Source of the DNA: Streptococcus cristatus AS 1.3089 | Lineage (GTDB): Bacteria; Bacillota; Bacilli; Lactobacillales; Streptococcaceae | Direction: 5' to 3' | Length of the DNA stretch: 64,000 bases | Assembly (NCBI RefSeq): GCF_000385925.1 | Contig: NC_021175.1 | Span: 441,501 to 505,500 of the forward strand | Shown here: piece by piece, positions 1-64,000 of the stretch | Position numbering within the stretch: position 1 is the first letter of the stretch | How the letters are laid out: each line of letters opens with the position of its first letter | Translations under genes and position numbers: made by a program | Notes under the pieces: model-generated | Told to the model about the DNA's origin: nothing | The model's database searches: none | What the model saw: the letters and a program-made list of their open reading frames with translations, nothing else

Positions 1-1529
1 CCAATACGCTGATTCAATGGCTTAATCCCTTACTCTATAATCAGCTGGTCTATCGCTATAGCCAGCAGCTCCGTCAAGGCGTCATCAAGAAAGTGCACTA
101 TCTGCCTTTGGCCTATTTGGATCGGCAGGGAACTGGCGACTTGGTTAGTCGGGTGACGACCGATTTGGAGCAACTCAGCAATGGCCTACTTATGGTTTTC
201 AATCAATTTTTTGTGGGTTTGCTGACAATCTTAGTGACCATTATTAGCATGGCCAGATTGGACTTTTTCCTCCTGCTTTTGGTCTTGCTTTTGACGCCTC
301 TTTCTCTCTTCTTGGCTCGCTTTATTGCTAGAAAGAGTTTTAGCTTTTTCCAACGTCAGACGCAGGCCAGAGGAGCTCAGACCCAGCTGATTGAGGAAAG
401 TCTAACTCAGGAGAGTCTAATTCAGGCCTTTAATGCTCAAGAGCAGTTTGATACAGCTTTTACTCGTAGCAATCAAACTTATGCAGACTATTCTCAGGCG
501 GCCATTTTCTATTCTTCGACGGTTAATCCTTCGACTCGTTTTATCAATGCCCTGATCTATGCTTTGATAGTGGGCTTTGGGGCTGTCCGAATCATTCAGG
601 GAACAGGCTTTACGGTTGGGCAGCTGGTAACTTTTCTCAACTACGTCAACCAGTACACCAAGCCTTTCAATGATATATCGTCAGTCATGTCGGAATTGCA
701 GAGCGCTTTAGCTTGTGCGGAGCGAATTTACAGCGTTTTAGACCAAGAAGAAATAGCAGAGTCAGGTCAGGAAATTCTTCGGTCTGAAGATGCCAAAGGA
801 CAGATTAGCTTTGAGCATGTGGCTTTTGGCTATGAGCCTGGCAAAGAGCTGATTCAGGATTTGAATATAAGGATTCCAGCAGCTAGCAAGGTCGCCATTG
901 TCGGGCCAACTGGTGCTGGTAAGTCAACCCTGATCAATCTCCTCATGCGCTTTTACAATGTTGATAGTGGTCTTATTTCGCTAGACGATGTTCCCATCAC
1001 ACATTACACCAGAGCCTCTTATCGTCAGCAATTTGGTATGGTACTGCAAGAGACTTGGCTTAAGACAGCGACCATTCACGACAACATAGCTTTTGGCCGG
1101 CCAGACGCCAGCCGAGAAGAGGTCATTGCAGCTGCCAAGGCGGCCAATGCTCATTTCTTTATCCAGCAGCTGCCTCAGGGGTATGACACCTATCTAGCGG
1201 ATGCAGGGGACTCCTTGTCTCAAGGTCAGCGGCAGCTCTTGACTATTGCGCGGGTCTTCCTAGCTGTTCCGAAAATCCTAATCTTGGATGAAGCGACTTC
1301 CTCAATCGATACCCGGACAGAAGTCTTGATTCAGGAGGCTTTCAGCAAGCTCATGGTGGGACGGACTAGCTTTATCATCGCTCACCGCCTGTCTACTATT
1401 CAAAATGCTGACATCATCCTCGTTATGGTAGATGGCAATATCGTCGAACATGGTAATCATCAGGAACTCATGGCAGCCAGAGGTGTTTATTACCAAATGC
1501 AGACGGCGCAAAGTACGATTGATAGTTGA
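1..1529 (+). CDS. ABC exporter, fused permease/ATPase subunit (5' end outside window)
   Basis: The frame is open from base 3, so the true start lies upstream. The visible product begins inside the transmembrane domain (several hydrophobic helices encoded up to about position 700) and ends with a complete nucleotide-binding domain: Walker A GPTGAGKST near 903-929, signature LSQGQ at 1215-1229 and Walker B ILILDEAT near 1275-1298, followed by the H-loop IIAHRLST. This is the MdlB/LmrA-like multidrug or lipid exporter architecture. Such half-transporters in streptococci are usually encoded as tandem pairs forming a heterodimer, so the partner probably lies just upstream. Substrate cannot be told from the sequence. 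A repeat element with terminator-like hairpins follows the stop. Confidence 0.92.
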   Translation, partial: NTLIQWLNPLLYNQLVYRYSQQLRQGVIKKVHYLPLAYLDRQGTGDLVSRVTTDLEQLSNGLLMVFNQFFVGLLTILVTIISMARLDFFLLLLVLLLTPLSLFLARFIARKSFSFFQRQTQARGAQTQLIEESLTQESLIQAFNAQEQFDTAFTRSNQTYADYSQAAIFYSSTVNPSTRFINALIYALIVGFGAVRIIQGTGFTVGQLVTFLNYVNQYTKPFNDISSVMSELQSALACAERIYSVLDQEEIAESGQEILRSEDAKGQISFEHVAFGYEPGKELIQDLNIRIPAASKVAIVGPTGAGKSTLINLLMRFYNVDSGLISLDDVPITHYTRASYRQQFGMVLQETWLKTATIHDNIAFGRPDASREEVIAAAKAANAHFFIQQLPQGYDTYLADAGDSLSQGQRQLLTIARVFLAVPKILILDEATSSIDTRTEVLIQEAFSKLMVGRTSFIIAHRLSTIQNADIILVMVDGNIVEHGNHQELMAARGVYYQMQTAQSTIDS

Positions 1530-1675
1530 TTTTGAAAAATTCAATTAACCTTTTCAGATGAGGACTGTAAATATCTTTCCTATAGCTGATCTTTGTAAGA
1601 TTTTTAAACCTTATAAGATAATTTCTTTGTATAGGAAAGTAAGACGAATCATTAATAAGAATTGGAGAGTCAAAA

Positions 1676-1850
1676 GAGAGTGGGACAGAAATCGGTAATT
1701 CGTTAGAATTCGATTTCGTCGTCCCACCTCCGCACAGTTGAGTAGGGCTGTAAAAGCTGATGAAATCAGCCTAGTAGAGCCCACTCAACCACTGCGTCTT
1801 GCTCGACAAGCCAAAGACAATTGAGAGGCTAGGACTTTTGTCCCAGCCTC
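1676..1850 (+). repeat. Triple-hairpin intergenic repeat, copy 1 (about 175 bp)
   Basis: First of four near-identical copies (others at 14054, 46489 and 56196). Three inverted repeats follow one another. Hairpin 1 at 1680-1727 starts GTGGGAC and ends GTCCCAC. Hairpin 2 at 1737-1789 pairs GTTGAGT with ACTCAAC and contains an inner GCTGAT/ATCAGC stem. Hairpin 3 at 1825-1850 (GAGGCT..AGCCTC) is followed by an AT-rich run like an intrinsic terminator. It lies directly after the ABC exporter gene and before a convergent small gene, consistent with a role at transcript 3' ends. Confidence 0.9.
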
Positions 1851-1878
1851 TATATTTATAAAAGATAAATTTAGTGTA

Positions 1879-2244
1879 CTACTTGTTTTGAATCGCTTCT
1901 TTTACTTGGGCAATGGTGACAGATTGAGCGTCTCTATAAAGGACTTTGTTGCCTTTAGTATCAAGAATTTCTCCGACTAGAGGTTCGCTACTATCTGCAG
2001 GTTTAACAGAAAAACCGCCACCCATGTTTTCAGGATAGGCAATGATAGTATCCTGGTCTGAAAATTGATTTAATATTTCCAAGAGAGTAGGATCTTTAGA
2101 AGCTTGTTTTACCATTATCTCTAAAGTTGGTGGTTTCGCTTGGATATCCTCGCCTTTATCATTTGCAAATATAATACTACTTCCGATAAGGACAGAAGAA
2201 ATTAGAGTAATGATAAAAGCACATGTAGTGACTTTCTTAAGCAT
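1879..2244 (-). CDS. Small predicted secreted protein, unknown function
   Basis: I chose the ATG at 2244 because AAGGAG sits seven bases upstream of it; the frame extends 16 codons further upstream (to 2292) without a better ribosome site. The 121-residue product begins with a classic signal peptide (MLKK followed by a hydrophobic stretch to about residue 27) with no lipobox cysteine, so it should be exported. The mature part, about 94 residues, is hydrophilic and ends with a segment (VLYRDAQSVTIAQVKEAIQ) that may be a small fold. I do not recognise a family. The gene is transcribed convergently with the ABC exporter and separated from it by the triple-hairpin repeat. A possible role in the cell envelope is inference only. 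Confidence 0.7.
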   Translation of the reverse strand: MLKKVTTCAFIITLISSVLIGSSIIFANDKGEDIQAKPPTLEIMVKQASKDPTLLEILNQFSDQDTIIAYPENMGGGFSVKPADSSEPLVGEILDTKGNKVLYRDAQSVTIAQVKEAIQNK

Positions 2245-2491
2245 GCTGAGTCTCCTTATCAGTAAAATTTTGTTTTGCTTAGTATTAACCAAAAATGCGA
2301 AAAGATAAATCGGTTAGTTCTGACGCATTAAGCCAGAGAAATATAGTTTCCTAATTTTTTCCTTTCTATCTCTAGTTAAGCGATAGTCCTTCCATTAATA
2401 TTGTACTTCTTCTTTTTTTGAAATGCAAGGAAAGAAACTTAAATAAATAAGTGATTTTAAAAATAATATAAGAGTCATTTAATCATAGATT
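2245..2491. other. Intergenic, no clear feature
   Basis: AT-rich spacer between two minus-strand genes. It should hold the promoter of the small secreted protein gene, but I see no convincing -35/-10 pair. No strong hairpin with a T-run is visible after the ABC-F gene. Confidence 0.5.
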
Positions 2492-4033
2492 TTAGTTCAA
2501 GGATAGGTTTAGCTCAACTTCCTCCAACCCTGTCTCTGTCAATTGATAAATCTTTTGACAGACTTCTTTGAGAAAGATTCGGTCATGGGAGACAGCGATA
2601 ATGGCGCCAGGATAGGTGGCCAAAAGCTGGCGAACCTGAGGCTGAGAGGTGGGAGAGAAGTTGCGGGTTGGTTCGTCCAGAAGGAGGACATTGGGGCGGT
2701 CTAGGACTAGTTTGAGTAGGAGCAGTTTGGCCTTTTGACCGCCGGAAAGCTGACCAATCGGGTGGCGAGCCTCGTCGCGCGTGAACTGGAGACTGGCTAG
2801 ATGCGTCAGAATTTTCTCTTCCTGAGCCTTGTCACCAGAGGGAGCTAGAAAGTCCAAAGGACTGCTCTCATCAGTCAGCAAGTCGACATAATGCTGGGGC
2901 ATATAACCGACCCGCATGTCTGTCCGCTCACGCAGTATCTTCCATATTTCCTTAAGTAGAGTGGATTTGCCTGCACCATTGGCGCCAATCAGTCCGATTT
3001 TCTCCTGACCGCAGACTTCCAGAGTCAGGTTCTGCGCCAGTTGTCGTTCGTCTGTTTCCAATTTCATTCCTTCTAATTTTAGGATTCTTTTGGTCAATGG
3101 CAGAGCTTCTATGTCTGAGAAGTGAAGGCTGATGGCATCTTCCTGTGTCGGGATTTCGGTCATTTCAGCACCTGCCTTTTCAAATCGCTTGCCCTGCGAG
3201 AGGACGTTTTTCATCTTCTTGGCTAGTAGTCGGCCTTGGACATCATTTTTGGTATTTCTCAAGGCATTCTCAACATTTTGCTTAACCTGTCGGTGTTTTT
3301 CCATGGTCTTAGCGTGTTCTTCCCGTTCTTTCCGCGCCAGTTGCCCCTGTTTCTCAAAGGCCTCCTGACGCTGCTGGCGGTAATTTTCATAGTCCAGACT
3401 CTTGACGCTAGTTCTAGCCTCCTGTTTCTTTTTGATTCGTTCTAGATGAACAATCTTGGTCGCAGCTTGAGCGAGAAAGTGCTCGTCGTGAGAGACGAAA
3501 AGGACAGTTTGCTGGCTATGGCTGATAAAGTTTTCCAGCCAAGTCAGAGTTTCGAGATCGAGGTCATTAGAGGGTTCGTCAAGAAAGAGAATGTCCCAAT
3601 CACTGGCTAGTTTCTTGATAAGCTGAACTTTAAGCTTTTCTCCTCCAGATAGGCTAGAGAGGTGCTGCTGACTGGCAAAACGCTGACTGTCAAAGTTGAG
3701 CTCGCCAGCATAGCGATAGAGCTTGGCATAGTCCAGCTCGGTCTCAAAATCAGCAAAGAAATAGTCATTTAGCGTCAGTTGGGCCTCCTCTGAAGGCAGT
3801 TGCTGAGACAGATAAACAGCAGCAGTATAGGACTTATCAATCTGTCCGCTGTAGCTGACATAGGAGCTGACAAGTCGCTCGTCTAGCAGGAGCTTGAGCA
3901 GGGTGGACTTGCCATTACCCTCCTCACCGATAATAGCGACCTTGTCTCCTTGATTGACAGTCAGTGATAAATTGTTGACCAGCTCCTTCAGGTCTTTTAA
4001 ATGAGTGATGGTTAGATTTCTTATTTGCAGCAT
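2492..4033 (-). CDS. ABC-F family ATP-binding protein (possible ribosome-protection / antibiotic resistance type)
   Basis: Two nucleotide-binding domains without membrane segments. Domain 1 has Walker A GEEGNGKST, signature LSGGE and Walker B ILFLDEPSNDLD. A highly charged linker rich in Lys, Glu and Gln follows (about residues 200-290). Domain 2 has GANGAGKST, LSGGQ and a variant Walker B region LLLDEPTRNFSP. This is the soluble ABC-F architecture (translation factors EttA/Uup and resistance proteins Vga/Msr/Lsa). ATG at 4033 is preferred because AAGGAG precedes it by seven bases; the frame continues nine codons upstream. The long attenuator-like leader (4034-4335) is typical of antibiotic-inducible ABC-F genes, so a ribosome-protection role against 50S-binding drugs is plausible. 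The exact subfamily is not certain; length 513 residues fits. Confidence 0.85.
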   Translation of the reverse strand: MLQIRNLTITHLKDLKELVNNLSLTVNQGDKVAIIGEEGNGKSTLLKLLLDERLVSSYVSYSGQIDKSYTAAVYLSQQLPSEEAQLTLNDYFFADFETELDYAKLYRYAGELNFDSQRFASQQHLSSLSGGEKLKVQLIKKLASDWDILFLDEPSNDLDLETLTWLENFISHSQQTVLFVSHDEHFLAQAATKIVHLERIKKKQEARTSVKSLDYENYRQQRQEAFEKQGQLARKEREEHAKTMEKHRQVKQNVENALRNTKNDVQGRLLAKKMKNVLSQGKRFEKAGAEMTEIPTQEDAISLHFSDIEALPLTKRILKLEGMKLETDERQLAQNLTLEVCGQEKIGLIGANGAGKSTLLKEIWKILRERTDMRVGYMPQHYVDLLTDESSPLDFLAPSGDKAQEEKILTHLASLQFTRDEARHPIGQLSGGQKAKLLLLKLVLDRPNVLLLDEPTRNFSPTSQPQVRQLLATYPGAIIAVSHDRIFLKEVCQKIYQLTETGLEEVELNLSLN

Positions 4034-4053
4034 AGATGTCTCCTTCGTTTTAT

Positions 4054-4091
4054 AATACAAAATACAGCCCTGCTTTATTTAGCAGAGCTGT
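4054..4091 (-). terminator. Intrinsic terminator (attenuator) in ABC-F leader
   Basis: On the minus strand ACAGCTCTGCT pairs with AGCAGGGCTGT (one G-U pair) around a six-base loop, followed by ATTTTGTATT. It ends only about 13 bases before the gene's AAGGAG, so termination here would switch the gene off. Two smaller hairpins (GACAC..GTGTC and CTGTCA..TGACAG) lie just upstream in the leader and could form alternative folds. Confidence 0.75.
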
Positions 4092-4184
4092 TGAGATTGC
4101 ACAAAGAAGACACAGGAGTGTCCAAGTAGGATTATTCGTTTGTAGGCTTTCATCTTGCACTGTCATAGGAGTGACAGGATCAAT

Positions 4185-4250
4185 CTAAATATAAGCCATA
4201 GGAGCTTGAAAGCACAAAAAAACGAAAGTCCCGCGGATATGCAGAAACAT
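4185..4250 (-). CDS. Candidate 21-codon leader peptide in ABC-F 5' leader
   Basis: ATG at 4250 opens a 21-codon frame that begins MFLHIRGTFVF and ends PMAYI, stopping at TAG. No strong Shine-Dalgarno precedes it. Its 3' part overlaps bases able to pair with downstream leader (GCTTTCA with TGAAAGC), so ribosome stalling here could change the leader fold. Translation is not demonstrated by the sequence. Confidence 0.35.
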   Translation of the reverse strand: MFLHIRGTFVFLCFQAPMAYI

Positions 4251-4290
4251 GACAAAATCTACTAAATAAAGTTTCCCTTAAAAAATAGAC

Positions 4291-4302
4291 TTAATTTTTC
4301 AT
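4291..4302 (-). CDS. Three-codon upstream ORF (MKN) in ABC-F leader
   Basis: ATG AAA AAT TAA, preceded by GGAGG 11 bases upstream and a second GGAG closer in. It begins about 30 bases after the predicted -10. As I recall, the antibiotic-responsive leader of Listeria lmo0919, an ABC-F gene, also has a three-residue uORF ahead of an attenuator. The arrangement here (tiny uORF, alternative hairpins, terminator, ABC-F gene) matches that layout. Confidence 0.5.
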   Translation of the reverse strand: MKN

Positions 4303-4335
4303 GTCTCCGTGTACCTCCGAAATCATTCTATCTTT

Positions 4336-4364
4336 AGTCTAGCAAAAAGGGCAATATAAGTCAA
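4336..4364 (-). promoter_or_regulatory. Promoter for ABC-F gene
   Basis: Minus-strand TTGACT (4359-4364) and TAGACT (4336-4341) are separated by exactly 17 bases. The -35 box starts inside the T-run of the glnQ terminator, so the two units are packed back to back. The resulting leader is about 295 nt. Confidence 0.7.
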
Positions 4365-4394
4365 CAAAAATCCTGAAAGATTACTTTCAGGATT
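4362..4394 (-). terminator. Terminator after glnPQ
   Basis: AATCCTGAAAG pairs with CTTTCAGGATT around a four-base loop, followed by TTTTTGTTG on the minus strand. It ends the glnP-glnQ operon. Confidence 0.85.
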
Positions 4395-4402
4395 CGTCAT
4401 AT

Positions 4403-5143
4403 CTATACATTGAGCACCTTGTCCAAGAAATCCTTGAGACGTGGATGCTGAGGGTTATCGAAGATTTGATCTGGTTTGCCGTCTTCTAGGAATTCACCGT
4501 CAGCGGTAAAGATGACGCGATTAGCGACCTGACGGGCAAAGCCCATTTCGTGAGTCACAATCAGCATGGTCATGCCCTGCTGAGCCAGATCCTTCATAAC
4601 GTTGAGAACGTCACCAACCATTTCAGGGTCAAGGGCAGAAGTCGGCTCGTCAAAGAGCATAATGTCCGGGTTCATAGCCAATCCTCGAGCGATGGCCACC
4701 CGCTGCTTTTGTCCCCCTGACAAGCTGTCTGGTTTGGCATCAGCCTTGTCCGCCAAGCCTACCTTTTCCAAGAGCTCCATACCAAGTTTATCTGCATCAG
4801 CTTGGCTCATTCGCTTGTGCTCAACTGGTGCAAAGGTGATATTTTGCAGGACAGTCATGTGTGGGAAGAGGTTGAAGTGCTGGAAGACCATCCCGATATC
4901 TTCACGAACATGGTCTACATTTGTAGCCTTGTCTGTCAAATCATAACCGTTGACAGTAATGGTTCCACTGGTTACTTCTTCGAGCAGGTTCAGGCTGCGT
5001 AGGAAAGTTGATTTACCTGATCCAGAAGGACCGATGATACAGACAACATCTCCCTCGTAGAACTTAGCACTAATCCCTTTCAGGACTTCATTTTTCCCAT
5101 AGTATTTATGTAAATCATTAACATCAATTTTTAATTTAGCCAT
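4403..5143 (-). CDS. glnQ: Glutamine/amino-acid ABC transporter ATPase
   Basis: 246-residue polar amino acid uptake ATPase. Walker [10 protein letters not shown] (about residues 37-45), Q-loop [13 protein letters not shown], signature [14 protein letters not shown], Walker [15 protein letters not shown] and H-loop IVTHEM are all intact. It energises import through the permease encoded immediately upstream; the start codon overlaps the glnP stop region (both at 5143), so the two are translationally coupled. In Lactococcus and streptococci the GlnPQ system imports glutamine, glutamate and asparagine. Confidence is high for the family and good for the substrate class. Confidence 0.93.
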
Positions 5144-7317
5144 TAGTGAATCCTCTTTTCTAAGCGTTTAGCTAATCTTGTTAAGAGTGTGATGATGACC
5201 AAGTAAAGCACTGCTAGGATAGCATACATCTTGAAGCTCTGATAGTTACGGGCAATGATGATTTTACCTGTTTGGAAGAGCTCAACAAGTCCGATAGCTG
5301 ATACGATTGTTGTATCTTTGAGGGCGATAACAAACTGGTTGACAAAGTTTGGTAGCATAATCTTGGTTGCTTGAGGTAGGATAATCTTGCGCATGGTCTT
5401 TCCATACGAAATCCCTAGACTTCGGCTAGCTTCCATCTGTCCGGCTGGAACGGCTTGAATCCCTCCGCGAACAATCTCGGCGATATAAGCACCAGCATTG
5501 AGGGACAGGGCAATGGTCCCTGCGACAAAGTCGTTAATCGGACTCTGTTGACCAGTCATAGATTCAAGGAAGTTTGGAATTCCCCAGAAAATGAAGGCTG
5601 CCAGAATCATAAGTGGAATACCACGGATAACATCGACAAAAATTTCTGAAATAATTCGAAGCGCTTTGATTGGGCTGACGCTAAACATCCCAAAGATAAT
5701 CCCGATGACCATGGCAATCGCAAAGGAAATAAGTGCCAATGAGATAGTAATTCCAAGACCACTCAAAAGTTGTTTGTAGTTGTTTTGGAGAAGTCCCCAG
5801 ATAGTTGTTTCGTCAACGGTTATAGAAGCATCTTGATTCGCTGAGAGATATTTATCAAGGATTTCTTGATATTTACCATTCGCTTTCAGATTAGCCAGGC
5901 CGTTATTGAACATCTCGATGAGTTCAGGGTTGGTTCCTTTTTTCACTGCAAAAGCAAGATCACCACTAGGAGTTCCCTCGATTGGCGTTTTCATTTTCTT
6001 GCCTTGGTTGATAGCATATTTGACAACGGGCTCATCATCCATAATAGCAGCGACAGAGCCAGAATTCAGACTATCATACATAGAAGAACCGTCTGAAAAT
6101 GTTTTGATTTTGTAGCCGTATTTGCTTTGATTTTCGACGAGGAAGGTTTGAGAGGAGGTACCATTTTTGACTCCGACTGTCTTTCCTTTCAAGTCGTCAT
6201 AAGAGCTAATAGTGCTTGATTCTGTCACCGCAATGATAGAGTTAGCAGTGTAGTATGGTTCAGAGAAATCAAAGGTTTCTTTGCGGGCCTCTGTCACAGA
6301 CATCCCAGCAATCATCCCGTCAGCTTGACCAGATTGAACAGCATTGATGGCAGCATCAAAACCAGGGTTAGAAATTTCAAGTGTAAAACCTTGATCTTCG
6401 GCAATGGCCTTGATCAAGTCCATGTCAATACCAGTATATTTGTTGCTATCATTTTGGAAAACGAAAGGAGCGAAGGATGAGTCGCTGGCAATCGTATATT
6501 TAGCTTTGACTGGAGTGGCTTTTTGTCCAGACTTGGTTGTAGTTTCTGGCACTGCTGAATTTGTTGAAGTTTTGGAAGCAGCCGTCCACTTGTTGATGAT
6601 GTCCTTCAAGGTGCCATCTTTTTTCATCTGAGCCAAGGCTTCGTTAAACTCAGTGACTAGGTATTCGTATTTGCTGCCTTTTTTGACACCAAATGCGAAG
6701 CTACCAACAGCCTCACCCTTCATTGAGATTTTCAAATCTTGCCCTTGGTTGATTGCATATTCGATAACGGGTTGGTCATCCATAGCTGCATCAACTGCTC
6801 CGGCTGCTAGGCTGTTATACATGAGGTCGCCTGTATCAAATGTTTTGATAGTAAAACCATACTTGTCCTTGATTTTCTCAAGGAAACGTTGCGCGGCAGT
6901 ACCGTTTTTGACACCGACTGTTTTTCCTTTAAGTTGATCGTAAGACTTTATTGTATTAGCCTTGGTCGTTGCAATGACAACTTTTGTGTCATAATATGTG
7001 TCAGACATAGTAAAGACTTTTTCGCGTTCAGCAGTCTTAGTCATACCTGCCATAATAGCATCGGCTTGTCCTGCTTGAACCGCATTAACAGCCGCATCAA
7101 AACCGGGGAAGGACATTTCATATTCCCAACCTTTGATGTCAGCTACTTTATTGATAATATCAACATCAATTCCTTTATATGTCTGGTCTACGTCTTTAAA
7201 TTCAAATGGGGCGTAAGCCGTGTCAGATACGATTTTAATAGTATCTGCATGAATAGTTGTCCCTAAGGCAAAGATAGGGAACAATGCTAGCAGAAAAGCT
7301 ATGATTTTTTTCTTCAT
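5143..7317 (-). CDS. glnP: Glutamine ABC transporter: two substrate-binding domains fused to permease
   Basis: 724 residues. A signal peptide (residues 1-24, ending IHA) leads into a first periplasmic-type binding domain (about 27-245) and a second, clearly paralogous one (about 270-495; both carry the repeated FDAAxNAVQxGQADxMIAGM and [11 protein letters not shown] segments). The C-terminal 200 residues form the HisM/GlnP-type permease with the EAA-like motif ([17 protein letters not shown]). The tandem binding-domain fusion is the GlnP architecture known from Lactococcus, where the domains differ in affinity for glutamine, glutamate and asparagine. AAGGAG precedes the ATG by seven bases. 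The gene is the first of a two-gene operon with glnQ. Confidence 0.95.
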
Positions 7318-7449
7318 ACTTTCTCTCCTTTGTTAGAATATTGTCTGATTATATCAGAAAAATTTGAAAAAGGCAAATATTTTCTATTTCGATGTTATAT
7401 TTTCTGACATAATAACAAATATTGGCTCTTATGCTATTATGATAAAATA

Positions 7450-7458
7450 TGTTATAAT
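7450..7458 (+). promoter_or_regulatory. Extended -10 promoter for CPBP protease gene
   Basis: TGTTATAAT, a perfect TATAAT with a TG one base upstream; no good -35 is visible at the proper distance. It lies 26 bases before the ATG at 7484. Confidence 0.55.
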
Positions 7459-7483
7459 AGATAAATCAAGAAAGGAGATTTCT

Positions 7484-8431
7484 ATGTTTAAATCACGCAT
7501 GTTAGATAATGTGAAGCTGTCGCGCTACATTCCGCCGATTTGGTTGGCAGTTTTGATTTCTATTGGCTTTATCCAGCTAGGAGAAATCCTTGCATTCATT
7601 GGAATGATTCCGATTGGGATCATCATTGGAACTGTGCTTGCCATGGTAAATCCGACAGCTGACCGAGCAACGGTTATGGAAGTGTTCGGGCATTATAGTA
7701 TCTTTTTTCAGCTGGGTAGTTTTTTCTTTATGGCCTTACTTGTTTTTCTGTGGGTGAAGTTTCGAGAGAAGAGACCTTTCTCCAGTCTGGGATTCTTTAA
7801 GGATGGATGGCTGAAAGAACTGGGCAAAGGATTTCTGATTGGTTCGATACAATTTTCGCTTATCGTTGCCCTGCTCTTGCTGACAGGATCTGGAAGACTA
7901 GAATTGGCAGAGCTTAGTGTAGAGCCAGTTCTCTTTATTCTTGCCCTGATACCTTTTTGGATTCTGCAAGGTGGCACGGAGGAGTTGGTGACGCGTGGCT
8001 GGCTTTTTCCAGCGGTTAGTGCCAAATCAAATATCCTTGTCGGTGTCTTGGTTTCCAGCACTCTATTTGGGGCAATGCACCTCCTCAATGCTGGTGTGAC
8101 TGTCCTTTCTATTGTTACTATTATTTTGGATGGGATTTTTGCCTGCCTACTCATGATCAAGTATGATAATATGTGGGTCTTGGCTGGTATGCATGGCGCT
8201 TGGAATTTCGTCCAAGGAAATGTCTATGGCATCCAGGTCAGTGGGAACGGAGCTACTGCCTCTGTCTTTAATTACACTTCTCAGACTTCTATTGATTGGC
8301 TTTCAGGAGGAGCTTTCGGTGCTGAAGGATCTATTTTTGCCAGTATCGTCCTGATTGGCTGCATTGCCTATCTTTACTGGTCACTCAAGAAAGAAAATCG
8401 CCTGCCTCAGGCATTGATCTTTAAGAAATAA
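7484..8431 (+). CDS. CPBP (Abi/CAAX-protease-like) intramembrane metalloprotease
   Basis: 315-residue polytopic membrane protein. The three hallmark CPBP motifs are present: EE at residues 166-167 followed by R171 (GGTEELVTRGW), histidine 199 in FGAMHLLNAG, and H237..N241 in HGAWNFVQG, which together form the glutamate-activated catalytic site of this family. ATG at 7484 is chosen because AAAGGAG lies seven bases upstream and the promoter lies between it and the earlier in-frame start at 7364. In lactic acid bacteria, family members act in bacteriocin self-immunity or protein maturation; no bacteriocin gene adjoins, so the substrate is unknown. A terminator-like hairpin follows. Confidence 0.88.
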   Translation: MFKSRMLDNVKLSRYIPPIWLAVLISIGFIQLGEILAFIGMIPIGIIIGTVLAMVNPTADRATVMEVFGHYSIFFQLGSFFFMALLVFLWVKFREKRPFSSLGFFKDGWLKELGKGFLIGSIQFSLIVALLLLTGSGRLELAELSVEPVLFILALIPFWILQGGTEELVTRGWLFPAVSAKSNILVGVLVSSTLFGAMHLLNAGVTVLSIVTIILDGIFACLLMIKYDNMWVLAGMHGAWNFVQGNVYGIQVSGNGATASVFNYTSQTSIDWLSGGAFGAEGSIFASIVLIGCIAYLYWSLKKENRLPQALIFKK

Positions 8432-8435
8432 AGAG

Positions 8436-8463
8436 ATCGCTCAGCTTAGCTGGGCTTTTTTAT
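8436..8463 (+). terminator. Terminator after CPBP gene
   Basis: GCTCAGCTTAGCTGGGC hairpin followed by TTTTTTA. Confidence 0.6.
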
Positions 8464-8554
8464 GTCTTTTAATGAGAGGTGTGACAAGAGACAGACGATG
8501 GTAGCAGCGTGGCCATTCTACCTACACCAAAATCCAGAGAAAATAGGGCAAATA

Positions 8555-8563
8555 TGGTAAAAT
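8555..8563 (+). promoter_or_regulatory. Extended -10 promoter for uvrB
   Basis: TGGTAAAAT about 28 bases before the start codon; no clear -35. The same string recurs before pbp2b, pyrH and gapN. Confidence 0.55.
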
Positions 8564-8591
8564 GATAGAAGCACAATTTAAGGAATAAAAG

Positions 8592-10580
8592 ATGATTAAT
8601 AGAATTACAGATAATAAATTTGAATTGGTGTCTAAGTACGAGCCTTCAGGTGATCAGCCTCAAGCTATCGAGCAGCTGGTGGATAATATTGAGGGAGGCG
8701 AGAAAGCCCAGATTCTCATGGGAGCGACGGGTACTGGTAAGACCTATACCATGAGTCAGGTTATCGCTCGGGTCAACAAGCCGACACTGGTTATTGCCCA
8801 TAATAAAACGCTGGCCGGCCAGCTCTATGGTGAGTTCAAGGAATTCTTCCCCAATAACGCGGTGGAATACTTCGTTTCCTACTATGATTACTACCAGCCT
8901 GAGGCCTATGTGCCTTCCAGTGATACTTATATCGAAAAGGATAGCTCGGTCAATGACGAAATTGATAAGCTCCGTCACTCGGCGACTTCTGCTCTCTTGG
9001 AGCGAAACGACGTGATTGTCGTGGCTTCGGTCTCGTGTATCTACGGTCTGGGTTCGCCTAAGGAATACTCCGATAGCGTGGTAAGTCTACGTCCTGGACT
9101 AGAGATTTCCCGCGATAAGCTGCTCAATGATTTGGTAGATATCCAGTTTGAGCGCAATGATATTGACTTTCAGCGGGGAAAATTCCGGGTTCGTGGTGAT
9201 GTAGTGGAGATTTTCCCAGCTTCTCGTGATGAGCATGCCTTTCGGGTAGAGTTTTTCGGAGATGAGATTGACCGGATTCGTGAGGTCGAAGCCTTGACAG
9301 GACGAGTCTTGGGTGAGGTGGACCATTTGGCCATCTTCCCAGCCACTCACTTCGTGACCAATGAAGATCATATGGAAGTAGCCATTGCCAAGATTCAGGC
9401 CGAGCTGGAGGAGCAGCTTGCTATCTTTGAAAAGGAAGGAAAGCTTCTGGAAGCTCAACGCTTGAAACAGCGTACGGAGTATGATATCGAAATGCTACGT
9501 GAAATGGGCTATACCAACGGTGTTGAGAACTATTCTCGCCACATGGATGGTCGAAGCGAAGGAGAGCCGCCATACACGCTTCTGGATTTTTTCCCTGATG
9601 ATTTCTTGATTATGATTGACGAGAGTCACATGACCATGGGACAGATTCGGGGTATGTATAATGGTGACCGCTCTCGCAAGGAGATGCTGGTCAATTATGG
9701 TTTCCGCCTGCCGTCTGCCTTGGACAACCGCCCGCTGCGCCGAGAAGAATTTGAAAGCCATGTTCATCAGATTGTCTATGTATCGGCTACGCCGGGCGAC
9801 TATGAAAATGAACAGACGGATACTGTTATTGAGCAAATTATCCGGCCGACAGGACTTCTGGATCCAGAAGTGGAAGTTCGTCCAACTATGGGGCAAATTG
9901 ATGATCTTTTGGGTGAAATCAATGCCCGTGTTGAAAAGAATGAGCGGACCTTTATCACAACCCTGACCAAGAAGATGGCAGAAGATTTGACGGACTACTT
10001 CAAGGAAATGGGCGTCAAGGTCAAGTACATGCACTCGGACATCAAGACCTTGGAGCGAACCGAGATTATCCGTGATTTGCGCTTGGGCGTATTTGACGTT
10101 CTGGTTGGTATTAACCTGCTGCGCGAGGGAATCGACGTGCCGGAGGTTAGTTTGGTGGCCATTCTTGATGCGGACAAGGAAGGTTTCCTCCGCAATGAAC
10201 GTGGCCTGATCCAGACTATTGGCCGGGCAGCCCGCAACAGCGAGGGGCATGTCATTATGTATGCCGACACCATGACCCAGTCCATGCAGCGCGCTATCGA
10301 TGAAACTGCCCGCCGCCGGGCAATCCAGATGGCTTATAATGAAGAGCACGGCATTGTACCGCAGACCATCAAGAAAGAAATCCGTGACCTAATTAGCGTG
10401 ACCAAGGCAGCCCTGCCAGACAAGGAAGAAACCGTCGAAATCGAAAGTCTCAACAAGCAAGAACGCAAGGACATGATTAAGAAACTGGAAGCTCAAATGC
10501 AAGAAGCTGCTGGACTTCTGGACTTCGAACTGGCTGCACAGATTCGCGATATGATTTTGGAAATAAAGGCGATGGATTAG
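8592..10580 (+). CDS. uvrB: Excinuclease ABC subunit B (UvrB)
   Basis: 662 residues, the standard length. UvrB is the damage-verifying helicase of nucleotide excision repair; it receives lesions from UvrA and recruits UvrC for dual incision. Visible features: Walker A GATGTGKT (residues 44-51), the beta-hairpin segment [12 protein letters not shown] (about 95-106) that inserts between DNA strands, helicase motif II DESH, motif [11 protein letters not shown], and a C-terminal UVR coiled coil ([22 protein letters not shown]) that contacts UvrC. It is followed directly by an AT-rich gene that looks acquired. No other repair gene adjoins. Confidence 0.98.
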
Positions 10581-10599
10581 ATTAAAGGAGAGGTATGAA

Positions 10600-12419
10600 A
10601 TGTGTATATTGGATGATTATAAAGTGGTGTTTTCTATCTTGAGTTGGAAAATACTATACAGTCTTTAGAGGATTTAGATAGTAAAGTAGAGAATATCAAG
10701 AACATAATGGAAGCTTTTTTCCAATTTCCTCCAAAAGAAAAATGGGAAAAATTAGAAACAACTTTATATATATTACATAAATTTAGTAAATTTGTCGATG
10801 AAACAATTTTAAAAAAAGTTTTATTAGAGACAGAATTATTATTTAAAGAAAACAATGAAACATTTATTAGTGTGTATATACTAAATAATTACTTCCGATC
10901 TTTGAACGACTATTTGAAAAAAAATTTAGGAGTAGAAGATTGTCAAGACTTTTTCAATGATAATAGTATATTTTTTACCGTTATTAATCGTATCAAAAAT
11001 CAAGACTTAAATGACATCAATGGAGTTACTTGTGCTCAAATACTCGATATAATGATTATTGTTTTTGAAAGAGGTGAAGGTTCTGAAAGACTAAAAGAAA
11101 AAATAAAACAAGATTTGGGATCTATTATTGATATGATTCTTTTAAAATTTCTGTTTGTTTCTATAAGTATTAGTTATTTTCACCTTGATATTCTATTAAA
11201 GATTTTTAAGTCGGAACATTTATATTTAATTAATAACTTCAATAAAATGAATCCTGATAATTATAGTGTAAGATATTATTTATCTTGGTTAGAGACAAAA
11301 GATTCTGATATTATCAAAGAATCTATAGAAACACTTAAAACTATACTAAAATATACTGACTCAGATATTCTGAAAAATGAAATTTTTAGCTTATTAGAGA
11401 AAGCAGGTGAAATAAAGAATGAAAATGAAGAGAAAAGAAATATACAAGATATTCAAGTAGATGAATTGGGAGAAATTGGAAATACTCTTATTGATGAAAT
11501 TCGCTTTCACTTAACAATAAAAGCCCGAGATCTGGAGAATAGTGAAGAATATGGTCATTATACTAAAATTGAAACTTTAACGAACCACTTAATTAAAACG
11601 ATAAAGTCTGGTGATTCAAGTGAACCAGCGTATTTAAGATTAACAAATTCTAAACAATTAAATGATCCTATGGAAGGAAGAGCCATCTATGACTACTTGG
11701 AAATAGAAAATTCCTCGGACTGCTATCAGAGTTCCAATGTCTTCCTATCTTCGATGACAACTATATCAGATAGTCTTCCCATGTGGAAAGAATATGCAGA
11801 AGAATCTAAAGGAGCATTTCTACAGTACGATAAAAAGTATTTACAACAAATTATTGAGCATGACTCCTTAGAGTTTGTGAGAATATTCTATTTAAACAGT
11901 ACGAGAGAAGCCGATTCTAATATTATACAAAGGCTTAATGACTTAAAAGAGTTAATTCAAGAATTAAAGACTAGACATACTGAAGAAAGTAGGAAGGTAC
12001 AGTCAAGTATTTTTAAAAATTTAGCGAAAATATCCTATCTTTTTAAGGTATCTGATTATGAATATGAGAGTGAGTATCGTATTCTAATCAACTTTGATGA
12101 TTCAGAAATTGAAGGACGACTAAATCCAAAACTCAAAACCGAAGATAAAATCGAACTTGAAGAATTAAAAGTTTTATCAGGTAGTATTGGACTCAGTGAA
12201 AATGAGGAATCTGGTTATAAAGATTTTAGGAAATATATTCACTTAGAATCAAGGGAGGATGGGCGATATGCTTTATTTGTATACATCAATCTGGCTCCTT
12301 TGAAATACTCAAAAGTCATTCTAGGTCCAAAGGTTACAGATGCAGACTATATTGCTCCTTATCTCAAACTTGCCAATCCTGATATAGAGATAGAAAGCTC
12401 GAAAATTCCCTATCGATAA
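10600..12419 (+). pseudogene. DUF2971-like protein, apparent 5' frameshift
   Basis: A long open frame (10644-12419, 591 codons) has no ATG, GTG or Shine-Dalgarno at its 5' end, only a TTG at 10644. Just upstream, AAAGGAG followed by ATG at 10600 opens a second frame (MCILDDYKVVF) that stops at 10668. Adding one T to the four-T run at 10630-10633 would join them into a 606-residue protein. The C-terminal third has the DUF2971 pattern: LRLTNSKQLNDPMEGR, FLSSMTT..LPMWKEYAEESKGAFLQYD, YEYESEYRI and KVILGPKVT. The N-terminal 270 residues are helical and unrecognised. The gene is much more AT-rich than its neighbours uvrB and the DUF1697 gene, suggesting transfer. Function unknown. It may be intact if the missing T is a sequencing error. 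Confidence 0.65.
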
Positions 12420-12460
12420 AGAAAATAACTGTTTTTAAAACATACAAATAAGGAGCACAC

Positions 12461-13006
12461 ATGCGTTATGCACTTTTACTCCGCGGCATTAATGTCGGCG
12501 GGAAAAACAGGGTCGTCATGGCCGATTTGAAGAAAGATTTAGCTGGGTTGGGTTTTGAAAATCCAGTTTCCTACATCAATAGTGGCAATCTTTTCTTTGA
12601 TAGCGAGGAGCAGGAGGAGAGGATTCGGGAGATATTAACGGCTTATTTCAGTCGGACGTATGATTTTCCTCTGCCTTTCGTCCTTGTCAGCTCTGCTATG
12701 CTTCAAAAAGAAATAGCCAATTTGCCTACTTGGTGGCAGGATGAAACAGCCTTTCGGCGAGATGTTCTCTTTTATCTGCCGGAGATAGACAGGGAGAGCG
12801 TTCAAGAGTTGGCAGGCAGTTGGGCGAATGACAAGGAGCAACTGCATTTTGGGCAGACAGCTTTCTTTTATAGTAATGCTGACCAAGCGGACTATCTCAA
12901 GTCCAACTACCATAAGAAACTGCTCAAGTCCAGTTTCTACAAGCAACTGACCATCCGAAATGGTAAGACTTTCCAGAAGATTGTGGAGTTGGTTGGAAAT
13001 GAATGA
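12461..13006 (+). CDS. DUF1697 family protein
   Basis: 181 residues matching the DUF1697 pattern: N-terminal YALLRGINVGGKNRVVMADLK, followed by YINSGNLFFDS and a C-terminal SNYHKKLLKSSFYKQLTIRNGKTFQKI. Soluble protein of unknown function, widespread in Firmicutes. AAGGAG lies six bases upstream of the ATG. The stop codon overlaps the start of the following membrane protein gene, so they are probably cotranscribed. Confidence 0.88.
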   Translation: MRYALLLRGINVGGKNRVVMADLKKDLAGLGFENPVSYINSGNLFFDSEEQEERIREILTAYFSRTYDFPLPFVLVSSAMLQKEIANLPTWWQDETAFRRDVLFYLPEIDRESVQELAGSWANDKEQLHFGQTAFFYSNADQADYLKSNYHKKLLKSSFYKQLTIRNGKTFQKIVELVGNE

Positions 13007-13481
13007 GTTAAATTTGGAAGATACAAGGGAAGAAAAAGCGAAGCGCTGGAAGTTTTCTAGAGTTATTTGGCTAGTGCTCTATATCTTGTTGTTTATCTTT
13101 GTCTTGCTGCATTTTAGTTTGAGTCCGTTTGGCTTGGCCTTTACTCCTCTCCTGTGGAACACATGGCTTTTTCTTCTATCAGTGGTTGTATTCTGTCACT
13201 TATGGTTTCTCTTTTTGAAAAAACGAGAATTTCGCTGGTTTTATCTCATCTGGGGAATTCTGAGTGTACCTCTTGCACTTTTTATATGGTTTACAATTTT
13301 CTTTCATTTCTCTATAGACAAATCAGAAAATTCTGTCCCAATCAATATGGATTACAGGATAGATGGGAATGAAGTTATTTTACAAAAAGGCTTTTTATTT
13401 GGGGAATATGATGAATACCATGATTTAGTTAACCCCTATATCATGAAAACCAAGGTCAATCGTGTTCGCTATATTGATTGA
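12999..13481 (+). CDS. Small membrane protein, unknown function
   Basis: 160 residues. ATG at 12999 overlaps the last codons of the DUF1697 gene and is followed by MNELNLEDTREEKAKRW; the frame is open further upstream inside that gene but without a ribosome site. Three hydrophobic segments are visible (about residues 19-40, 46-68 and 75-98), then a hydrophilic C-terminal domain ending KTKVNRVRYID. I do not recognise the family. Translational coupling to the DUF1697 gene is likely from the overlap. Confidence 0.65.
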   Translation: MNELNLEDTREEKAKRWKFSRVIWLVLYILLFIFVLLHFSLSPFGLAFTPLLWNTWLFLLSVVVFCHLWFLFLKKREFRWFYLIWGILSVPLALFIWFTIFFHFSIDKSENSVPINMDYRIDGNEVILQKGFLFGEYDEYHDLVNPYIMKTKVNRVRYID

Positions 13482-13551
13482 TGCCGGTCTTGTCAATGGA
13501 CTCTAGCTCCAAAGCCCGATCAAACAAGCTAGTAGAGGGAGGTGTGTGACT

Positions 13552-14049
13552 GTGAATAAAAATAAAACTAAGGATAGAGGAGCAAATCCAAACGAGTGGA
13601 TTTGGCTAGATAAAGTGAATACCTGGCTCAAATGTCATGGTTTTCTAGCTTGGTTATTGGATTTCTCTGTCCTTATGCTTTTCGCAATGATTACGGGCAT
13701 CCTAGTTTTTCAAATCCCCTTCCTCCCTACATATTTAAAGAGTAATTATGTTTTTCCTTTGTTTATAAATATTCTTGTTTTACTGTACTATGCCTATGGT
13801 TCTATTCTCCGTGAAAATAGTGCAAAGAGGGTGACTTCTTTAAAAGACTTAGTCAATCTCCTTCTTTATATAAATCCTATGGCTCTTTTGTTTCATTACT
13901 TTGGAGTGAGGAGCCGCCGTCATAGACCTTTGCTACCATTGCCTACTTTGGATCATCGCTATGTCTGGTTCCCAATTGCCACTTATATTATTTTCTTTCT
14001 GATAGCAGCAGTCATCACGATTGCAAGCAAAGGGAGTAAGAAAAAATAG
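13552..14049 (+). CDS. Small membrane protein, unknown function
   Basis: 165 residues from the GTG at 13552, which has GGGAGG nine bases upstream; an in-frame GTG at 13546 is too close to that site. Predicted topology: hydrophobic segments at about residues 29-53, 62-80 and a C-terminal one (about 140-160), with a Lys-rich tail. No family recognised. It is followed within five bases by triple-hairpin repeat copy 2. Confidence 0.65.
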   Translation: MNKNKTKDRGANPNEWIWLDKVNTWLKCHGFLAWLLDFSVLMLFAMITGILVFQIPFLPTYLKSNYVFPLFINILVLLYYAYGSILRENSAKRVTSLKDLVNLLLYINPMALLFHYFGVRSRRHRPLLPLPTLDHRYVWFPIATYIIFFLIAAVITIASKGSKKK

Positions 14050-14053
14050 AAAA

Positions 14054-14228
14054 GAGAGTGGGACAGAAATCGGTAATTCGTTAGAATTCGATTTCGTCAT
14101 CCCACCTCCGCACAGTTGAGTAGGGCTGTAAAAGCTGATGAAATCAGCCTAGTAGAGCCCACTCAACCACTGCGTCTTGCTCGACAATCCAAAGACAATT
14201 GAGAGGCTAGGACTTTTGTCCCAGCCTC
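14054..14228 (+). repeat. Triple-hairpin intergenic repeat, copy 2
   Basis: Same length (175 bp) as copy 1, differing at only a few positions (for example CATCCC in place of CGTCCC in the first hairpin, and CAATCC in place of CAAGCC). It lies between a small membrane protein gene and the pbp2b promoter; the final hairpin GAGGCT..AGCCTC is followed by TTTTCTC. Confidence 0.9.
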
Positions 14229-14298
14229 TTTTCTCATTGTTAGAGAAAAATTCTTTTTCGATCCTTTTAGATTTCCATGCTTCATTGCTGGGGAAATG

Positions 14299-14307
14299 TG
14301 GTAAAAT
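14299..14307 (+). promoter_or_regulatory. Extended -10 promoter for pbp2b
   Basis: TGGTAAAAT, 33 bases before the preferred start of pbp2b. Confidence 0.55.
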
Positions 14308-14340
14308 AAAAGATAGATTTTTACGAGAATGAGAGAAGAA

Positions 14341-16386
14341 ATGTCTAAGAGGAAATTTGATAGCCATTCTATCACAGGCAGACTCTACCTTTTATTTGGA
14401 ATTGTCGGAGTCTTATTTTTGGTGCTAATCGCTCGTCTGGGCTATATGCAGGTCGTCAACCAAGAATTTTATACGGATAAATTAGCTAAGGCAAGTAAAA
14501 CAAAGATAAAATCGAGTTCGGTTCGTGGGCAAATCTATGATGCTTCAGGTAAGCCCTTGGTGGAAAATACAACCAAGCAAGTGGTGACCTTTACACGAGA
14601 CAATAAACTGACAGCCGCAGACATTCGTGAAACGGCACAAAAGTTACTGCAGTATGTGTCTGTATCGGATCTAAAGGTGACCGAGCGCCAAGAGGTTGAC
14701 TATTATCTGGCCGATAATAGGGTCTACCGAGAAGTGGTTGAAAAATTACCCAAGGAAGAAAAATTTGATACGGATGGCAACCGTCTGCCTGAATCCAAGA
14801 TTTATAAAGCGGCGGTAGAGAGTATTGATCCAAGCCAACTAGGCTATACAGATGAGGAAAAGAGGACCATCGCTCTATTTAGCCAGATGAATGCTGTACC
14901 AAACTTTTCAACAGGGACGATTCAGACGGATGACTTGACGACGGAGCAAGTCGCTACGATTGCTTCAATTGGCAAAGAACTTCCAGGCATTAGTATTTCA
15001 ACTAGCTGGAATCGAAAAGTCTTGGAAACATCGCTGGCTTCGATTGTCGGTCATATCTCGACCGAAAAAACAGGTCTGCCAGCCGAGGAAGCAGATGACT
15101 ATGTCAAGAAGGGCTATTCTCTGAATGACCGAGTGGGAATTTCTTATTTGGAAAAAGAGTATGAGTCTGTTTTGCAAGGAAAACGGGCAGAAAAAGAAAT
15201 TCGGCTAGATAAAAATGGCAACATGGAGAGTGTCGAGACCATTTCCGAAGGCAGCAAGGGAAATAACCTGAAGTTAACTGTGGATCTGACCTTTCAGCAG
15301 GGAGTTGAGGATATTCTCAGAAATGCCTTTAATCTAGAGCTGGCAAAGGGCAATGCCACCTATTCAGAAGGTGTCTATGCCGTGGCTATGGATCCCAATA
15401 CAGGGTCAATCTTGGCGCTGGCTGGTGTCAAGCATGATCTGGAAACAGGCAAAATCTCGGCGGATGCGCTGGGTACCGTTACAAATGTCTTTGTTCCTGG
15501 TTCTGTCGTCAAAGCGGCTACCTTAACCGCTGGTTGGCAGTACGGAGCCATTTCAGGAAATCAATCCTTGGTTGATCAGCCGATTCTTTTCGCGGGTTCT
15601 GCTCCCATCAATTCTTGGTTTACGGCCTATGGTTCACGCTCTATTACAGCGGTGGAGGCTCTGGAATATTCGTCTAACACCTATATGGTTCAGGTGGCCC
15701 TAAATATGCTTGGGACTCCGTATAGCCCAAATATGGCCTTAGGAACCAACAATGTCGATGCTTCGATGAAAAAACTCCGTTCGACTTTTGCAGAATATGG
15801 TCTGGGGACTGAGACAGGGATTGATTTACCGACAGAATCAACAGGCTATATTCCCAAAAACTTCACAGTCAGCAATTATATCACGGATGCTTTTGGTCAG
15901 TTTGATAACTACACACCACTTCAGTTGGCTCAATATGCGTCGACGGTAGCCAATAACGGCAAACGGGTTGCTCCGCATCTGGTTGAAGGTATTTACGCCA
16001 ACAATGACCAAGGTGGACTGGGAGACTTGATTGAGAAGAAGGAAACAAAAGAATTAAATCAGGTCAACATTTCTGAGGAAAATATGGCTCTTATAAAACA
16101 AGGTTTCTATCAGGTGGTCAATGGATGGAGTGGCTTGACAACTGGACGGACGATTGCGCAAGGCGCTATGGTCTCCATCAGTGCCAAAACAGGGACTGCC
16201 GAAACTTTTGTCAACGGTGGTACATCTGCTATCAACACCAATGTAGTATCCTATGCACCAAGCGATCGACCTAAAATCGCTGTGGCCGTAGTCTTTCCCC
16301 ACAATACTGACCTCTCTTCAACAGTCAGCCACAGTATCACCCGTGATATTATCAATCTTTATAACCAACAGCACCCTATGAATTAG
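14341..16386 (+). CDS. pbp2b: Penicillin-binding protein 2B (class B transpeptidase)
   Basis: 681 residues from ATG 14341 (an in-frame ATG at 14329 is also possible; the chosen start aligns with the MRKF-like start of pneumococcal PBP2b). One N-terminal membrane anchor (about residues 16-38) precedes a dimerisation domain beginning [16 protein letters not shown], then the transpeptidase domain with SVVK (active serine 388), SSN at 444-446 and KTGT at 616-619. The enzyme crosslinks peptidoglycan during peripheral (elongation) growth and is a principal beta-lactam target in streptococci. All three catalytic motifs are intact. recR follows after 53 bases, as in other streptococci. Confidence 0.95.
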
Positions 16387-16439
16387 AAAGGAAAAGCAGT
16401 AGAATCGGATCGAGATTTTACTGCTCAACTATTACTATT

Positions 16440-17036
16440 ATGCTTTATCCAACCCCTATCGCCAAATTGATTGATAGTTTTTCCAAGCTGCCGGGTATCG
16501 GCATCAAGACAGCTACTCGCCTGGCCTTTTATACCATCGGAATGAGTGACGATGATGTCAATGAGTTTGCCAAAAATCTACTAGCTGCCAAGCGCGAGCT
16601 GACCTACTGCTCTATCTGTGGCAATCTGACGGATGATGATCCCTGTGCTATCTGTACGGATCAAACGCGCGATCAGACTGTAATTTTGATCGTTGAGGAT
16701 AGCCGCGATGTGTCTGCCATGGAAAATATCCAAGAATACCACGGCCTTTATCATGTCCTCCATGGCCTCATTTCGCCTATGAACGGTGTAGGACCAGACG
16801 ACATCAACCTCAAGAGTCTCCTGACTCGCTTGATGGACAGCCAAGTGATGGAAGTGATTGTGGCTACCAATGCAACGGCTGACGGAGAAGCGACTTCTAT
16901 GTATATTTCTCGTGTGCTCAAGCCTGCGGGTATCAAGGTGACTCGACTGGCTCGCGGACTGGCTGTCGGCGCTGATATCGAATATGCAGACGAAGTGACC
17001 CTGCTCCGAGCCATTGAAAATCGGACAGAATTGTAA
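16440..17036 (+). CDS. recR: Recombination mediator RecR
   Basis: 198 residues, the usual length. RecR works with RecF/RecO to load RecA on gapped DNA. The N-terminal helix-hairpin-helix region ([18 protein letters not shown]), a zinc finger ([16 protein letters not shown], about residues 57-72), the Toprim segment ILIVEDSRD and the C-terminal Walker-like region [18 protein letters not shown] are present. The ribosome site is weak; a hairpin (GCAGTA/TACTGC, 16396-16424) sits between the pbp2b stop and the start. Cotranscription with pbp2b is likely. Confidence 0.96.
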
Positions 17037-17107
17037 GATGAAAGAAAGATTTCCTGCTGAAAAACAGCTTTGGAAATCTTTTTTCTATTCAAAAATGCGG
17101 GGAAATA

Positions 17108-17116
17108 TGGTATACT
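17108..17116 (+). promoter_or_regulatory. Extended -10 promoter for ddl
   Basis: TGGTATACT, about 68 bases before the ddl start. Confidence 0.55.
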
Positions 17117-17184
17117 GAAACAGTCTAAAAAGAAGATGGGGCAACCCCAAATGAACTTATAGCTAGAAATGTTAGGATAAGATA

Positions 17185-18231
17185 ATGGTCAAACAAACCT
17201 TGATTTTACTATACGGTGGTCGTAGTGCTGAGCGAGAAGTTTCAGTCTTGTCGGCTGAGAGTGTCATGCGAGCTATCAATTATGACAAATTTTCTGTCAA
17301 GACTTATTTCATCACAAAAGCTGGCGATTTTATCAAGACGCAGGAATTTACAGAAAAGCCGGCTGCAGATGAAAAACTCATGACCAATGCAACGGTTGAT
17401 GTTTCACAGCAAGTCAAACCGAGTGACATTTATGAGGAAAATGCAGTTGTCTTTCCTGTTCTTCATGGACCGATGGGCGAGGATGGCTCTATTCAAGGCT
17501 TTCTTGAAGTGCTGCGGCTTCCTTATGTGGGCTGCAATATCTTGTCTTCCAGTGTTGCCATGGACAAAATTACCACCAAACGTATTTTGGAGTCTGCTGG
17601 AATTCCGCAGGTGCCTTATGTAGCAGTGATTGAGGGAGAAAATCTGGAAGAAAAAATTGCCGAAATCGAAGAAAAATTAACTTATCCGATTTTTACCAAA
17701 CCGTCTAATATGGGCTCTAGTGTCGGTATTTCAAAGTCTGAAAATCAAGAGGAGCTGCGGGCAGCATTGGATTTGGCCTTCAAGTATGACAGCCGTGTCT
17801 TGATCGAGCAGGGAGTCAATGCGCGTGAGATTGAGGTTGGTCTCTTAGGGAATTATGATGTTAAGAGTACCTTGCCGGGCGAAGTGGTCAAAGATGTGGC
17901 TTTCTACGACTATGAAGCCAAGTATATTGACAATAAGATTACCATGGATATTCCTGCAAAAATCTCAGACGAGGTTATTTCAGTCATGCGTACGAATGCT
18001 GAGACAGCCTTTCGTGCCTTGGGTGGACAGGGATTGGCGCGCTGTGATTTCTTCTACACAGAGGATGGCGACATTTTCCTCAATGAGCTCAATACCATGC
18101 CAGGCTTTACTCAATGGTCTATGTATCCCTTGCTTTGGGAAAATATGGGACTGCCTTATTCCGAGTTGATTGAGAAATTGGTAAATTTAGCTGAAGAGGC
18201 CTTTGCTAAGAGAGAAGCGCATCTTTTATAA
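17185..18231 (+). CDS. ddl: D-alanine--D-alanine ligase
   Basis: 348 residues. ATP-grasp enzyme that joins two D-alanines for the peptidoglycan stem. It starts [22 protein letters not shown], has the binding-loop segment [15 protein letters not shown] (about residues 92-106), the ATP-grasp triad region [14 protein letters not shown] and the C-terminal metal/phosphate motif [12 protein letters not shown]. It feeds MurF, encoded next. Its own extended -10 promoter lies upstream. Confidence 0.96.
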
Positions 18232-18234
18232 ATA

Positions 18235-18243
18235 TGATATAAT
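18235..18243 (+). promoter_or_regulatory. Extended -10 promoter ahead of murF
   Basis: TGATATAAT immediately after the ddl stop, about 93 bases before the murF ATG. It is followed by a hairpin and T-run (18246-18306), so the transcript starts inside a structured region. Confidence 0.5.
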
Positions 18244-18245
18244 AG

Positions 18246-18306
18246 AGGGACTGAGATGACAGACTGAATGTTCAATATTGAGTTTGGCCTCACTCCCTTC
18301 TTTTTT
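18246..18306 (+). terminator. Hairpin with T-run between ddl and murF
   Basis: AGGGACTGAG (18246-18255) pairs with CTCACTCCCT (18289-18298) with one mismatch, followed by TCTTTTTT. It could end ddl transcripts. Because the murF promoter lies just upstream, a short-RNA or attenuator reading is possible but unproven. Confidence 0.5.
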
Positions 18307-18335
18307 GGGAAAAAGTGGAAAAATGAGTTAAAAAT

Positions 18336-19709
18336 ATGAAATTAGATTTATATGAAATAGCAAAAGTCTTGGCTGCCAAAAATGATGTCAGTCAGTTTGA
18401 AAATGTGACTTTTAGAAATGCTGAATTTGACAGCCGTTTGATTGAGGCGGGGGATCTTTTTATCCCGCTCAAGGGAGCTCGTGACGGCCATGACTTTATC
18501 GCGACAGCCTTCGCTCAGGGTGCTGCGGCTACCTTGTCTGAGCGTCCAATAGCAGAAGGACCCTATGTCTTGGTCGATGATGTGCTAGCGGCCTTTCAAG
18601 CTTTGGCTCAATACTATCTGGAAAAGACAGGTGTGGATGTGCTCGCTGTGACAGGCTCCAATGGAAAGACTACAACCAAGGATATGCTGGCTCAGCTATT
18701 GGCTACTAGCTACAAAACCTATAAAACTCAAGGAAACTATAATAATGAAATCGGTCTGCCCTACACGGTGCTCCACATGCCAGATGACACAGAAAAGCTA
18801 GTTTTGGAAATGGGGCAGGATCACTTGGGGGATATCCATCTTCTGTCTGAAATTGCCAAGCCTAAAACGGGCATTGTGACCTTGATTGGCGAAGCTCACT
18901 TAGAATTTTTCGGAAGCCGTACAGAGATTGCTAAAGGCAAGATGCAGATTGCGGATGGCATGAAGAAAGGTGGCCTGCTCTTGGCTCCGGCTGATAAGAT
19001 CGTCAATGATTTTCTGCCAGACCAGCAAAAAGTAGTTCGCTTTGGTCCCGATGCAGATATTTGTCTGACTCGTCTAGAAGAGCGCAAGGATAGTTTGACC
19101 TTTGAAGCGAATTTTCTGGAGCAGGCGATTGACTTGCCCGTGACTGGCAAATACAATGCGACCAACGCCATGATCGCCTCTTACGTTGCCTTGCAAGAGG
19201 GTGTCAGTGAGTCGGCGATTCGTCAGGCTTTTGCCCAGCTGGAATTGACCCGCAATCGAACCGAGTGGAAGAAGGCGGCGAATGGGGCCGATATCCTGTC
19301 AGATGTCTACAATGCTAATCCAACAGCCATGCGCTTGATTCTTGAGACGTTTTCAGCGATTCCAGCTAGTCAGGGCGGCCGGAAGGCTGCAGTATTAGCC
19401 GATATGAAGGAGCTGGGAGCTGACTCCAAGCTGATGCACGGAGCCATGATTACCAGTCTTAATCCAGAGATTATCACCGATCTTTTTCTCTATGGAGAGG
19501 ATATGGAAGCCCTCTACATCTATGCTCGGGAAATCTACCCACCAAATCGGGTGCATTATTTTGTCAAAAGTGCTGACAAGGATCAGTTTGAAGATTTGAT
19601 CAAGACCGTTAAGACTTGGTTGCAATCAGCTGACCAAATCTTGCTCAAGGGCAGTAATTCGATGAAATTGGATAAACTAGTGGAGGCCTTGGAGCATGGG
19701 GACAAGTGA
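18336..19709 (+). CDS. murF: UDP-MurNAc-tripeptide--D-alanyl-D-alanine ligase
   Basis: 457 residues. MurF adds D-Ala-D-Ala to UDP-MurNAc-tripeptide, the last cytoplasmic step of muropeptide assembly and the user of the Ddl product. N-terminal substrate-binding region contains FDSRLIEAGDLFIPLKG; the ATP loop is VTGSNGKTTTKD (about residues 106-117); TGKYNATNAMIA and YNANPTAMR mark the central and C-terminal Mur ligase domains. The adjoining Nudix gene starts inside its last codons. Confidence 0.96.
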   Translation: MKLDLYEIAKVLAAKNDVSQFENVTFRNAEFDSRLIEAGDLFIPLKGARDGHDFIATAFAQGAAATLSERPIAEGPYVLVDDVLAAFQALAQYYLEKTGVDVLAVTGSNGKTTTKDMLAQLLATSYKTYKTQGNYNNEIGLPYTVLHMPDDTEKLVLEMGQDHLGDIHLLSEIAKPKTGIVTLIGEAHLEFFGSRTEIAKGKMQIADGMKKGGLLLAPADKIVNDFLPDQQKVVRFGPDADICLTRLEERKDSLTFEANFLEQAIDLPVTGKYNATNAMIASYVALQEGVSESAIRQAFAQLELTRNRTEWKKAANGADILSDVYNANPTAMRLILETFSAIPASQGGRKAAVLADMKELGADSKLMHGAMITSLNPEIITDLFLYGEDMEALYIYAREIYPPNRVHYFVKSADKDQFEDLIKTVKTWLQSADQILLKGSNSMKLDKLVEALEHGDK

Positions 19710-20307
19710 TACAGCTTTAATTTTGCAACGACTGCTGGCTATAACGGATACAGGTTTGTCTTTTGCAGCCAGTGACTTTGATCGAGAACGCTATGCGGAT
19801 ATCAGAGACAATCTGAATCAGTTGCTCAGCGAGACCAGCCATCTGGAACCGGATGAGCTGTCTGACTTGCTCCGGCCGACAGATTTTTATGCGACTCCTT
19901 TGGTCGATGTCCGAGCTTTTATCGTTCAGCAGGGCAAGATTTGTCTAGTACGAGGACAGCAAGAGGAGACATGGGCTCTGCCGGGTGGTTTCTGCGAAGT
20001 AGGCTTATCTCCCAAAGAAAATATTGTAAAAGAAATTCAGGAAGAAACTGGATTTCAAGCTAGCGTAGTACGCTTGCTGTCTGTCTTTGATAGCAATAAA
20101 TTTCAGCCACAGAGTAAGCAGTACGTCAAGCTCGTGTTTGAATGTCAGCTGAAAGAGGGAGATTTTCAGCCCAATTTAGAAATCGCTGAGCTGAGTTTCT
20201 TTGACCCACAGGATTTGCCTCTTCTATCCGAGAAAAGGATAACAAAAGAGCAGATGCAGCTTCTCTGGGATATTTATCAGAATCAGCAAGAACAATATAT
20301 AGACTAG
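19696..20307 (+). CDS. Nudix hydrolase with N-terminal Nudix_hydro_N domain
   Basis: 203 residues. An N-terminal helical domain (about 1-60, LLAITDTGLSFAASDFDRERY) of the Nudix_hydro_N type precedes a Nudix fold whose box reads GGFCEVGLSPKENIV followed by KEIQEETGF. The metal-binding REUxEE part is conserved apart from Lys for Arg, but the glutamate expected in the GE pair of the box is leucine. Relatives with this N-terminal domain act on ADP-ribose or similar nucleotide sugars; the substrate is not readable from sequence. The start overlaps the end of murF by 14 bases, implying cotranscription. Confidence 0.85.
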   Translation: MGTSDTALILQRLLAITDTGLSFAASDFDRERYADIRDNLNQLLSETSHLEPDELSDLLRPTDFYATPLVDVRAFIVQQGKICLVRGQQEETWALPGGFCEVGLSPKENIVKEIQEETGFQASVVRLLSVFDSNKFQPQSKQYVKLVFECQLKEGDFQPNLEIAELSFFDPQDLPLLSEKRITKEQMQLLWDIYQNQQEQYID

Positions 20308-20431
20308 ATTGAAGTTGATGCTGATTGGATGCTTATATCCAATAGACCAGATAATCTAGCTCAATCTGTCCAGAGTTATAAGGGCCAGAAGCTATTACCT
20401 CTAGAAAGTTGAAAAACTTTTTGAAAAGAAA

Positions 20432-20471
20432 TTAAGGACTTTGCTAGGAACAGCAAGCCTAGTGTCCTTAA
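20432..20471 (+). promoter_or_regulatory. Strong hairpin upstream of first TIGR02206 gene
   Basis: TTAAGGAC pairs with GTCCTTAA and an inner CTAGG with CCTAG; an alternative inner pairing is TTGCT with AGCAA. No T-run follows on the plus strand. It ends 23 bases before the TTG start, so it may affect translation or mRNA stability. Confidence 0.45.
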
Positions 20472-20494
20472 AAATTATGTATTAGGATGAAAAT

Positions 20495-21193
20495 TTGAAA
20501 GATGAATTTACTAGATTTTTTACTAGTCACAAAACAGAACCGCCTGTGATGACGCCTTTTGCTTATGTTCTGCTCATGATGAGCCTAGTGTCCGTTATCT
20601 ATGTTGCTAGTCGTTATTTTGAGCAAAAAAAAGTGCAGACTTTTTTTAGAGTAGCCCAAATCGTGCAATTAGTCTCTTTGTATGGCTGGTACTTGGCTAT
20701 TCAGGAGCCTTTGTCGGAGAGTCTCCCCTTGTACCATTGCCGAGTCGCTATGTTTGCTGTCTTGCTGCTGCCAGATAAAGTAGCTTATAAGCAATATTTC
20801 GCCTTATTAGGTGTATTTGGACCGATTTGCGCCATTGTCTATCCGATTTTGGACCCCTATCCATTTCCGCATATCACGCTATTTTCATTTTTCATCGGTC
20901 ATTTGGCCCTGTTAGGCAATTCGATTATTTACCTGATGAAGCATTATGATAGACTCAATCTGTCCTATCGCCGTATCGTAGAAATCACCTTTGGCTTAGA
21001 CTTCCTCATCCTGCTTGGAAATATTGTATTTGGAGGAAACTACGGTTTCTTAAAGGATCCGCCTCTGGTGGGGGATCATGGTATGCTTGGTAACTATCTG
21101 ATTGTGTCGATGGTCTTAGCGACGGCCTTGCTTCTATTTTCTTACTTGTTCAAAGAAATGAAGGAAAGACAGGCAGAGCGATTGATCCAATAA
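20495..21193 (+). CDS. TIGR02206 (YwaF-like) integral membrane protein, paralogue 1
   Basis: 232 residues with about six to seven hydrophobic helices. TTG at 20495 is the only start, with AGGATG upstream. Family marks are LPLYHCRVAMFAVLLLPDK, YPFPHITLFSFFIGHLALL and GGNYGFLKDPP. The function of this family is not established. The next gene is a clear paralogue in the same orientation, 108 bases away, so this is a tandem duplication. Confidence 0.82.
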   Translation: MKDEFTRFFTSHKTEPPVMTPFAYVLLMMSLVSVIYVASRYFEQKKVQTFFRVAQIVQLVSLYGWYLAIQEPLSESLPLYHCRVAMFAVLLLPDKVAYKQYFALLGVFGPICAIVYPILDPYPFPHITLFSFFIGHLALLGNSIIYLMKHYDRLNLSYRRIVEITFGLDFLILLGNIVFGGNYGFLKDPPLVGDHGMLGNYLIVSMVLATALLLFSYLFKEMKERQAERLIQ

Positions 21194-21250
21194 GGATAGA
21201 AAGAGAAGCTGATTTCTATAGCAACTAGAAAAATGCTGGCTAGTCTCCAT

Positions 21251-21299
21251 AGTTTCCTAGGAGCTAGATTACACAGGTTTTAAAAGTAGAAAGGAAACT
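21251..21299 (+). promoter_or_regulatory. Possible Shine-Dalgarno-sequestering pairing
   Basis: AGTTTCCT (21251-21258) is exactly complementary to AGGAAACT (21292-21299), which contains the ribosome site of the gene starting at 21302. A fold of this kind would hide the site. Confidence 0.35.
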
Positions 21300-21301
21300 G
21301 G

Positions 21302-21982
21302 ATGCATCATTTTTTGACTACCAACCAAACTGAACCACCCTTTGTTTCAGCTTTGGCCTACTCTTTGATGATGGCATTGCTTTTGCTGTCTGTCTACGCA
21401 TCGATAAAATACCATAAGAATCCTAGCTTTATTAAAAGCATGAAAATTCTTCAGTTGTGCCAACTGGCAATTCTTTATAGTTGGTATGTGGGTTTTCAGC
21501 TTCCTCTGGCAAATAGTCTGCCTCTATACCATTGCCGTTTGGCCATGTTTGCGGTAGTCTTTCTGCCAGATAAATGGCCCAGCAAGCAGTATTTTGCTCT
21601 TCTAGGGGCCAGCGGAGCAGTCTTTGCCCTCGGCTATCCAGTCTTTGATCCTTATGATTTTCCGCATATTACCAGTTTCTCTTTCCTGATTGGTCACTAT
21701 GCACTGTTAGTCAATTCCCTGATTTATCTGATGAATCACTACGATAAGACCCAGCTCAAGAAATACACGATTGTCCTCTATACTTTTGTGCTCGATGCCT
21801 TTCTTGTCGGCGTCAATCAAGTGACGGGTGGGAATTACGGTCTGCTAAAAAGCCCGCCTTTTATCAGTCAGCAGAATCTTTTAGTAAAATATCTAGCTGT
21901 GTCGATTATTTTGTCCGCTACCTTGCTTCTTTTTGATGAAGTATTTAAGAAACGGTGGAAAAAACAGCTGGAAATTGTTTAA
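21302..21982 (+). CDS. TIGR02206 (YwaF-like) integral membrane protein, paralogue 2
   Basis: 226 residues, aligned end to end with the preceding gene: TNQTEPPFVSALAYSLMMAL, LPLYHCRLAMFAVVFLPDKW, YDFPHITSFSFLIGHYALL and GGNYGLLKSPP. Multi-pass membrane protein, function unknown. A short tail EVFKKRWKKQ is positively charged, consistent with a cytoplasmic C-terminus. Ribosome site AAGGAAAC lies upstream of the ATG. Confidence 0.82.
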   Translation: MHHFLTTNQTEPPFVSALAYSLMMALLLLSVYASIKYHKNPSFIKSMKILQLCQLAILYSWYVGFQLPLANSLPLYHCRLAMFAVVFLPDKWPSKQYFALLGASGAVFALGYPVFDPYDFPHITSFSFLIGHYALLVNSLIYLMNHYDKTQLKKYTIVLYTFVLDAFLVGVNQVTGGNYGLLKSPPFISQQNLLVKYLAVSIILSATLLLFDEVFKKRWKKQLEIV

Positions 21983-22159
21983 TATTGAATGTTACAGCTC
22001 CTGTCAAGTTTATTTGGCAGGACTTTTCTTAAATCTGATTTTAATCTTAATCTTTGCAATTTTTCTCTTTAGCAGTGTCATTGTCAGATTTTAAGGCAAG
22101 TTAGCCAAATATAAAGAATAGAATCGCTGGGAAGAGCGATTTTTATCTTTCTTATATAA

Positions 22160-22188
22160 TTGAAAAAAAGCGCTAAATCCGCTATAAT
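22160..22188 (+). promoter_or_regulatory. Promoter for prfC
   Basis: TTGAAA (22160-22165) and TATAAT (22183-22188), spacing 17. This gives a leader of about 80 nt. The rest of the 21983-22275 gap is AT-rich without other clear features. Confidence 0.7.
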
Positions 22189-22275
22189 AGGTAGGTTGAA
22201 AGGATTAGAATATTCCAATGTAAAATAAAAAATACTGACATTCACCATTATCCAAAAAGAAAAGAAAGAGAAGAT

Positions 22276-23820
22276 ATGACTATTCAAGAAGAAATTAAGA
22301 AACGCCGTACCTTTGCCATCATTTCCCACCCGGACGCGGGGAAAACAACTATTACTGAGCAGTTGCTCTACTTTGGAGGCGAGATTCGTGAGGCTGGTAC
22401 AGTCAAGGGAAAAAAGACTGGTAACTTTGCCAAGTCTGACTGGATGGATATCGAGAAACAACGTGGGATTTCGGTCACTTCATCTGTTATGCAGTTTGAC
22501 TACGACGGAAAACGCGTCAATATCCTAGACACACCAGGGCACGAGGACTTCTCAGAAGATACCTATCGGACCTTGATGGCGGTGGATGCTGCGGTCATGG
22601 TGGTGGACTCTGCCAAGGGTATCGAGGCCCAAACCAAGAAATTGTTTGAAGTTGTCAAACACCGTGGGATTCCAGTCTTTACCTTTATGAACAAGCTGGA
22701 CCGTGACGGTCGTGAGCCACTGGATCTCTTGCAAGAGTTGGAAGAAGTCCTAGGTATTGCTAGCTACCCAATGAACTGGCCAATCGGGATGGGGAAAGCC
22801 TTTGAGGGCTTATATGACCTCTATAACCAACGCTTGGAGCTCTATAAAGGGGATGAGCGTTTTGCTAGTCTGGAAGATGGGGACAAACTTTTTGCGAACA
22901 ATCCTTTCTATGAGCAAGTCAAGGATGATATCGAGCTTCTAAATGAAGCAGGGAATGAGTTCTCAGAGGAAGCTATTCTTGCAGGTGATTTGACTCCGGT
23001 ATTCTTTGGTTCAGCCCTGACCAACTTTGGAGTGCAGACCTTCCTCGAAACTTTCCTCAAGTTTGCCCCAGAGCCACATGGACATAAGAAAACAGACGGA
23101 GAAATTGTGGATCCTTACGATAAGGATTTCTCAGGATTTGTCTTTAAAATCCAAGCCAACATGGACCCTCGCCACCGTGACCGCATCGCCTTTGTCCGTA
23201 TTGTATCGGGTGAATTTGAGCGAGGCATGAGTGTCAACCTACCTCGTACTGGTAAGGGTGCCAAGCTGTCTAATGTCACTCAGTTTATGGCCGAAAGTCG
23301 TGAGAATGTCACCAATGCCGTAGCTGGAGATATCATCGGGGTTTACGATACAGGTACTTACCAGGTTGGAGACACTTTGACTGTGGGTAAGAATAAGTTT
23401 GAATTTGAACCCCTGCCAACCTTTACTCCTGAAATTTTCATGAAAGTTTCTGCCAAGAATGTCATGAAGCAAAAATCTTTCCACAAGGGAATGGAACAGT
23501 TGGTACAAGAAGGAGCCGTCCAGCTTTATAAGAATTACCAAACAGGCGAGTACATGCTAGGCGCTGTCGGCCAACTCCAGTTTGAAGTCTTCAAGCATCG
23601 GATGGAAGGCGAATACAACGCTGAAGTGGTTATGACTCCGATGGGTAAAAAGACGGTTCGCTGGATTTCGCCAGAGGACCTAGACGAGCGTATGTCGTCA
23701 AGCCGCAATATCTTGGCCAAAGATCGTTTCGACCAACCTGTTTTCCTCTTTGAAAACGACTTTGCCCTGCGTTGGTTTGCGGACAAGTATCCAGATGTGA
23801 AGTTAGAAGAGAAGATGTAG
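22276..23820 (+). CDS. prfC: Peptide chain release factor 3
   Basis: 514 residues. RF3 is a translational GTPase that removes RF1/RF2 from the ribosome after termination. GTPase motifs: G1 SHPDAGKTT (about residues 17-25), G2 with RGISVTSS, G3 DTPGHEDF and G4 NKLDRDGR. The domain order and length fit RF3 and not EF-G. Start follows AGAGAAG. A single-gene unit with its own -35/-10 promoter. Confidence 0.97.
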
Positions 23821-23828
23821 ATCGCCAA

Positions 23829-24085
23829 AGTTACTTGATTGTGTAACAATCTAAGTAACTAACGCCAAGTTTCTATGGAACTTGGCTAGGCGCTCCACTA
23901 GTAAAGTTTTACGAATATTATCGATTCGTAAAACTTTCCGTCGTAACGGGTAGTGAGAGGCCTAGCTACCTGCCTTACACTTATGTTTAGAAAATAATAT
24001 CGATTTGCTTGGTTATTGTCAGGATATAGGAGCTTTGGCTATGAGGCTAAGTGTGGACACTAGGCGTGAGCTATTAGACAATCAT
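23829..24085 (+). ncRNA. Hairpin-rich leader upstream of corA (candidate structured RNA)
   Basis: The 288-base gap between prfC and the CorA gene contains consecutive inverted repeats: AGTTACTT-GATTG with CAATC-AAGTAACT (23829-23860); GCCAAGTT with AACTTGGC (23864-23886); a perfect 14-bp stem AAAGTTTTACGAAT with ATTCGTAAAACTTT (23903-23937); CCGT/ACGG (23938-23949); GGTAG/CTACC. ATTGTC near 24016 could pair with GACAAT near 24077. No hairpin is followed by a T-run. It could be a cis-regulatory leader for the Mg2+ transporter or a mobile repeat; no known riboswitch motif is recognised. Confidence 0.4.
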
Positions 24086-24108
24086 TCTAGATCCCAGAAA
24101 GGAGTTCT

Positions 24109-25020
24109 ATGTTTCTGGAAAGAAAACTAAAAGACCAATCTGTCTGGATCAACATTGACTCAGATGATGTTAAAAAGAATGGACAAATTTATCAGGATTA
24201 CAATATCGACCTGGAAACCATCGAGTATGCGCTGGATAAAAACGAGCGGGCTCACATGGACTACAATCGTGAGAATGGAACAGTTCTTTTCATCTATAAT
24301 GTCCTGAATTTAGCGACAGAGAAGGACTACTATGAGACCATTCCGATGACTTTCGTGGTACAACAGGATCGTCTCATCACGATCAGCAATCAAGACAATG
24401 CCTATGTGGTTGATATAATGAAAGCCTATACGGAGAATCATGAGCCTGTGTCGGTCTATAAGTTTCTTTTTGCCAGTCTGGAGTTGATTTCCAATTCCTA
24501 CTATCCAGTCATTGAGCAGATGGACAAGCGCAAGGATGAGATTAACCGACTTTTGCGTCAGAAAACGACTAAAAAGCACTTGTTTGCCCTCTCCGACTTG
24601 GAAACCTCCATGGTCTATCTGGTGGCGGCATCCAAGCAAAATACTATACTGCTGGAGCACATCAAGAGACATGCTGTCTATCGTGGCTTTGATGAACTAG
24701 AAACCGAGCAGTTTGAAGATGCCATGATTGAGGCACGTCAGCTGGTTTCAATGACGGATTTGATTGCTCAGGTTCTTAGCCAGCTTTCGGGCTCCTACAA
24801 TAACATCCTGAACAACAATCTGAATGATAATTTGACTGTTTTGACCATTATTTCGGTTCTTCTGGCAGTTCTAGCCGTTATCACCGGCTTCTTTGGTATG
24901 AATGTCCCCCTGCCTTGGGCAACGGACAAGAATGCTTGGCTTTACATTGTCACCATCAGTATTGTTCTTTGGGTTCTTCTGACCAAGCTTCTCAACTGGG
25001 TGGTCAATAAAGAGCGATGA
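24109..25020 (+). CDS. corA: CorA family magnesium/divalent cation transporter
   Basis: 303 residues. Large N-terminal cytoplasmic domain (1-235), then two C-terminal transmembrane helices separated by the signature GMN in ITGFFGMNVPLPW (about residues 262-274), the selectivity filter of CorA channels. A positively charged end (NWVVNKER) follows the second helix. It should form a pentameric Mg2+ (possibly Co2+/Ni2+) channel in the membrane. AGAAAGGAG precedes the ATG. A strong intrinsic terminator follows. The structured upstream region hints at control. Confidence 0.93.
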   Translation: MFLERKLKDQSVWINIDSDDVKKNGQIYQDYNIDLETIEYALDKNERAHMDYNRENGTVLFIYNVLNLATEKDYYETIPMTFVVQQDRLITISNQDNAYVVDIMKAYTENHEPVSVYKFLFASLELISNSYYPVIEQMDKRKDEINRLLRQKTTKKHLFALSDLETSMVYLVAASKQNTILLEHIKRHAVYRGFDELETEQFEDAMIEARQLVSMTDLIAQVLSQLSGSYNNILNNNLNDNLTVLTIISVLLAVLAVITGFFGMNVPLPWATDKNAWLYIVTISIVLWVLLTKLLNWVVNKER

Positions 25021-25036
25021 AAAAATACATTAAACG

Positions 25037-25066
25037 AATGAGGTTTTCGAGCCTCATTTTTTTTTG
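25037..25066 (+). terminator. Terminator after corA
   Basis: AATGAGG pairs with CCTCATT around TTTTCGAG, followed by a run of T. Confidence 0.9.
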
Positions 25067-25199
25067 GTGCTAGCTGGAGTGAATTTCATATTCTATTTAT
25101 GAAAAATAGAGAGAAAATTTCTTGTATAGTAGGACAAAAAGATGAAAAACTGCTTTCAAAGTAGTATAATAATCTTAGTATCATAGTAGGAGGTTTCAT

Positions 25200-26093
25200 A
25201 TGCTGCATGTAGAAAAACTAGAAAAAAGTTTTGGGCAAAAGCAAGTGTTGTTCGGTATTGATTTTGAAGCCCAGCCAGGGCATATCCTTGGTTTGATTGG
25301 GAAAAACGGTGCTGGGAAAACAACGATTTTTCACAGTATTTTGCGCTTCCTAGACTATAGTGGAGAGATTCGTTTCGAAGGGCAGGCTATCAAGCAGGAG
25401 ACCTATAGTAGGATTGGCTATCTGCCTGAGGAAAGAAGCCTGATGCCCAAGCTGACGGTCTTTGAGCAAGTGCGCTATCTGGCAAATCTAAAGGGTGTGC
25501 CGACAGCTGTTGTCAAAGAAAAACTGCCCCAGTGGATGGAAAAGCTTCAGGTCAAGGGCAAATTAACCGACAAAATCAAGAGTTTGTCCAAGGGGAACCA
25601 GCAAAAGGTTCAGCTGATTATCACGCTCTTGCATGAGCCAGACTTGATTATCTTAGATGAGCCTTTCAGCGGTCTGGATCCTGTCAATACTGAAATTCTG
25701 AAGGAAGTGATTGTTGAGGAGAAGAAGCGCGGAGCGACGATTATCTTCTCGGATCATGTCATGACAAATGTGGAAGAGCTGTGCGATGATGTCCTGATGA
25801 TTCGTGACGGGCAAGTGGTCTTCAATGGCGATGTACAGGCAGTCCGCAACCAATATGGCAAGACTCGTCTTTTCGTTTCAAGTGACCTATCCCAGGCTGA
25901 ATTAGAAGCCCTGCACCATGTTGTCAAGGCGACGCAGACCAAGCAAGGAATCTGGAAATTGATTTTGGATGACGAAACAGCTGGTCCTGAATTGTTTGAG
26001 CGCTTGACGCAGGGAAGCTATGTGGCAACTTTCGACCAGCAGGCACCAACAATTGATGAAATTTTCAAATTAGAATCAGGGGTGGAAGTATGA
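25200..26093 (+). CDS. ABC-2 type exporter, ATP-binding subunit (NatA/YhaQ-like)
   Basis: 297 residues. Walker A GKNGAGKTT (about residues 37-45), Q-loop GYLPEERSLMPKLTV, signature LSKGNQQKV and Walker B LIILDEPFSGLDP are present; the C-terminal extension after residue 215 is typical of NatA/YhaQ-like ATPases. It pairs with the permease gene that overlaps its last four bases (ATGA). A TATAAT lies at 25165-25170 but without a good -35. Substrate unknown; the closest described systems export Na+ or unknown compounds. Confidence 0.88.
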   Translation: MLHVEKLEKSFGQKQVLFGIDFEAQPGHILGLIGKNGAGKTTIFHSILRFLDYSGEIRFEGQAIKQETYSRIGYLPEERSLMPKLTVFEQVRYLANLKGVPTAVVKEKLPQWMEKLQVKGKLTDKIKSLSKGNQQKVQLIITLLHEPDLIILDEPFSGLDPVNTEILKEVIVEEKKRGATIIFSDHVMTNVEELCDDVLMIRDGQVVFNGDVQAVRNQYGKTRLFVSSDLSQAELEALHHVVKATQTKQGIWKLILDDETAGPELFERLTQGSYVATFDQQAPTIDEIFKLESGVEV

Positions 26094-27307
26094 AACAAAT
26101 GTTAATCGTAATCAAAGAAACCTACCTGCGTCATGTCAAGTCTTGGAGTTTTGTCTTTATGGTCTTGTCTCCTTTTCTCTTTCTTGGGTTGAGTTTGGGA
26201 ATTGGCTATCTGCAAGGAAGCTCGATGGCCTCTTCAAAAAAAGTAGCAGTGCTGACCCAGCTTGATTCTGTCCGAGAAGTATTAAGAGCTGAAGATCAGC
26301 TGAGCTTTCAGTACAAAGATGAAGCAGCAGCCAAGCAGGCTGTAAAAGATAAGAAAATCGCAGGCTATCTGACGGTTGAGGAAAAAGACGGACAGCTCTC
26401 TGCTACCTACTATGCAGAAACCAGCATGAACGCTGCAACGAAAATGGCTTTGTCCAATTCTCTTATTCAGGTCCAGCAGGCTTTAAACTTGGCTCAGGCC
26501 CATTTATCAGATGAGCAGAGTCAGATTCTTGCGCGGACAGTCCAGTTTGAAGAAAAAATTGATGAAAACAAAGAAAGCAAGAAGATGGTTCAGACCTTTG
26601 CTGCAATAGGACTGGGCTTCCTACTCTATATGATTTTGATTACTTATGCCAGCATTACTGCCCAAGATGTGGCCAGTGAAAAAGGGACACAAAAATTAAT
26701 GGAAGTTATCTTCTCCAGCATTAAGGCGACCGATTATTTCTATGCCCGTATGATTGGGATTTTTGCAGTGATTCTTAGCCATCTGGGTATTTATGTGCTT
26801 GGTGGACTGGCTGCCTTTCTCTTTGCGGACAGGATTCCACTTGTATCTCAAGTCTTGAAGAGCAATCCGGCCATTCAGCAGTATATCGGAGAAGCTGTGT
26901 CTTTGAATACCCTAGCTTTTGTAGCTGTCAGCATCTTTATGTATGTCGTTTTGTCGGCCTTTCTTGGCTCCATGGTGGCTCGACCAGAAGATACAGGAAA
27001 AGTCCTTTCGCCAGTTATCATGCTCATTTTAGTCGGCTTCATGGGAGTTTCAGCTTTGGGGGCAGCAGGCGATAATTTGATTTTGAAGGTTGGTTCTTAT
27101 CTTCCTTTCATCTCAACCTTTTTCATGCCTTTCCGAGCTATCAATGGTTATGCGACAAGCTTGGAAGCTTGGATTTCTCTAAGCATTACAGTTGCTTTTG
27201 CGGTTATGATGACAGTTTTCATCGCGCGGATATACTCCAGCCTTGTCCTGCAGACGGATGATTTGGGAGCTTGGAAGACCTTCAAACGGGCTTTAAAATA
27301 TAAATAA
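26090..27307 (+). CDS. ABC-2 type exporter, permease subunit (NatB/YhaP-like)
   Basis: 405 residues. One N-terminal transmembrane helix (about 22-45), a large extracytoplasmic domain (about 46-175, polar, with MASSKKVAVLTQL), then five to six C-terminal helices. The stretch ITAQDVASEKGTQKLMEVIFSSI is characteristic of ABC-2 permeases of the NatB type. Overlap with the ATPase gene indicates one complex. An intrinsic terminator (27313-27348) follows. Confidence 0.88.
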   Translation: MKQMLIVIKETYLRHVKSWSFVFMVLSPFLFLGLSLGIGYLQGSSMASSKKVAVLTQLDSVREVLRAEDQLSFQYKDEAAAKQAVKDKKIAGYLTVEEKDGQLSATYYAETSMNAATKMALSNSLIQVQQALNLAQAHLSDEQSQILARTVQFEEKIDENKESKKMVQTFAAIGLGFLLYMILITYASITAQDVASEKGTQKLMEVIFSSIKATDYFYARMIGIFAVILSHLGIYVLGGLAAFLFADRIPLVSQVLKSNPAIQQYIGEAVSLNTLAFVAVSIFMYVVLSAFLGSMVARPEDTGKVLSPVIMLILVGFMGVSALGAAGDNLILKVGSYLPFISTFFMPFRAINGYATSLEAWISLSITVAFAVMMTVFIARIYSSLVLQTDDLGAWKTFKRALKYK

Positions 27308-27312
27308 ATCAC

Positions 27313-27348
27313 AACTTCACTGGAGTCATCTGGTGAAGTTTTCTTTTT
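27313..27348 (+). terminator. Terminator after ABC-2 exporter operon
   Basis: AACTTCAC pairs with GTGAAGTT, followed by TTCTTTTTG. Confidence 0.85.
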
Positions 27349-27400
27349 GTATTTTAATTTAATATTTTGAATAATAGGGCTAGGTAAAAAGTGGAATTTA

Positions 27401-27409
27401 TGGTAAAAT
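27401..27409 (+). promoter_or_regulatory. Extended -10 promoter for pyrH-frr
   Basis: TGGTAAAAT, 27 bases before the pyrH start. Confidence 0.6.
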
Positions 27410-27436
27410 AGTACAGATAAAACAAGGAGTGGAAAA

Positions 27437-28162
27437 ATGGTAGAACCTAAATATAAGCGTATTTTGATTAAACTATCTGGAGAAGCTTTGGCTGGCGAAA
27501 AAGGTGTGGGTATCAATATTGCCACTGTCCAAAAGATGGCTGAAGAAATCAAGGAAGTCCATGAACTGGGCATTCAAATTGCTTTGGTTATCGGTGGCGG
27601 TAATCTTTGGCGAGGCGAGCCAGCAGCAGAAGCAGGCATGGATCGTGTTCAAGCGGACTATACTGGCATGTTGGGAACAGTCATGAATGCACTTGTAATG
27701 GCAGATTCTTTGCAACAAGTGGGCGTTGACACCCGCGTTCAGACAGCAATTGCCATGCAGCAGGTAGCTGAACCTTATATTCGTGGACGTGCTCTTCGTC
27801 ATTTGGAAAAAGGTCGGATTGTTATTTTCGGTGCTGGTATTGGTTCACCATATTTTTCAACAGATACGACAGCTGCCTTGCGGGCTGCGGAAATCGAGGC
27901 AGATGCTATCCTCATGGCTAAAAATGGTGTAGATGGAGTCTACAATGCCGATCCAAACAAGGATAAAACGGCTGTGAAGTTTGATGAATTGACCCACCGT
28001 GACGTTATCAACAAAGGCTTGCGCATCATGGACTCGACTGCTTCTACCCTTTCTATGGACAATGACATTGACCTAGTCGTCTTCAATATGAATGAACCGG
28101 GCAATATCAAACGAGTGGTCTTTGGCGAGCAAATCGGGACAACTGTTTCAAATAATTTATAA
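27437..28162 (+). CDS. pyrH: UMP kinase
   Basis: 241 residues. Converts UMP to UDP with ATP in pyrimidine nucleotide synthesis; hexameric in bacteria. Amino acid kinase fold marks: [16 protein letters not shown] at the start, [11 protein letters not shown] (about 53-63), [23 protein letters not shown] segment read here as [16 protein letters not shown], and [18 protein letters not shown] precedes the ATG. frr follows after 19 bases, the conserved bacterial pair. Confidence 0.97.
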
Positions 28163-28181
28163 AAATCAGGGAGAAAAGAAA

Positions 28182-28739
28182 ATGGCAAATGCAATTATAG
28201 AAAAAGCAAAAGAAAGAATGACCCAGTCGCACCAAAGTCTGGCGCGTGAATTTGGTAGCATCCGTGCAGGTCGCGCCAATGCTAGCCTTTTGGATCGCAT
28301 CCATGTGGAATACTACGGAGTAGAAACACCGCTTAACCAGCTTTCTTCTATTACGATTCCAGAAGCGCGTGTGCTTTTGGTGACGCCTTTTGATAAGTCT
28401 TCTATCAAGGATATCGAGCGTGCGATCAATGCATCTGACTTAGGTATCACACCATCTAGCGACGGCTCTGTCATTCGTTTGGTTATTCCAGCCTTGACTG
28501 AGGAAACTCGCCGTGACTTGGCTAAGGAAGTGAAAAAAGTCGGTGAAAATGCTAAGATTGCGATCCGTAACATCCGCCGTGATGCGATGGACGAAGCTAA
28601 GAAGCAGGAGAAAGCCAAAGAAATCACTGAAGATGAATTGAAGGTTCTTGAAAAAGATATCCAAAAAGTCACTGATGATGCTGTCAAACATATCGATGAT
28701 ATGACAGCGAATAAGGAAAAAGAACTTCTAGAAGTTTAA
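28182..28739 (+). CDS. frr: Ribosome recycling factor
   Basis: 185 residues, exactly the family length. RRF splits post-termination ribosomes with EF-G. Starts [13 protein letters not shown] with the ribosome site GGGAGAAAAG; contains [15 protein letters not shown] and the C-terminal three-helix bundle segments ([15 protein letters not shown] and [20 protein letters not shown]). Cotranscribed with pyrH; a terminator follows. Confidence 0.98.
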
Positions 28740-28754
28740 TATTTTAGCAGAATC

Positions 28755-28790
28755 AAAACTCAGTTGGCTTTGGCTGACTGAGTTGTTTTA
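28755..28790 (+). terminator. Terminator after frr
   Basis: AACTCAGTTGGC pairs with GCTGACTGAGTT (with G-U pairs), followed by GTTTTAA. Confidence 0.75.
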
Positions 28791-28838
28791 ACATTAAAAT
28801 CCTTGCGGTTTGAAGAAGCAAGGTAGAAATAGGACTAT

Positions 28839-29693
28839 ATGAATACAAATCTTGCTAGCTTCATCGTGGGGATTATCACAGATGAAAACGATCGGTTTTA
28901 CTTTGTTCAGAAGGACGGACAGACTTATGCGCTTTCTAAGGAAGAGGGACCGCATGAGCTCGGTCAATCTGTCAAGGGCTTTGCTTACAGCGATATGAAG
29001 CAGAAGCTTCGCCTAACGACTCTTGAAGTCACAGCGACCCAAGAACAGTTTGGTTGGGGAACAGTGACGGAGGTTCGCAAGGATCTGGGCGTCTTTGTCG
29101 ATACCGGTTTGCCAGATAAGCAAATCGTGGTGTCACTAGACATCTTGCCAGAAATCAAGGAACTTTGGCCTAAGAAGGGCGACCGCCTCTATATTCGTCT
29201 GGATGTGGACAAGAAAGACCGCATCTGGGGTCAACTGGCTTATCAAGAGGACTTCCAGCGCTTGGCTCGCCCTGCCTACAATAATATGCAGAACCAAAAC
29301 TGGCCGGCCATCGTTTATCGGCTCAAGCTTTCTGGCACCTTTGTCTATCTGCCAGAGAATAATATGCTGGGCTTCATTCATCCGAGTGAGCGCTATGCAG
29401 AGCCACGTCTGGGGCAGGTCTTGGATGCACGAGTAATTGGCTTCCGTGAAGTAGACCGCACCCTTAATCTCTCCCTCAAGCCTCGCTCCTTTGAAATGCT
29501 GGAAAACGATGCCCAGATGATTCTGACCTATCTAGAGAGCAATGGCGGCTTCATGACTTTGAACGATAAATCTTCACCAGACGACATCAAGGCCACTTTT
29601 GGCATTTCCAAAGGCCAGTTTAAAAAAGCCCTGGGCGGTCTTATGAAAGCTGGGAAAATCAAGCAAGATCCGACTGGAACGGAGTTGGTTTAA
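28839..29693 (+). CDS. cvfB: CvfB-like S1-domain RNA-binding protein
   Basis: 284 residues. Matches the CvfB/YitL family: tandem S1-like beta-barrel segments (about residues 1-65, 66-140 with TVTEVRKDLGVFVDTGLPDKQIVV, and 145-215 with MLGFIHPSERYAEPRLGQVLDARV), followed by a C-terminal winged-helix (about 220-284, ILTYLESNGGFMTLNDKSSP..FGISKGQFKKALGGLMKAGKI). In Staphylococcus aureus CvfB is an RNA-binding regulator of virulence genes. Position after pyrH-frr is common in streptococci. Confidence 0.85.
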   Translation: MNTNLASFIVGIITDENDRFYFVQKDGQTYALSKEEGPHELGQSVKGFAYSDMKQKLRLTTLEVTATQEQFGWGTVTEVRKDLGVFVDTGLPDKQIVVSLDILPEIKELWPKKGDRLYIRLDVDKKDRIWGQLAYQEDFQRLARPAYNNMQNQNWPAIVYRLKLSGTFVYLPENNMLGFIHPSERYAEPRLGQVLDARVIGFREVDRTLNLSLKPRSFEMLENDAQMILTYLESNGGFMTLNDKSSPDDIKATFGISKGQFKKALGGLMKAGKIKQDPTGTELV

Positions 29694-29774
29694 TAAAGAC
29701 AATTCTTGTATCAATCTTTAAAAAGTATTTGATGTTTTTACAATAGATAATAATATGAAAACGAAGGGATAAGT

Positions 29775-31354
29775 ATGGTAACGCATAATAGGGAAGCTAG
29801 TCAGCGAGCAGACTTACATAGGAAAATCTGGTCTATAGCTGACAATGTGCGGGGAGCAGTTGACGGCTGGGATTTTAAACAATATGTACTTGGAATTCTC
29901 TTTTATCGCTTTATTTCAGAAAATATGTCAGCTTATTTTGATAAGGCAGAGCATGAAGCAGGTGATTTAGAATTTCGTTATGCTAACCTGACGGACGAAG
30001 AAGCAGAAGAAGATTTCCGTCCTGGAACAGTTGAAGAAAAAGGTTTCTTTATCCTTCCTAGTCAACTATTTGAAAATGTGGTTAAGAACGCTTCAACAAA
30101 ATGAAAAATTTAAACGAAGAATTGGCCAATATTTTCCTAAGCTATTGAGAAGTCAGCAATTGGTTCAAATCAGAGGATGATATCAAAGGTTTGTTTGATA
30201 ACTTGGATACACGAAGCAACATCCTTGGTGGAACTGTTCCAGAAAAAAATAAACGCCTATCGGATATACTAACAGGTATTAATGATATCCCTCTTGGTAA
30301 CTTTGAGGACAATGATATTGATGCTTTTGGGGATGCCTATGAGTTCTTGATTTCCAACTATGCGAGTAATGCTGGTAAAAGTGGTGGAGAATTTTTCACT
30401 CCCCAGACAGTTTCTAAATTACTTGCTCGTTTGGTTATGGTTGGTAAGGACAAGATCAACAAGGTTTATGACCCAACATGTGGTTCGGGATCGCTCCTCC
30501 TTCAAATGAAAAAACAATATGAAGATCATATCCTAGAGGATGGTTTCTTTGGTCAGGAAATCAATATGACCAACTACAACTTGGCTCGTATGAATATGTT
30601 CTTGCACAATATCAACTACAATAACTTTGATATTAAGCGAGGAGATACCCTTTTAAATCCTCAGCATTTAGAAGAAAAGCCTTTTGACGCCATCGTCTCT
30701 AACCCTCCTTACTCTGTCAAATGGGTGGGAGATGGAGATCCAACTCTGATAAACGATGACCGCTTTGCGCCAGCAGGGAAACTAGCTCCTAAGTCAAAAG
30801 CTGACTTTGCCTTTATCATGCATAGTCTAAACCACCTGTCTAATAAAGGTCGAGCAGCTATTGTTTGTTTCCCGGGCATTCTCTATCGTGGAGGTGCTGA
30901 AAAGACCATTCGTCAGTATCTAGTAGATAACAACTTTGTTGAAGCCGTCATTGCGCTTCCAGATAATCTCTTTTTTGGAACTTCTATTGCAACTACGATT
31001 TTAGTTCTGGCGAAGAATAAACTTGAAAATAAAACACTCTTTATTGATGCGAGTAAAGAATTCAAAAAAGAGACCAATAACAATGTTTTGACAGATAGCA
31101 ATATCGAGCATATTGTTGAATTGTTCACTAATTATCAAAGTGTGGACTATAAAGCAACTCTTGTTGATAATGAGGAGATTGGCTCTGAGCAAGATTACAA
31201 TCTATCTGTGTCAACCTATGTCGAACAAGAAGATACACGTGAGAAGATTGATATTGATGTGCTCAATAAAGAAATCGCTGAGACTGTGACAAAGATTGAC
31301 CACTTGCGTGCAGAGATAGATAAGATTGTAGAGGAACTGAGCCATGGTAAATGA
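29775..31354 (+). pseudogene. hsdM: Type I restriction-modification methyltransferase subunit HsdM, frameshifted
   Basis: Two adjacent open frames (29775-30104 and about 30191-31354) encode one HsdM. The first gives the N-terminal helical domain (RKIWSIADNVRGAVDGWDFK); the second holds [17 protein letters not shown], AdoMet motif [13 protein letters not shown] and catalytic NPPY at 30701-30712. Between them, comparison with the expected protein reveals an extra A near 30100, an extra A near 30106, an extra T near 30138 and a missing A near 30168, net +2. Corrected length is 525 residues, normal for HsdM. Without correction no full methyltransferase is made, yet hsdR downstream is intact, which would be harmful unless the frameshifts are sequencing errors. 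It opens an operon hsdM-rhuM-hsdS-prrC-hsdR. Confidence 0.85.
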
Positions 31355-32348
31355 TGTGATTCTCTATAGAACAGATGACGGAGAGTCCGTTATTGAGCTT
31401 CACTTGGATAACGGAACGGTCTGGCTGACCCAACAAGAACTAGCTAAGCTCTTTCAAACTTCCAAGCAAAACATTAGTAAACATATCAAGGCAATATTTG
31501 AAGATGGTGAGTTGGATGAAACAGTGGTTGTCAACTATCAGTTGACAACCACTCGACATGGTGCAATGGCTGGTAAAACTCAGTCAAAAAAAGTCGCCTA
31601 CTACAATCTCGATATGATTTTGGCGATTGGCTACCGTGTGCGCTCCCCTCGTGGAATCCAGTTCAGGCACTATGCTTCGACAGTCTTGAAAGAGTATCTG
31701 ATAAAGGGCTTTGCGATGGATGATGAGCGCTTGAAAAACTTGGGTGGGGGCTCTTACTTTAAAGAACTCCTGGAAAGAATCCGAGACATTCGCTCGAGCG
31801 AAAAAGTCTTTTACCGTCAGGTTTTGGATCTTTTTGCGACATCAAGTGATTACAATGCAAATACACCAGAGGCAAAGAAATTTTTTGCGACGGTTCAAAA
31901 CAAGATGCACTATGCCATTCACCACAATACTGCTAGTGAACTCATCTATAACCGTGTCGATAGCGAAAAGGAGTTTATGGGCTTGACCACTTTTAAGGGA
32001 GACCTCCCTACTTTATCTGAAGCAAAAGTAGCCAAGAACTATCTGACAGAAAAGGAACTCCGTGGTCTTAATCAGCTTGTATCAGGATATCTAGATTTTG
32101 CTGAAAGACAGGCAGAGCGAGAAGAGGTCATGACCATGGCTGACTGGGTGACACACGTAGATCGAATCCTTCTAGCTACTGGAGAAGACTTGCTGGACAA
32201 TAGTGGGATAATCTCTCGAGAACAGATGGAGCATAAGGTGGATAAGGAGTATAAGAGCTACCAAGCCAAGACCCTCAGTCAAGTTGAAAAAGATTACCTC
32301 AAGGAAATTAAAAGCATTGAAAATCTAGCCAAGGAAGGAGGTAAGTGA
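31344..32348 (+). CDS. rhuM: RhuM family protein within the restriction operon
   Basis: 334 residues. N-terminal segment [37 protein letters not shown] resembles a DNA-binding helix-turn-helix; then [34 protein letters not shown], the core RhuM signature. RhuM was named from a Salmonella pathogenicity island but its biochemical role is unknown; homologues often sit inside type I restriction loci. The start overlaps the hsdM end by 11 bases and the stop overlaps the hsdS start by four, so it is tightly embedded in the operon. A regulatory role toward restriction is inference. Confidence 0.85.
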
Positions 32349-33469
32349 TGAATAACCTAGAAGAAATCCAAAACTGTCCCGTTGAGTGGAAAGAGTTGGG
32401 GGAAGTAGTAGATTATGAGCAACCAACCAAATATATTGTATCAAGTAAAGCTTATACTGACAGTAATGAAATTCCTGTTTTAACTGCGGGACAATCATTT
32501 ATTTTAGGCTATACAAATGAAAAAGACGGTATTTATCATGCTAGCGAAAACAATCCTGTTATCATTTTTGATGATTTTACTACATCAAAACAATGGGTAG
32601 ATTTTAAATTTAAAGTAAAATCATCAGCAATGAAAATGTTAACGATAAAAGATGAATTTGAAAACGAAGTTTTATTACGCTATGTATGGCATTATTTGGG
32701 TACAATAACTTATAAACCAGATCAACATGGTAGACAATGGATTGGAACTTATTCAAAGTTTCTTATTCCAATTCCCCCTCTAGAACTTCAAGAAAAAATC
32801 GTGCAAACACTTGACAAATTCACTGATTATGTTACAGAATTGACCTCAGAATTGACCTTACGTAAAAAGCAATATTCTTATTATCGAGATAAACTCTTAT
32901 CATTTGAGAATGAAGTTTATCAGGTTGAGTGGAAAGTACTTAAAGATGTTGCTACATTGAAAAATGGGAAGGATTGGAAAAATCTCCCAATTGGTGAAAT
33001 ACCAGTATACGGCAGTGGTGGAGAAATGGGAGAGTTTGTTGCGGATTATTCTTATGACAAACCAACTGTATTGATTCCTAGGAAAGGTTCTATTTCTAAT
33101 TTATTCTATTTAGAAAAAGCTTTTTGGAACGTAGATACAATCTACTATACAGAAATTGATGAAACTAAGATTATTCCAAAGTATTTTTATTATTATTTAA
33201 CGACTGTTAATTTAGAAGAAATGTCAACTAATCCAACAAGGCCTAGTTTAACTCAAGCTATTCTTGATAAAATTAAGATCCCAGTTCCCTCTCTCGAAAT
33301 CCAATCCCGCATTGTTGAAGTTTTAGACAACTTTGATACGGTTTGTCATGACTTGAACATCGGACTCCCTAAGGAGATTGAACTTCGTCAAAAACAGTAT
33401 GAATATTTTAGAGAAAAACTCTTGACATTCACCGCCGAAGGCGAGTACACTGAGAGTAGAGTAGAGTAG
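32345..33469 (+). CDS. hsdS: Type I restriction specificity subunit HsdS (two target-recognition domains)
   Basis: 374 residues. Target-recognition domain 1 (about 1-145), conserved helical spacer (PPLELQEKIVQTLDKF..LRKKQYSYYRDKLLSF), domain 2 (about 195-305) and a second conserved helix (PSLEIQSRIVEVLDNF..LRQKQYEYFREKLLTF). It determines the bipartite DNA sequence recognised by the HsdM/HsdR complex. The last codons lie in a tandem GAGTA tract; removing one five-base unit would open the frame into the next segment (see 33460-34047). The protein as written is complete for a functional S subunit. Confidence 0.88.
   Translation: MMNNLEEIQNCPVEWKELGEVVDYEQPTKYIVSSKAYTDSNEIPVLTAGQSFILGYTNEKDGIYHASENNPVIIFDDFTTSKQWVDFKFKVKSSAMKMLTIKDEFENEVLLRYVWHYLGTITYKPDQHGRQWIGTYSKFLIPIPPLELQEKIVQTLDKFTDYVTELTSELTLRKKQYSYYRDKLLSFENEVYQVEWKVLKDVATLKNGKDWKNLPIGEIPVYGSGGEMGEFVADYSYDKPTVLIPRKGSISNLFYLEKAFWNVDTIYYTEIDETKIIPKYFYYYLTTVNLEEMSTNPTRPSLTQAILDKIKIPVPSLEIQSRIVEVLDNFDTVCHDLNIGLPKEIELRQKQYEYFREKLLTFTAEGEYTESRVE
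33454..33468 (+). repeat. Pentanucleotide tract (GAGTA)x3 at the end of hsdS
   Basis: Three perfect GAGTA units, followed by the near-unit GAGGA, with another GAGTA at 33443-33447. The hsdS frame reads TAG just after it. The downstream HsdS-like frame is open from 33460 through the tract, so loss of one unit or gain of two joins both frames. Confidence 0.8.
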
Positions 33470-34047
33470 AGGAGTGGGACAACTCCGCTATTATCAAACT
33501 TTTACAGTGGGTATTTGGTCCAATTCGAGTGAAGTTGGGACAAGTTGTCAATTTACAACGCGGGAAACGTCTTGTGAGACAACAATTAGCTACTACAGGA
33601 AGTTTTCCAGTTTATCAAAACAGCTTGGCACCTTTAGGATATTTTGAAGAATCAAACAGGGTAAAAGAAACCAGCTTTGTGATTTGTGCTGGAGCGGCTG
33701 GTGAAATCGGATATAGTGATACAGACTTTTGGGCGGCAGATGATGTTTATACATTAGAGACATCAGAAGATATTTCTGATAAATTTATGTATTATGTCTT
33801 GTTAAGTAAGCAAGATAGACTCAAATCACAAGTTCGAAAGGCTAGTATTCCTAGATTATCTAAGGATGCTATTGATAAAGTTACTTTTTATTTACCATCC
33901 CTTACTGAACAAGAAGGAATTGTCTCCATTCTTGACAATTTCAACACCTTAACCACTTCTATTTCAGAAGGTCTTCCTAAAGAGATAGAGCAGAGACAGA
34001 AACAGTATGAATACTGGAGAAATCAATTACTCAATTTTAATGAATAA
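33460..34047 (+). CDS. Third HsdS target-recognition half (out of frame with hsdS)
   Basis: The frame from 33460 reads SRVEEWDNSAIIKLLQWVFG, then a single target-recognition domain (VKLGQVVNLQRGKRL to YFLP-type end) and a conserved helix PSLTEQEGIVSILDNF..LRQKQ-like EQRQKQYEYWRNQLLNF. The first usable start is GTG at 33529, which lacks a ribosome site, so independent translation is doubtful. If fused to hsdS by a tract change the product would be about 565 residues with three recognition domains. Alternatively it is a remnant of hsdS shuffling. Confidence 0.65.
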   Translation, partial: SRVEEWDNSAIIKLLQWVFGPIRVKLGQVVNLQRGKRLVRQQLATTGSFPVYQNSLAPLGYFEESNRVKETSFVICAGAAGEIGYSDTDFWAADDVYTLETSEDISDKFMYYVLLSKQDRLKSQVRKASIPRLSKDAIDKVTFYLPSLTEQEGIVSILDNFNTLTTSISEGLPKEIEQRQKQYEYWRNQLLNFNE

Positions 34048-34060
34048 GGAAAAGTGAATT

Positions 34061-35290
34061 ATGACGGATGATAAAGTATTTAATACCTTGGAAGATGTTG
34101 CAGACGAACTGATCTCAAGTGATAAGAAGGTGCATTTAATTTATGCTTTTAATGCTACAGGGAAAACAAGGCTATCTACAATTTTAAAGGATAAATTAAA
34201 TATCTCGGAAAATGATGAAGAGTCAAAAGTAAAGAAAATACTTTATTTTAACGCTTTCACAGAAGATCTTTTTACTTGGGAAAATGATTTAGAGAATGAT
34301 GAAGATCGTTACCTCAAATATGATAAGCGTACTTTTTTTGGTAAGTTTTTAGAAGAACAGCAACAATTTGGACAAGTTATTCTCAACTTTCAGAAGTATG
34401 TCCATAACCTCATAGTTCCAAGTTTTGAGGATATTGAGAGACAGGCTAATGATAGTTCTGGATTCCCGATTTTTGATATTATTGGAGACCAGCGTGTTCC
34501 AATATTGGTGAGTGATTTTAAGGGAATTCGCTTTACTTTAGATGGTGATACAGTCAAAATTTCTAGAGGTGAGGAGAGGATATTTGTTTGGTCTATATTC
34601 CTAACTCTTTTGGAACTTATTATTGAAGAGTTAAGCGATCCAGATATTGACTCTGATTTTCAGGCCTTTAAGTATATTTATATTGACGATCCAATTTCTT
34701 CGTTAGATGATAACAATACTATTGATTCCGCTATTTTTTTAAAGGAAATTATTTCCAAATCTAAACGCACTGATTTAAAGTTTATCATTACTTCTCACCA
34801 ACCACTTTTTTATAATGTTTTGTACAATGAAATACGATTTGACAGAAAAATACCAAATAAAAAAAAGTCCTTTTATGTTATGAAAAAAGAAGTTGATAAA
34901 GAGGACAAAGTCAGATATATTTTAACTGACGTTGAGAAAGATTCTCCCTTCGGATACCACCTAAAGGTAAGAGAAGAGTTACGTAAAGCTGTAGACAGTG
35001 GACGAGTTGAAAAATTCCATTATGCTTTATTCAGAAATTTAGCGGAGAAAACAGCTACTTTCCTAGGTTACGGTAGATGGGAAGAAGTTTTATTAGGCTT
35101 AAAAGTAGCTGGCGATGAAATTACTTCAGAAAATATAGAGTTATATGCTCAAAGGATCGATTTATTTACACATAATCGCCAGTCGGAGTTAGAATACAGA
35201 GAATTACAAAGCCGAGACCAAAATACATTGATAGAGTTGTTTAATAGTTTTGAGAAAAAATATCAATTTAAGCAATTAGAGGAAGAATAA
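34061..35290 (+). CDS. prrC: PrrC-type anticodon nuclease (tRNA-Lys class)
   Basis: 409 residues, close to the roughly 396 of E. coli PrrC. ABC-ATPase marks: VHLIYAFNATGKTRLS (K35 of the P-loop), ILYFNAFTEDLFTWENDLEN, signature SRGEERIFVWSIF, Walker B YIYIDDPISSLDDNN and H-loop FIITSHQPLFYNVL. The C-terminal nuclease region contains FRNLAEKTATFLGYGRW and FTHNR, giving the proposed catalytic triad R325, E329 and H371. PrrC sits silent on its type I restriction enzyme and cleaves tRNA-Lys when phage proteins disable restriction. The gene lies between hsdS and hsdR, exactly as in the E. coli prr locus. Alanine replaces the glycine usual before TGKT. Confidence in the family is high; target tRNA is inferred. 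Confidence 0.88.
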   Translation: MTDDKVFNTLEDVADELISSDKKVHLIYAFNATGKTRLSTILKDKLNISENDEESKVKKILYFNAFTEDLFTWENDLENDEDRYLKYDKRTFFGKFLEEQQQFGQVILNFQKYVHNLIVPSFEDIERQANDSSGFPIFDIIGDQRVPILVSDFKGIRFTLDGDTVKISRGEERIFVWSIFLTLLELIIEELSDPDIDSDFQAFKYIYIDDPISSLDDNNTIDSAIFLKEIISKSKRTDLKFIITSHQPLFYNVLYNEIRFDRKIPNKKKSFYVMKKEVDKEDKVRYILTDVEKDSPFGYHLKVREELRKAVDSGRVEKFHYALFRNLAEKTATFLGYGRWEEVLLGLKVAGDEITSENIELYAQRIDLFTHNRQSELEYRELQSRDQNTLIELFNSFEKKYQFKQLEEE

Positions 35291-35292
35291 CT

Positions 35293-38200
35293 ATGGTTGA
35301 TTATTCAAAAGTGCATGAAGTAATTGCAGAAACAAATGAAGGGATTCTCTTGGCTGAGTATCAACCAGAGTATCGCACAGATAGAGAATATCAGTCTGAG
35401 GCAGACTTGGAAAATCAGTTAATTTCTGATTTGGTACATCATCTTAACTACGAACGTTTAGATATCCATACGCCTGCTGAGCTTTTAGCAAACGCCAAGC
35501 TCCAAATTGAAAAACTGAATAAAGTGACCTTTACTGAAGATGAATGGCTACGCTTTGTGGTCGAGTATCTGGACTGTCCCAATGAAGGGCTAGTTGAAAA
35601 AACACGAAAAATCCAAGAGAACCATATCTATGACTTTGTCTTTGATGATGGACGGATTAAGAATATTTTCATCCTTGATAAGAATAATATTCACAACAAC
35701 AGCATGCAGGTTATCAACCAAGTGACGCAGGTGGGGAGTCATACCAACCGTTATGATGTGACCATCCTAGTAAACGGCCTTCCTCTAGTTCAGATTGAAT
35801 TGAAGAAACGTGGGGTCAGTCTGCAAGAAGCTTTTAATCAGGTTCACCGTTATAGTAAGGAAAGCTTTAATAGTGAGAATTCTTTGTATAAGTATGTGCA
35901 GATTTTTGTGATTTCGAATGGGACTTATACACGCTATTTTGCAAATACAACGGCTCAAAATAAAAATCATTATGAGTTCACCTGTGAATGGGCAGACCGC
36001 AAGAATAAAACAATTCATGACCTAGAAGACTTTACTGTCACTTTCTTGAGCAAGCGTGTGCTCTTGGAAGTTTTGACCAAGTATTGTGTTTTTGATGCTG
36101 ATAATACATTGCTCATCATGCGCCCATATCAGATTGCAGCAACTGAGAGTATTTTGCGCAAGATTCATTCTTCCAATGAAATGAAGAGTTTTGGTTCAAT
36201 TAATGCTTGTGGCTATATCTGGCATACGACAGGGTCGGGGAAAACCTTGACGAGCTTTAAGACTGCACGCTTGGCAACAGAGTTGGACTACATTGACAAA
36301 GTGATATTCGTCGTAGATAGAAAAGACCTAGACTATCAGACCATGAAGGAATATCAAAAATTCCAACCGAATTCAGTCAATGGTAGTAATAATACAAAAG
36401 AACTCCAACGAAGTATCGAAGAAAATGATGATCGAATCATTGTCACAACTATTCAAAAGTTAAATAAGTTTATCACAGCAAATCCAAATCATGAAGTCTA
36501 TGGTAAGAAATGTGTCTTGATTTTTGACGAGTGTCATCGTTCCCAGTTTGGGAAGGCGCAGAAGCGCATCAAAAAGGCCTTTAAACAGTATGCTTTATTT
36601 GGCTTCACAGGGACACCGATTTTCCCAGAAAATAGCTTAACGGGTGAAACGACACAAGAAGTTTTTGGAGAACAACTTCATAACTATGTTATTACAGATG
36701 CTATTCGGGATAAAAAAGTCTTGAAGTTCAAGGTTGACTATAACTATATCAAACCTGAAATCAATAAGTATAGAGAAGCAGAGAAAGCAGTTGGTCAAGA
36801 GCTTGATGAGAAGAAACTAAAAAAGATGGAGAAGGAACTTCTTTTGCATCCAGAACGGATAGCAACCATCACAGAGTACCTGCTTCGAGTTTATAACACC
36901 AAAACGCATCGAAATCAACACTATACCCACAAACAAAAGCAGATGTCTGGATTTAATGCCATGTTAGCGGTACAAAGTATTGAAGCTGCTAAGTTATACT
37001 ATGACGAACTCCAGCGACAACAAGCAACTTTACCAGAAACTAGACGCTTGAAAATTGCAACCATCTTTAGCTTCGCACCAAACGAAGAACAATCTGCTTA
37101 CGGGGAAATTCAAGATGAAGAGTTAGAGCTGCAAACTACTCAAATGCCTCAATCTTCTAAAGAGTTTCTGGAAAAAGCGATTGATGACTATAATCGAATG
37201 TTCAAGACTAACTTCTCAACCGATGGAAAAGAGTTCCAAAATTACTATCGTGACCTTTCTAAACGAGTTAAGTCCAAGGAAGTGGACCTTCTAATTGTAG
37301 TGGGAATGTTCTTGACGGGATTTGATGCTCCGACTATGAATACTCTCTTTGTCGACAAAAATCTACGTTATCATGGTTTGATTCAGGCATTCTCGAGAAC
37401 CAATCGAATTTTTAACAAGGTGAAACCTTTTGGGAATATCGTTTGTTTCCGTGATTTAGAAAAGGCTACGCAAGAAGCTATTAAAACTTTTGGGGATACC
37501 AACAAACTTGAAATCATCTTAGAAAAAAGCTTTAGTGAATACATGGATGGTTTCGTGGATCAAGTAACGGGTATCAAGGTCAAAGGCTATACTGAAGTCT
37601 GTCAGGAAATTCTTGAGAAATTCCCAAATCCACAAGAAATTAAAACCGAGCATGAGAAAAAGGAGTTTGTTAAGCTCTTTGGTGAATTACTGAAACTTGA
37701 TAATGTTCTTCGAAATTATGACGAATTCCAAGAAATCGACAAACCTATTTCAGAAGGTTATCTTCAGGATTTAAGAAGTGCGTATGTGGAAATTCGAGAT
37801 GAATTTTTGAACCTTAAAAACTATGAAAAGACCAAAGATTTAGAGGTTGACCTTTCAGATGTTGAATTTGAAATTGAATTACTAAAAACAGATGAGATTA
37901 ACCTAGACTATATTCTGGCACTGATTGTTGAGAAATCGAAGAATTCTGAGTCTAAAGAAGTAATGAAAGCAGAAGTTAGCCGTGTGATTCGTTCTAGTAT
38001 TGATATCCGTGCCAAGGAGGATTTGGTATTGAATTTTATCAATTATACGGATTTATCTCAATTACAGAATAATGAATCTATCTTAGTTTCTTTTTATACT
38101 TATGCTAAAAAAGAAAAAGAAGATTCTATTCAAAAACTAGCTAATGATGAAAATCTTGGGGAAGGCTATCGTTTGTTTATTGATAAAGCGATACAAAAAG

Positions 38201-38337
38201 GATATGCGGAAAGTGGTGGGACTGATCTAGATGATATTATTCCGCCAACTTCTCGACGTAAGGGGGCCCGGGAGTTGAAGAAGCAGCAAATACTTGCTAA
38301 ACTTCAGAAATTAGTAGAAATTTACCGCGGTATATAA
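35293..38337 (+). CDS. hsdR: Type I restriction endonuclease subunit HsdR
   Basis: 1014 residues. N-terminal nuclease domain with VLVNGLPLVQIELKK-type motif (VNGLPLVQIELKKRG, about residues 158-172; the E-x-K pair), then a superfamily 2 translocase: HTTGSGKT Walker A at 311-318, DECHRSQFG at 412-420, GFTGTPIF and the motif VI-like LIQAFSRTNRIF. A helical C-terminal domain binds the HsdM/HsdS core. It is the last gene of the operon, two bases after prrC. Intact reading frame throughout, in contrast to hsdM. Confidence 0.95.
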   Translation: MVDYSKVHEVIAETNEGILLAEYQPEYRTDREYQSEADLENQLISDLVHHLNYERLDIHTPAELLANAKLQIEKLNKVTFTEDEWLRFVVEYLDCPNEGLVEKTRKIQENHIYDFVFDDGRIKNIFILDKNNIHNNSMQVINQVTQVGSHTNRYDVTILVNGLPLVQIELKKRGVSLQEAFNQVHRYSKESFNSENSLYKYVQIFVISNGTYTRYFANTTAQNKNHYEFTCEWADRKNKTIHDLEDFTVTFLSKRVLLEVLTKYCVFDADNTLLIMRPYQIAATESILRKIHSSNEMKSFGSINACGYIWHTTGSGKTLTSFKTARLATELDYIDKVIFVVDRKDLDYQTMKEYQKFQPNSVNGSNNTKELQRSIEENDDRIIVTTIQKLNKFITANPNHEVYGKKCVLIFDECHRSQFGKAQKRIKKAFKQYALFGFTGTPIFPENSLTGETTQEVFGEQLHNYVITDAIRDKKVLKFKVDYNYIKPEINKYREAEKAVGQELDEKKLKKMEKELLLHPERIATITEYLLRVYNTKTHRNQHYTHKQKQMSGFNAMLAVQSIEAAKLYYDELQRQQATLPETRRLKIATIFSFAPNEEQSAYGEIQDEELELQTTQMPQSSKEFLEKAIDDYNRMFKTNFSTDGKEFQNYYRDLSKRVKSKEVDLLIVVGMFLTGFDAPTMNTLFVDKNLRYHGLIQAFSRTNRIFNKVKPFGNIVCFRDLEKATQEAIKTFGDTNKLEIILEKSFSEYMDGFVDQVTGIKVKGYTEVCQEILEKFPNPQEIKTEHEKKEFVKLFGELLKLDNVLRNYDEFQEIDKPISEGYLQDLRSAYVEIRDEFLNLKNYEKTKDLEVDLSDVEFEIELLKTDEINLDYILALIVEKSKNSESKEVMKAEVSRVIRSSIDIRAKEDLVLNFINYTDLSQLQNNESILVSFYTYAKKEKEDSIQKLANDENLGEGYRLFIDKAIQKGYAESGGTDLDDIIPPTSRRKGARELKKQQILAKLQKLVEIYRGI

Positions 38338-38358
38338 TTATAATTTAGAAAGGACTCT

Positions 38359-38574
38359 ATGAGAAAATCTTTTTACAGCTGGCTGATGACGGAGCGTAAT
38401 CCCAAAAGTAATAAGCCAAAGGCTATTTTGGCGGACTTGGCATTTCAGGATACGGCCTTTCCCAAGCATACGGATGATTTTGATGAGGTCAGCCGTTTTC
38501 TAGAGGAGCATGCAAATTTTTCCTTTAACTTGGGCGAGTTCGATGCGATTTGGGAAGAGTATCAGGCCCATTGA
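38359..38574 (+). CDS. YozE family (UPF0346) small protein
   Basis: 71 residues: [19 protein letters not shown] at the start, then [21 protein letters not shown] and FDAIWEEYQ. This is the YozE/SAM-like fold family of unknown function, common next to phoH or cvfB in streptococci. AAAGGA precedes the ATG. Confidence 0.9.
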
Positions 38575-38612
38575 GTGGATAATGGCTGGGGATAGTCATT
38601 TTCCGCTTGCTT

Positions 38613-38621
38613 TGATATAAT
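38613..38621 (+). promoter_or_regulatory. Extended -10 promoter for phoH
   Basis: TGATATAAT, 44 bases before the TTG start. Confidence 0.5.
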
Positions 38622-38664
38622 AAATGTAATTCATTCAAAAAATTAAAATAGAGAGGTTCTTTGT

Positions 38665-39663
38665 TTGCAGGAACATTCAGTAGAATTGAAACTAGGTCAT
38701 CCAGATGATGCCTTTCATCTCTTTGGCTCTAACGAACGCCATCTGCGCCTGATGGAGCAGGAATTGCAGGTTACCATTCATGCCCGAACCGAGATTGTTC
38801 AGATTTTGGGCACGGAGGCTGCCTGTGAGGAGACTCGCCAGGTCATTCAGGCTCTCTTGGTCTTGGTCAATCGTGGCATGACTATCGGAACGCCCGATGT
38901 GGTAACAGCCATTACCATGGTCAAAAATGACGAGATTGATAAGTTTGTAGCTCTTTACGAAGAAGAGATTATCAAGGACAGCTATGGCAAGCGAATTCGG
39001 GTCAAGACACTTGGCCAGAAAATCTATGTGGACAGTGTTAAAAATCACGATATCGTCTTTGGTATCGGGCCAGCCGGAACAGGGAAGACCTTTCTAGCGG
39101 TGACCTTAGCGGTGACAGCTCTCAAGCGTGGGCAGGTCAAGCGAATCATCCTGACAAGACCAGCGGTAGAAGCTGGTGAGAGTCTGGGCTTTCTGCCTGG
39201 TGATCTTAAGGAAAAGGTGGATCCATATCTGCGTCCGGTCTATGATGCTTTGTATCAGATTTTGGGCAAGGATCAGACGACGCGCCTGATGGAGCGAGAA
39301 ATCATTGAGATTGCACCTTTAGCCTATATGCGGGGTCGGACGCTGGATGATGCCTTTGTCATTCTGGATGAAGCTCAAAATACCACCATCATGCAGATGA
39401 AGATGTTTCTGACACGTCTCGGCTTCCAGTCCAAGATGATTGTCAATGGAGATATCAGCCAGATTGACTTGCCTCGTAATGTTAAGTCGGGCCTCATTGA
39501 TGCTCAGGAGAAATTGAAGAATATCTCCCAGATTGATTTTGTACATTTCTCAGCCAAGGACGTGGTCCGCCATCCAGTGGTGGCGCAGATTATCCGTGCC
39601 TATGAACCGCCAGCTCCTAAGAAAGAGGATAGTGAAATAGCTGAGGACGAAAGCACTAGCTGA
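38665..39663 (+). CDS. phoH: PhoH family ATPase
   Basis: 332 residues from a TTG start preceded by GAGAGG. N-terminal KH-like region (about 1-80, LHVTIHARTEIVQILG-like), then the PhoH P-loop domain: GPAGTGKTFLAVTLA (about residues 134-148), TRPAVEAGESLGFLPGDL and VILDEAQNTTIMQMKMFLTRLG. PhoH proteins are cytoplasmic ATPases implicated in RNA handling (YbeZ type), often paired with YbeY. ybeY is not in the window; the next gene is convergent. Confidence 0.94.
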   Translation: MQEHSVELKLGHPDDAFHLFGSNERHLRLMEQELQVTIHARTEIVQILGTEAACEETRQVIQALLVLVNRGMTIGTPDVVTAITMVKNDEIDKFVALYEEEIIKDSYGKRIRVKTLGQKIYVDSVKNHDIVFGIGPAGTGKTFLAVTLAVTALKRGQVKRIILTRPAVEAGESLGFLPGDLKEKVDPYLRPVYDALYQILGKDQTTRLMEREIIEIAPLAYMRGRTLDDAFVILDEAQNTTIMQMKMFLTRLGFQSKMIVNGDISQIDLPRNVKSGLIDAQEKLKNISQIDFVHFSAKDVVRHPVVAQIIRAYEPPAPKKEDSEIAEDESTS

Positions 39664-39666
39664 TAA

Positions 39667-39701
39667 AAAACGACTAACTTGATGAGCAAGTTAGTCGTTT
39701 T
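39667..39701. terminator. Bidirectional terminator between phoH and nrdF
   Basis: A perfect 15-bp stem, AAAACGACTAACTTG with CAAGTTAGTCGTTTT, loop ATGAG, with T-runs on both strands, between two convergent genes. Confidence 0.92.
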
Positions 39702-39715
39702 CTAGTATCTGCAAA

Positions 39716-40681
39716 TTATTTGGTCAAACCGTAGTTGTAGTCGTCATCCTGCATAGCTTCCACTTCACCAAGAAGGTAACCATTTCCGACTTGAGAGAAG
39801 AAGTCGTGGTTGGATGTTCCTGTTGAGATTCCGTTCATGACGATAGGGTTGACATCATCCGCTGAATCTGGGAAAAGGGGATCTTGTCCGAGGTTCATGA
39901 GGGCTTTATTGGCATTGTAACGAAGGAAGGTTTTGACTTCTTCGGTCCAACCAACACCGTCATAGAGGCTTTCTGTATAGCCTTCTTCGTTTTCGTAGAG
40001 GGTGTAGAGCAGGTCGTACATCCATTCTTTGAGTTTTTCTTGCTCTTCTTCAGGCAATTCATTGAAACCAAGTTGGAATTTGTAACCAATGTAAGTTCCG
40101 TGAACAGATTCATCACGGATGATCAGTTTGATGATTTCCGCAACGTTGGCCAGTTTGTTATTGCCAAGATAGTAGAGTGGCGTAAAGAAACCAGAGTAGA
40201 AGAGGAAGGTTTCAAGGAAAACGCTGGCTACTTTCTTTTCAAGTGGGCTACCATTGAGGTAGATTTCATTGATAATTTCAGCTTTTCTTTGTAGGTAGGG
40301 ATTAGTGTTAGTCCATTCAAAGATTTCTTCGATTTCAGCCTTGGTATTCAAGGTAGAAAAGATAGAAGAATAGGATTTTGCGTGGACAGATTCCATAAAT
40401 TGGATGTTATTGAAAACAGCTTCCTCATGTGGTGTACGGATGTCTGAGCGAAGAGCCTGTACACCCGTTTCAGATTGCATGGTATCAAGAAGGGTCAACC
40501 CACCAAAGACTTTTCCTACCAAGTCTTTTTCTTTGTTTGAAAGTTTTCTCCAGTCGTCTAGGTCATTTGACAGAGGGATACGAGTATCGAGCCAGAATTG
40601 CTCCGTCAGCTTTTCCCAAGTGGACTTATCGATAACATCTTCGATAGCGTTCCAGTTAATGGCTTTGTAGTAAGTTTGCAT
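39716..40681 (-). CDS. nrdF: Class Ib ribonucleotide reductase small subunit
   Basis: 321 residues. NrdF holds the dimetal-tyrosyl radical cofactor (Mn or Fe) that starts ribonucleotide reduction in NrdE. Ferritin-like fold with metal ligands visible in QSETGVQALR, EEAVFNNIQFMESVHAKSYSSIF (radical tyrosine in AKSYS) and IIRDESVHGTYIGYKFQ. Ribosome site AGGAG lies upstream of ATG 40681. It is the last gene of the nrd cluster; an unrelated AT-rich gene separates it from nrdE. Confidence 0.96.
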   Translation of the reverse strand: MQTYYKAINWNAIEDVIDKSTWEKLTEQFWLDTRIPLSNDLDDWRKLSNKEKDLVGKVFGGLTLLDTMQSETGVQALRSDIRTPHEEAVFNNIQFMESVHAKSYSSIFSTLNTKAEIEEIFEWTNTNPYLQRKAEIINEIYLNGSPLEKKVASVFLETFLFYSGFFTPLYYLGNNKLANVAEIIKLIIRDESVHGTYIGYKFQLGFNELPEEEQEKLKEWMYDLLYTLYENEEGYTESLYDGVGWTEEVKTFLRYNANKALMNLGQDPLFPDSADDVNPIVMNGISTGTSNHDFFSQVGNGYLLGEVEAMQDDDYNYGLTK

Positions 40682-40704
40682 GACAATCTCCTATGAAATA
40701 ATTT

Positions 40705-41552
40705 TTAATTTTTAAAGTGACGAGAGTTGTGTATCCAATTTATATTTTTAAAGCGATTATAAATATACATTTGTTGTGTAATATTAAAAGGCTTATTTGA
40801 TATTATATAATAGTTGGCAGTATTAATAGTGGCTTCATTAATATAGCACAATTTCTCATTTGTCATTTTCACCCATAAATTATCAGAGCAATTCATTTCA
40901 TTATTTTGGAATTCAAAACACAGATAGGGGGAAATAGGCATTAGGATTTGAAATCCATTTGGAATGTTTGGAGGTCCGAATGTTGAAACAACTGGATTAT
41001 CACTAGTTAGAAAGCCATTGCCAATAGAGATATGAAAATTCATTTGTTTAGGCTTTTTAAAAAAACTGAGAAAACTCTCTAAATTTTTATCTTTTTTCAT
41101 TACTTTATTAAAAATATTTATATTTTCTAGATTGTTCTTTATTTCAGCTAATTCAATTGGGAACTCCCGAGATTCTGAGAAATGATTAATAAAATTAGAT
41201 ACTAACCTTACTCTGCCAGAGTCAGTTCTGATTTCTTGGAGAAACATATATTTCCAGATTGTTTCAATTTCGCTTTGATTTAAGGTACATGGTTTTCTTG
41301 ATAATACGATATGTTCAACTATTTCAGAAATCTCCCCTTCAAATCTACTAAGCTTATTTTCAAGAATATTATCAACAATAATACGATCATCTGAGCTTTT
41401 TTCTTCGTAGGTATATCTCTTGTAACATATACTTTCATAGTGGACATATTGTTCCATATTAGCAATGCAATTATAAACATGAAACTTACTTGTATTATCA
41501 GCAAAATGTTTAAGTAAGCTTCTTGGATAATAATGTTGTTTTTTGTAACCAT
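40705..41552 (-). pseudogene. DUF4238-like protein between nrdE and nrdF, frameshift near start
   Basis: The main open frame (40705-41457) lacks its N-terminus. Reading upstream in that frame gives KKQHYYPRSLLKHFAD, the typical DUF4238 start, while the only ATG (41552, MVTKNN) is one base out. Adding one A to the six-A run (41539-41544 on the plus strand as T) restores MVTKKQHYYPRSLL and a 282-residue protein. Other DUF4238 marks are FLTSDNPVV and MPISPYLCFEF. Strongly AT-rich compared with nrdE and nrdF, so it looks inserted into the operon. No strong ribosome site; coupling to the nrdE stop six bases upstream is possible. Function of DUF4238 is unknown. Confidence 0.75.
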
Positions 41553-41558
41553 AAGTAA

Positions 41559-43718
41559 TCAGATCACACAGCTTTCACATTGGTTAGCGCCTACTTCGCC
41601 ACCATCGTCAGTAAAGGTGCGGACGTAGTAGATGGACTTGATTCCCTTGTTGAAAGCGTAGTTACGCAGGATAGAAAGGTCACGGGTTGTTTGCTTGCTT
41701 TCTTTTTTCCACTCGTAGAGGCCTTTAGGAATATCGCTGCGCATAAAGAGAGTCAGTGAAAGTCCTTGGTCCACGTGCTCAGTTGCAGCGGCGTAAACAT
41801 CAATTACCTTTCGCATGTCCATGTCGTAGGCACTGGTGTAGTAAGGGATAGTCTCAGTTGACAGACCAGCAGCAGGATAGTAAATCTTACCGATTTTCTT
41901 TTCCTGACGTTCTTCGATCCGCTGGGTAATTGGGTGAATTGAAGCAGAAACGTCATTGATGTAGCTGATAGAGCCATTTGGTGCAACAGCTAGGCGGTTT
42001 TGGTGGTAGAGGCCGTCCGCTTTTACCTTGTCACGAAGTTCTGCCCAGTCAGTAGCGGTTGGGATAAAGATATCTTTGAAAAGTTCCTTCACACGGTCAG
42101 ACTTAGGTACAAATTCACCCGTCAGGTATTTGTCAAAGTAAGTGCCGTTGGCATAGTCAGATCTTTCAAAGTTATGGAAGGTCACGCCACGCTCGCGAGC
42201 GATATTGTTAGACTCCACCAAGGTCCAGTAGTTCATGAGCATAAAGTAGATGCTGGTGAACTCGACAGCTTCTGCTGATCCATAGTCGATCAACTGCTGC
42301 GCCAAATAGCTGTGCAGTCCCATAGCTCCTAGTCCAAAGGTATGCGCCAGACTGTTACCGTGGTCAATCGAAGGAACAGCTGTGATGTGTGAGCTGTCAG
42401 TGACAAAGGTCAGGGCGCGTGTCATAGTCCGGATGGATTTTCCAAAGTCAGGCGAAGTCATCATGTTGACAACGTTGGTAGAGCCCAAGTTACATGATAC
42501 ATCTGTTCCCAAGTGGAGATACTCTTGAGCATCATTCAAGAGGCTAGGCTCTTGAACTTGCAGGATTTCAGAGCAAAGGTTACTCATGATGATTTTGCCA
42601 TCGATTGGATTAGAACGGTTGGCCGTATCAATGTTTACGACATAAGGATAGCCAGACTCTTGCTGGAGTTTAGAAATTTCTGTTTCCAAATCACGGGCCT
42701 TGATCTTGGTCTTAGTGATATTTGGATTAGCGACTAGCTCATCGTATTTTTCAGTGATGTCGATATAGGCAAATGGTAGGCCGTATTCACGTTCGATTGA
42801 GTAGGGACTGAAGAGGTACATATCTTCATTTTTGCGCGCTAATTCGTAGAACTTATCCGGAATCACAACACCGAGCGAGAGGGTTTTAACCCGAACTTTT
42901 TCGTCGGCATTTTCCTTTTTAGTAGAAAGGAAAGCGATGATATCTGGGTGGAAGACGTTGAGGTAGACGACCCCTGCTCCTTGACGTTGACCAAGTTGGT
43001 TTGAGTAAGAGAAGCTGTCTTCAAAGAGCTTCATAACAGGCACAACACCAGACGCAGCTCCTTCATAACCCTTGATAGGGGCGCCAGCTTCCCGCAGATT
43101 GCTGAGGGAAATACCGACCCCGCCTCCGATACGAGACAATTGCAGGGCAGAGTTGATGGAGCGGCCAATAGAGTTCATATCATCTGTTACTTGGATGAGG
43201 AAGCAGGAAACCAATTCGCCACGACGAGCCCGACCTGCGTTGAGGAAGCTTGGTGTCGCTGGTTGATAGCGTTGGTGGATGATTTCATTGGCAATATCCT
43301 TGGCAATAGCTTCGTCTCCGTTGGCAAAGTAGAGGGCGTTGAAGAGTACCCGATCTTCCATGCTTTCCAGATAGTATTCACCATCATTTGTCTTCAGCGC
43401 ATACTGGTTGTAGAATTTGTAGGCTGCCATGAAAGATTTGAACTTGAAATCTTGAGCATGGATAAATGCAGCTAACTCTTCAATATATTCAGGAGAATAG
43501 AGCTGGATAAATTCTTTTTCCAAGTAGTTTTCTTCAATTAAATACTGAATTTTTTCGGTAATAGAAGCAAACTTCATTGTGTTTGGTTCAACATTTTCTT
43601 TAAAGAAGGCATCCAAGGCTTCTTTGTCTTTGTGAAGCATAATTTGCCCATTGACTGGACGATTGATTTCGTTATTTAGACGGAAGTAAGTCACATCTTC
43701 TAAGTGTTTGAGTCCCAT
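41559..43718 (-). CDS. nrdE: Class Ib ribonucleotide reductase large (catalytic) subunit
   Basis: 719 residues. NrdE reduces ribonucleoside diphosphates to deoxy forms using the radical from NrdF and electrons from NrdH. Active-site regions visible: NAGRARRGELVSCFLIQ (first cysteine), SNLCSEILQ (radical cysteine with catalytic Glu) and the C-terminal redox pair in NQCESCVI. The N-terminal ATP-cone of class Ia is absent, as expected of NrdE. AAGGAAA precedes ATG 43718. nrdH lies upstream in the same operon. Confidence 0.97.
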   Translation of the reverse strand: MGLKHLEDVTYFRLNNEINRPVNGQIMLHKDKEALDAFFKENVEPNTMKFASITEKIQYLIEENYLEKEFIQLYSPEYIEELAAFIHAQDFKFKSFMAAYKFYNQYALKTNDGEYYLESMEDRVLFNALYFANGDEAIAKDIANEIIHQRYQPATPSFLNAGRARRGELVSCFLIQVTDDMNSIGRSINSALQLSRIGGGVGISLSNLREAGAPIKGYEGAASGVVPVMKLFEDSFSYSNQLGQRQGAGVVYLNVFHPDIIAFLSTKKENADEKVRVKTLSLGVVIPDKFYELARKNEDMYLFSPYSIEREYGLPFAYIDITEKYDELVANPNITKTKIKARDLETEISKLQQESGYPYVVNIDTANRSNPIDGKIIMSNLCSEILQVQEPSLLNDAQEYLHLGTDVSCNLGSTNVVNMMTSPDFGKSIRTMTRALTFVTDSSHITAVPSIDHGNSLAHTFGLGAMGLHSYLAQQLIDYGSAEAVEFTSIYFMLMNYWTLVESNNIARERGVTFHNFERSDYANGTYFDKYLTGEFVPKSDRVKELFKDIFIPTATDWAELRDKVKADGLYHQNRLAVAPNGSISYINDVSASIHPITQRIEERQEKKIGKIYYPAAGLSTETIPYYTSAYDMDMRKVIDVYAAATEHVDQGLSLTLFMRSDIPKGLYEWKKESKQTTRDLSILRNYAFNKGIKSIYYVRTFTDDGGEVGANQCESCVI

Positions 43719-43812
43719 AATTTTCCTTTTTCTAAAATGGTTTTTGCTTTAACAATATAAAGGGCTCCTACGAATGATAGGAGCGGCAATAAAGCTCTAA
43801 ATACTGACGAGA

Positions 43813-44031
43813 TTATGATAATTTTTTAAGTTTGCCAGGTTGGAAACCAGAGAATGCTTCAGTTGGCGTTTGGATAACAGGCGCTGCATTGAAACCAAGG
43901 CTTTTGACATGGTCAATGTATTCTGGTTGCTCATCAAGGTTGATTTCGCGATATTCCACATGGTTGGTATCAAGAAAACGCTTGGTCATTTTGCATTGGA
44001 CGCAATCGTTTTTGGAGTAAATAGTCACCAT
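43813..44031 (-). CDS. nrdH: NrdH-redoxin
   Basis: 72 residues. Glutaredoxin-like protein with thioredoxin-like reactivity; supplies electrons to NrdE. Redox motif C10-V-Q-C13 near the N-terminus and the C-terminal FSGFQPGKLKKL typical of NrdH. First gene of the nrd operon, with GAGGA about ten bases upstream of the ATG and a good promoter at 44080-44108 under two NrdR boxes. Confidence 0.94.
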   Translation of the reverse strand: MVTIYSKNDCVQCKMTKRFLDTNHVEYREINLDEQPEYIDHVKSLGFNAAPVIQTPTEAFSGFQPGKLKKLS

Positions 44032-44079
44032 TACATGATTCCTCTATACTTTCATTTTCTTAAATTTTAATATGAAACT

Positions 44080-44108
44080 AGTATATCTAAAAGCGAATAC
44101 GATGTCAA
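44080..44108 (-). promoter_or_regulatory. Promoter for nrdH-nrdE-nrdF
   Basis: TTGACA (44103-44108) and TATACT (44080-44085) on the minus strand, spacing 17. Confidence 0.85.
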
Positions 44109-44115
44109 CAGTTTT

Positions 44116-44131
44116 GAACTAAATATTGTAT
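44116..44131 (-). promoter_or_regulatory. NrdR box 1 (proximal)
   Basis: Plus-strand GAACTAAATATTGTAT matches the NrdR consensus ACACWATATATWGTGT at about 12 of 16 positions. It sits seven bases upstream of the nrd -35 box and 42 bases (four helical turns) from box 2. Confidence 0.6.
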
Positions 44132-44157
44132 GACGTTTTCTTATAGATGCTAGTAAG

Positions 44158-44173
44158 ATACAATATATAGTGT
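44158..44173 (-). promoter_or_regulatory. NrdR box 2 (distal)
   Basis: ATACAATATATAGTGT matches the NrdR consensus at 15 of 16 positions. Paired boxes at an integral number of helical turns upstream of nrd operons are the normal binding arrangement of the ATP-cone repressor NrdR. Confidence 0.8.
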
Positions 44174-44209
44174 ATAAAAAGTTGTAGTGAAGGGAAGAAC
44201 TACAAGTGC

Positions 44210-44223
44210 TGATAACGCTTACT
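44210..44223 (+). promoter_or_regulatory. Candidate CcpA cre site upstream of ptsHI
   Basis: TGATAACGCTTACT matches TGWAANCGNTNWCA with two mismatches and lies within a larger inverted repeat ACAAG..CTTGT. It is about 170 bases upstream of the ptsH promoter, so its effect is uncertain; it could also act on the divergent nrd operon. Confidence 0.45.
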
Positions 44224-44382
44224 TGTGCTGATGAAAGATAGACTAATAGTAACTTGATAAGAGAAGACAGCCTTCAAAAACTTTAAGAAAAAGATGGCGA
44301 AATATAGCTTTAGTCTACTATATCAAGACCGAATTTATTTTCAAAGTCTAACGAAATATTTTGTAAGCGAGCCATAAAATTC

Positions 44383-44411
44383 TTGAAAAAGATTTCAAAA
44401 AGTGATATAAT
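44383..44411 (+). promoter_or_regulatory. Promoter for ptsHI
   Basis: TTGAAA (44383-44388), 17 bases, then TGATATAAT with perfect -10 (44406-44411) and extended TG. A strong promoter is expected for this abundant phosphotransferase pair. Confidence 0.85.
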
Positions 44412-44477
44412 ACCAATTTGTAAGGGTTATCACAATAACTCAAAAAGAATTATTTTTATTTAAAGGAGAGTCTAACT

Positions 44478-44741
44478 ATGGCTTCTAAAGATTTCCACAT
44501 TGTGGCAGAAACAGGTATTCACGCGCGTCCAGCAACTTTGTTGGTGCAAACTGCTAGCAAATTTGCTTCAGATATCACACTTGAATACAAAGGTAAATCA
44601 GTAAACCTTAAATCAATCATGGGCGTTATGAGCCTTGGTGTTGGTCAAGGTGCAGACGTAGTTATCTCAGCTGAAGGTGCAGATGCAGACGACGCAATTG
44701 CAGCTATCTCAGAAACAATGGAAAAAGAAGGATTGGCTTAA
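44478..44741 (+). CDS. ptsH: Phosphocarrier protein HPr
   Basis: 87 residues. Carries phosphate from enzyme I to sugar-specific enzymes II and, when phosphorylated on serine by HPr kinase, acts as CcpA corepressor. His15 lies in TGIHARPA and Ser46 in [12 protein letters not shown], both intact. AAAGGAG precedes the ATG. ptsI starts one base after the stop. Confidence 0.99.
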
Positions 44742-44742
44742 T

Positions 44743-46476
44743 ATGACAGAAATGCTTAAAGGAATTGCAGCATCTGATGGTGTTGCTGTTGCTAAGGCAT
44801 ATCTATTAGTTCAACCGGATTTGTCATTTGAGACTGTTTCAGTCGATGATACGAATGCAGAAGAGGCTCGTTTGGATGCAGCTCTTGAAGCTTCACAGAA
44901 CGAGCTTTCTGTTATCCGTGAGAAAGCAGTAGATAGCCTTGGTGAGGAAGCGGCTCAAGTATTTGACGCTCACTTAATGGTACTCGCTGACCCTGAAATG
45001 GTTGGTCAAATCAAAGAAACTATCCGTACTAAGAAAGTAAATGCGGAAGCTGGTCTGAAAGAAGTTACAGACATGTTTATCGCTATTTTTGAAGGTATGG
45101 AAGACAATCCATACATGCAAGAACGTGCGGCAGATATTCGTGACGTTACCAAGCGCGTTTTGGCAAACCTTTTGGGCAAGAAATTACCAAATCCAGCTTC
45201 TATCAATGAAGAATCAGTTGTCATTGCACATGACTTGACTCCTTCTGATACAGCTCAATTAGACAAGAAATTTGTTAAAGCTTTTGTAACTAATATTGGT
45301 GGACGTACAAGCCACTCTGCGATCATGGCGCGTACGCTTGAAATCGCAGCGGTATTGGGAACAAATAATATCACTGAACTCGTTAAAGATGGCGATATCA
45401 TTGCAGCAAATGGTATCACTGGTGAAGTAATCATCAACCCAACTGAAGAGCAAGCAGCAGAATTCAAGGCAGCTGGTGAAGCTTATGCTAAACAAAAAGC
45501 TGAATGGGCTCTCTTGAAAGATGCTCAAACAGTGACTGCTGATGGCAAACACTTTGAACTCGCTGCTAATATCGGTACACCAAAAGACGTTGAAGGTGTC
45601 AATGCAAATGGTGCGGAAGCTGTAGGTCTTTACCGTACAGAATTCCTTTACATGGATTCACAAGACTTCCCAACAGAAGATGAGCAATACGAAGCTTACA
45701 AGGCTGTCTTGGAAGGTATGAACGGTAAGCCAGTGGTTGTCCGTACAATGGACATCGGTGGAGATAAGGAACTTCCGTACTTCGATATGCCGCACGAAAT
45801 GAATCCATTCCTTGGATTCCGTGCATTGCGTATCTCTATCTCTGAAACTGGTGACGCTATGTTCCGTACACAGATCCGCGCTCTCTTGCGTGCTTCTGTA
45901 CATGGACAATTGCGTATCATGTTCCCGATGGTTGCTCTTCTGACAGAATTCCGCAAGGCTAAGGCAGTTTACGAAGAAGAAAAAGCTAAATTGCAAGCTG
46001 AAGGAGTTGCTGTAGCTGACAATATCCAAGTGGGTATCATGATTGAAATTCCAGCGGCAGCGATGTTGGCGGATCAATTTGCTAAAGAAGTTGACTTCTT
46101 CTCTATCGGTACTAACGACTTGATCCAATACACAATGGCAGCTGACCGTATGAACGAACAAGTTTCATACCTCTATCAACCTTACAACCCATCTATCCTT
46201 CGCTTGATCAACAATGTTATCAAGGCAGCTCACGCTGAAGGCAAGTGGGCAGGTATGTGTGGAGAAATGGCCGGTGACCAAACAGCTGTGCCACTCCTTG
46301 TCGGTATGGGCTTGGATGAGTTCTCTATGAGTGCAACATCTGTCCTTCGGACTCGTAGTCTCATGAAGAAATTGGATACAGTGAAGATGCAAGAACTTGC
46401 ACAACGCGCTTTGACTGAGTGTGCGACAATGGAAGAAGTTCTTGAACTTGAAAAAGAATATCTTGACTTCGATTAA
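44743..46476 (+). CDS. ptsI: Phosphoenolpyruvate-protein phosphotransferase (PTS enzyme I)
   Basis: 577 residues from ATG 44743, the standard length; an open frame extends back into ptsH but is a shadow. Uses PEP to phosphorylate HPr. The phospho-histidine (about His191) is in [13 protein letters not shown]; the PEP-binding barrel contains [16 protein letters not shown] and [15 protein letters not shown], and the catalytic cysteine lies in GMCGEMAGD. Followed by triple-hairpin repeat copy 3 as probable terminator. Confidence 0.98.
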
Positions 46477-46488
46477 TCTGAAAAAATA

Positions 46489-46663
46489 GAGAGCGGGACA
46501 GAAATCGGTAATTCGTTAGAATTCAATTTCGTCGTCCCACCTCCGCACAGTTGAGTAGGGCTGTAAAAGCTGATGAAATCAGGGTAGTAGAGCCCACTCA
46601 ACCACTGCGTCTTGCTCGACAATCCAAAGACAATTGAGAGGCTAGGACTTTTGTCCCAGCCTC
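46489..46663 (+). repeat. Triple-hairpin intergenic repeat, copy 3
   Basis: 175 bp, nearly identical to copies 1 and 2. Differences include GCGGGAC for GTGGGAC, a changed base inside the first hairpin, and CAGGGTAG for CAGCCTAG in the middle hairpin. It starts 12 bases after the ptsI stop and ends in GAGGCT..AGCCTC followed by TTTTAG. Confidence 0.9.
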
Positions 46664-46804
46664 TTTTAGTTTGCTGCGGTGTCCTAGGGAAGCCAGTTTA
46701 GGAAGTAGGAATTCGGGAAAAGGGCAGATATACAGAGAAAATATGGACAAATTAAGATCATTTATCCAACTTGTGAAAATTTTCTTTAAATTTACGAAAT
46801 TGAC

Positions 46805-46832
46805 TTGAAATTTTCAGAAAATTTGGTAAAAT
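46805..46832 (+). promoter_or_regulatory. Promoter for gapN
   Basis: TTGAAA (46805-46810), 16 bases, TAAAAT (46827-46832) with extended TGG; start codon 29 bases downstream. Confidence 0.7.
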
Positions 46833-46861
46833 GATACTTAATAAGATTTTGGAGGGGACAC

Positions 46862-48285
46862 GTGAAGCAATATAAGAATTATATAAATGGTGAGTGGCGC
46901 GTTTCTGAAAATGAAATTACCATCTCATCTCCTATTAACAATGAGGCTTTAGGAACTGTTCCTGCCATGACACAGGCAGAGGTAGACGATGCGATGGCGA
47001 GCGCTCGTGCGGCTTTGCCAGCTTGGCGCGCTCTTTCAGCGGTTGAACGTGCGGCTTATTTGCATAAGGCTGCGGATATTTTGGAGCGTGATCAGGAGAA
47101 GATCGGCGAAATTCTGGCAAAAGAAGTTGCTAAGGGCATCAAAGCGGCAGTTGGAGAGGTAGTCCGAACAGCAGACTTGATTCGCTATGCAGCTGAAGAG
47201 GGGATTCGTATTCACGGTCAGGTTATGGAAGGCGGGGGTTTTGAAGCTGCCAGCAAGAAAAACTAGCTGTAGTCCGCCGTGAGCCTGTAGGAGTTGTATT
47301 GGCTATTGCGCCATTTAACTACCCAGTTAATCTGTCTGCTTCTAAAATTGCTCCTGCCCTTATCGGTGGAAATGTCGTGATGTTTAAGCCACCTACTCAA
47401 GGTTCAATCTCTGGTTTGCTCTTGGCTCAGGCTTTTGCTGAGGCAGGTCTGCCTGCTGGTGTTTTCAATACCATTACTGGTCGTGGTTCAGAAATCGGAG
47501 ACTACATCATTGAGCATAAGGAAGTAAACTACATTAACTTTACTGGCTCCACTCCAATCGGTGAGCGCATCGGTAAGTTGGCTGGTATGCGTCCAATTAT
47601 GCTTGAATTGGGTGGTAAGGATGCTGCAGTCGTGCTGGAAGATGCTGACTTGGAGCATGCAGCTAAGCAGATTGTTGGCGGGGCATACAGTTATTCCGGC
47701 CAGCGCTGTACGGCCATTAAACGTGTCATTGTCATGGAGAGCGTAGCAGATAAATTGGCAGCGTTGCTTCAGGCAGAGGTAGAGAAACTGACGGTTGGTG
47801 ATCCCTTTGATAATGCGGATATCACACCAGTCATTGATCATGCATCAGCAGATTTCATCTGGGGGTTGATTGAAGACGCTCAGGAAAAGGGAGCGTCAGC
47901 CTTGACAGAAATCAAACGTGAAGCAAATCTCATCTGGCCTGCCTTGTTTGACCATGTGACACTGGATATGAAAGTAGCTTGGGAAGAGCCATTTGGTCCT
48001 GTTCTTCCGATTATTCGTGTGACTTCCCTTGAAGAGGCTATCCAGATCTGTAATCAGTCAGAATTTGGTCTTCAATCTTCAGTCTTTACAAATGATTTTC
48101 CGAAAGCATTTGAAATTGCTGAAAAACTGGAAGTGGGTACTGTACATATCAATAATAAGACCCAACGTGGTCCAGATAACTTCCCATTCCTTGGTGTTAA
48201 AGGGTCTGGAGCTGGAGTGCAAGGGATTCGTTACAGTATCGAAGCCATGACACAAGTGAAATCCATCGTGTTTGATGTGAAATAA
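46862..48285 (+). pseudogene. gapN: Non-phosphorylating glyceraldehyde-3-phosphate dehydrogenase GapN, single-base frameshift
   Basis: Two open frames (46862-47266, and 47299-48285) together encode GapN. The first ends ..FEAASKKN; adding one A to the five-A run at 47258-47262 gives FEAASKKKLAVVRREPVGVV and a 474-residue protein, the usual length. GapN oxidises glyceraldehyde 3-phosphate to 3-phosphoglycerate with NADP+, a main NADPH source in streptococci. The catalytic cysteine (about 283 after correction) is in YSGQRCTA, and the E in LELGGKD is present. GTG start preceded by GGAGGGG. Because GapN is important for NADPH in these bacteria and everything else is intact, a sequencing error is a serious alternative to true loss. 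Confidence 0.9.
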
Positions 48286-48290
48286 TGAGA

Positions 48291-48316
48291 AAGGCGGCTT
48301 TGTGCGGCCTTTTTTC
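48291..48316 (+). terminator. Terminator after gapN
   Basis: AAGGC pairs with GCCTT (with extra GC pairing), followed by TTTTTCTT. The remaining 48317-48600 gap is AT-rich and I see nothing else in it. Confidence 0.7.
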
Positions 48317-48604
48317 TTACCATAATGCACTTGCAAATCTAACATGTGATCGAACAATTTGAAAAGAAATAAGTATTTATATTTTTGATTACTTACCAAT
48401 TTAAAATGTAAATTTACATATTGGTCTAGATAAATTATTTTAGGAATCCTAGTACAGGGATTGATTTCTAGGTATAGATATTAGCCTCAAACTCTTTGAA
48501 ATCAGTATTTTATCAGATATTTTCCACAAAAACGTTGATATAGCAACTCATTCTTTTGAAGAAATTGGGCTTTGAAATTTTTGAGACTGTTTTTGGAAAT
48601 TTAC

Positions 48605-48633
48605 TTGAAAAATATAAGAAAATGAGGTAAAAT
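48605..48633 (+). promoter_or_regulatory. Promoter for the glg operon
   Basis: TTGAAA (48605-48610) and TAAAAT (48628-48633), spacing 17. Confidence 0.75.
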
Positions 48634-48641
48634 AGAAACAT

Positions 48642-48655
48642 AGAAAACGCTTACA
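48642..48655 (+). promoter_or_regulatory. CcpA cre site for glgBCDA
   Basis: AGAAAACGCTTACA matches TGWAANCGNTNWCA at all but the first base. It covers the expected transcription start just below the -10 box, the position where CcpA blocks transcription. Glucose repression of glycogen synthesis is therefore predicted. Confidence 0.75.
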
Positions 48656-48672
48656 AATAGGAAGGTGATTGA

Positions 48673-50586
48673 ATGGACAAAAAAGAAGCATTAAGAACCT
48701 TTACAACAGGTGAAAACTTTCATTTGCAGCATTATTTAGGAGTGCATCAGGATGTGGTGGATGGCAAAGCTGGCTACACCTTTAGAGTCTGGGCTCCAAA
48801 TGCGCAGAATGTGCATCTGATTGGAGATTTTACCAACTGGTATGGAGATCAGATTCCTATGACTCGCAATGAAGGCGGTGTCTGGGAAGTCTTCACGGAT
48901 TTACCTAAGGAAGGGGATATTTACAAGTACAATATCAAACGCAGTAGCGGTCAGGAAATCTTGAAAATTGATCCGCTGGCTATCTATTTCGAAGAGCGCC
49001 CAGGTACGGGAGCTATTGTTCGGACTATTCCAGAGAAGAAGTGGCAAGATGGACTTTGGCTAGCTCGGAGAAAGCGTTGGGGCTTTTTCTCAAGACCGGT
49101 CAATATCTATGAAGTGCATGCTGGATCTTGGAAACGTAATCCTGACGGCAGTCCCTATTCTATGGCTCAGCTTAAGGAGGAATTGATTCCTTATCTGGTA
49201 GAAATGAACTATACACACGTTGAGTTCATGCCACTCATGGCGCATCCTTTGGGACTCAGCTGGGGCTACCAGCTCATGGGTTATTTTGCCTTTGAGCATA
49301 CTTATGGAACGCCAGAGGAATTTCAGGATTTTGTCGAGGAATGTCACTTGAATAATATTGGTGTCATTGTGGACTGGGTTCCAGGTCACTTTACCATCAA
49401 TGACGATGCCTTGGCCTACTATGATGGAACACCAACCTTTGAGTACCAGGATCATGACCGAGCTCACAACTATGGCTGGGGTGCCTTGAATTTTGACCTA
49501 GGAAAAAATGAAGTGCAATCCTTCTTGATTTCTAGCATCAAGTTCTGGATTGATTTCTACCATCTAGATGGGGTTCGTGTGGATGCGGTTAGCAATATGC
49601 TCTATCTAGACTACGATAGTGGTCCTTGGCAGCCAAACAAGGACGGCGGTAATCGTAACTATGAAGGCTACTATTTCTTGCAACGTTTGAACACAGTCAT
49701 CAAGCTATTTCATCCAGATGTCATGATGATTGCTGAAGAGAGCTCGTCCGAAACCAAGATTACGGGTATGATAGAGATGGGCGGTTTGGGCTTTGACTTC
49801 AAGTGGAATATGGGTTGGATGAACGATATTCTCCGTTTCTACGAAGAAGACCCGATTTACCGCAAGTACGATTTCAATCTGGTGACTTTCAGCTTCATGT
49901 ATTCATTTTCTGAAAATTTCCTCTTGCCTTTCTCTCACGACGAAGTCGTTCACGGTAAGAAGAGCATGATGCATAAGATGTGGGGTGACCGCTATAATCA
50001 ATTTGCTGGTCTACGAAACCTCTTGACCTATCAAATCTGCCATCCAGGCAAGAAATTGCTCTTTATGGGTTCAGAATTTGGTCAATTCCTAGAGTGGAAG
50101 TCAGAAGAGCAGTTGGAATGGTCAAATCTGGACGATCATATGAATAAGAAGATGCAAACCTTCACTTCTGAGCTCAATGCCTTCTATAAAGACAATCGTC
50201 CGCTTTGGGAGATTGATTTGAGCTATGATGGCATCGAAATCATTGATGCCGACAATACCGATCAGAGCGTCCTTTCTTTTATCCGTAAGACGGAAAAAGG
50301 GGATATGCTAGTCTGTGTGTTCAATATGGTGCCAGTAGAGCGCAAAAACTTTACAATTGGTGTGCCAGTGGCAGCCGTTTATGAAGAAGTATGGAATACT
50401 GAATTAGAGAAATGGGGAGGTGTTTGGAAAGAACACAACGAAACAGTTCAGTCTCAAGAGGGACTATGGAAAGATTATCCGCAGACCTTGACCTTTACGC
50501 TACCAGCTTTGGGAGCAAGTATTTGGAAAATCAAGCGTCGTGTGAATGTTCGTAAAAATGCTAAAAAAGATTCCACAAAGGAGTAG
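48673..50586 (+). CDS. glgB: 1,4-alpha-glucan branching enzyme
   Basis: 637 residues, family GH13. Adds alpha-1,6 branches to glycogen. N-terminal carbohydrate-binding module (about 30-125, [22 protein letters not shown]), then the barrel with nucleophile D304 in GVRVDAVSN, acid/base E355 in MIAEESS and third carboxylate in [11 protein letters not shown]. First gene of glgB-glgC-glgD-glgA; glgC starts four bases after the stop. Confidence 0.97.
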
Positions 50587-50589
50587 GAT

Positions 50590-51732
50590 ATGAAGAATGA
50601 AATGCTAGCTTTGATTCTTGCCGGTGGGCAAGGAACTCGTCTTGGAAAGCTCACACAAAGTATTGCGAAACCAGCAGTACAGTTTGGTGGTCGTTATCGT
50701 ATTATTGATTTCGCGCTGTCGAACTGTGCCAATTCTGGGATCAACAATGTCGGTGTGATTACCCAGTACCAACCACTTGCTTTGAACAGCCATATCGGGA
50801 ACGGTTCAAGCTGGGGCTTGGATGGTATCAATACAGGTGTATCCATTCTTCAGCCTTACTCTGCTAGTGAAGGAAATCGTTGGTTTGAGGGAACTAGCCA
50901 CGCTATTCTCCAAAATATAGACTATATCGATAGCATCAATCCTGAATATGTTTTAATCCTATCTGGAGACCATATCTACAAGATGGACTACGACGATATG
51001 CTCCAATCCCACAAGGATAACAGCGCTAGTTTGACGGTTGCTGTCTTGGATGTGCCTCTCAAGGAAGCTAGCCGTTTTGGTATCATGAATACTGATGCTA
51101 ACAATCGGATCGTTGAATTTGAAGAAAAACCAGAAAATCCTAAATCAACCAAGGCTTCTATGGGTATCTATATCTTTGACTGGCAACGTCTCCGCAATAT
51201 GCTGATTGCTGCTGAAAAGACCAATGTAGATATGTCCGACTTTGGTAAAAATGTTATCCCTAACTATCTTGAATCTGGCGAAAGCGTTTATGCTTATGAA
51301 TTTAGTGGCTATTGGAAAGACGTTGGTACGATTGAGTCACTTTGGGAAGCGAACATGGAATACATTAGTCCAGAAAATGCTTTAGACAGTCGTGATCGTC
51401 AGTGGAAAATTTACTCACGCAACTTGATTTCACCACCAAACTACCTTGGTGCGAATGCTCATGTTGAAGATTCTTTGGTAGTTGATGGCTGTTTCGTAGA
51501 TGGAACTGTTAAGCATTCTATCCTCTCAACAGGCGCTCAAGTTCGTGAAGGTGCAGAAGTCATTGATTCTGTGATTATGAGTGGCGCTGTTATCGGGCAG
51601 GGAGCTAAGATTAAACGTGCGATTATTGGTGAGGGCGCAGTCGTTTCTGATGGTGTAGAGATTGACGGAACAGATGAAGTGCAAGTAGTCGGATATAATG
51701 AAAAAGTGGGGGTACCAACAGATGAAGATTGA
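50590..51732 (+). CDS. glgC: Glucose-1-phosphate adenylyltransferase, catalytic subunit
   Basis: 380 residues. Makes ADP-glucose, the committed step of glycogen synthesis. N-terminal nucleotidyltransferase motif [29 protein letters not shown], the substrate loop FEEKPENPK and a C-terminal left-handed beta-helix (repeated hexapeptides such as [20 protein letters not shown]). Pairs with GlgD, whose gene begins inside its last codons. Confidence 0.97.
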
Positions 51733-52861
51733 TAAATATTCAGCGATTTTAGGAAATACGGTCGGTTTCCACGACATGTCAACCTTAACAGACCATCGTC
51801 CAGTTGCTAGTTTGCCATTTGGTGGGAAATACCGCTTGATTGACTTCCCCCTTTCTAGCCTTGCCAATGCTGGTGTTCGTAGCGTCTTTGGTATCTTCCA
51901 GCAAGACAATATCAGCTCTGTATTTGACCATATTCGTTCAGGTCGTGAGTGGGGCTTGTCTACACTTTTGAGCCACTACTATCTAGGCATTTACAATACT
52001 CGTGTAGAAAGCAGCACAGTTGGTAAGGAATATTATGAACAGTTATTGACTTACTTGAAGCGTTCAGGCTCTAACCAAACTGTAGCCCTCAACTGTGATG
52101 TGTTGATCAACATTGATCTTAATCAAGTTTTCCACTTGCATAATACAACCAAACAACCGATGACAGTGGTTTACAAGAAATTGCCATCTAAGGGCATTTC
52201 CGATGTGAATGCGGTTTTGCAAATCAGTGAAACGGATCATGTTATCGGTCATAAGCTGCATAGTGATAAAGACCAAGGCGAACTTTTCAACATGTCTACA
52301 GATATTTTTGTAGTAAATACGCCTTGGTTGATTGAAAAATTGGAAGAAGAAGCGCAAAAAGAATTCCCACAAAAACTGCGCTATGTTCTTCGGGACTTGG
52401 CAGCTGAAGTTGGAGCTTTTGCTTACGAATACACAGGCTATCTAGCAAATATCCACTCGGTTGGTTCCTACTATAAAGCTAACATTGACATGCTTGAACA
52501 GCAGAAATTCTATTCTCTCTTCTCACCAAATCAAAAGGTTTATACCAAGGTGAAAAACGAAGAGCCGACTTACTATGCTACAGGATCAAAAGTAAATCGC
52601 TCTCAGTTTGCATCAGGTAGTATCGTAGAAGGTGAAGTTGAAAACTCTGTTATTTCGCGGAATACAAGAATTTTAGCAGGTAGTAGTGTCAAAGACAGTC
52701 TCCTCTTCCCACGTGTTGTCGTTGGAAAAAATGCAGTGCTAGAATATGCAATTGCGGACAAGGGCGTTGAGATTGCTGAGGGAGTAGTCGTTCGAGGTAC
52801 AGCTGAACATCCAGTTGTCCTGAAGAAAGGTCAAAAAGTTACAGAGGACATCGTTTCATGA
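51722..52861 (+). CDS. glgD: Glucose-1-phosphate adenylyltransferase-like regulatory subunit
   Basis: 379 residues from ATG 51722, overlapping the glgC end by 11 bases; an in-frame ATG at 51698 is less likely because GTGGGGG lies just before 51722. Same fold as GlgC, but the N-terminal catalytic GGxGTRL loop is replaced ([17 protein letters not shown]), so it is expected to be non-catalytic and to stimulate GlgC, as in Geobacillus and streptococci. Beta-helix region ends ..[12 protein letters not shown]. Confidence 0.95.
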
Positions 52862-54288
52862 AAATTTTATTTGTAGCAGCAGAAGGGGCACCTTTTTCCA
52901 AGACGGGTGGTTTGGGGGACGTTATCGGCGCCCTCCCCAAATCCTTGGTCAAAGCTGGCCATGAAGTTGGAGTCATTCTGCCATACTATGACATGACGGA
53001 TGCTAAATTTGGTGATCAAGTTGAAGACCTCTTCTTCTTTGAAGTTAGTGTCGGCTGGCGTCGGGAGTATGTCGGTGTCAAAAAGATTGAGTTGGAAGGT
53101 GTCAGCTTCTACTTTATTGACAATCAGCATTATTTCTTCCGTGGGCATGTCTATGGCGATTTTGATGACGGCGAACGTTTTGCTTACTTCCAATTAGCAG
53201 CAATCGAACTGATGGAGCGCATTGACTTTATTCCAGATGTTCTCCATGCGCACGACTACCATACGGCCATGATTCCTTTCTTGGTCAAGGAAAAATATCG
53301 CTGGATTCAGGCCTATAATAATATCAAGACAGTGCTGACGATTCACAACTTAGAGTTTCAGGGACAGTTTTCGGACAGCATGCTCTGGGAACTCTTTGGT
53401 GTCGGCTATGAACGTTATGCGGACGGAACTCTCCGCTGGAACGACTGCCTCAACTGGATGAAGGCGGGCATTCTCTATGCGGATCGCGTGACAACTGTTT
53501 CACCAAGCTATGCCAACGAAATTCGGACGGCTGAGTTTGGTTGTGGTCTGGATCAGATTCTTCGGATGGAGTCTGGCAAGTTGGTCGGTATTGTCAATGG
53601 TATCGATACAGATATCTACAATCCAGAAACCGATAAATTGCTGGCTTACCACTTTAATAAAGATGATTTGACTGGGAAATTGGAAAACAAACGAGCTCTC
53701 CAATCGAAAGTAGGCTTGCCAGTTCGGGACGATGTTCCTGTCGTTGGTATCGTCTCTCGTTTGACACGTCAAAAAGGCTTTGATTTGGTGGTGGAAGAGT
53801 TGCATAATCTGCTTCAGGAAGATGTGCAAATTGTGCTACTTGGAACAGGTGATCCTGCATTTGAACGGGCCTTCGCTTGGTTTGGCCAGGCTTATCCTGA
53901 AAAATTATCTGCTAATATCCTTTTTGATGTTACTTTGGCTCAGGAAATCTATGCGGCTAGTGATATTTTCCTCATGCCGAGCCGCTTTGAACCTTGCGGT
54001 CTGTCTCAGATGATGTCCATGCGTTACGGTACTCTGCCACTGGTTCACGAGGTTGGTGGCCTGCGGGATACGGTTGAACCTTACAACGTCTATAGTGGAC
54101 AGGGAACAGGTTTTAGCTTCAATAACTTCTCTGGTTATTGGCTAACCTGGACTTTCAAAGAAGCCCTCAATCTTTACTGGCATGACCGAGAAGCTTGGCG
54201 CAGTCTGCAAACTCAGGCTATGGAAAGAGATTTCTCTTGGGATACAGCCAGTCGAGCATATAGTGATTTATATGAGTCACTACTCTAG
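52858..54288 (+). CDS. glgA: Glycogen synthase (ADP-glucose)
   Basis: 476 residues, family GT5. N-terminal ADP-glucose loop [13 protein letters not shown] (about residues 15-27), [21 protein letters not shown], and the C-terminal donor site with [11 protein letters not shown] and [20 protein letters not shown]. Start overlaps the glgD stop (ATGA). Completes the synthesis operon; glycogen phosphorylase (glgP), commonly the next gene, is not here. Confidence 0.97.
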
Positions 54289-54308
54289 TATGTTGCATTA
54301 GAACAGTA

Positions 54309-54345
54309 ATCCTCTCTTGTTTTTAACAAGAGAGGATTTGTCGGG
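54309..54345 (+). terminator. Terminator after glgA
   Basis: AATCCTCTCTTG pairs perfectly with CAAGAGAGGATT around TTTTTAA. A weaker hairpin with T-run (54476-54504, AGAGATTG/CAGTCTCT) follows; the rest of the 54289-54590 gap shows only an extended -10, TGCTATAGT, at 54535-54543 for the next gene. Confidence 0.85.
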
Positions 54346-54590
54346 TAAGTGGTCTTTCTTATGTTGACATCTTATCCAGACTGATGCTTTTCCCTAAAGG
54401 AAAGGAAGTTGATTCGTAAAAAAGGAAATCTGGAACTTGGAGAAACAATACTCTTCAGAAAAGATAAACAATAAGAGATTGGGGCTTGGGTCTCAGTCTC
54501 TTTTGCTATCCATCTACCATCTTATCTAGAAATATGCTATAGTAGAGAAAGTACGAAAATTCGACTTTTTGAAAAGCAGGGAAAGCAAGT

Positions 54591-55091
54591 ATGAAAGACT
54601 ACGAGATTTTTTATCAACAATTGACGGCTCCCTTTCGCAGTTGCCCTAGGATAGTGAAAGGGATGGCCCATTTTAATAGGGGGATGACTGTTTTTATGCC
54701 TCTGGTGTATGGAGTGGTCTTGATTGATGCCTTTCTGACAGAGGGTTGGAAAGGGTTGCTTGCTTTATTCTTCCTGCCAGCTATCGGATTTGGCCTGTTG
54801 ACAGCGATTCGTAAACGGCTGAATCAAGCACGCCCTTACGAGAAATGGGCTATTCAACCCTTGCTGGCCAAGGATACATCAGGCAAGTCCATGCCCAGCC
54901 GCCATGTCTTTTCGGCGACAGTGATTTCCATGTGCCTACTCTACTTTTTCTGGCTGCCGGGGCTTATCTGCCTCTTGCTTTCAGCAGGGCTGGCTGCGGT
55001 GCGCGTGATTGGCGGGGTGCACTATCCAAAGGATGTGCTGGTCGGCTATCTTTGTGGCATTTGCTGGGGAGCTTTACTCTTTTTATTATAA
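54591..55091 (+). CDS. PAP2 family membrane phosphatase
   Basis: 166 residues, four to five membrane helices. The PAP2 active-site parts are visible: KRLNQARPYEKW, GKSMPSRHVFSATV (PSRH in place of the usual PSGH, with the catalytic His), and RVIGGVHYPKDVLVGY (R-x5-H-x3-D). Such proteins dephosphorylate lipid phosphates, including undecaprenyl or phosphatidylglycerol phosphates; the substrate here is unknown. Confidence 0.88.
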   Translation: MKDYEIFYQQLTAPFRSCPRIVKGMAHFNRGMTVFMPLVYGVVLIDAFLTEGWKGLLALFFLPAIGFGLLTAIRKRLNQARPYEKWAIQPLLAKDTSGKSMPSRHVFSATVISMCLLYFFWLPGLICLLLSAGLAAVRVIGGVHYPKDVLVGYLCGICWGALLFLL

Positions 55092-55134
55092 AGGTCTGGC
55101 CAGAGCCAGATTTTTATGTAAAGTAAGGTAGGAG

Positions 55135-55164
55135 TAGACAAAGGGCCCGAGTCTATATTATAAT
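55135..55164 (+). promoter_or_regulatory. Promoter for manA
   Basis: TAGACA (55135-55140) and TATAAT (55159-55164), spacing 18. Confidence 0.6.
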
Positions 55165-55237
55165 ATAAGCAGTTCCAAACTTTCATCGCCAAGGAATATG
55201 GGATTTTGGAAGATGAAAAATATGTAAGGAGACTATT

Positions 55238-56179
55238 ATGTCAGAACCGTTATTTCTACAGTCTGTGATGCAGGAGAAAATTTGGGGCGGCACCAAGCTG
55301 CGCGATGTCTTTGGCTATGAAATTCCCAGCGACCATGTGGGCGAGTATTGGGCGATTTCGGCTCATCCTAACGGTGTCTCAACCGTCAAGAATGGCCGTT
55401 TTGCAGGTCAGAAGCTAGATGCGCTCTATGCCGAGCACCGTGAGCTCTTTGGCAATCGTCCAGAGCCTGTCTTTCCGCTTTTGACCAAGATTTTAGATGC
55501 CAATGACTGGCTCAGTGTTCAGGTCCATCCAGATGATGCCTATGGACTAGAGCACGAAGGCGAACTTGGCAAGACTGAGTGCTGGTATGTTATCGCTGCA
55601 GACGAAGGAGCAGAGATTATCTACGGTCACAATGCCCAGAGCAAAGAAGAGCTACGCCAGCAAATCGAGAGCAAGGACTGGGATCATCTTTTGACCAAAA
55701 TTCCGGTCAAGGCTGGTGACTTTTTCTATGTGCCAAGTGGCACCATGCATGCTATTGGCTCAGGCATTCTGATTTTAGAAACTCAGCAGTCTAGTGATAC
55801 CACTTATCGGGTCTATGACTTTGATCGCAAGGACGATGCTGGCAATCTTCGTGAGTTGCATTTGGAGCAATCTATTGATGTTTTGACTATTGGCGAGCCT
55901 GCTAATAGCCGTCCCGTTACCATTCAGACAGACGATTTGACTTCTACTCTTTTGGTAGCTAATGACTTCTTTGCTGTTTACAAGTGGGACATTGCTGGTT
56001 CTGTTGAGTTTAAAAAGACAGCAGCTTACAGTCTGTTCAGCGTTTTGGAAGGTGCTGGCGAGTTGACAGTGGATGGACTAGTGTATCCAATCGAAAAAGG
56101 CTCTCATTTCATCCTGCCGAGCGATGTCACAGAGTGGACCTTGTCTGGTGACTTACAACTGATTGTCAGCCATCCGTAG
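55238..56179 (+). CDS. manA: Mannose-6-phosphate isomerase, class I
   Basis: 313 residues. Interconverts mannose 6-phosphate and fructose 6-phosphate; zinc enzyme of the cupin fold. Visible: IWGGTKLRDVFGYEIP at the N-terminus, LSVQVHPDDAYG (zinc ligands), GKTECWYVI and VPSGTMHAIGSGILILETQQSSDTTYR-type core split here as PSGTMHAIGSG and TQQSSDTTYRVYDF. AAGGAG precedes the ATG. Repeat copy 4 follows 16 bases after the stop. Confidence 0.96.
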   Translation: MSEPLFLQSVMQEKIWGGTKLRDVFGYEIPSDHVGEYWAISAHPNGVSTVKNGRFAGQKLDALYAEHRELFGNRPEPVFPLLTKILDANDWLSVQVHPDDAYGLEHEGELGKTECWYVIAADEGAEIIYGHNAQSKEELRQQIESKDWDHLLTKIPVKAGDFFYVPSGTMHAIGSGILILETQQSSDTTYRVYDFDRKDDAGNLRELHLEQSIDVLTIGEPANSRPVTIQTDDLTSTLLVANDFFAVYKWDIAGSVEFKKTAAYSLFSVLEGAGELTVDGLVYPIEKGSHFILPSDVTEWTLSGDLQLIVSHP

Positions 56180-56195
56180 TGAGAAAAACAAATAA

Positions 56196-56314
56196 GAGTG
56201 GGACAGAAATCGGTAATTCGTTAGAATTCGATTTCGTCGTCCCACCTCCGCACAGTTGAGTAGGGCTCGACAATCCAAAGACAATTGAGAGGCTAGGACT
56301 TTTGTCCCAGTCTC
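56196..56314 (+). repeat. Triple-hairpin intergenic repeat, copy 4 (internal deletion)
   Basis: 119 bp. Same as the other copies at both ends but lacking 54 bases of the middle hairpin; the deletion junction GGGCTCGAC lies at a short GCT direct repeat, which suggests slippage. The outer first hairpin and the final terminator-like hairpin (here AGTCTC at the end, then ATTTTTC) are kept. Confidence 0.88.
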
Positions 56315-56468
56315 ATTTTTCTTTATTTTCGCAGAATGGATAGAGAAAACAGGACCTTAACTTTAATCGGTGAAAAAGTCCAATAAATAAGGCATTTCAT
56401 CATGGTTGCTTGAAGATATTTTTTCTGAAAAATGTTACAATGAAATGGAATATCCAAAGGAGTCGAAT

Positions 56469-57638
56469 ATGGAACACAAAGAAAAAGATTTTAGTTTATC
56501 CTGGTTTTTTAGATGGTTCTTGGATAACAAGGCCATTACCGTATTTTTGGTGACTTTGCTCATCGGTTTGAACATTTTTATTCTCAGTAAAATTAATTTT
56601 ATTTTTACACCGGTGATTGAGTTTATTGGTGTCATTATGTTGCCAGTGATTTTGGCTGGGCTGCTTTACTATCTGCTCAATCCCATTGTCGACTGGATGG
56701 AAAAGCGCAAGATTAGCCGTGTGGCTGGAATTACAATTGTCTTTGTCTTAATTGGTATCTTGATTGTGTGGGGCTTGGCGGTTGCTATTCCTAGCTTGCA
56801 GCATCAGATAGTGAGTTTTTCAAAAAATGTTCCCGCCTATCTCAAGCAAGCCAATAAAATGATTGAAGATGTTTTGACCAATCATATTTCAGATGATTTG
56901 AAGCCACAAATCGAGCAAGTTACGAATAAGCTATCGACTCAGATTACTTCATGGGCCAGCAATTTTTCATCTAAGGCAGTCAATTGGGCCAGTAATTTGA
57001 TTAGTACGGCTTCGCAAATCATTGTGGCTATCATCATCATGCCTTTTATTCTTTTCTATTTGCTACGCGATGGGAAAAATCTCAAAGGCTATGTGGTTCA
57101 GTTCTTGCCAACGAAATTCCGCGAGTCATTTGGTCAGGTTATGACGGATGTCAATACCCAGCTGGCCAATTATGTTCGTGGTCAGGTGACCGTAGCGATT
57201 ATTGTGGCCTTTATGTTTATGATTCTTTTCAAGATCATCGGCTTGCGTTACGGTGTGACTTTAGCCGTTGTGGCAGGAGTTTTGAACTTGGTACCTTATC
57301 TGGGAAGCTTCCTTGCCATGTTGCCGGCCTTGGTTCTTGGTTTGATTGCTGGTCCTATCATGCTGTTGAAAGTCATTATCGTCTTTATCGTGGAGCAGAC
57401 TATTGAGGGGCGTTTCGTGTCTCCATTGATTTTGGGAAGTCAATTAAGCATCCATCCGATTACGATTTTATTTGTTTTGCTGACTTCAGGAACCATGTTT
57501 GGTATCTGGGGCGTCTTGCTGGGAATTCCAGCTTATGCGTCAGCCAAGGTTGCCATCACAGCGCTTTTTAAGTGGTACAAGAAGGTTAGCGGTTTGTATG
57601 AAGAAAGTGTTCAAGAATTAGGAGAAGGCAGTGAGTAA
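56469..57638 (+). CDS. AI-2E family transporter (permease)
   Basis: 389 residues from ATG 56469, which has AAAGGAG six bases upstream; an earlier in-frame ATG (56406) has none. Eight or so membrane helices; family pattern LAGLLYYLLNPIVDWMEKRKISR, PFILFYLLRDGK, VAGVLNLVPYLGSFLA and GILGIPAYASAKV-like end (GVLLGIPAYASAKVA). Members export autoinducer-2 or ions, or serve as Na+/H+ antiporters; substrate not determinable. The TPR gene starts within its last codons. Confidence 0.9.
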   Translation: MEHKEKDFSLSWFFRWFLDNKAITVFLVTLLIGLNIFILSKINFIFTPVIEFIGVIMLPVILAGLLYYLLNPIVDWMEKRKISRVAGITIVFVLIGILIVWGLAVAIPSLQHQIVSFSKNVPAYLKQANKMIEDVLTNHISDDLKPQIEQVTNKLSTQITSWASNFSSKAVNWASNLISTASQIIVAIIIMPFILFYLLRDGKNLKGYVVQFLPTKFRESFGQVMTDVNTQLANYVRGQVTVAIIVAFMFMILFKIIGLRYGVTLAVVAGVLNLVPYLGSFLAMLPALVLGLIAGPIMLLKVIIVFIVEQTIEGRFVSPLILGSQLSIHPITILFVLLTSGTMFGIWGVLLGIPAYASAKVAITALFKWYKKVSGLYEESVQELGEGSE

Positions 57639-58860
57639 GAGTGAACAAATGTTAACAGCCCTGCAAAATCAGGATTTGGAATGGGCTGAGAAGTATTTTG
57701 AAGAGGCTTTAAGCCAAGATACCGATCAAGAGTTATTAGAATTAGCCGATTACTTGGAAAGTATCGGCTTTTTCCCTCAAGCTAAGCGTATTTATGAAAA
57801 ATTGGCTCCGCTTTTCCCCGAGTCCTATATCAGTCTGGCAACGATCGCTGCTGACGATGGTGACTTGGAAGAAGCTTTTGCCTATTTAGAGGAAATTGAC
57901 TCAGATAGTGAATGGTATGTGGCAGCTCTTTTGGCCAAGGCTGATCTCTATCAGCTAGAAGGATTGCCAGATGTAGCACGGGAGAAATTGCTGGAAGCTG
58001 CCAAACTGTCGGACGAACCTTTGGTGACTTTTGGTTTAGCAGAAATTGAGTTTGAATTAGAAAATTTTGCTCAGGCCATCAAGGAATATGCCCAGCTAGA
58101 TAATCGCTCTATCTACGAGCAGACAGGCGTATCTACCTATCAGCGCATCGGCCTTTGCTATGCCAGTTTGGGGAAAATTGAAGCCGCTATTGAATTTTTG
58201 GAAAAGGCTGTGGAGCTGGAGTATGATGAAGAGACGGTCTATGAATTGGCAGCTATCTTGTATGAGCAAGAAGAGTACCAGAAGGCCAATCTGTACTTCA
58301 AGCAGCTGGATACGATTTCGCCAGATTTTGAAGGCTATGAGTATGCCTACGCGCAGTCTCTCCATGCGGAGCATAAGACTGAGGAAGCCTTGGCAATGGC
58401 AGAGCAAGGCTTGACCAAAAATCCTTTTGAGACTCGCCTTTTGCTCCTCGCTTCCCAATTATCTTACGAACTGCATGATGTGGAAAAATCTGAGAACTAC
58501 CTGCTAGCAGCTCAGGAAAATGCAGATGATGTAGAGGAAATTGCTTTGCGCCTGACCAATCTCTATCTGGAGCAGGAGCGCTACGATGAGGTCTTAGCTT
58601 TTGAAGATCAGGAAGTGGACAATGTCTTAACCCGCTGGAATCTGGCGCGGGCTTATCAAGCCTTGGAAAATCTGGAAAAAGCTGGAGAGCTTTATCAGGA
58701 ACTGGCAGTTGACTTGCAGGAAAATCCTGAATTTTTGGAAGAATATGTTTATCTCTTACGAGAATTAGGGCGTGTGGAAGAAGCAAAAATACAGGCTGGC
58801 AAGTACCTGCGTTTGGTTCCAGATGATACTGCTATGGCAGATTTGTACGAAAGTTTGTAG
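57631..58860 (+). CDS. Tetratricopeptide-repeat protein
   Basis: 409 residues of tandem helical TPR units, no signal peptide. Repeat-like segments include AEKYFEEALSQDTDQELLELADYLESIGFFPQAKRIYEKL-type pairs, GKIEAAIEFLEKAVELEYD and EKAGELYQELAVDLQENPE. GTG start overlaps the permease gene end by eight bases. TPR proteins mediate protein-protein contacts; the partner is unknown, though the overlap suggests a link to the upstream permease. Confidence 0.85.
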   Translation: MSKSEQMLTALQNQDLEWAEKYFEEALSQDTDQELLELADYLESIGFFPQAKRIYEKLAPLFPESYISLATIAADDGDLEEAFAYLEEIDSDSEWYVAALLAKADLYQLEGLPDVAREKLLEAAKLSDEPLVTFGLAEIEFELENFAQAIKEYAQLDNRSIYEQTGVSTYQRIGLCYASLGKIEAAIEFLEKAVELEYDEETVYELAAILYEQEEYQKANLYFKQLDTISPDFEGYEYAYAQSLHAEHKTEEALAMAEQGLTKNPFETRLLLLASQLSYELHDVEKSENYLLAAQENADDVEEIALRLTNLYLEQERYDEVLAFEDQEVDNVLTRWNLARAYQALENLEKAGELYQELAVDLQENPEFLEEYVYLLRELGRVEEAKIQAGKYLRLVPDDTAMADLYESL

Positions 58861-58938
58861 AAGTTTCTGTGAAGAATCTCTTGTGTTAGTAGCTTTCTGT
58901 GCGGACAAGATAGTTTGATTAAAGAAGGAGTAGAGATA

Positions 58939-59244
58939 ATGTCCCAATTGAAAAGAATCCAAGAAATGGAAGAGCATTTGAATAAATACGCTCAGACGCT
59001 GGCTGCAGCTCAATCTGCTTTGGCTGAGCTGGAGGCCAGCCAGAAGCATTATATCCAGCTCCGAGATTATTACACCAGTCAAGCTTTCTTTGACGATTTG
59101 GAATTTTCCAATCGACCTGACTTTCCTGATGATGTGGCCTGCGGTGTCCTGAGCGAAGATGCTGTTTATGACCTGATGGGAGAGCACTTTGAGACGGCGT
59201 TGCAGCTGCTAGACCTATCCAGTGCCATGCTGAAAGAAAGGTAA
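58939..59244 (+). CDS. DUF4298 family protein
   Basis: 101 residues from ATG 58939 with GGAG upstream. Mostly helical: an N-terminal coiled coil (LKRIQEMEEHLNKYAQTL to about 45) and the DUF4298 pattern YYTSQAFFDDLEF..GVLSEDAVYDLM. Cytoplasmic, unknown function. Confidence 0.82.
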   Translation: MSQLKRIQEMEEHLNKYAQTLAAAQSALAELEASQKHYIQLRDYYTSQAFFDDLEFSNRPDFPDDVACGVLSEDAVYDLMGEHFETALQLLDLSSAMLKER

Positions 59245-59359
59245 GAGCACAGGATGAGTGGTAGCTGAGAAGTCAGAACTGTAGTAAAACCTAAACAAAG
59301 TTCGACCAACCATTGACAATTACTAAACTAATACGAGATTAGCAGAGAGGGGCTCCAGC

Positions 59360-60109
59360 ATGCGTGACAACCATCTTCATACCTATTTTTCCTATGATTC
59401 TGAGGCGGATTTCTGTGACTATCTGGACTATTATGAGGGCGAGATTGTCACCACCGAGCACTATGATTTGTCCAATCCCTACCCCTACGAAGCTGCCTCG
59501 CCCCATGATGATGTGCCTGACTATGCGGCCTATTCAGCAAAAATAGCAGAGCTGAACCAGCAATATGGCAACCGCATCAAAAAGGGCATTGAAATTGGCT
59601 ATTACGCCCCGCGTAAGGAGGATATTCTGGCTTTCCTAGCGGACAAGGATTATGATCTCAAGCTCCTGTCTGTTCATCACAATGGTAGTTTTGACTATCT
59701 GGAGGAGCCTGTCTTGCAGCAGGACAAGATGGAGCTGATTCCCCGCTACCTGATAGAGCTGGAAGAGGCTATCGAGTCTGTTCCGGCGGATGTCCTAGCC
59801 CATTTCGACTATGGTTTCCGCAAATTCGATCTGACATTGGAGGAGTTGAAAACTTTTGAATCAGAGCTGCGCCAGCTTTTTCAAAAAATGATTGACCATG
59901 ACTTAGCCTTTGAACTCAACTGCAAGTCTATGTACCTTTACGACCACGAGGAACTTTATATATATGCACTCTCTCTGGTCAAAGAGCTGGGTGGTCAGCG
60001 CTTTTCAGTTGGCTCCGACGGCCACAAACTAGAGCATTTCCGCTTGCAGTTTGACCGCGTGGCTCAAATCCTCGCTGATGCCGGTATTGAGGAAAGTCAG
60101 TTGATTTAA
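59360..60109 (+). CDS. PHP-domain phosphatase (histidinol-phosphatase HisJ/HisK-like)
   Basis: 249 residues. PHP metal-binding motifs: RDNHLHTYFSYDSE (H-x-H), VTTEHYD, GIEIGYY and LSVHHNGSFDYL, with C-terminal FSVGSDGHK. The family hydrolyses histidinol phosphate or other phosphoesters. No histidine biosynthesis genes adjoin, so a different phosphoester is possible. AGAGGGG precedes the ATG. Confidence 0.85.
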   Translation: MRDNHLHTYFSYDSEADFCDYLDYYEGEIVTTEHYDLSNPYPYEAASPHDDVPDYAAYSAKIAELNQQYGNRIKKGIEIGYYAPRKEDILAFLADKDYDLKLLSVHHNGSFDYLEEPVLQQDKMELIPRYLIELEEAIESVPADVLAHFDYGFRKFDLTLEELKTFESELRQLFQKMIDHDLAFELNCKSMYLYDHEELYIYALSLVKELGGQRFSVGSDGHKLEHFRLQFDRVAQILADAGIEESQLI

Positions 60110-60151
60110 GGTATCCCGTGTGGTTTTCCAATCCTCCATTAAACGCTTTTT

Positions 60152-60179
60152 TTGAAATTCAACCAGAATATGATATACT
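60152..60179 (+). promoter_or_regulatory. Promoter for acetolactate decarboxylase gene
   Basis: TTGAAA (60152-60157), 16 bases, extended TGATATACT (-10 at 60174-60179). Confidence 0.65.
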
Positions 60180-60224
60180 TAATTATCTTAGAAAATACAG
60201 AAATTTGTTGATATAGGAGAAAAA

Positions 60225-60944
60225 ATGGCAGAGCCAGTGAAATTATTTCAGTATAATACCCTAGGAGCCTTGATGGCAGGACTTTATGGCGGGAGTATGA
60301 CGATTGGGGAGCTCCTGAAATACGGCGATTTAGGCATTGGTACACTGGATTCCATCGATGGGGAATTGATCGTTCTTGATGGCAAGGCCTATCAGGCCAA
60401 GGGATCTGGCAATGTGCCTGAAGTTGTAGAAGTTTCAGATGATGTAACGGTGCCCTACGCTGCGGTTGTTCCCCACCAAGCGGAGGTCATTTTCCGCCAA
60501 CGTTTCGAAATGACAGATGAAGAGCTGGAACAGCGAATTGAATCCTATTACGATGGGGAAAATCTATTTCGCTCCATCAAGATTCACGGGGACTTTGCTC
60601 ACATGCATGTGCGAATGATTCCAAAATCGACCTCAGAGAAAAAGTTTGCTGAGGTGGCCGTGAGCCAGCCGGAGTACCATGCGGACAATGTTTCTGGAAC
60701 CATTGTTGGCTTTTGGACACCTGAAATTTTTCACGGTGTCAGTGTAGCCGGCTATCATCTTCACTTTATTTCAGACGACCATACCTTTGGTGGTCACGTT
60801 ATGGACTTTGTTATCAAGGAAGGGATTGTGGAGCTAGGTGCTGTCGATCAGTTGGATCAACGTTTCCCAGTTCAAGACCGTAAGTTCCTCTTTGCAAAAT
60901 TCAATGTCGATGAAGTAAGATCAGATATGGACAAGGTTGAGTAG
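60225..60944 (+). CDS. aldB: Alpha-acetolactate decarboxylase
   Basis: 239 residues. Converts acetolactate to acetoin, balancing pyruvate overflow and branched-chain amino acid synthesis. Zinc ligands H178, H180 and H191 lie in VAGYHLHFISDDHTFGGHV with the same 2- and 11-residue spacing as in known enzymes. AGGAG precedes the ATG. Acetolactate synthase (als/ilvB) is not adjacent. Single-gene unit with its own promoter and terminator. Confidence 0.95.
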   Translation: MAEPVKLFQYNTLGALMAGLYGGSMTIGELLKYGDLGIGTLDSIDGELIVLDGKAYQAKGSGNVPEVVEVSDDVTVPYAAVVPHQAEVIFRQRFEMTDEELEQRIESYYDGENLFRSIKIHGDFAHMHVRMIPKSTSEKKFAEVAVSQPEYHADNVSGTIVGFWTPEIFHGVSVAGYHLHFISDDHTFGGHVMDFVIKEGIVELGAVDQLDQRFPVQDRKFLFAKFNVDEVRSDMDKVE

Positions 60945-60972
60945 TCAATTACTGTGACCATTGTCTACTTCT

Positions 60973-61012
60973 GATAAAAAAAAAGAGGCTAGGAATCCGC
61001 GGTCCCAACCTC
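60973..61012 (-). terminator. Terminator of fbpA/rqcH (minus strand)
   Basis: On the minus strand GAGGTTGGGA pairs with TTCCTAGCCTC, followed by nine T. Its sequence resembles the last hairpin of the 175-bp repeat in reverse orientation. Confidence 0.75.
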
Positions 61013-61048
61013 TGAAAGATAACTAGAATTTTTAATTTAGTAAGTTTG

Positions 61049-61075
61049 AGGAGCCTAGGCTCCTTTTTGTTTTTA
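61049..61075 (+). terminator. Terminator on plus strand after aldB
   Basis: AGGAGC pairs with GCTCCT around CTAG, followed by TTTTTGTTTTT. Confidence 0.75.
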
Positions 61076-61112
61076 ATATCTGATAAAAACCATATTTTAA
61101 AAACTGACTAGC

Positions 61113-62762
61113 TTACATTTTCATGCTTTTGATTTTCTCTTCGTCTGGTGTGACGCGCAGGGTTTTCTGGCCTGTATAGGTGACAAATCCTGGCTTACCA
61201 CCGGTTGGTTTGTTGAGTTTTCTGACTTCAATCATATCTACTTGGACCAGATTAGAGAGTCTGGCCTTGGAAAAGTAGGCCGCTAGCTCGGCAGCGTCTG
61301 TCTTGACTTCATCGCTGGGCTGAAGATTGCCTGTGATGACCACATGACTGCCTGGAATATCCTTGGCGTGAAACCAAAGCTCGTCTTTCTTAGCCATCTT
61401 AAACGTCAGTTCATCATTTTGCAGGTTGTTACGGCCGACTAGAATAATGGTTTGACCGTCAGTTGCCAAATATTTCTCCGGTTTCTGCCTTTTCTGGATT
61501 TTTTCTCTTTGTCGGCGGCGGATAAAGCCAGTCTGGATGAGTTCTTCGCGAATTTCTGCAATTTCAGTCAGGCTGGCCTGAGCAAGGGCGGTTTCCACGC
61601 TCTCTAGGTAGAGAATCGTAGACCGTGTCTCCTCAATCAAGCTGGTCAGGTGTTTGACAGCTTCCTTGAGCTTCTGGTAGCGTTTGAAATAGCGCTGGGC
61701 ATTTTGATTGGGGGTCAGGGCCTTGTCAAGTGCGATGATAATCTTCTCACCCGTGTAGTAATTCTCCAGCTCCACCTGATCCTGATCGTTGGGCACCTGA
61801 TGGAGAAAGGTGGTCAAGAGTTCCCCTTTTTGGCGGAATTCTTCTGCATTCTCCGTTGCTAGGAGCTCTTCCTCTTGCTTGCCCAGTTTTTTCCGGTTCT
61901 TTTCCAACTCATTTTCTACCCTGCGGATGAGTTCGCTGGCCTGCTGGTTGACCCGATCGCGCTCAGCCTTGTCCTTATAGAAAGTATCCAAAAGCTCGGA
62001 TAGCGTGGACATTTGGGTCTTGCTGTCAGAAAATAGCAGAGCAGAGAAGGATTTTTCGGTCAGGCTAGGCTGAGTTGGACTAGCAAAAAATGTACGGAAG
62101 GTTTTGAGATTGTCAGCTGTCAGACGGTCACTGAGTTCGGTAGCTGTATCCCGACCCAAGCCCTGAAACATTTGCTGCAGGCGTTTGGGCTCTAAGTCCT
62201 CTGTCTGTAGGATTTGGAAGAGCTTTTCATCACCCACAGTGAAAGGATTGAGACTGCCATTTTGAGGCGGTGCGACATAAGTTGAGCCCGGTAGGATAGT
62301 TCGATAACTATTTTGAGAAAATCCGACGTGTTTAATAGCCTCAATAATCTTACTGCTAGCCTTGTCCAAGAGAATGATATTGCTGTGCTTGCCCATGATT
62401 TCGATGACCAGAGTCACAGCCACGCTATCGCCGATTTCATTCTTATTGGAAACGCTGATTTCCAAAATCCGGTCATTGTCTACCTGCTGGATTGCTTCAA
62501 TGACAGCTCCCTGTAAGTATTTGCGCATGACCATGATAAAGGTATTGGGAACAGCTGGGTTTTCAAAAGTAGTCTCAGTCAGTTGAACGCGCCCAAAGAC
62601 TGAGTGGGCTGAAAGGAGCAATTTGTGGCTTTGGCGATTGCTGCGAATCTGTAAAACCAGCTCCTGTTCAAAAGGTTGATTAATCTTTTGGATGCGGCCG
62701 CCCAGCAATTCGCGGCGGAGCTCCTCTGTCATGTGGTGTAAAAAAAATCCGTCGAAAGACAT
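61113..62762 (-). CDS. rqcH: RqcH / fibronectin-binding protein FbpA-PavA (NFACT family)
   Basis: 549 residues. NFACT-N domain (about 1-200, SFDGFFLHHMTEELRRELLGGRIQK), a middle domain, a long coiled coil (about 270-430), and NFACT-R (about 440-549, VGRNNLQNDELTFKMAKKDELWFH and IPGSHVVI). In Bacillus RqcH recruits tRNA-Ala to stalled 50S subunits for ribosome-associated quality control; in streptococci the same protein (PavA/FbpA) was first described as a surface adhesin without a signal peptide. AAGGAG lies seven bases before ATG 62762. Confidence 0.95.
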   Translation of the reverse strand: MSFDGFFLHHMTEELRRELLGGRIQKINQPFEQELVLQIRSNRQSHKLLLSAHSVFGRVQLTETTFENPAVPNTFIMVMRKYLQGAVIEAIQQVDNDRILEISVSNKNEIGDSVAVTLVIEIMGKHSNIILLDKASSKIIEAIKHVGFSQNSYRTILPGSTYVAPPQNGSLNPFTVGDEKLFQILQTEDLEPKRLQQMFQGLGRDTATELSDRLTADNLKTFRTFFASPTQPSLTEKSFSALLFSDSKTQMSTLSELLDTFYKDKAERDRVNQQASELIRRVENELEKNRKKLGKQEEELLATENAEEFRQKGELLTTFLHQVPNDQDQVELENYYTGEKIIIALDKALTPNQNAQRYFKRYQKLKEAVKHLTSLIEETRSTILYLESVETALAQASLTEIAEIREELIQTGFIRRRQREKIQKRQKPEKYLATDGQTIILVGRNNLQNDELTFKMAKKDELWFHAKDIPGSHVVITGNLQPSDEVKTDAAELAAYFSKARLSNLVQVDMIEVRKLNKPTGGKPGFVTYTGQKTLRVTPDEEKIKSMKM

Positions 62763-62910
62763 GCTTTTCTCCTTGAAAGTTGCTACAGAAAATTATAACA
62801 AAAAACCAAGCCAAAAGCTTCTAAAGTCTCACCAAAAAGAGATTTATTTTTTGTCAATAATTATCGATATAAACAAAAACCGAACATTTTATAAAAATTT
62901 TCAAAAAGCC

Positions 62911-62939
62911 TTGACATCCCTTAAGGAAAAATTTACAAT
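62911..62939 (+). promoter_or_regulatory. Promoter for T-box/trpX
   Basis: TTGACA (62911-62916) and TACAAT (62934-62939), spacing 17. Confidence 0.8.
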
Positions 62940-62942
62940 ATA

Positions 62943-63193
62943 GGAAATTAGAAAAGTAGTAGATGCATTTGTTTTTAGCGAGCTTGTGGTTGGTGGAAAT
63001 GAGCAGCAAATCTTTACGAAATTGGGCTAATTGATAAATATGAATTTGAAACAATAAGAATTCGGTGCGCACACCTTACAGTGCAACTTGTTTGATGACA
63101 AGATAGAGATATGGGGAATACTAGCTATTTTTCCATAATTGAGGTGGCACCGCGATTTACGCCCTCACACAGAATACCTGTGTGAGGTTTTTT
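62943..63193 (+). promoter_or_regulatory. T-box riboswitch (tryptophan)
   Basis: Stem I base pairs AATTAG (about 62944) with CTAATT (63026-63032). The 5' side holds AGTAG (AGUA motif), the 3' side the specifier UGG at 63023-63025, a Trp codon. The conserved T-box bulge AGGTGGCACCGCG is at 63142-63154 and the terminator CCTCACACAG/CTGTGTGAGG with TTTTTT at 63163-63193. Uncharged tRNA-Trp should open the terminator, matching the TrpX gene that follows. Confidence 0.92.
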
Positions 63194-63226
63194 GTTGCTT
63201 ATTATAAAAAATAAGGAGAATTGCCC

Positions 63227-63250
63227 ATGTTTAAACGATGGCGTCCCTAG
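63227..63250 (+). CDS. Seven-codon leader peptide with Trp (MFKRWRP)
   Basis: ATG TTT AAA CGA TGG CGT CCC TAG, with AAGGAG ten bases upstream. It lies after the T-box terminator and 43 bases before trpX, so it would be translated only on read-through transcripts. The single UGG codon could add translational sensing of tRNA-Trp. Expression is not shown. Confidence 0.5.
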   Translation: MFKRWRP

Positions 63251-63292
63251 GGATTGAATAGAAAAAATGAAATAAAGAAATGGAGAAAGAAC

Positions 63293-64000
63293 ATGAAAAA
63301 TAAACGTTTAATGACTATTTTGGGCCTCTTGGCTATTTTGGTAATTGGTGGGATGGCTTATTCCAGCTTGAGTGGAAAGAGCAACGGATCTAAGACTGGC
63401 GACGATAGTAAGACAGTCAAGGTTGGTGTCTTGCAGTATGTCAGCCACCCATCCCTTGATTTGATTTACAAGGGAATTCAAGATGGTCTAGCTGAGGAAG
63501 GCTACAAGGGTGACAAGATTAAGATTGACTTTATGAATGCCGAGGGAGATCAGAGCAAGGTTTCTACCATGAGTAAGCAGCTGGTGTCCAATGACAATGA
63601 TGTGCTGATTGGGATTGCTACTCCATCTGCGCAAGGACTAGCTGCGGCTACTAAGGACAAACCTATCGTCATGGGAGCTATCACAGATCCAGTCGGAGCA
63701 AACCTAGTGAAAAATCTGGAAAAGCCAGGTGGTAATATCACTGGTGTCTCTGACCACAATCCAGCCAAGCGACAGATAGAGCTGATTAAAAAATTGACAC
63801 CAAATGTAAAAACGATTGGTGCCCTCTATTCTAGCAGTGAAGACAACTCCAAAGCTCAGGTAGAAGAGTTCAAAAAATTGGCCGAAGAGGCAGGCTACAA
63901 AGTTGAGGAATATTCTGTTCCTTCAACCAATGAAATTGCTTCAACTATGAATGTCATGACTGGTAAGGTTGATGCTATCTGGACTCCAATTGACAATACT
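63293..64000 (+). CDS. trpX: Tryptophan ABC transporter substrate-binding protein TrpX (3' end outside window)
   Basis: 236 residues visible, open to the window end. One N-terminal membrane anchor or uncleaved signal (about residues 5-26, no lipobox cysteine) and an ABC-type periplasmic binding fold beginning VKVGVLQYVSHPSLDLIYKG, with NDNDVLIGIATPSAQGLA and VMGAITDPVGANLVKNLEKPGGNITGVSD-type core read as ITDPVGANLV and GGNITGVSDHNP. The ATG at 63293 follows GGAGAAAG. The Trp-specific T-box supports tryptophan or a precursor as substrate; trpY/trpZ (permease and ATPase) are expected beyond the window. Confidence 0.92.
   Translation, partial: MKNKRLMTILGLLAILVIGGMAYSSLSGKSNGSKTGDDSKTVKVGVLQYVSHPSLDLIYKGIQDGLAEEGYKGDKIKIDFMNAEGDQSKVSTMSKQLVSNDNDVLIGIATPSAQGLAAATKDKPIVMGAITDPVGANLVKNLEKPGGNITGVSDHNPAKRQIELIKKLTPNVKTIGALYSSSEDNSKAQVEEFKKLAEEAGYKVEEYSVPSTNEIASTMNVMTGKVDAIWTPIDNT

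Follow-up and report, generated by a model that had tools for sequence, protein, structure and literature searches.

The window analysed here is a stretch of 64,000 nucleotides (C1:441501-505500) from a source genome that consists of a single 2.14-Mb contig. It carries a type I, IC-like restriction-modification locus, in which an HsdS with recognition domains (TRDs) and conserved helices (CRs) is encoded beside hsdM, which is broken in the window, and hsdR. Open reading frames together with domain and profile searches give the order hsdM (two fragments), rhuM, hsdS, third TRD, prrC, and hsdR, all on the + strand. The 5' fragment of hsdM (29775-30104; HsdM_N, PF12161, E 1.2e-12) loses its frame downstream, and the 3' fragment (30191-31354) contains the N6 methylase domain (PF02384, E 6.6e-114) and matches TIGR00497 from model position 135 on. 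The accessory gene rhuM (31344-32348; Virulence_RhuM, PF13310, E 6e-102; PADLOC candidate PDC-S05) is followed by hsdS (32345-33469), whose 374 residues comprise TRD1, CR1, TRD2, and CR2. Behind the third TRD lie a prrC-like anticodon-nuclease gene (34061-35290; PADLOC PrrC, E 1.7e-106; AAA_13) and hsdR (35293-38337; TIGR00348, E 8.7e-177; PADLOC REase_I).

The hsdM-hsdS interval is an exchangeable slot for accessory genes. It is occupied by rhuM in the window, by an Abi_2 gene in locus L035, and by a DUF1828/1829 gene in L044, and a remnant of rhuM adjoins the resident gene in both of these relatives. In other loci prrC is absent from this position, diverged, or replaced by an HTH/M78-peptidase gene (L048).

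In EcoprrI, a type IC system, prrC is likewise placed between hsdS and hsdR, and in EcoR124 specificity varies with the number of spacer repeats. The EcoR124I/EcoR124II and EcoprrI systems are similar to the window locus in their CR spacer repeats and in the location of prrC; they differ in having a two-TRD HsdS without a gated third TRD. A 12-bp direct repeat is present twice in CR1 of the window (32835-32858; TELTSELT) and resembles the EcoR124-type spacer repeat, and the copy number of T[SAT]EL in CR1 differs among relatives. By analogy, the number of CR1 repeats could provide a second layer of possible specificity variation, acting on the spacer. The HsdS of EcoR124I (PDB 7bst) is 39% identical over the aligned TRD1-TRD2 core, as computed for P0121, a 93% identical relative of the window hsdS. 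LEAT and TAEL repeats are mentioned in the part of PMC6789123 that was available.

The repeat tract and its reading frames

The hsdS stop codon, TAG at 33467-33469, falls within a simple sequence repeat of AGAGT in 3.8 copies (33453-33471), corresponding to three full GAGTA units, as identified by ORF reading and TRF. A further GAGTA at 33443-33447 stands isolated, outside the array. The array is the sole period-5 entry among the 23 TRF rows scoring at least 30 in the 64-kb window, and period-5 runs reaching 3.8 copies, of which these 64 kb contain one, arose in 0 of 40 Markov-1 simulations. The locus has the makings of a contingency locus, namely a tandem repeat, with a unit that is not a multiple of three, inside a coding frame.

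Downstream, an open frame of 195 codons extends from 33460 to 34047. Its first ATG, GTG, or TTG is the GTG at 33529, preceded by a start-less linker of 23 codons (33460-33528; SRVEEWDNSAIIKLLQWVFGPIR) that is conserved in split and fused alleles. GAGGAG is present at the 3' edge of the tract (33469-33474), and no in-frame ATG, GTG, or TTG follows it at usable spacing. Counted from the GTG, the third recognition domain and its helix, TRD3 and CR3, span 172 residues (33529-34047; PF01420, E 4.8e-24), so that Pfam places two Methylase_S stretches in hsdS and one in the downstream frame. The third unit is 35% identical to hsdS over residues 26-193; in a set biased by the queries, TRD3 clusters apart from TRD1 and TRD2. 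A 51-nt direct repeat, with 75% identity between its copies, links CR2 (33362-33412) with CR3 (33970-34020). Purifying selection acts on the third unit: among three split alleles the dN/dS of linker plus TRD3 is 0.10-0.17, and the 23 start-less codons differ by at most one amino acid per pair.

The hsdS frame enters the GAGTA tract with the codons AGT AGA GTA GAG TAG. A tract of three or more units always terminates hsdS because TAG then falls in its frame. The repeat supplies its own stop, and any length of at least three units gives the same two-TRD protein, while only two units join the frames. CAGTA tracts, found in relatives, have no such built-in stop and run in three frames.

Split and fused alleles in relatives

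We searched the genus with positions 33100-34050 of the window and obtained matches in 61 of 284 genomes, its own included; the window and the 40 best of the other 60 were mapped. The third TRD unit is present in 39 of these 41 loci, of which 14 are fused (one ORF of 537-629 codons) and 25, with the window allele among them, are split, as called by a strict classifier for 31 loci and by eye for eight. In L043 and L064, hsdS is also interrupted between TRD1 and TRD2. The remaining two loci, L066 and L070, contain a plain two-TRD hsdS with neither tract nor third unit. In both (4555-5733 and 4187-5377, respectively), the CR2-type helix ends in a CR3-like YWR...FNF tail, as would result from a deletion that removed the third unit by way of the CR2/CR3 direct repeat.

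The preliminary description, which had rightly placed three GAGTA units over the hsdS stop and an open frame without a ribosome site of its own from 33460 behind it, proposed that the third TRD is joined or left off according to tract length, joining through loss of one unit or gain of two. Joined and unjoined alleles both occur naturally, and the proposal is borne out for the loss, as all ten GAGTA tracts of two units are fused. It fails for the gain, since all ten tracts of three to six units, the window included, are split, and a natural five-unit allele (L061/L091) is among them.

A quick hsdR tree was built with 35 rows, four of the 39 loci being omitted for an hsdR that the stretch lacks or holds only in broken or cut form. 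The tree requires at least 13 changes between fused and split for 13 fused rows, which is the maximum possible; 8 of its 32 inner branches are weak. Recombination of hsdS relative to hsdR could partly explain this scatter.

A protein search with the window hsdS, of which the best 120 of 7997 matches were listed, yielded as best match among those listed a natural 564-residue fusion, P0121, with three Methylase_S stretches and with TRD1, TRD2, and TRD3 of the types found in the window; it is identical to the window at 346 of 373 and 170 of 195 residues. The same search lists dozens of Streptococcus suis proteins of 386-404 and 585-612 residues. Among the 233 proteins listed by this and a further search, the junction motif occurs in 228 and is missing from five. 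Fused forms account for 178 of the 228 and split forms for the other 50, proportions that the choice of queries biases. The listed proteins include 30 groups of at least two members that are letter-identical up to the tract, throughout the TRD1-TRD2 part. Unit number had been suggested for comparison among related genomes, and it does vary: 12 of the 30 groups show more than one tract state, 10 contain both fused and split members, and nine of the 12 include proteins named S. suis. These states and unit numbers were read from protein sequences, and one row counted as split (P0217) comes from an incomplete record. CAGTA numbers inferred in this way are 1, 2, 4, 5, 7, 8, and 11 for split and 3, 6, and 9 for fused proteins. 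As read from the proteins, alleles with identical TRD1-TRD2 parts therefore vary in tract length and include in-frame and out-of-frame versions, the behavior of a contingency locus. In one group (P0124, P0125, P0130, and P0131) the letter-identical TRD1-TRD2 part is followed by three GAGTA tails and one CAGTA tail, which suggests that tract, linker, and TRD3 move together when exchanged.

Tracts at this junction extend beyond the genus. A set of named loci, the best 80 of 223, was sorted by the strict classifier into 19 split, 17 fused, and 44 uncalled. Among the 36 called loci only L106, from a Planctomycetota metagenome-assembled genome (MAG), is without a tract. The other 35 comprise 22 from Streptococcus and 13 from elsewhere: Peptoniphilus gorbachii, P. 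vaginalis, P. duerdenii, P. faecalis, a Peptoniphilaceae MAG, Parvimonas, an Ezakiella MAG, a Gemella MAG, Eggerthia, Erysipelotrichaceae, Aerococcaceae, a Eubacteriales MAG, and Leptotrichia hongkongensis. Eleven units were found (GAGTA, CAGTA, GGACAGT, GGAAC, GCACGCC, AGAC, AGCAC, AGCA, GCCT, AC, and AG), GGAAC in L071 only. Their lengths in the Streptococcus and the 13 other loci are 2, 4, 5, or 7 bases, never a multiple of three, and at the junctions shown the tract immediately follows the R[ED]xL[LF]x[FY] motif that ends CR2. At 65 of 67 junctions from the two sets of loci a run of at least 14 nt is present, compared with 82 of 2119 control windows taken from these loci; the two junctions without such a run are L106, which has no tract, and L148 (AG x5). 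The 67 junctions are not independent because some genomes are in both sets and common descent makes many junctions similar.

A putative gate on the third recognition domain

With the tract and its frames, the natural split and fused alleles, the tract variation over identical TRD1-TRD2 parts, the selection, and the breadth established, we consider that this is probably a contingency locus in an EcoR124I/EcoprrI-like type I system, in which the tract at the end of CR2 gates a start-less third TRD unit. That tract length switches the form of the protein in this family is very likely. The short tandem repeat would set the frame into the third unit, and slipped-strand mispairing at the tract would be the cause of toggling between a two-TRD and a three-TRD HsdS. 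In the split state, with at least three GAGTA units as in the window, a canonical two-TRD HsdS would be made and TRD3 left untranslated; in the joined state, with two units, the product would be a TRD1-TRD2-TRD3 HsdS of roughly 565 residues. Because CR3 is a CR2-type helix, TRD3-CR3 could compete with TRD2-CR2 for the TRD1-CR1 half, an idea to which we give about an even chance. The three-TRD HsdS would then use TRD3 instead of TRD2 or together with it, and the resulting methyltransferase would have a further bipartite target or a different one. We think it reasonably likely that the methylated motifs change with tract state.

CR2 and CR3 are the closest helix pair in 168 of the 175 fused proteins that could be parsed, and CR1 and CR3 in the other seven; 17 of 192 fused proteins were unparsed. 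In an AlphaFold model TRD1 and TRD2 form an EcoR124I-like core and TRD3 is placed apart, behind a hinge with pLDDT below 50; this predicted placement lends no support to pairing of TRD1 with TRD3, and the pTM is only 0.55. As the window tract has only 3.8 copies (three to four units), slow switching is expected, as it is for a GAGCA x6 tract (PMC6265453).

In this strain the switch may be idle, as hsdM is frame-broken. Its two parts lie in different frames, with four gap openings relative to the intact hsdM of L032, and hsdM is a single ORF in 36 of the 37 relatives that have it in the stretch, the exception being L066, where it is also split. The break could reflect decay or a sequencing error, and the methyltransferase may be inactive unless the latter applies or another HsdM serves; the genome has a second type I system at C1:225698-227270. 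We regard it as an even call whether phase variation is real in the relatives while the locus is decaying here, leaving the tract without effect. Besides the hsdM break, the terminal hsdR branch of the window, 0.074 compared with 0.008-0.045 for the 16 remaining rows in the clade, is consistent with decay; hsdS, TRD3, prrC, and hsdR are nevertheless all open, the dN/dS of TRD3 is low, and the hsdM break may stem from a sequencing error. Decay in this strain is compatible with a gated third TRD in the family.

The downstream unit could instead be a silent cassette for domain movement, with recombination across the CR2/CR3 direct repeat swapping TRD2 for TRD3 and the tract incidental. The 51-nt repeat with its 75% identity, the two-TRD HsdS of L066 and L070 without tract or third unit, the group in which GAGTA and CAGTA tails follow one identical TRD1-TRD2 part, which indicates that the 3' part is swapped as one piece, and the TRD movement reported for Helicobacter pylori and Streptococcus pyogenes in the available part of PMC3077401 all fit such a cassette. 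It predicts neither a frame-gating tract built from many units, never a multiple of three and at least 14 nt long at nearly all junctions, nor the natural fused ORFs in 14 of 39 loci, and we judge it unlikely. Separate production of the third unit as a half-S subunit, by reinitiation or from its own start and acting in homodimers or hybrid complexes with joining secondary, is very improbable: H. pylori TRD3 alone methylates palindromic sites (PMC3936762, in part), half-S subunits and palindromic-site methylation are discussed in the portion of PMC12429846 available, and GAGGAG lies at the tract edge, but the first possible start codon comes only after 23 codons and has no recognisable ribosome site, and those 23 codons are nearly invariant among the split alleles.

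A gated third TRD combines elements that are each known. The streptococcal SpnIII/ivr, SsuCC20p, and tvr loci switch by inverted repeats, or by excision, with recombinases. No inverted repeat of at least 20 nt is shared between hsdS copies in 29000-38600, where the single inverted pair (23 nt) has both arms inside TRD1, and we rejected an inverting locus of the SpnIII/ivr type. Like the present locus, those type I systems have TRDs in excess of what one HsdS uses, and they change specificity (PMC7394358, in part), as the present one would. NgoAV of Neisseria gonorrhoeae is similar in that a tract in hsdS alters protein length and hence specificity, and its CR repeats (LEAT) vary as the CR repeats do here; it differs in its poly-G tract and in a truncated form that keeps 208 of 410 residues (PMC9577141, PMC6789123, and PMC7394358, each in part). 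We infer that NgoAV alternates between half and whole HsdS, with one and two TRDs. Truncation to one TRD does not apply to the window, where the truncated form keeps two Methylase_S stretches.

The preliminary description had not met a form with a third recognition domain in print; a third TRD in HsdS is known, as JHP1422 (M.Hpy99XV) of H. pylori J99 is a functional three-TRD HsdS that methylates two recognition sites (PMC3936762, in part). Like the fused relatives described here, it contains three consecutive TRDs with helical connectors in one polypeptide. Unlike in the window locus, its TRD2 and TRD3 are identical and yield a palindromic and an asymmetric motif; its allelic variation is ascribed to duplication and exchange, and the portion of the paper available describes no tract gating the third TRD. 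MAGa6310 of Mycoplasma agalactiae is also a three-TRD HsdS (PMC3077401, in part). In JHP1272 and HP1353-HP1354 of H. pylori a small domain is gained through a second homopolymeric tract, and the motif changes with it (PMC3936762, same part); these are type IIG enzymes rather than type I HsdS. With hsdS repeat switches, three-TRD HsdS, a tract-added type IIG domain, and inverting hsdS already known, what would be new is their combination, a tract gating a third TRD. No such gate was found in the literature searched, parts of papers in many cases, with the hsdS repeat survey of Atack et al. (FASEB J 2020) outside this coverage.

The occurrence of the junction in Streptococcus, Peptoniphilus, Parvimonas, Ezakiella, Gemella, Eggerthia, Aerococcaceae, Erysipelotrichaceae, and Leptotrichia leads us to favor slightly the view that a third TRD gated by a repeat is a general type I device that has evolved more than once; it would add or swap a specificity, keep the two-TRD enzyme otherwise, and never be off. 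A repeat-driven specificity switch would then span streptococci and other, mostly Gram-positive, bacteria. If the gate works as proposed, a working two-TRD enzyme is kept in the other state, so that the system would switch between specificities without ever being off; methylation across the genome, and the set of phage and other DNA restricted, would change without the cost of an off state. Natural allele pairs with identical TRD1-TRD2 parts are suited to methylome comparison, and the switch offers a natural set for asking how the M2S complex accommodates a third TRD. Read gene by gene, the locus yields a truncated-looking hsdS and a fragment, which hides the system. The longest tracts, GGAAC in more than 15 copies (L071, 3191-3952) and AGCAC in 28 copies (L104, 5138-5280; L. 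hongkongensis), make promising candidates for rapid switching.
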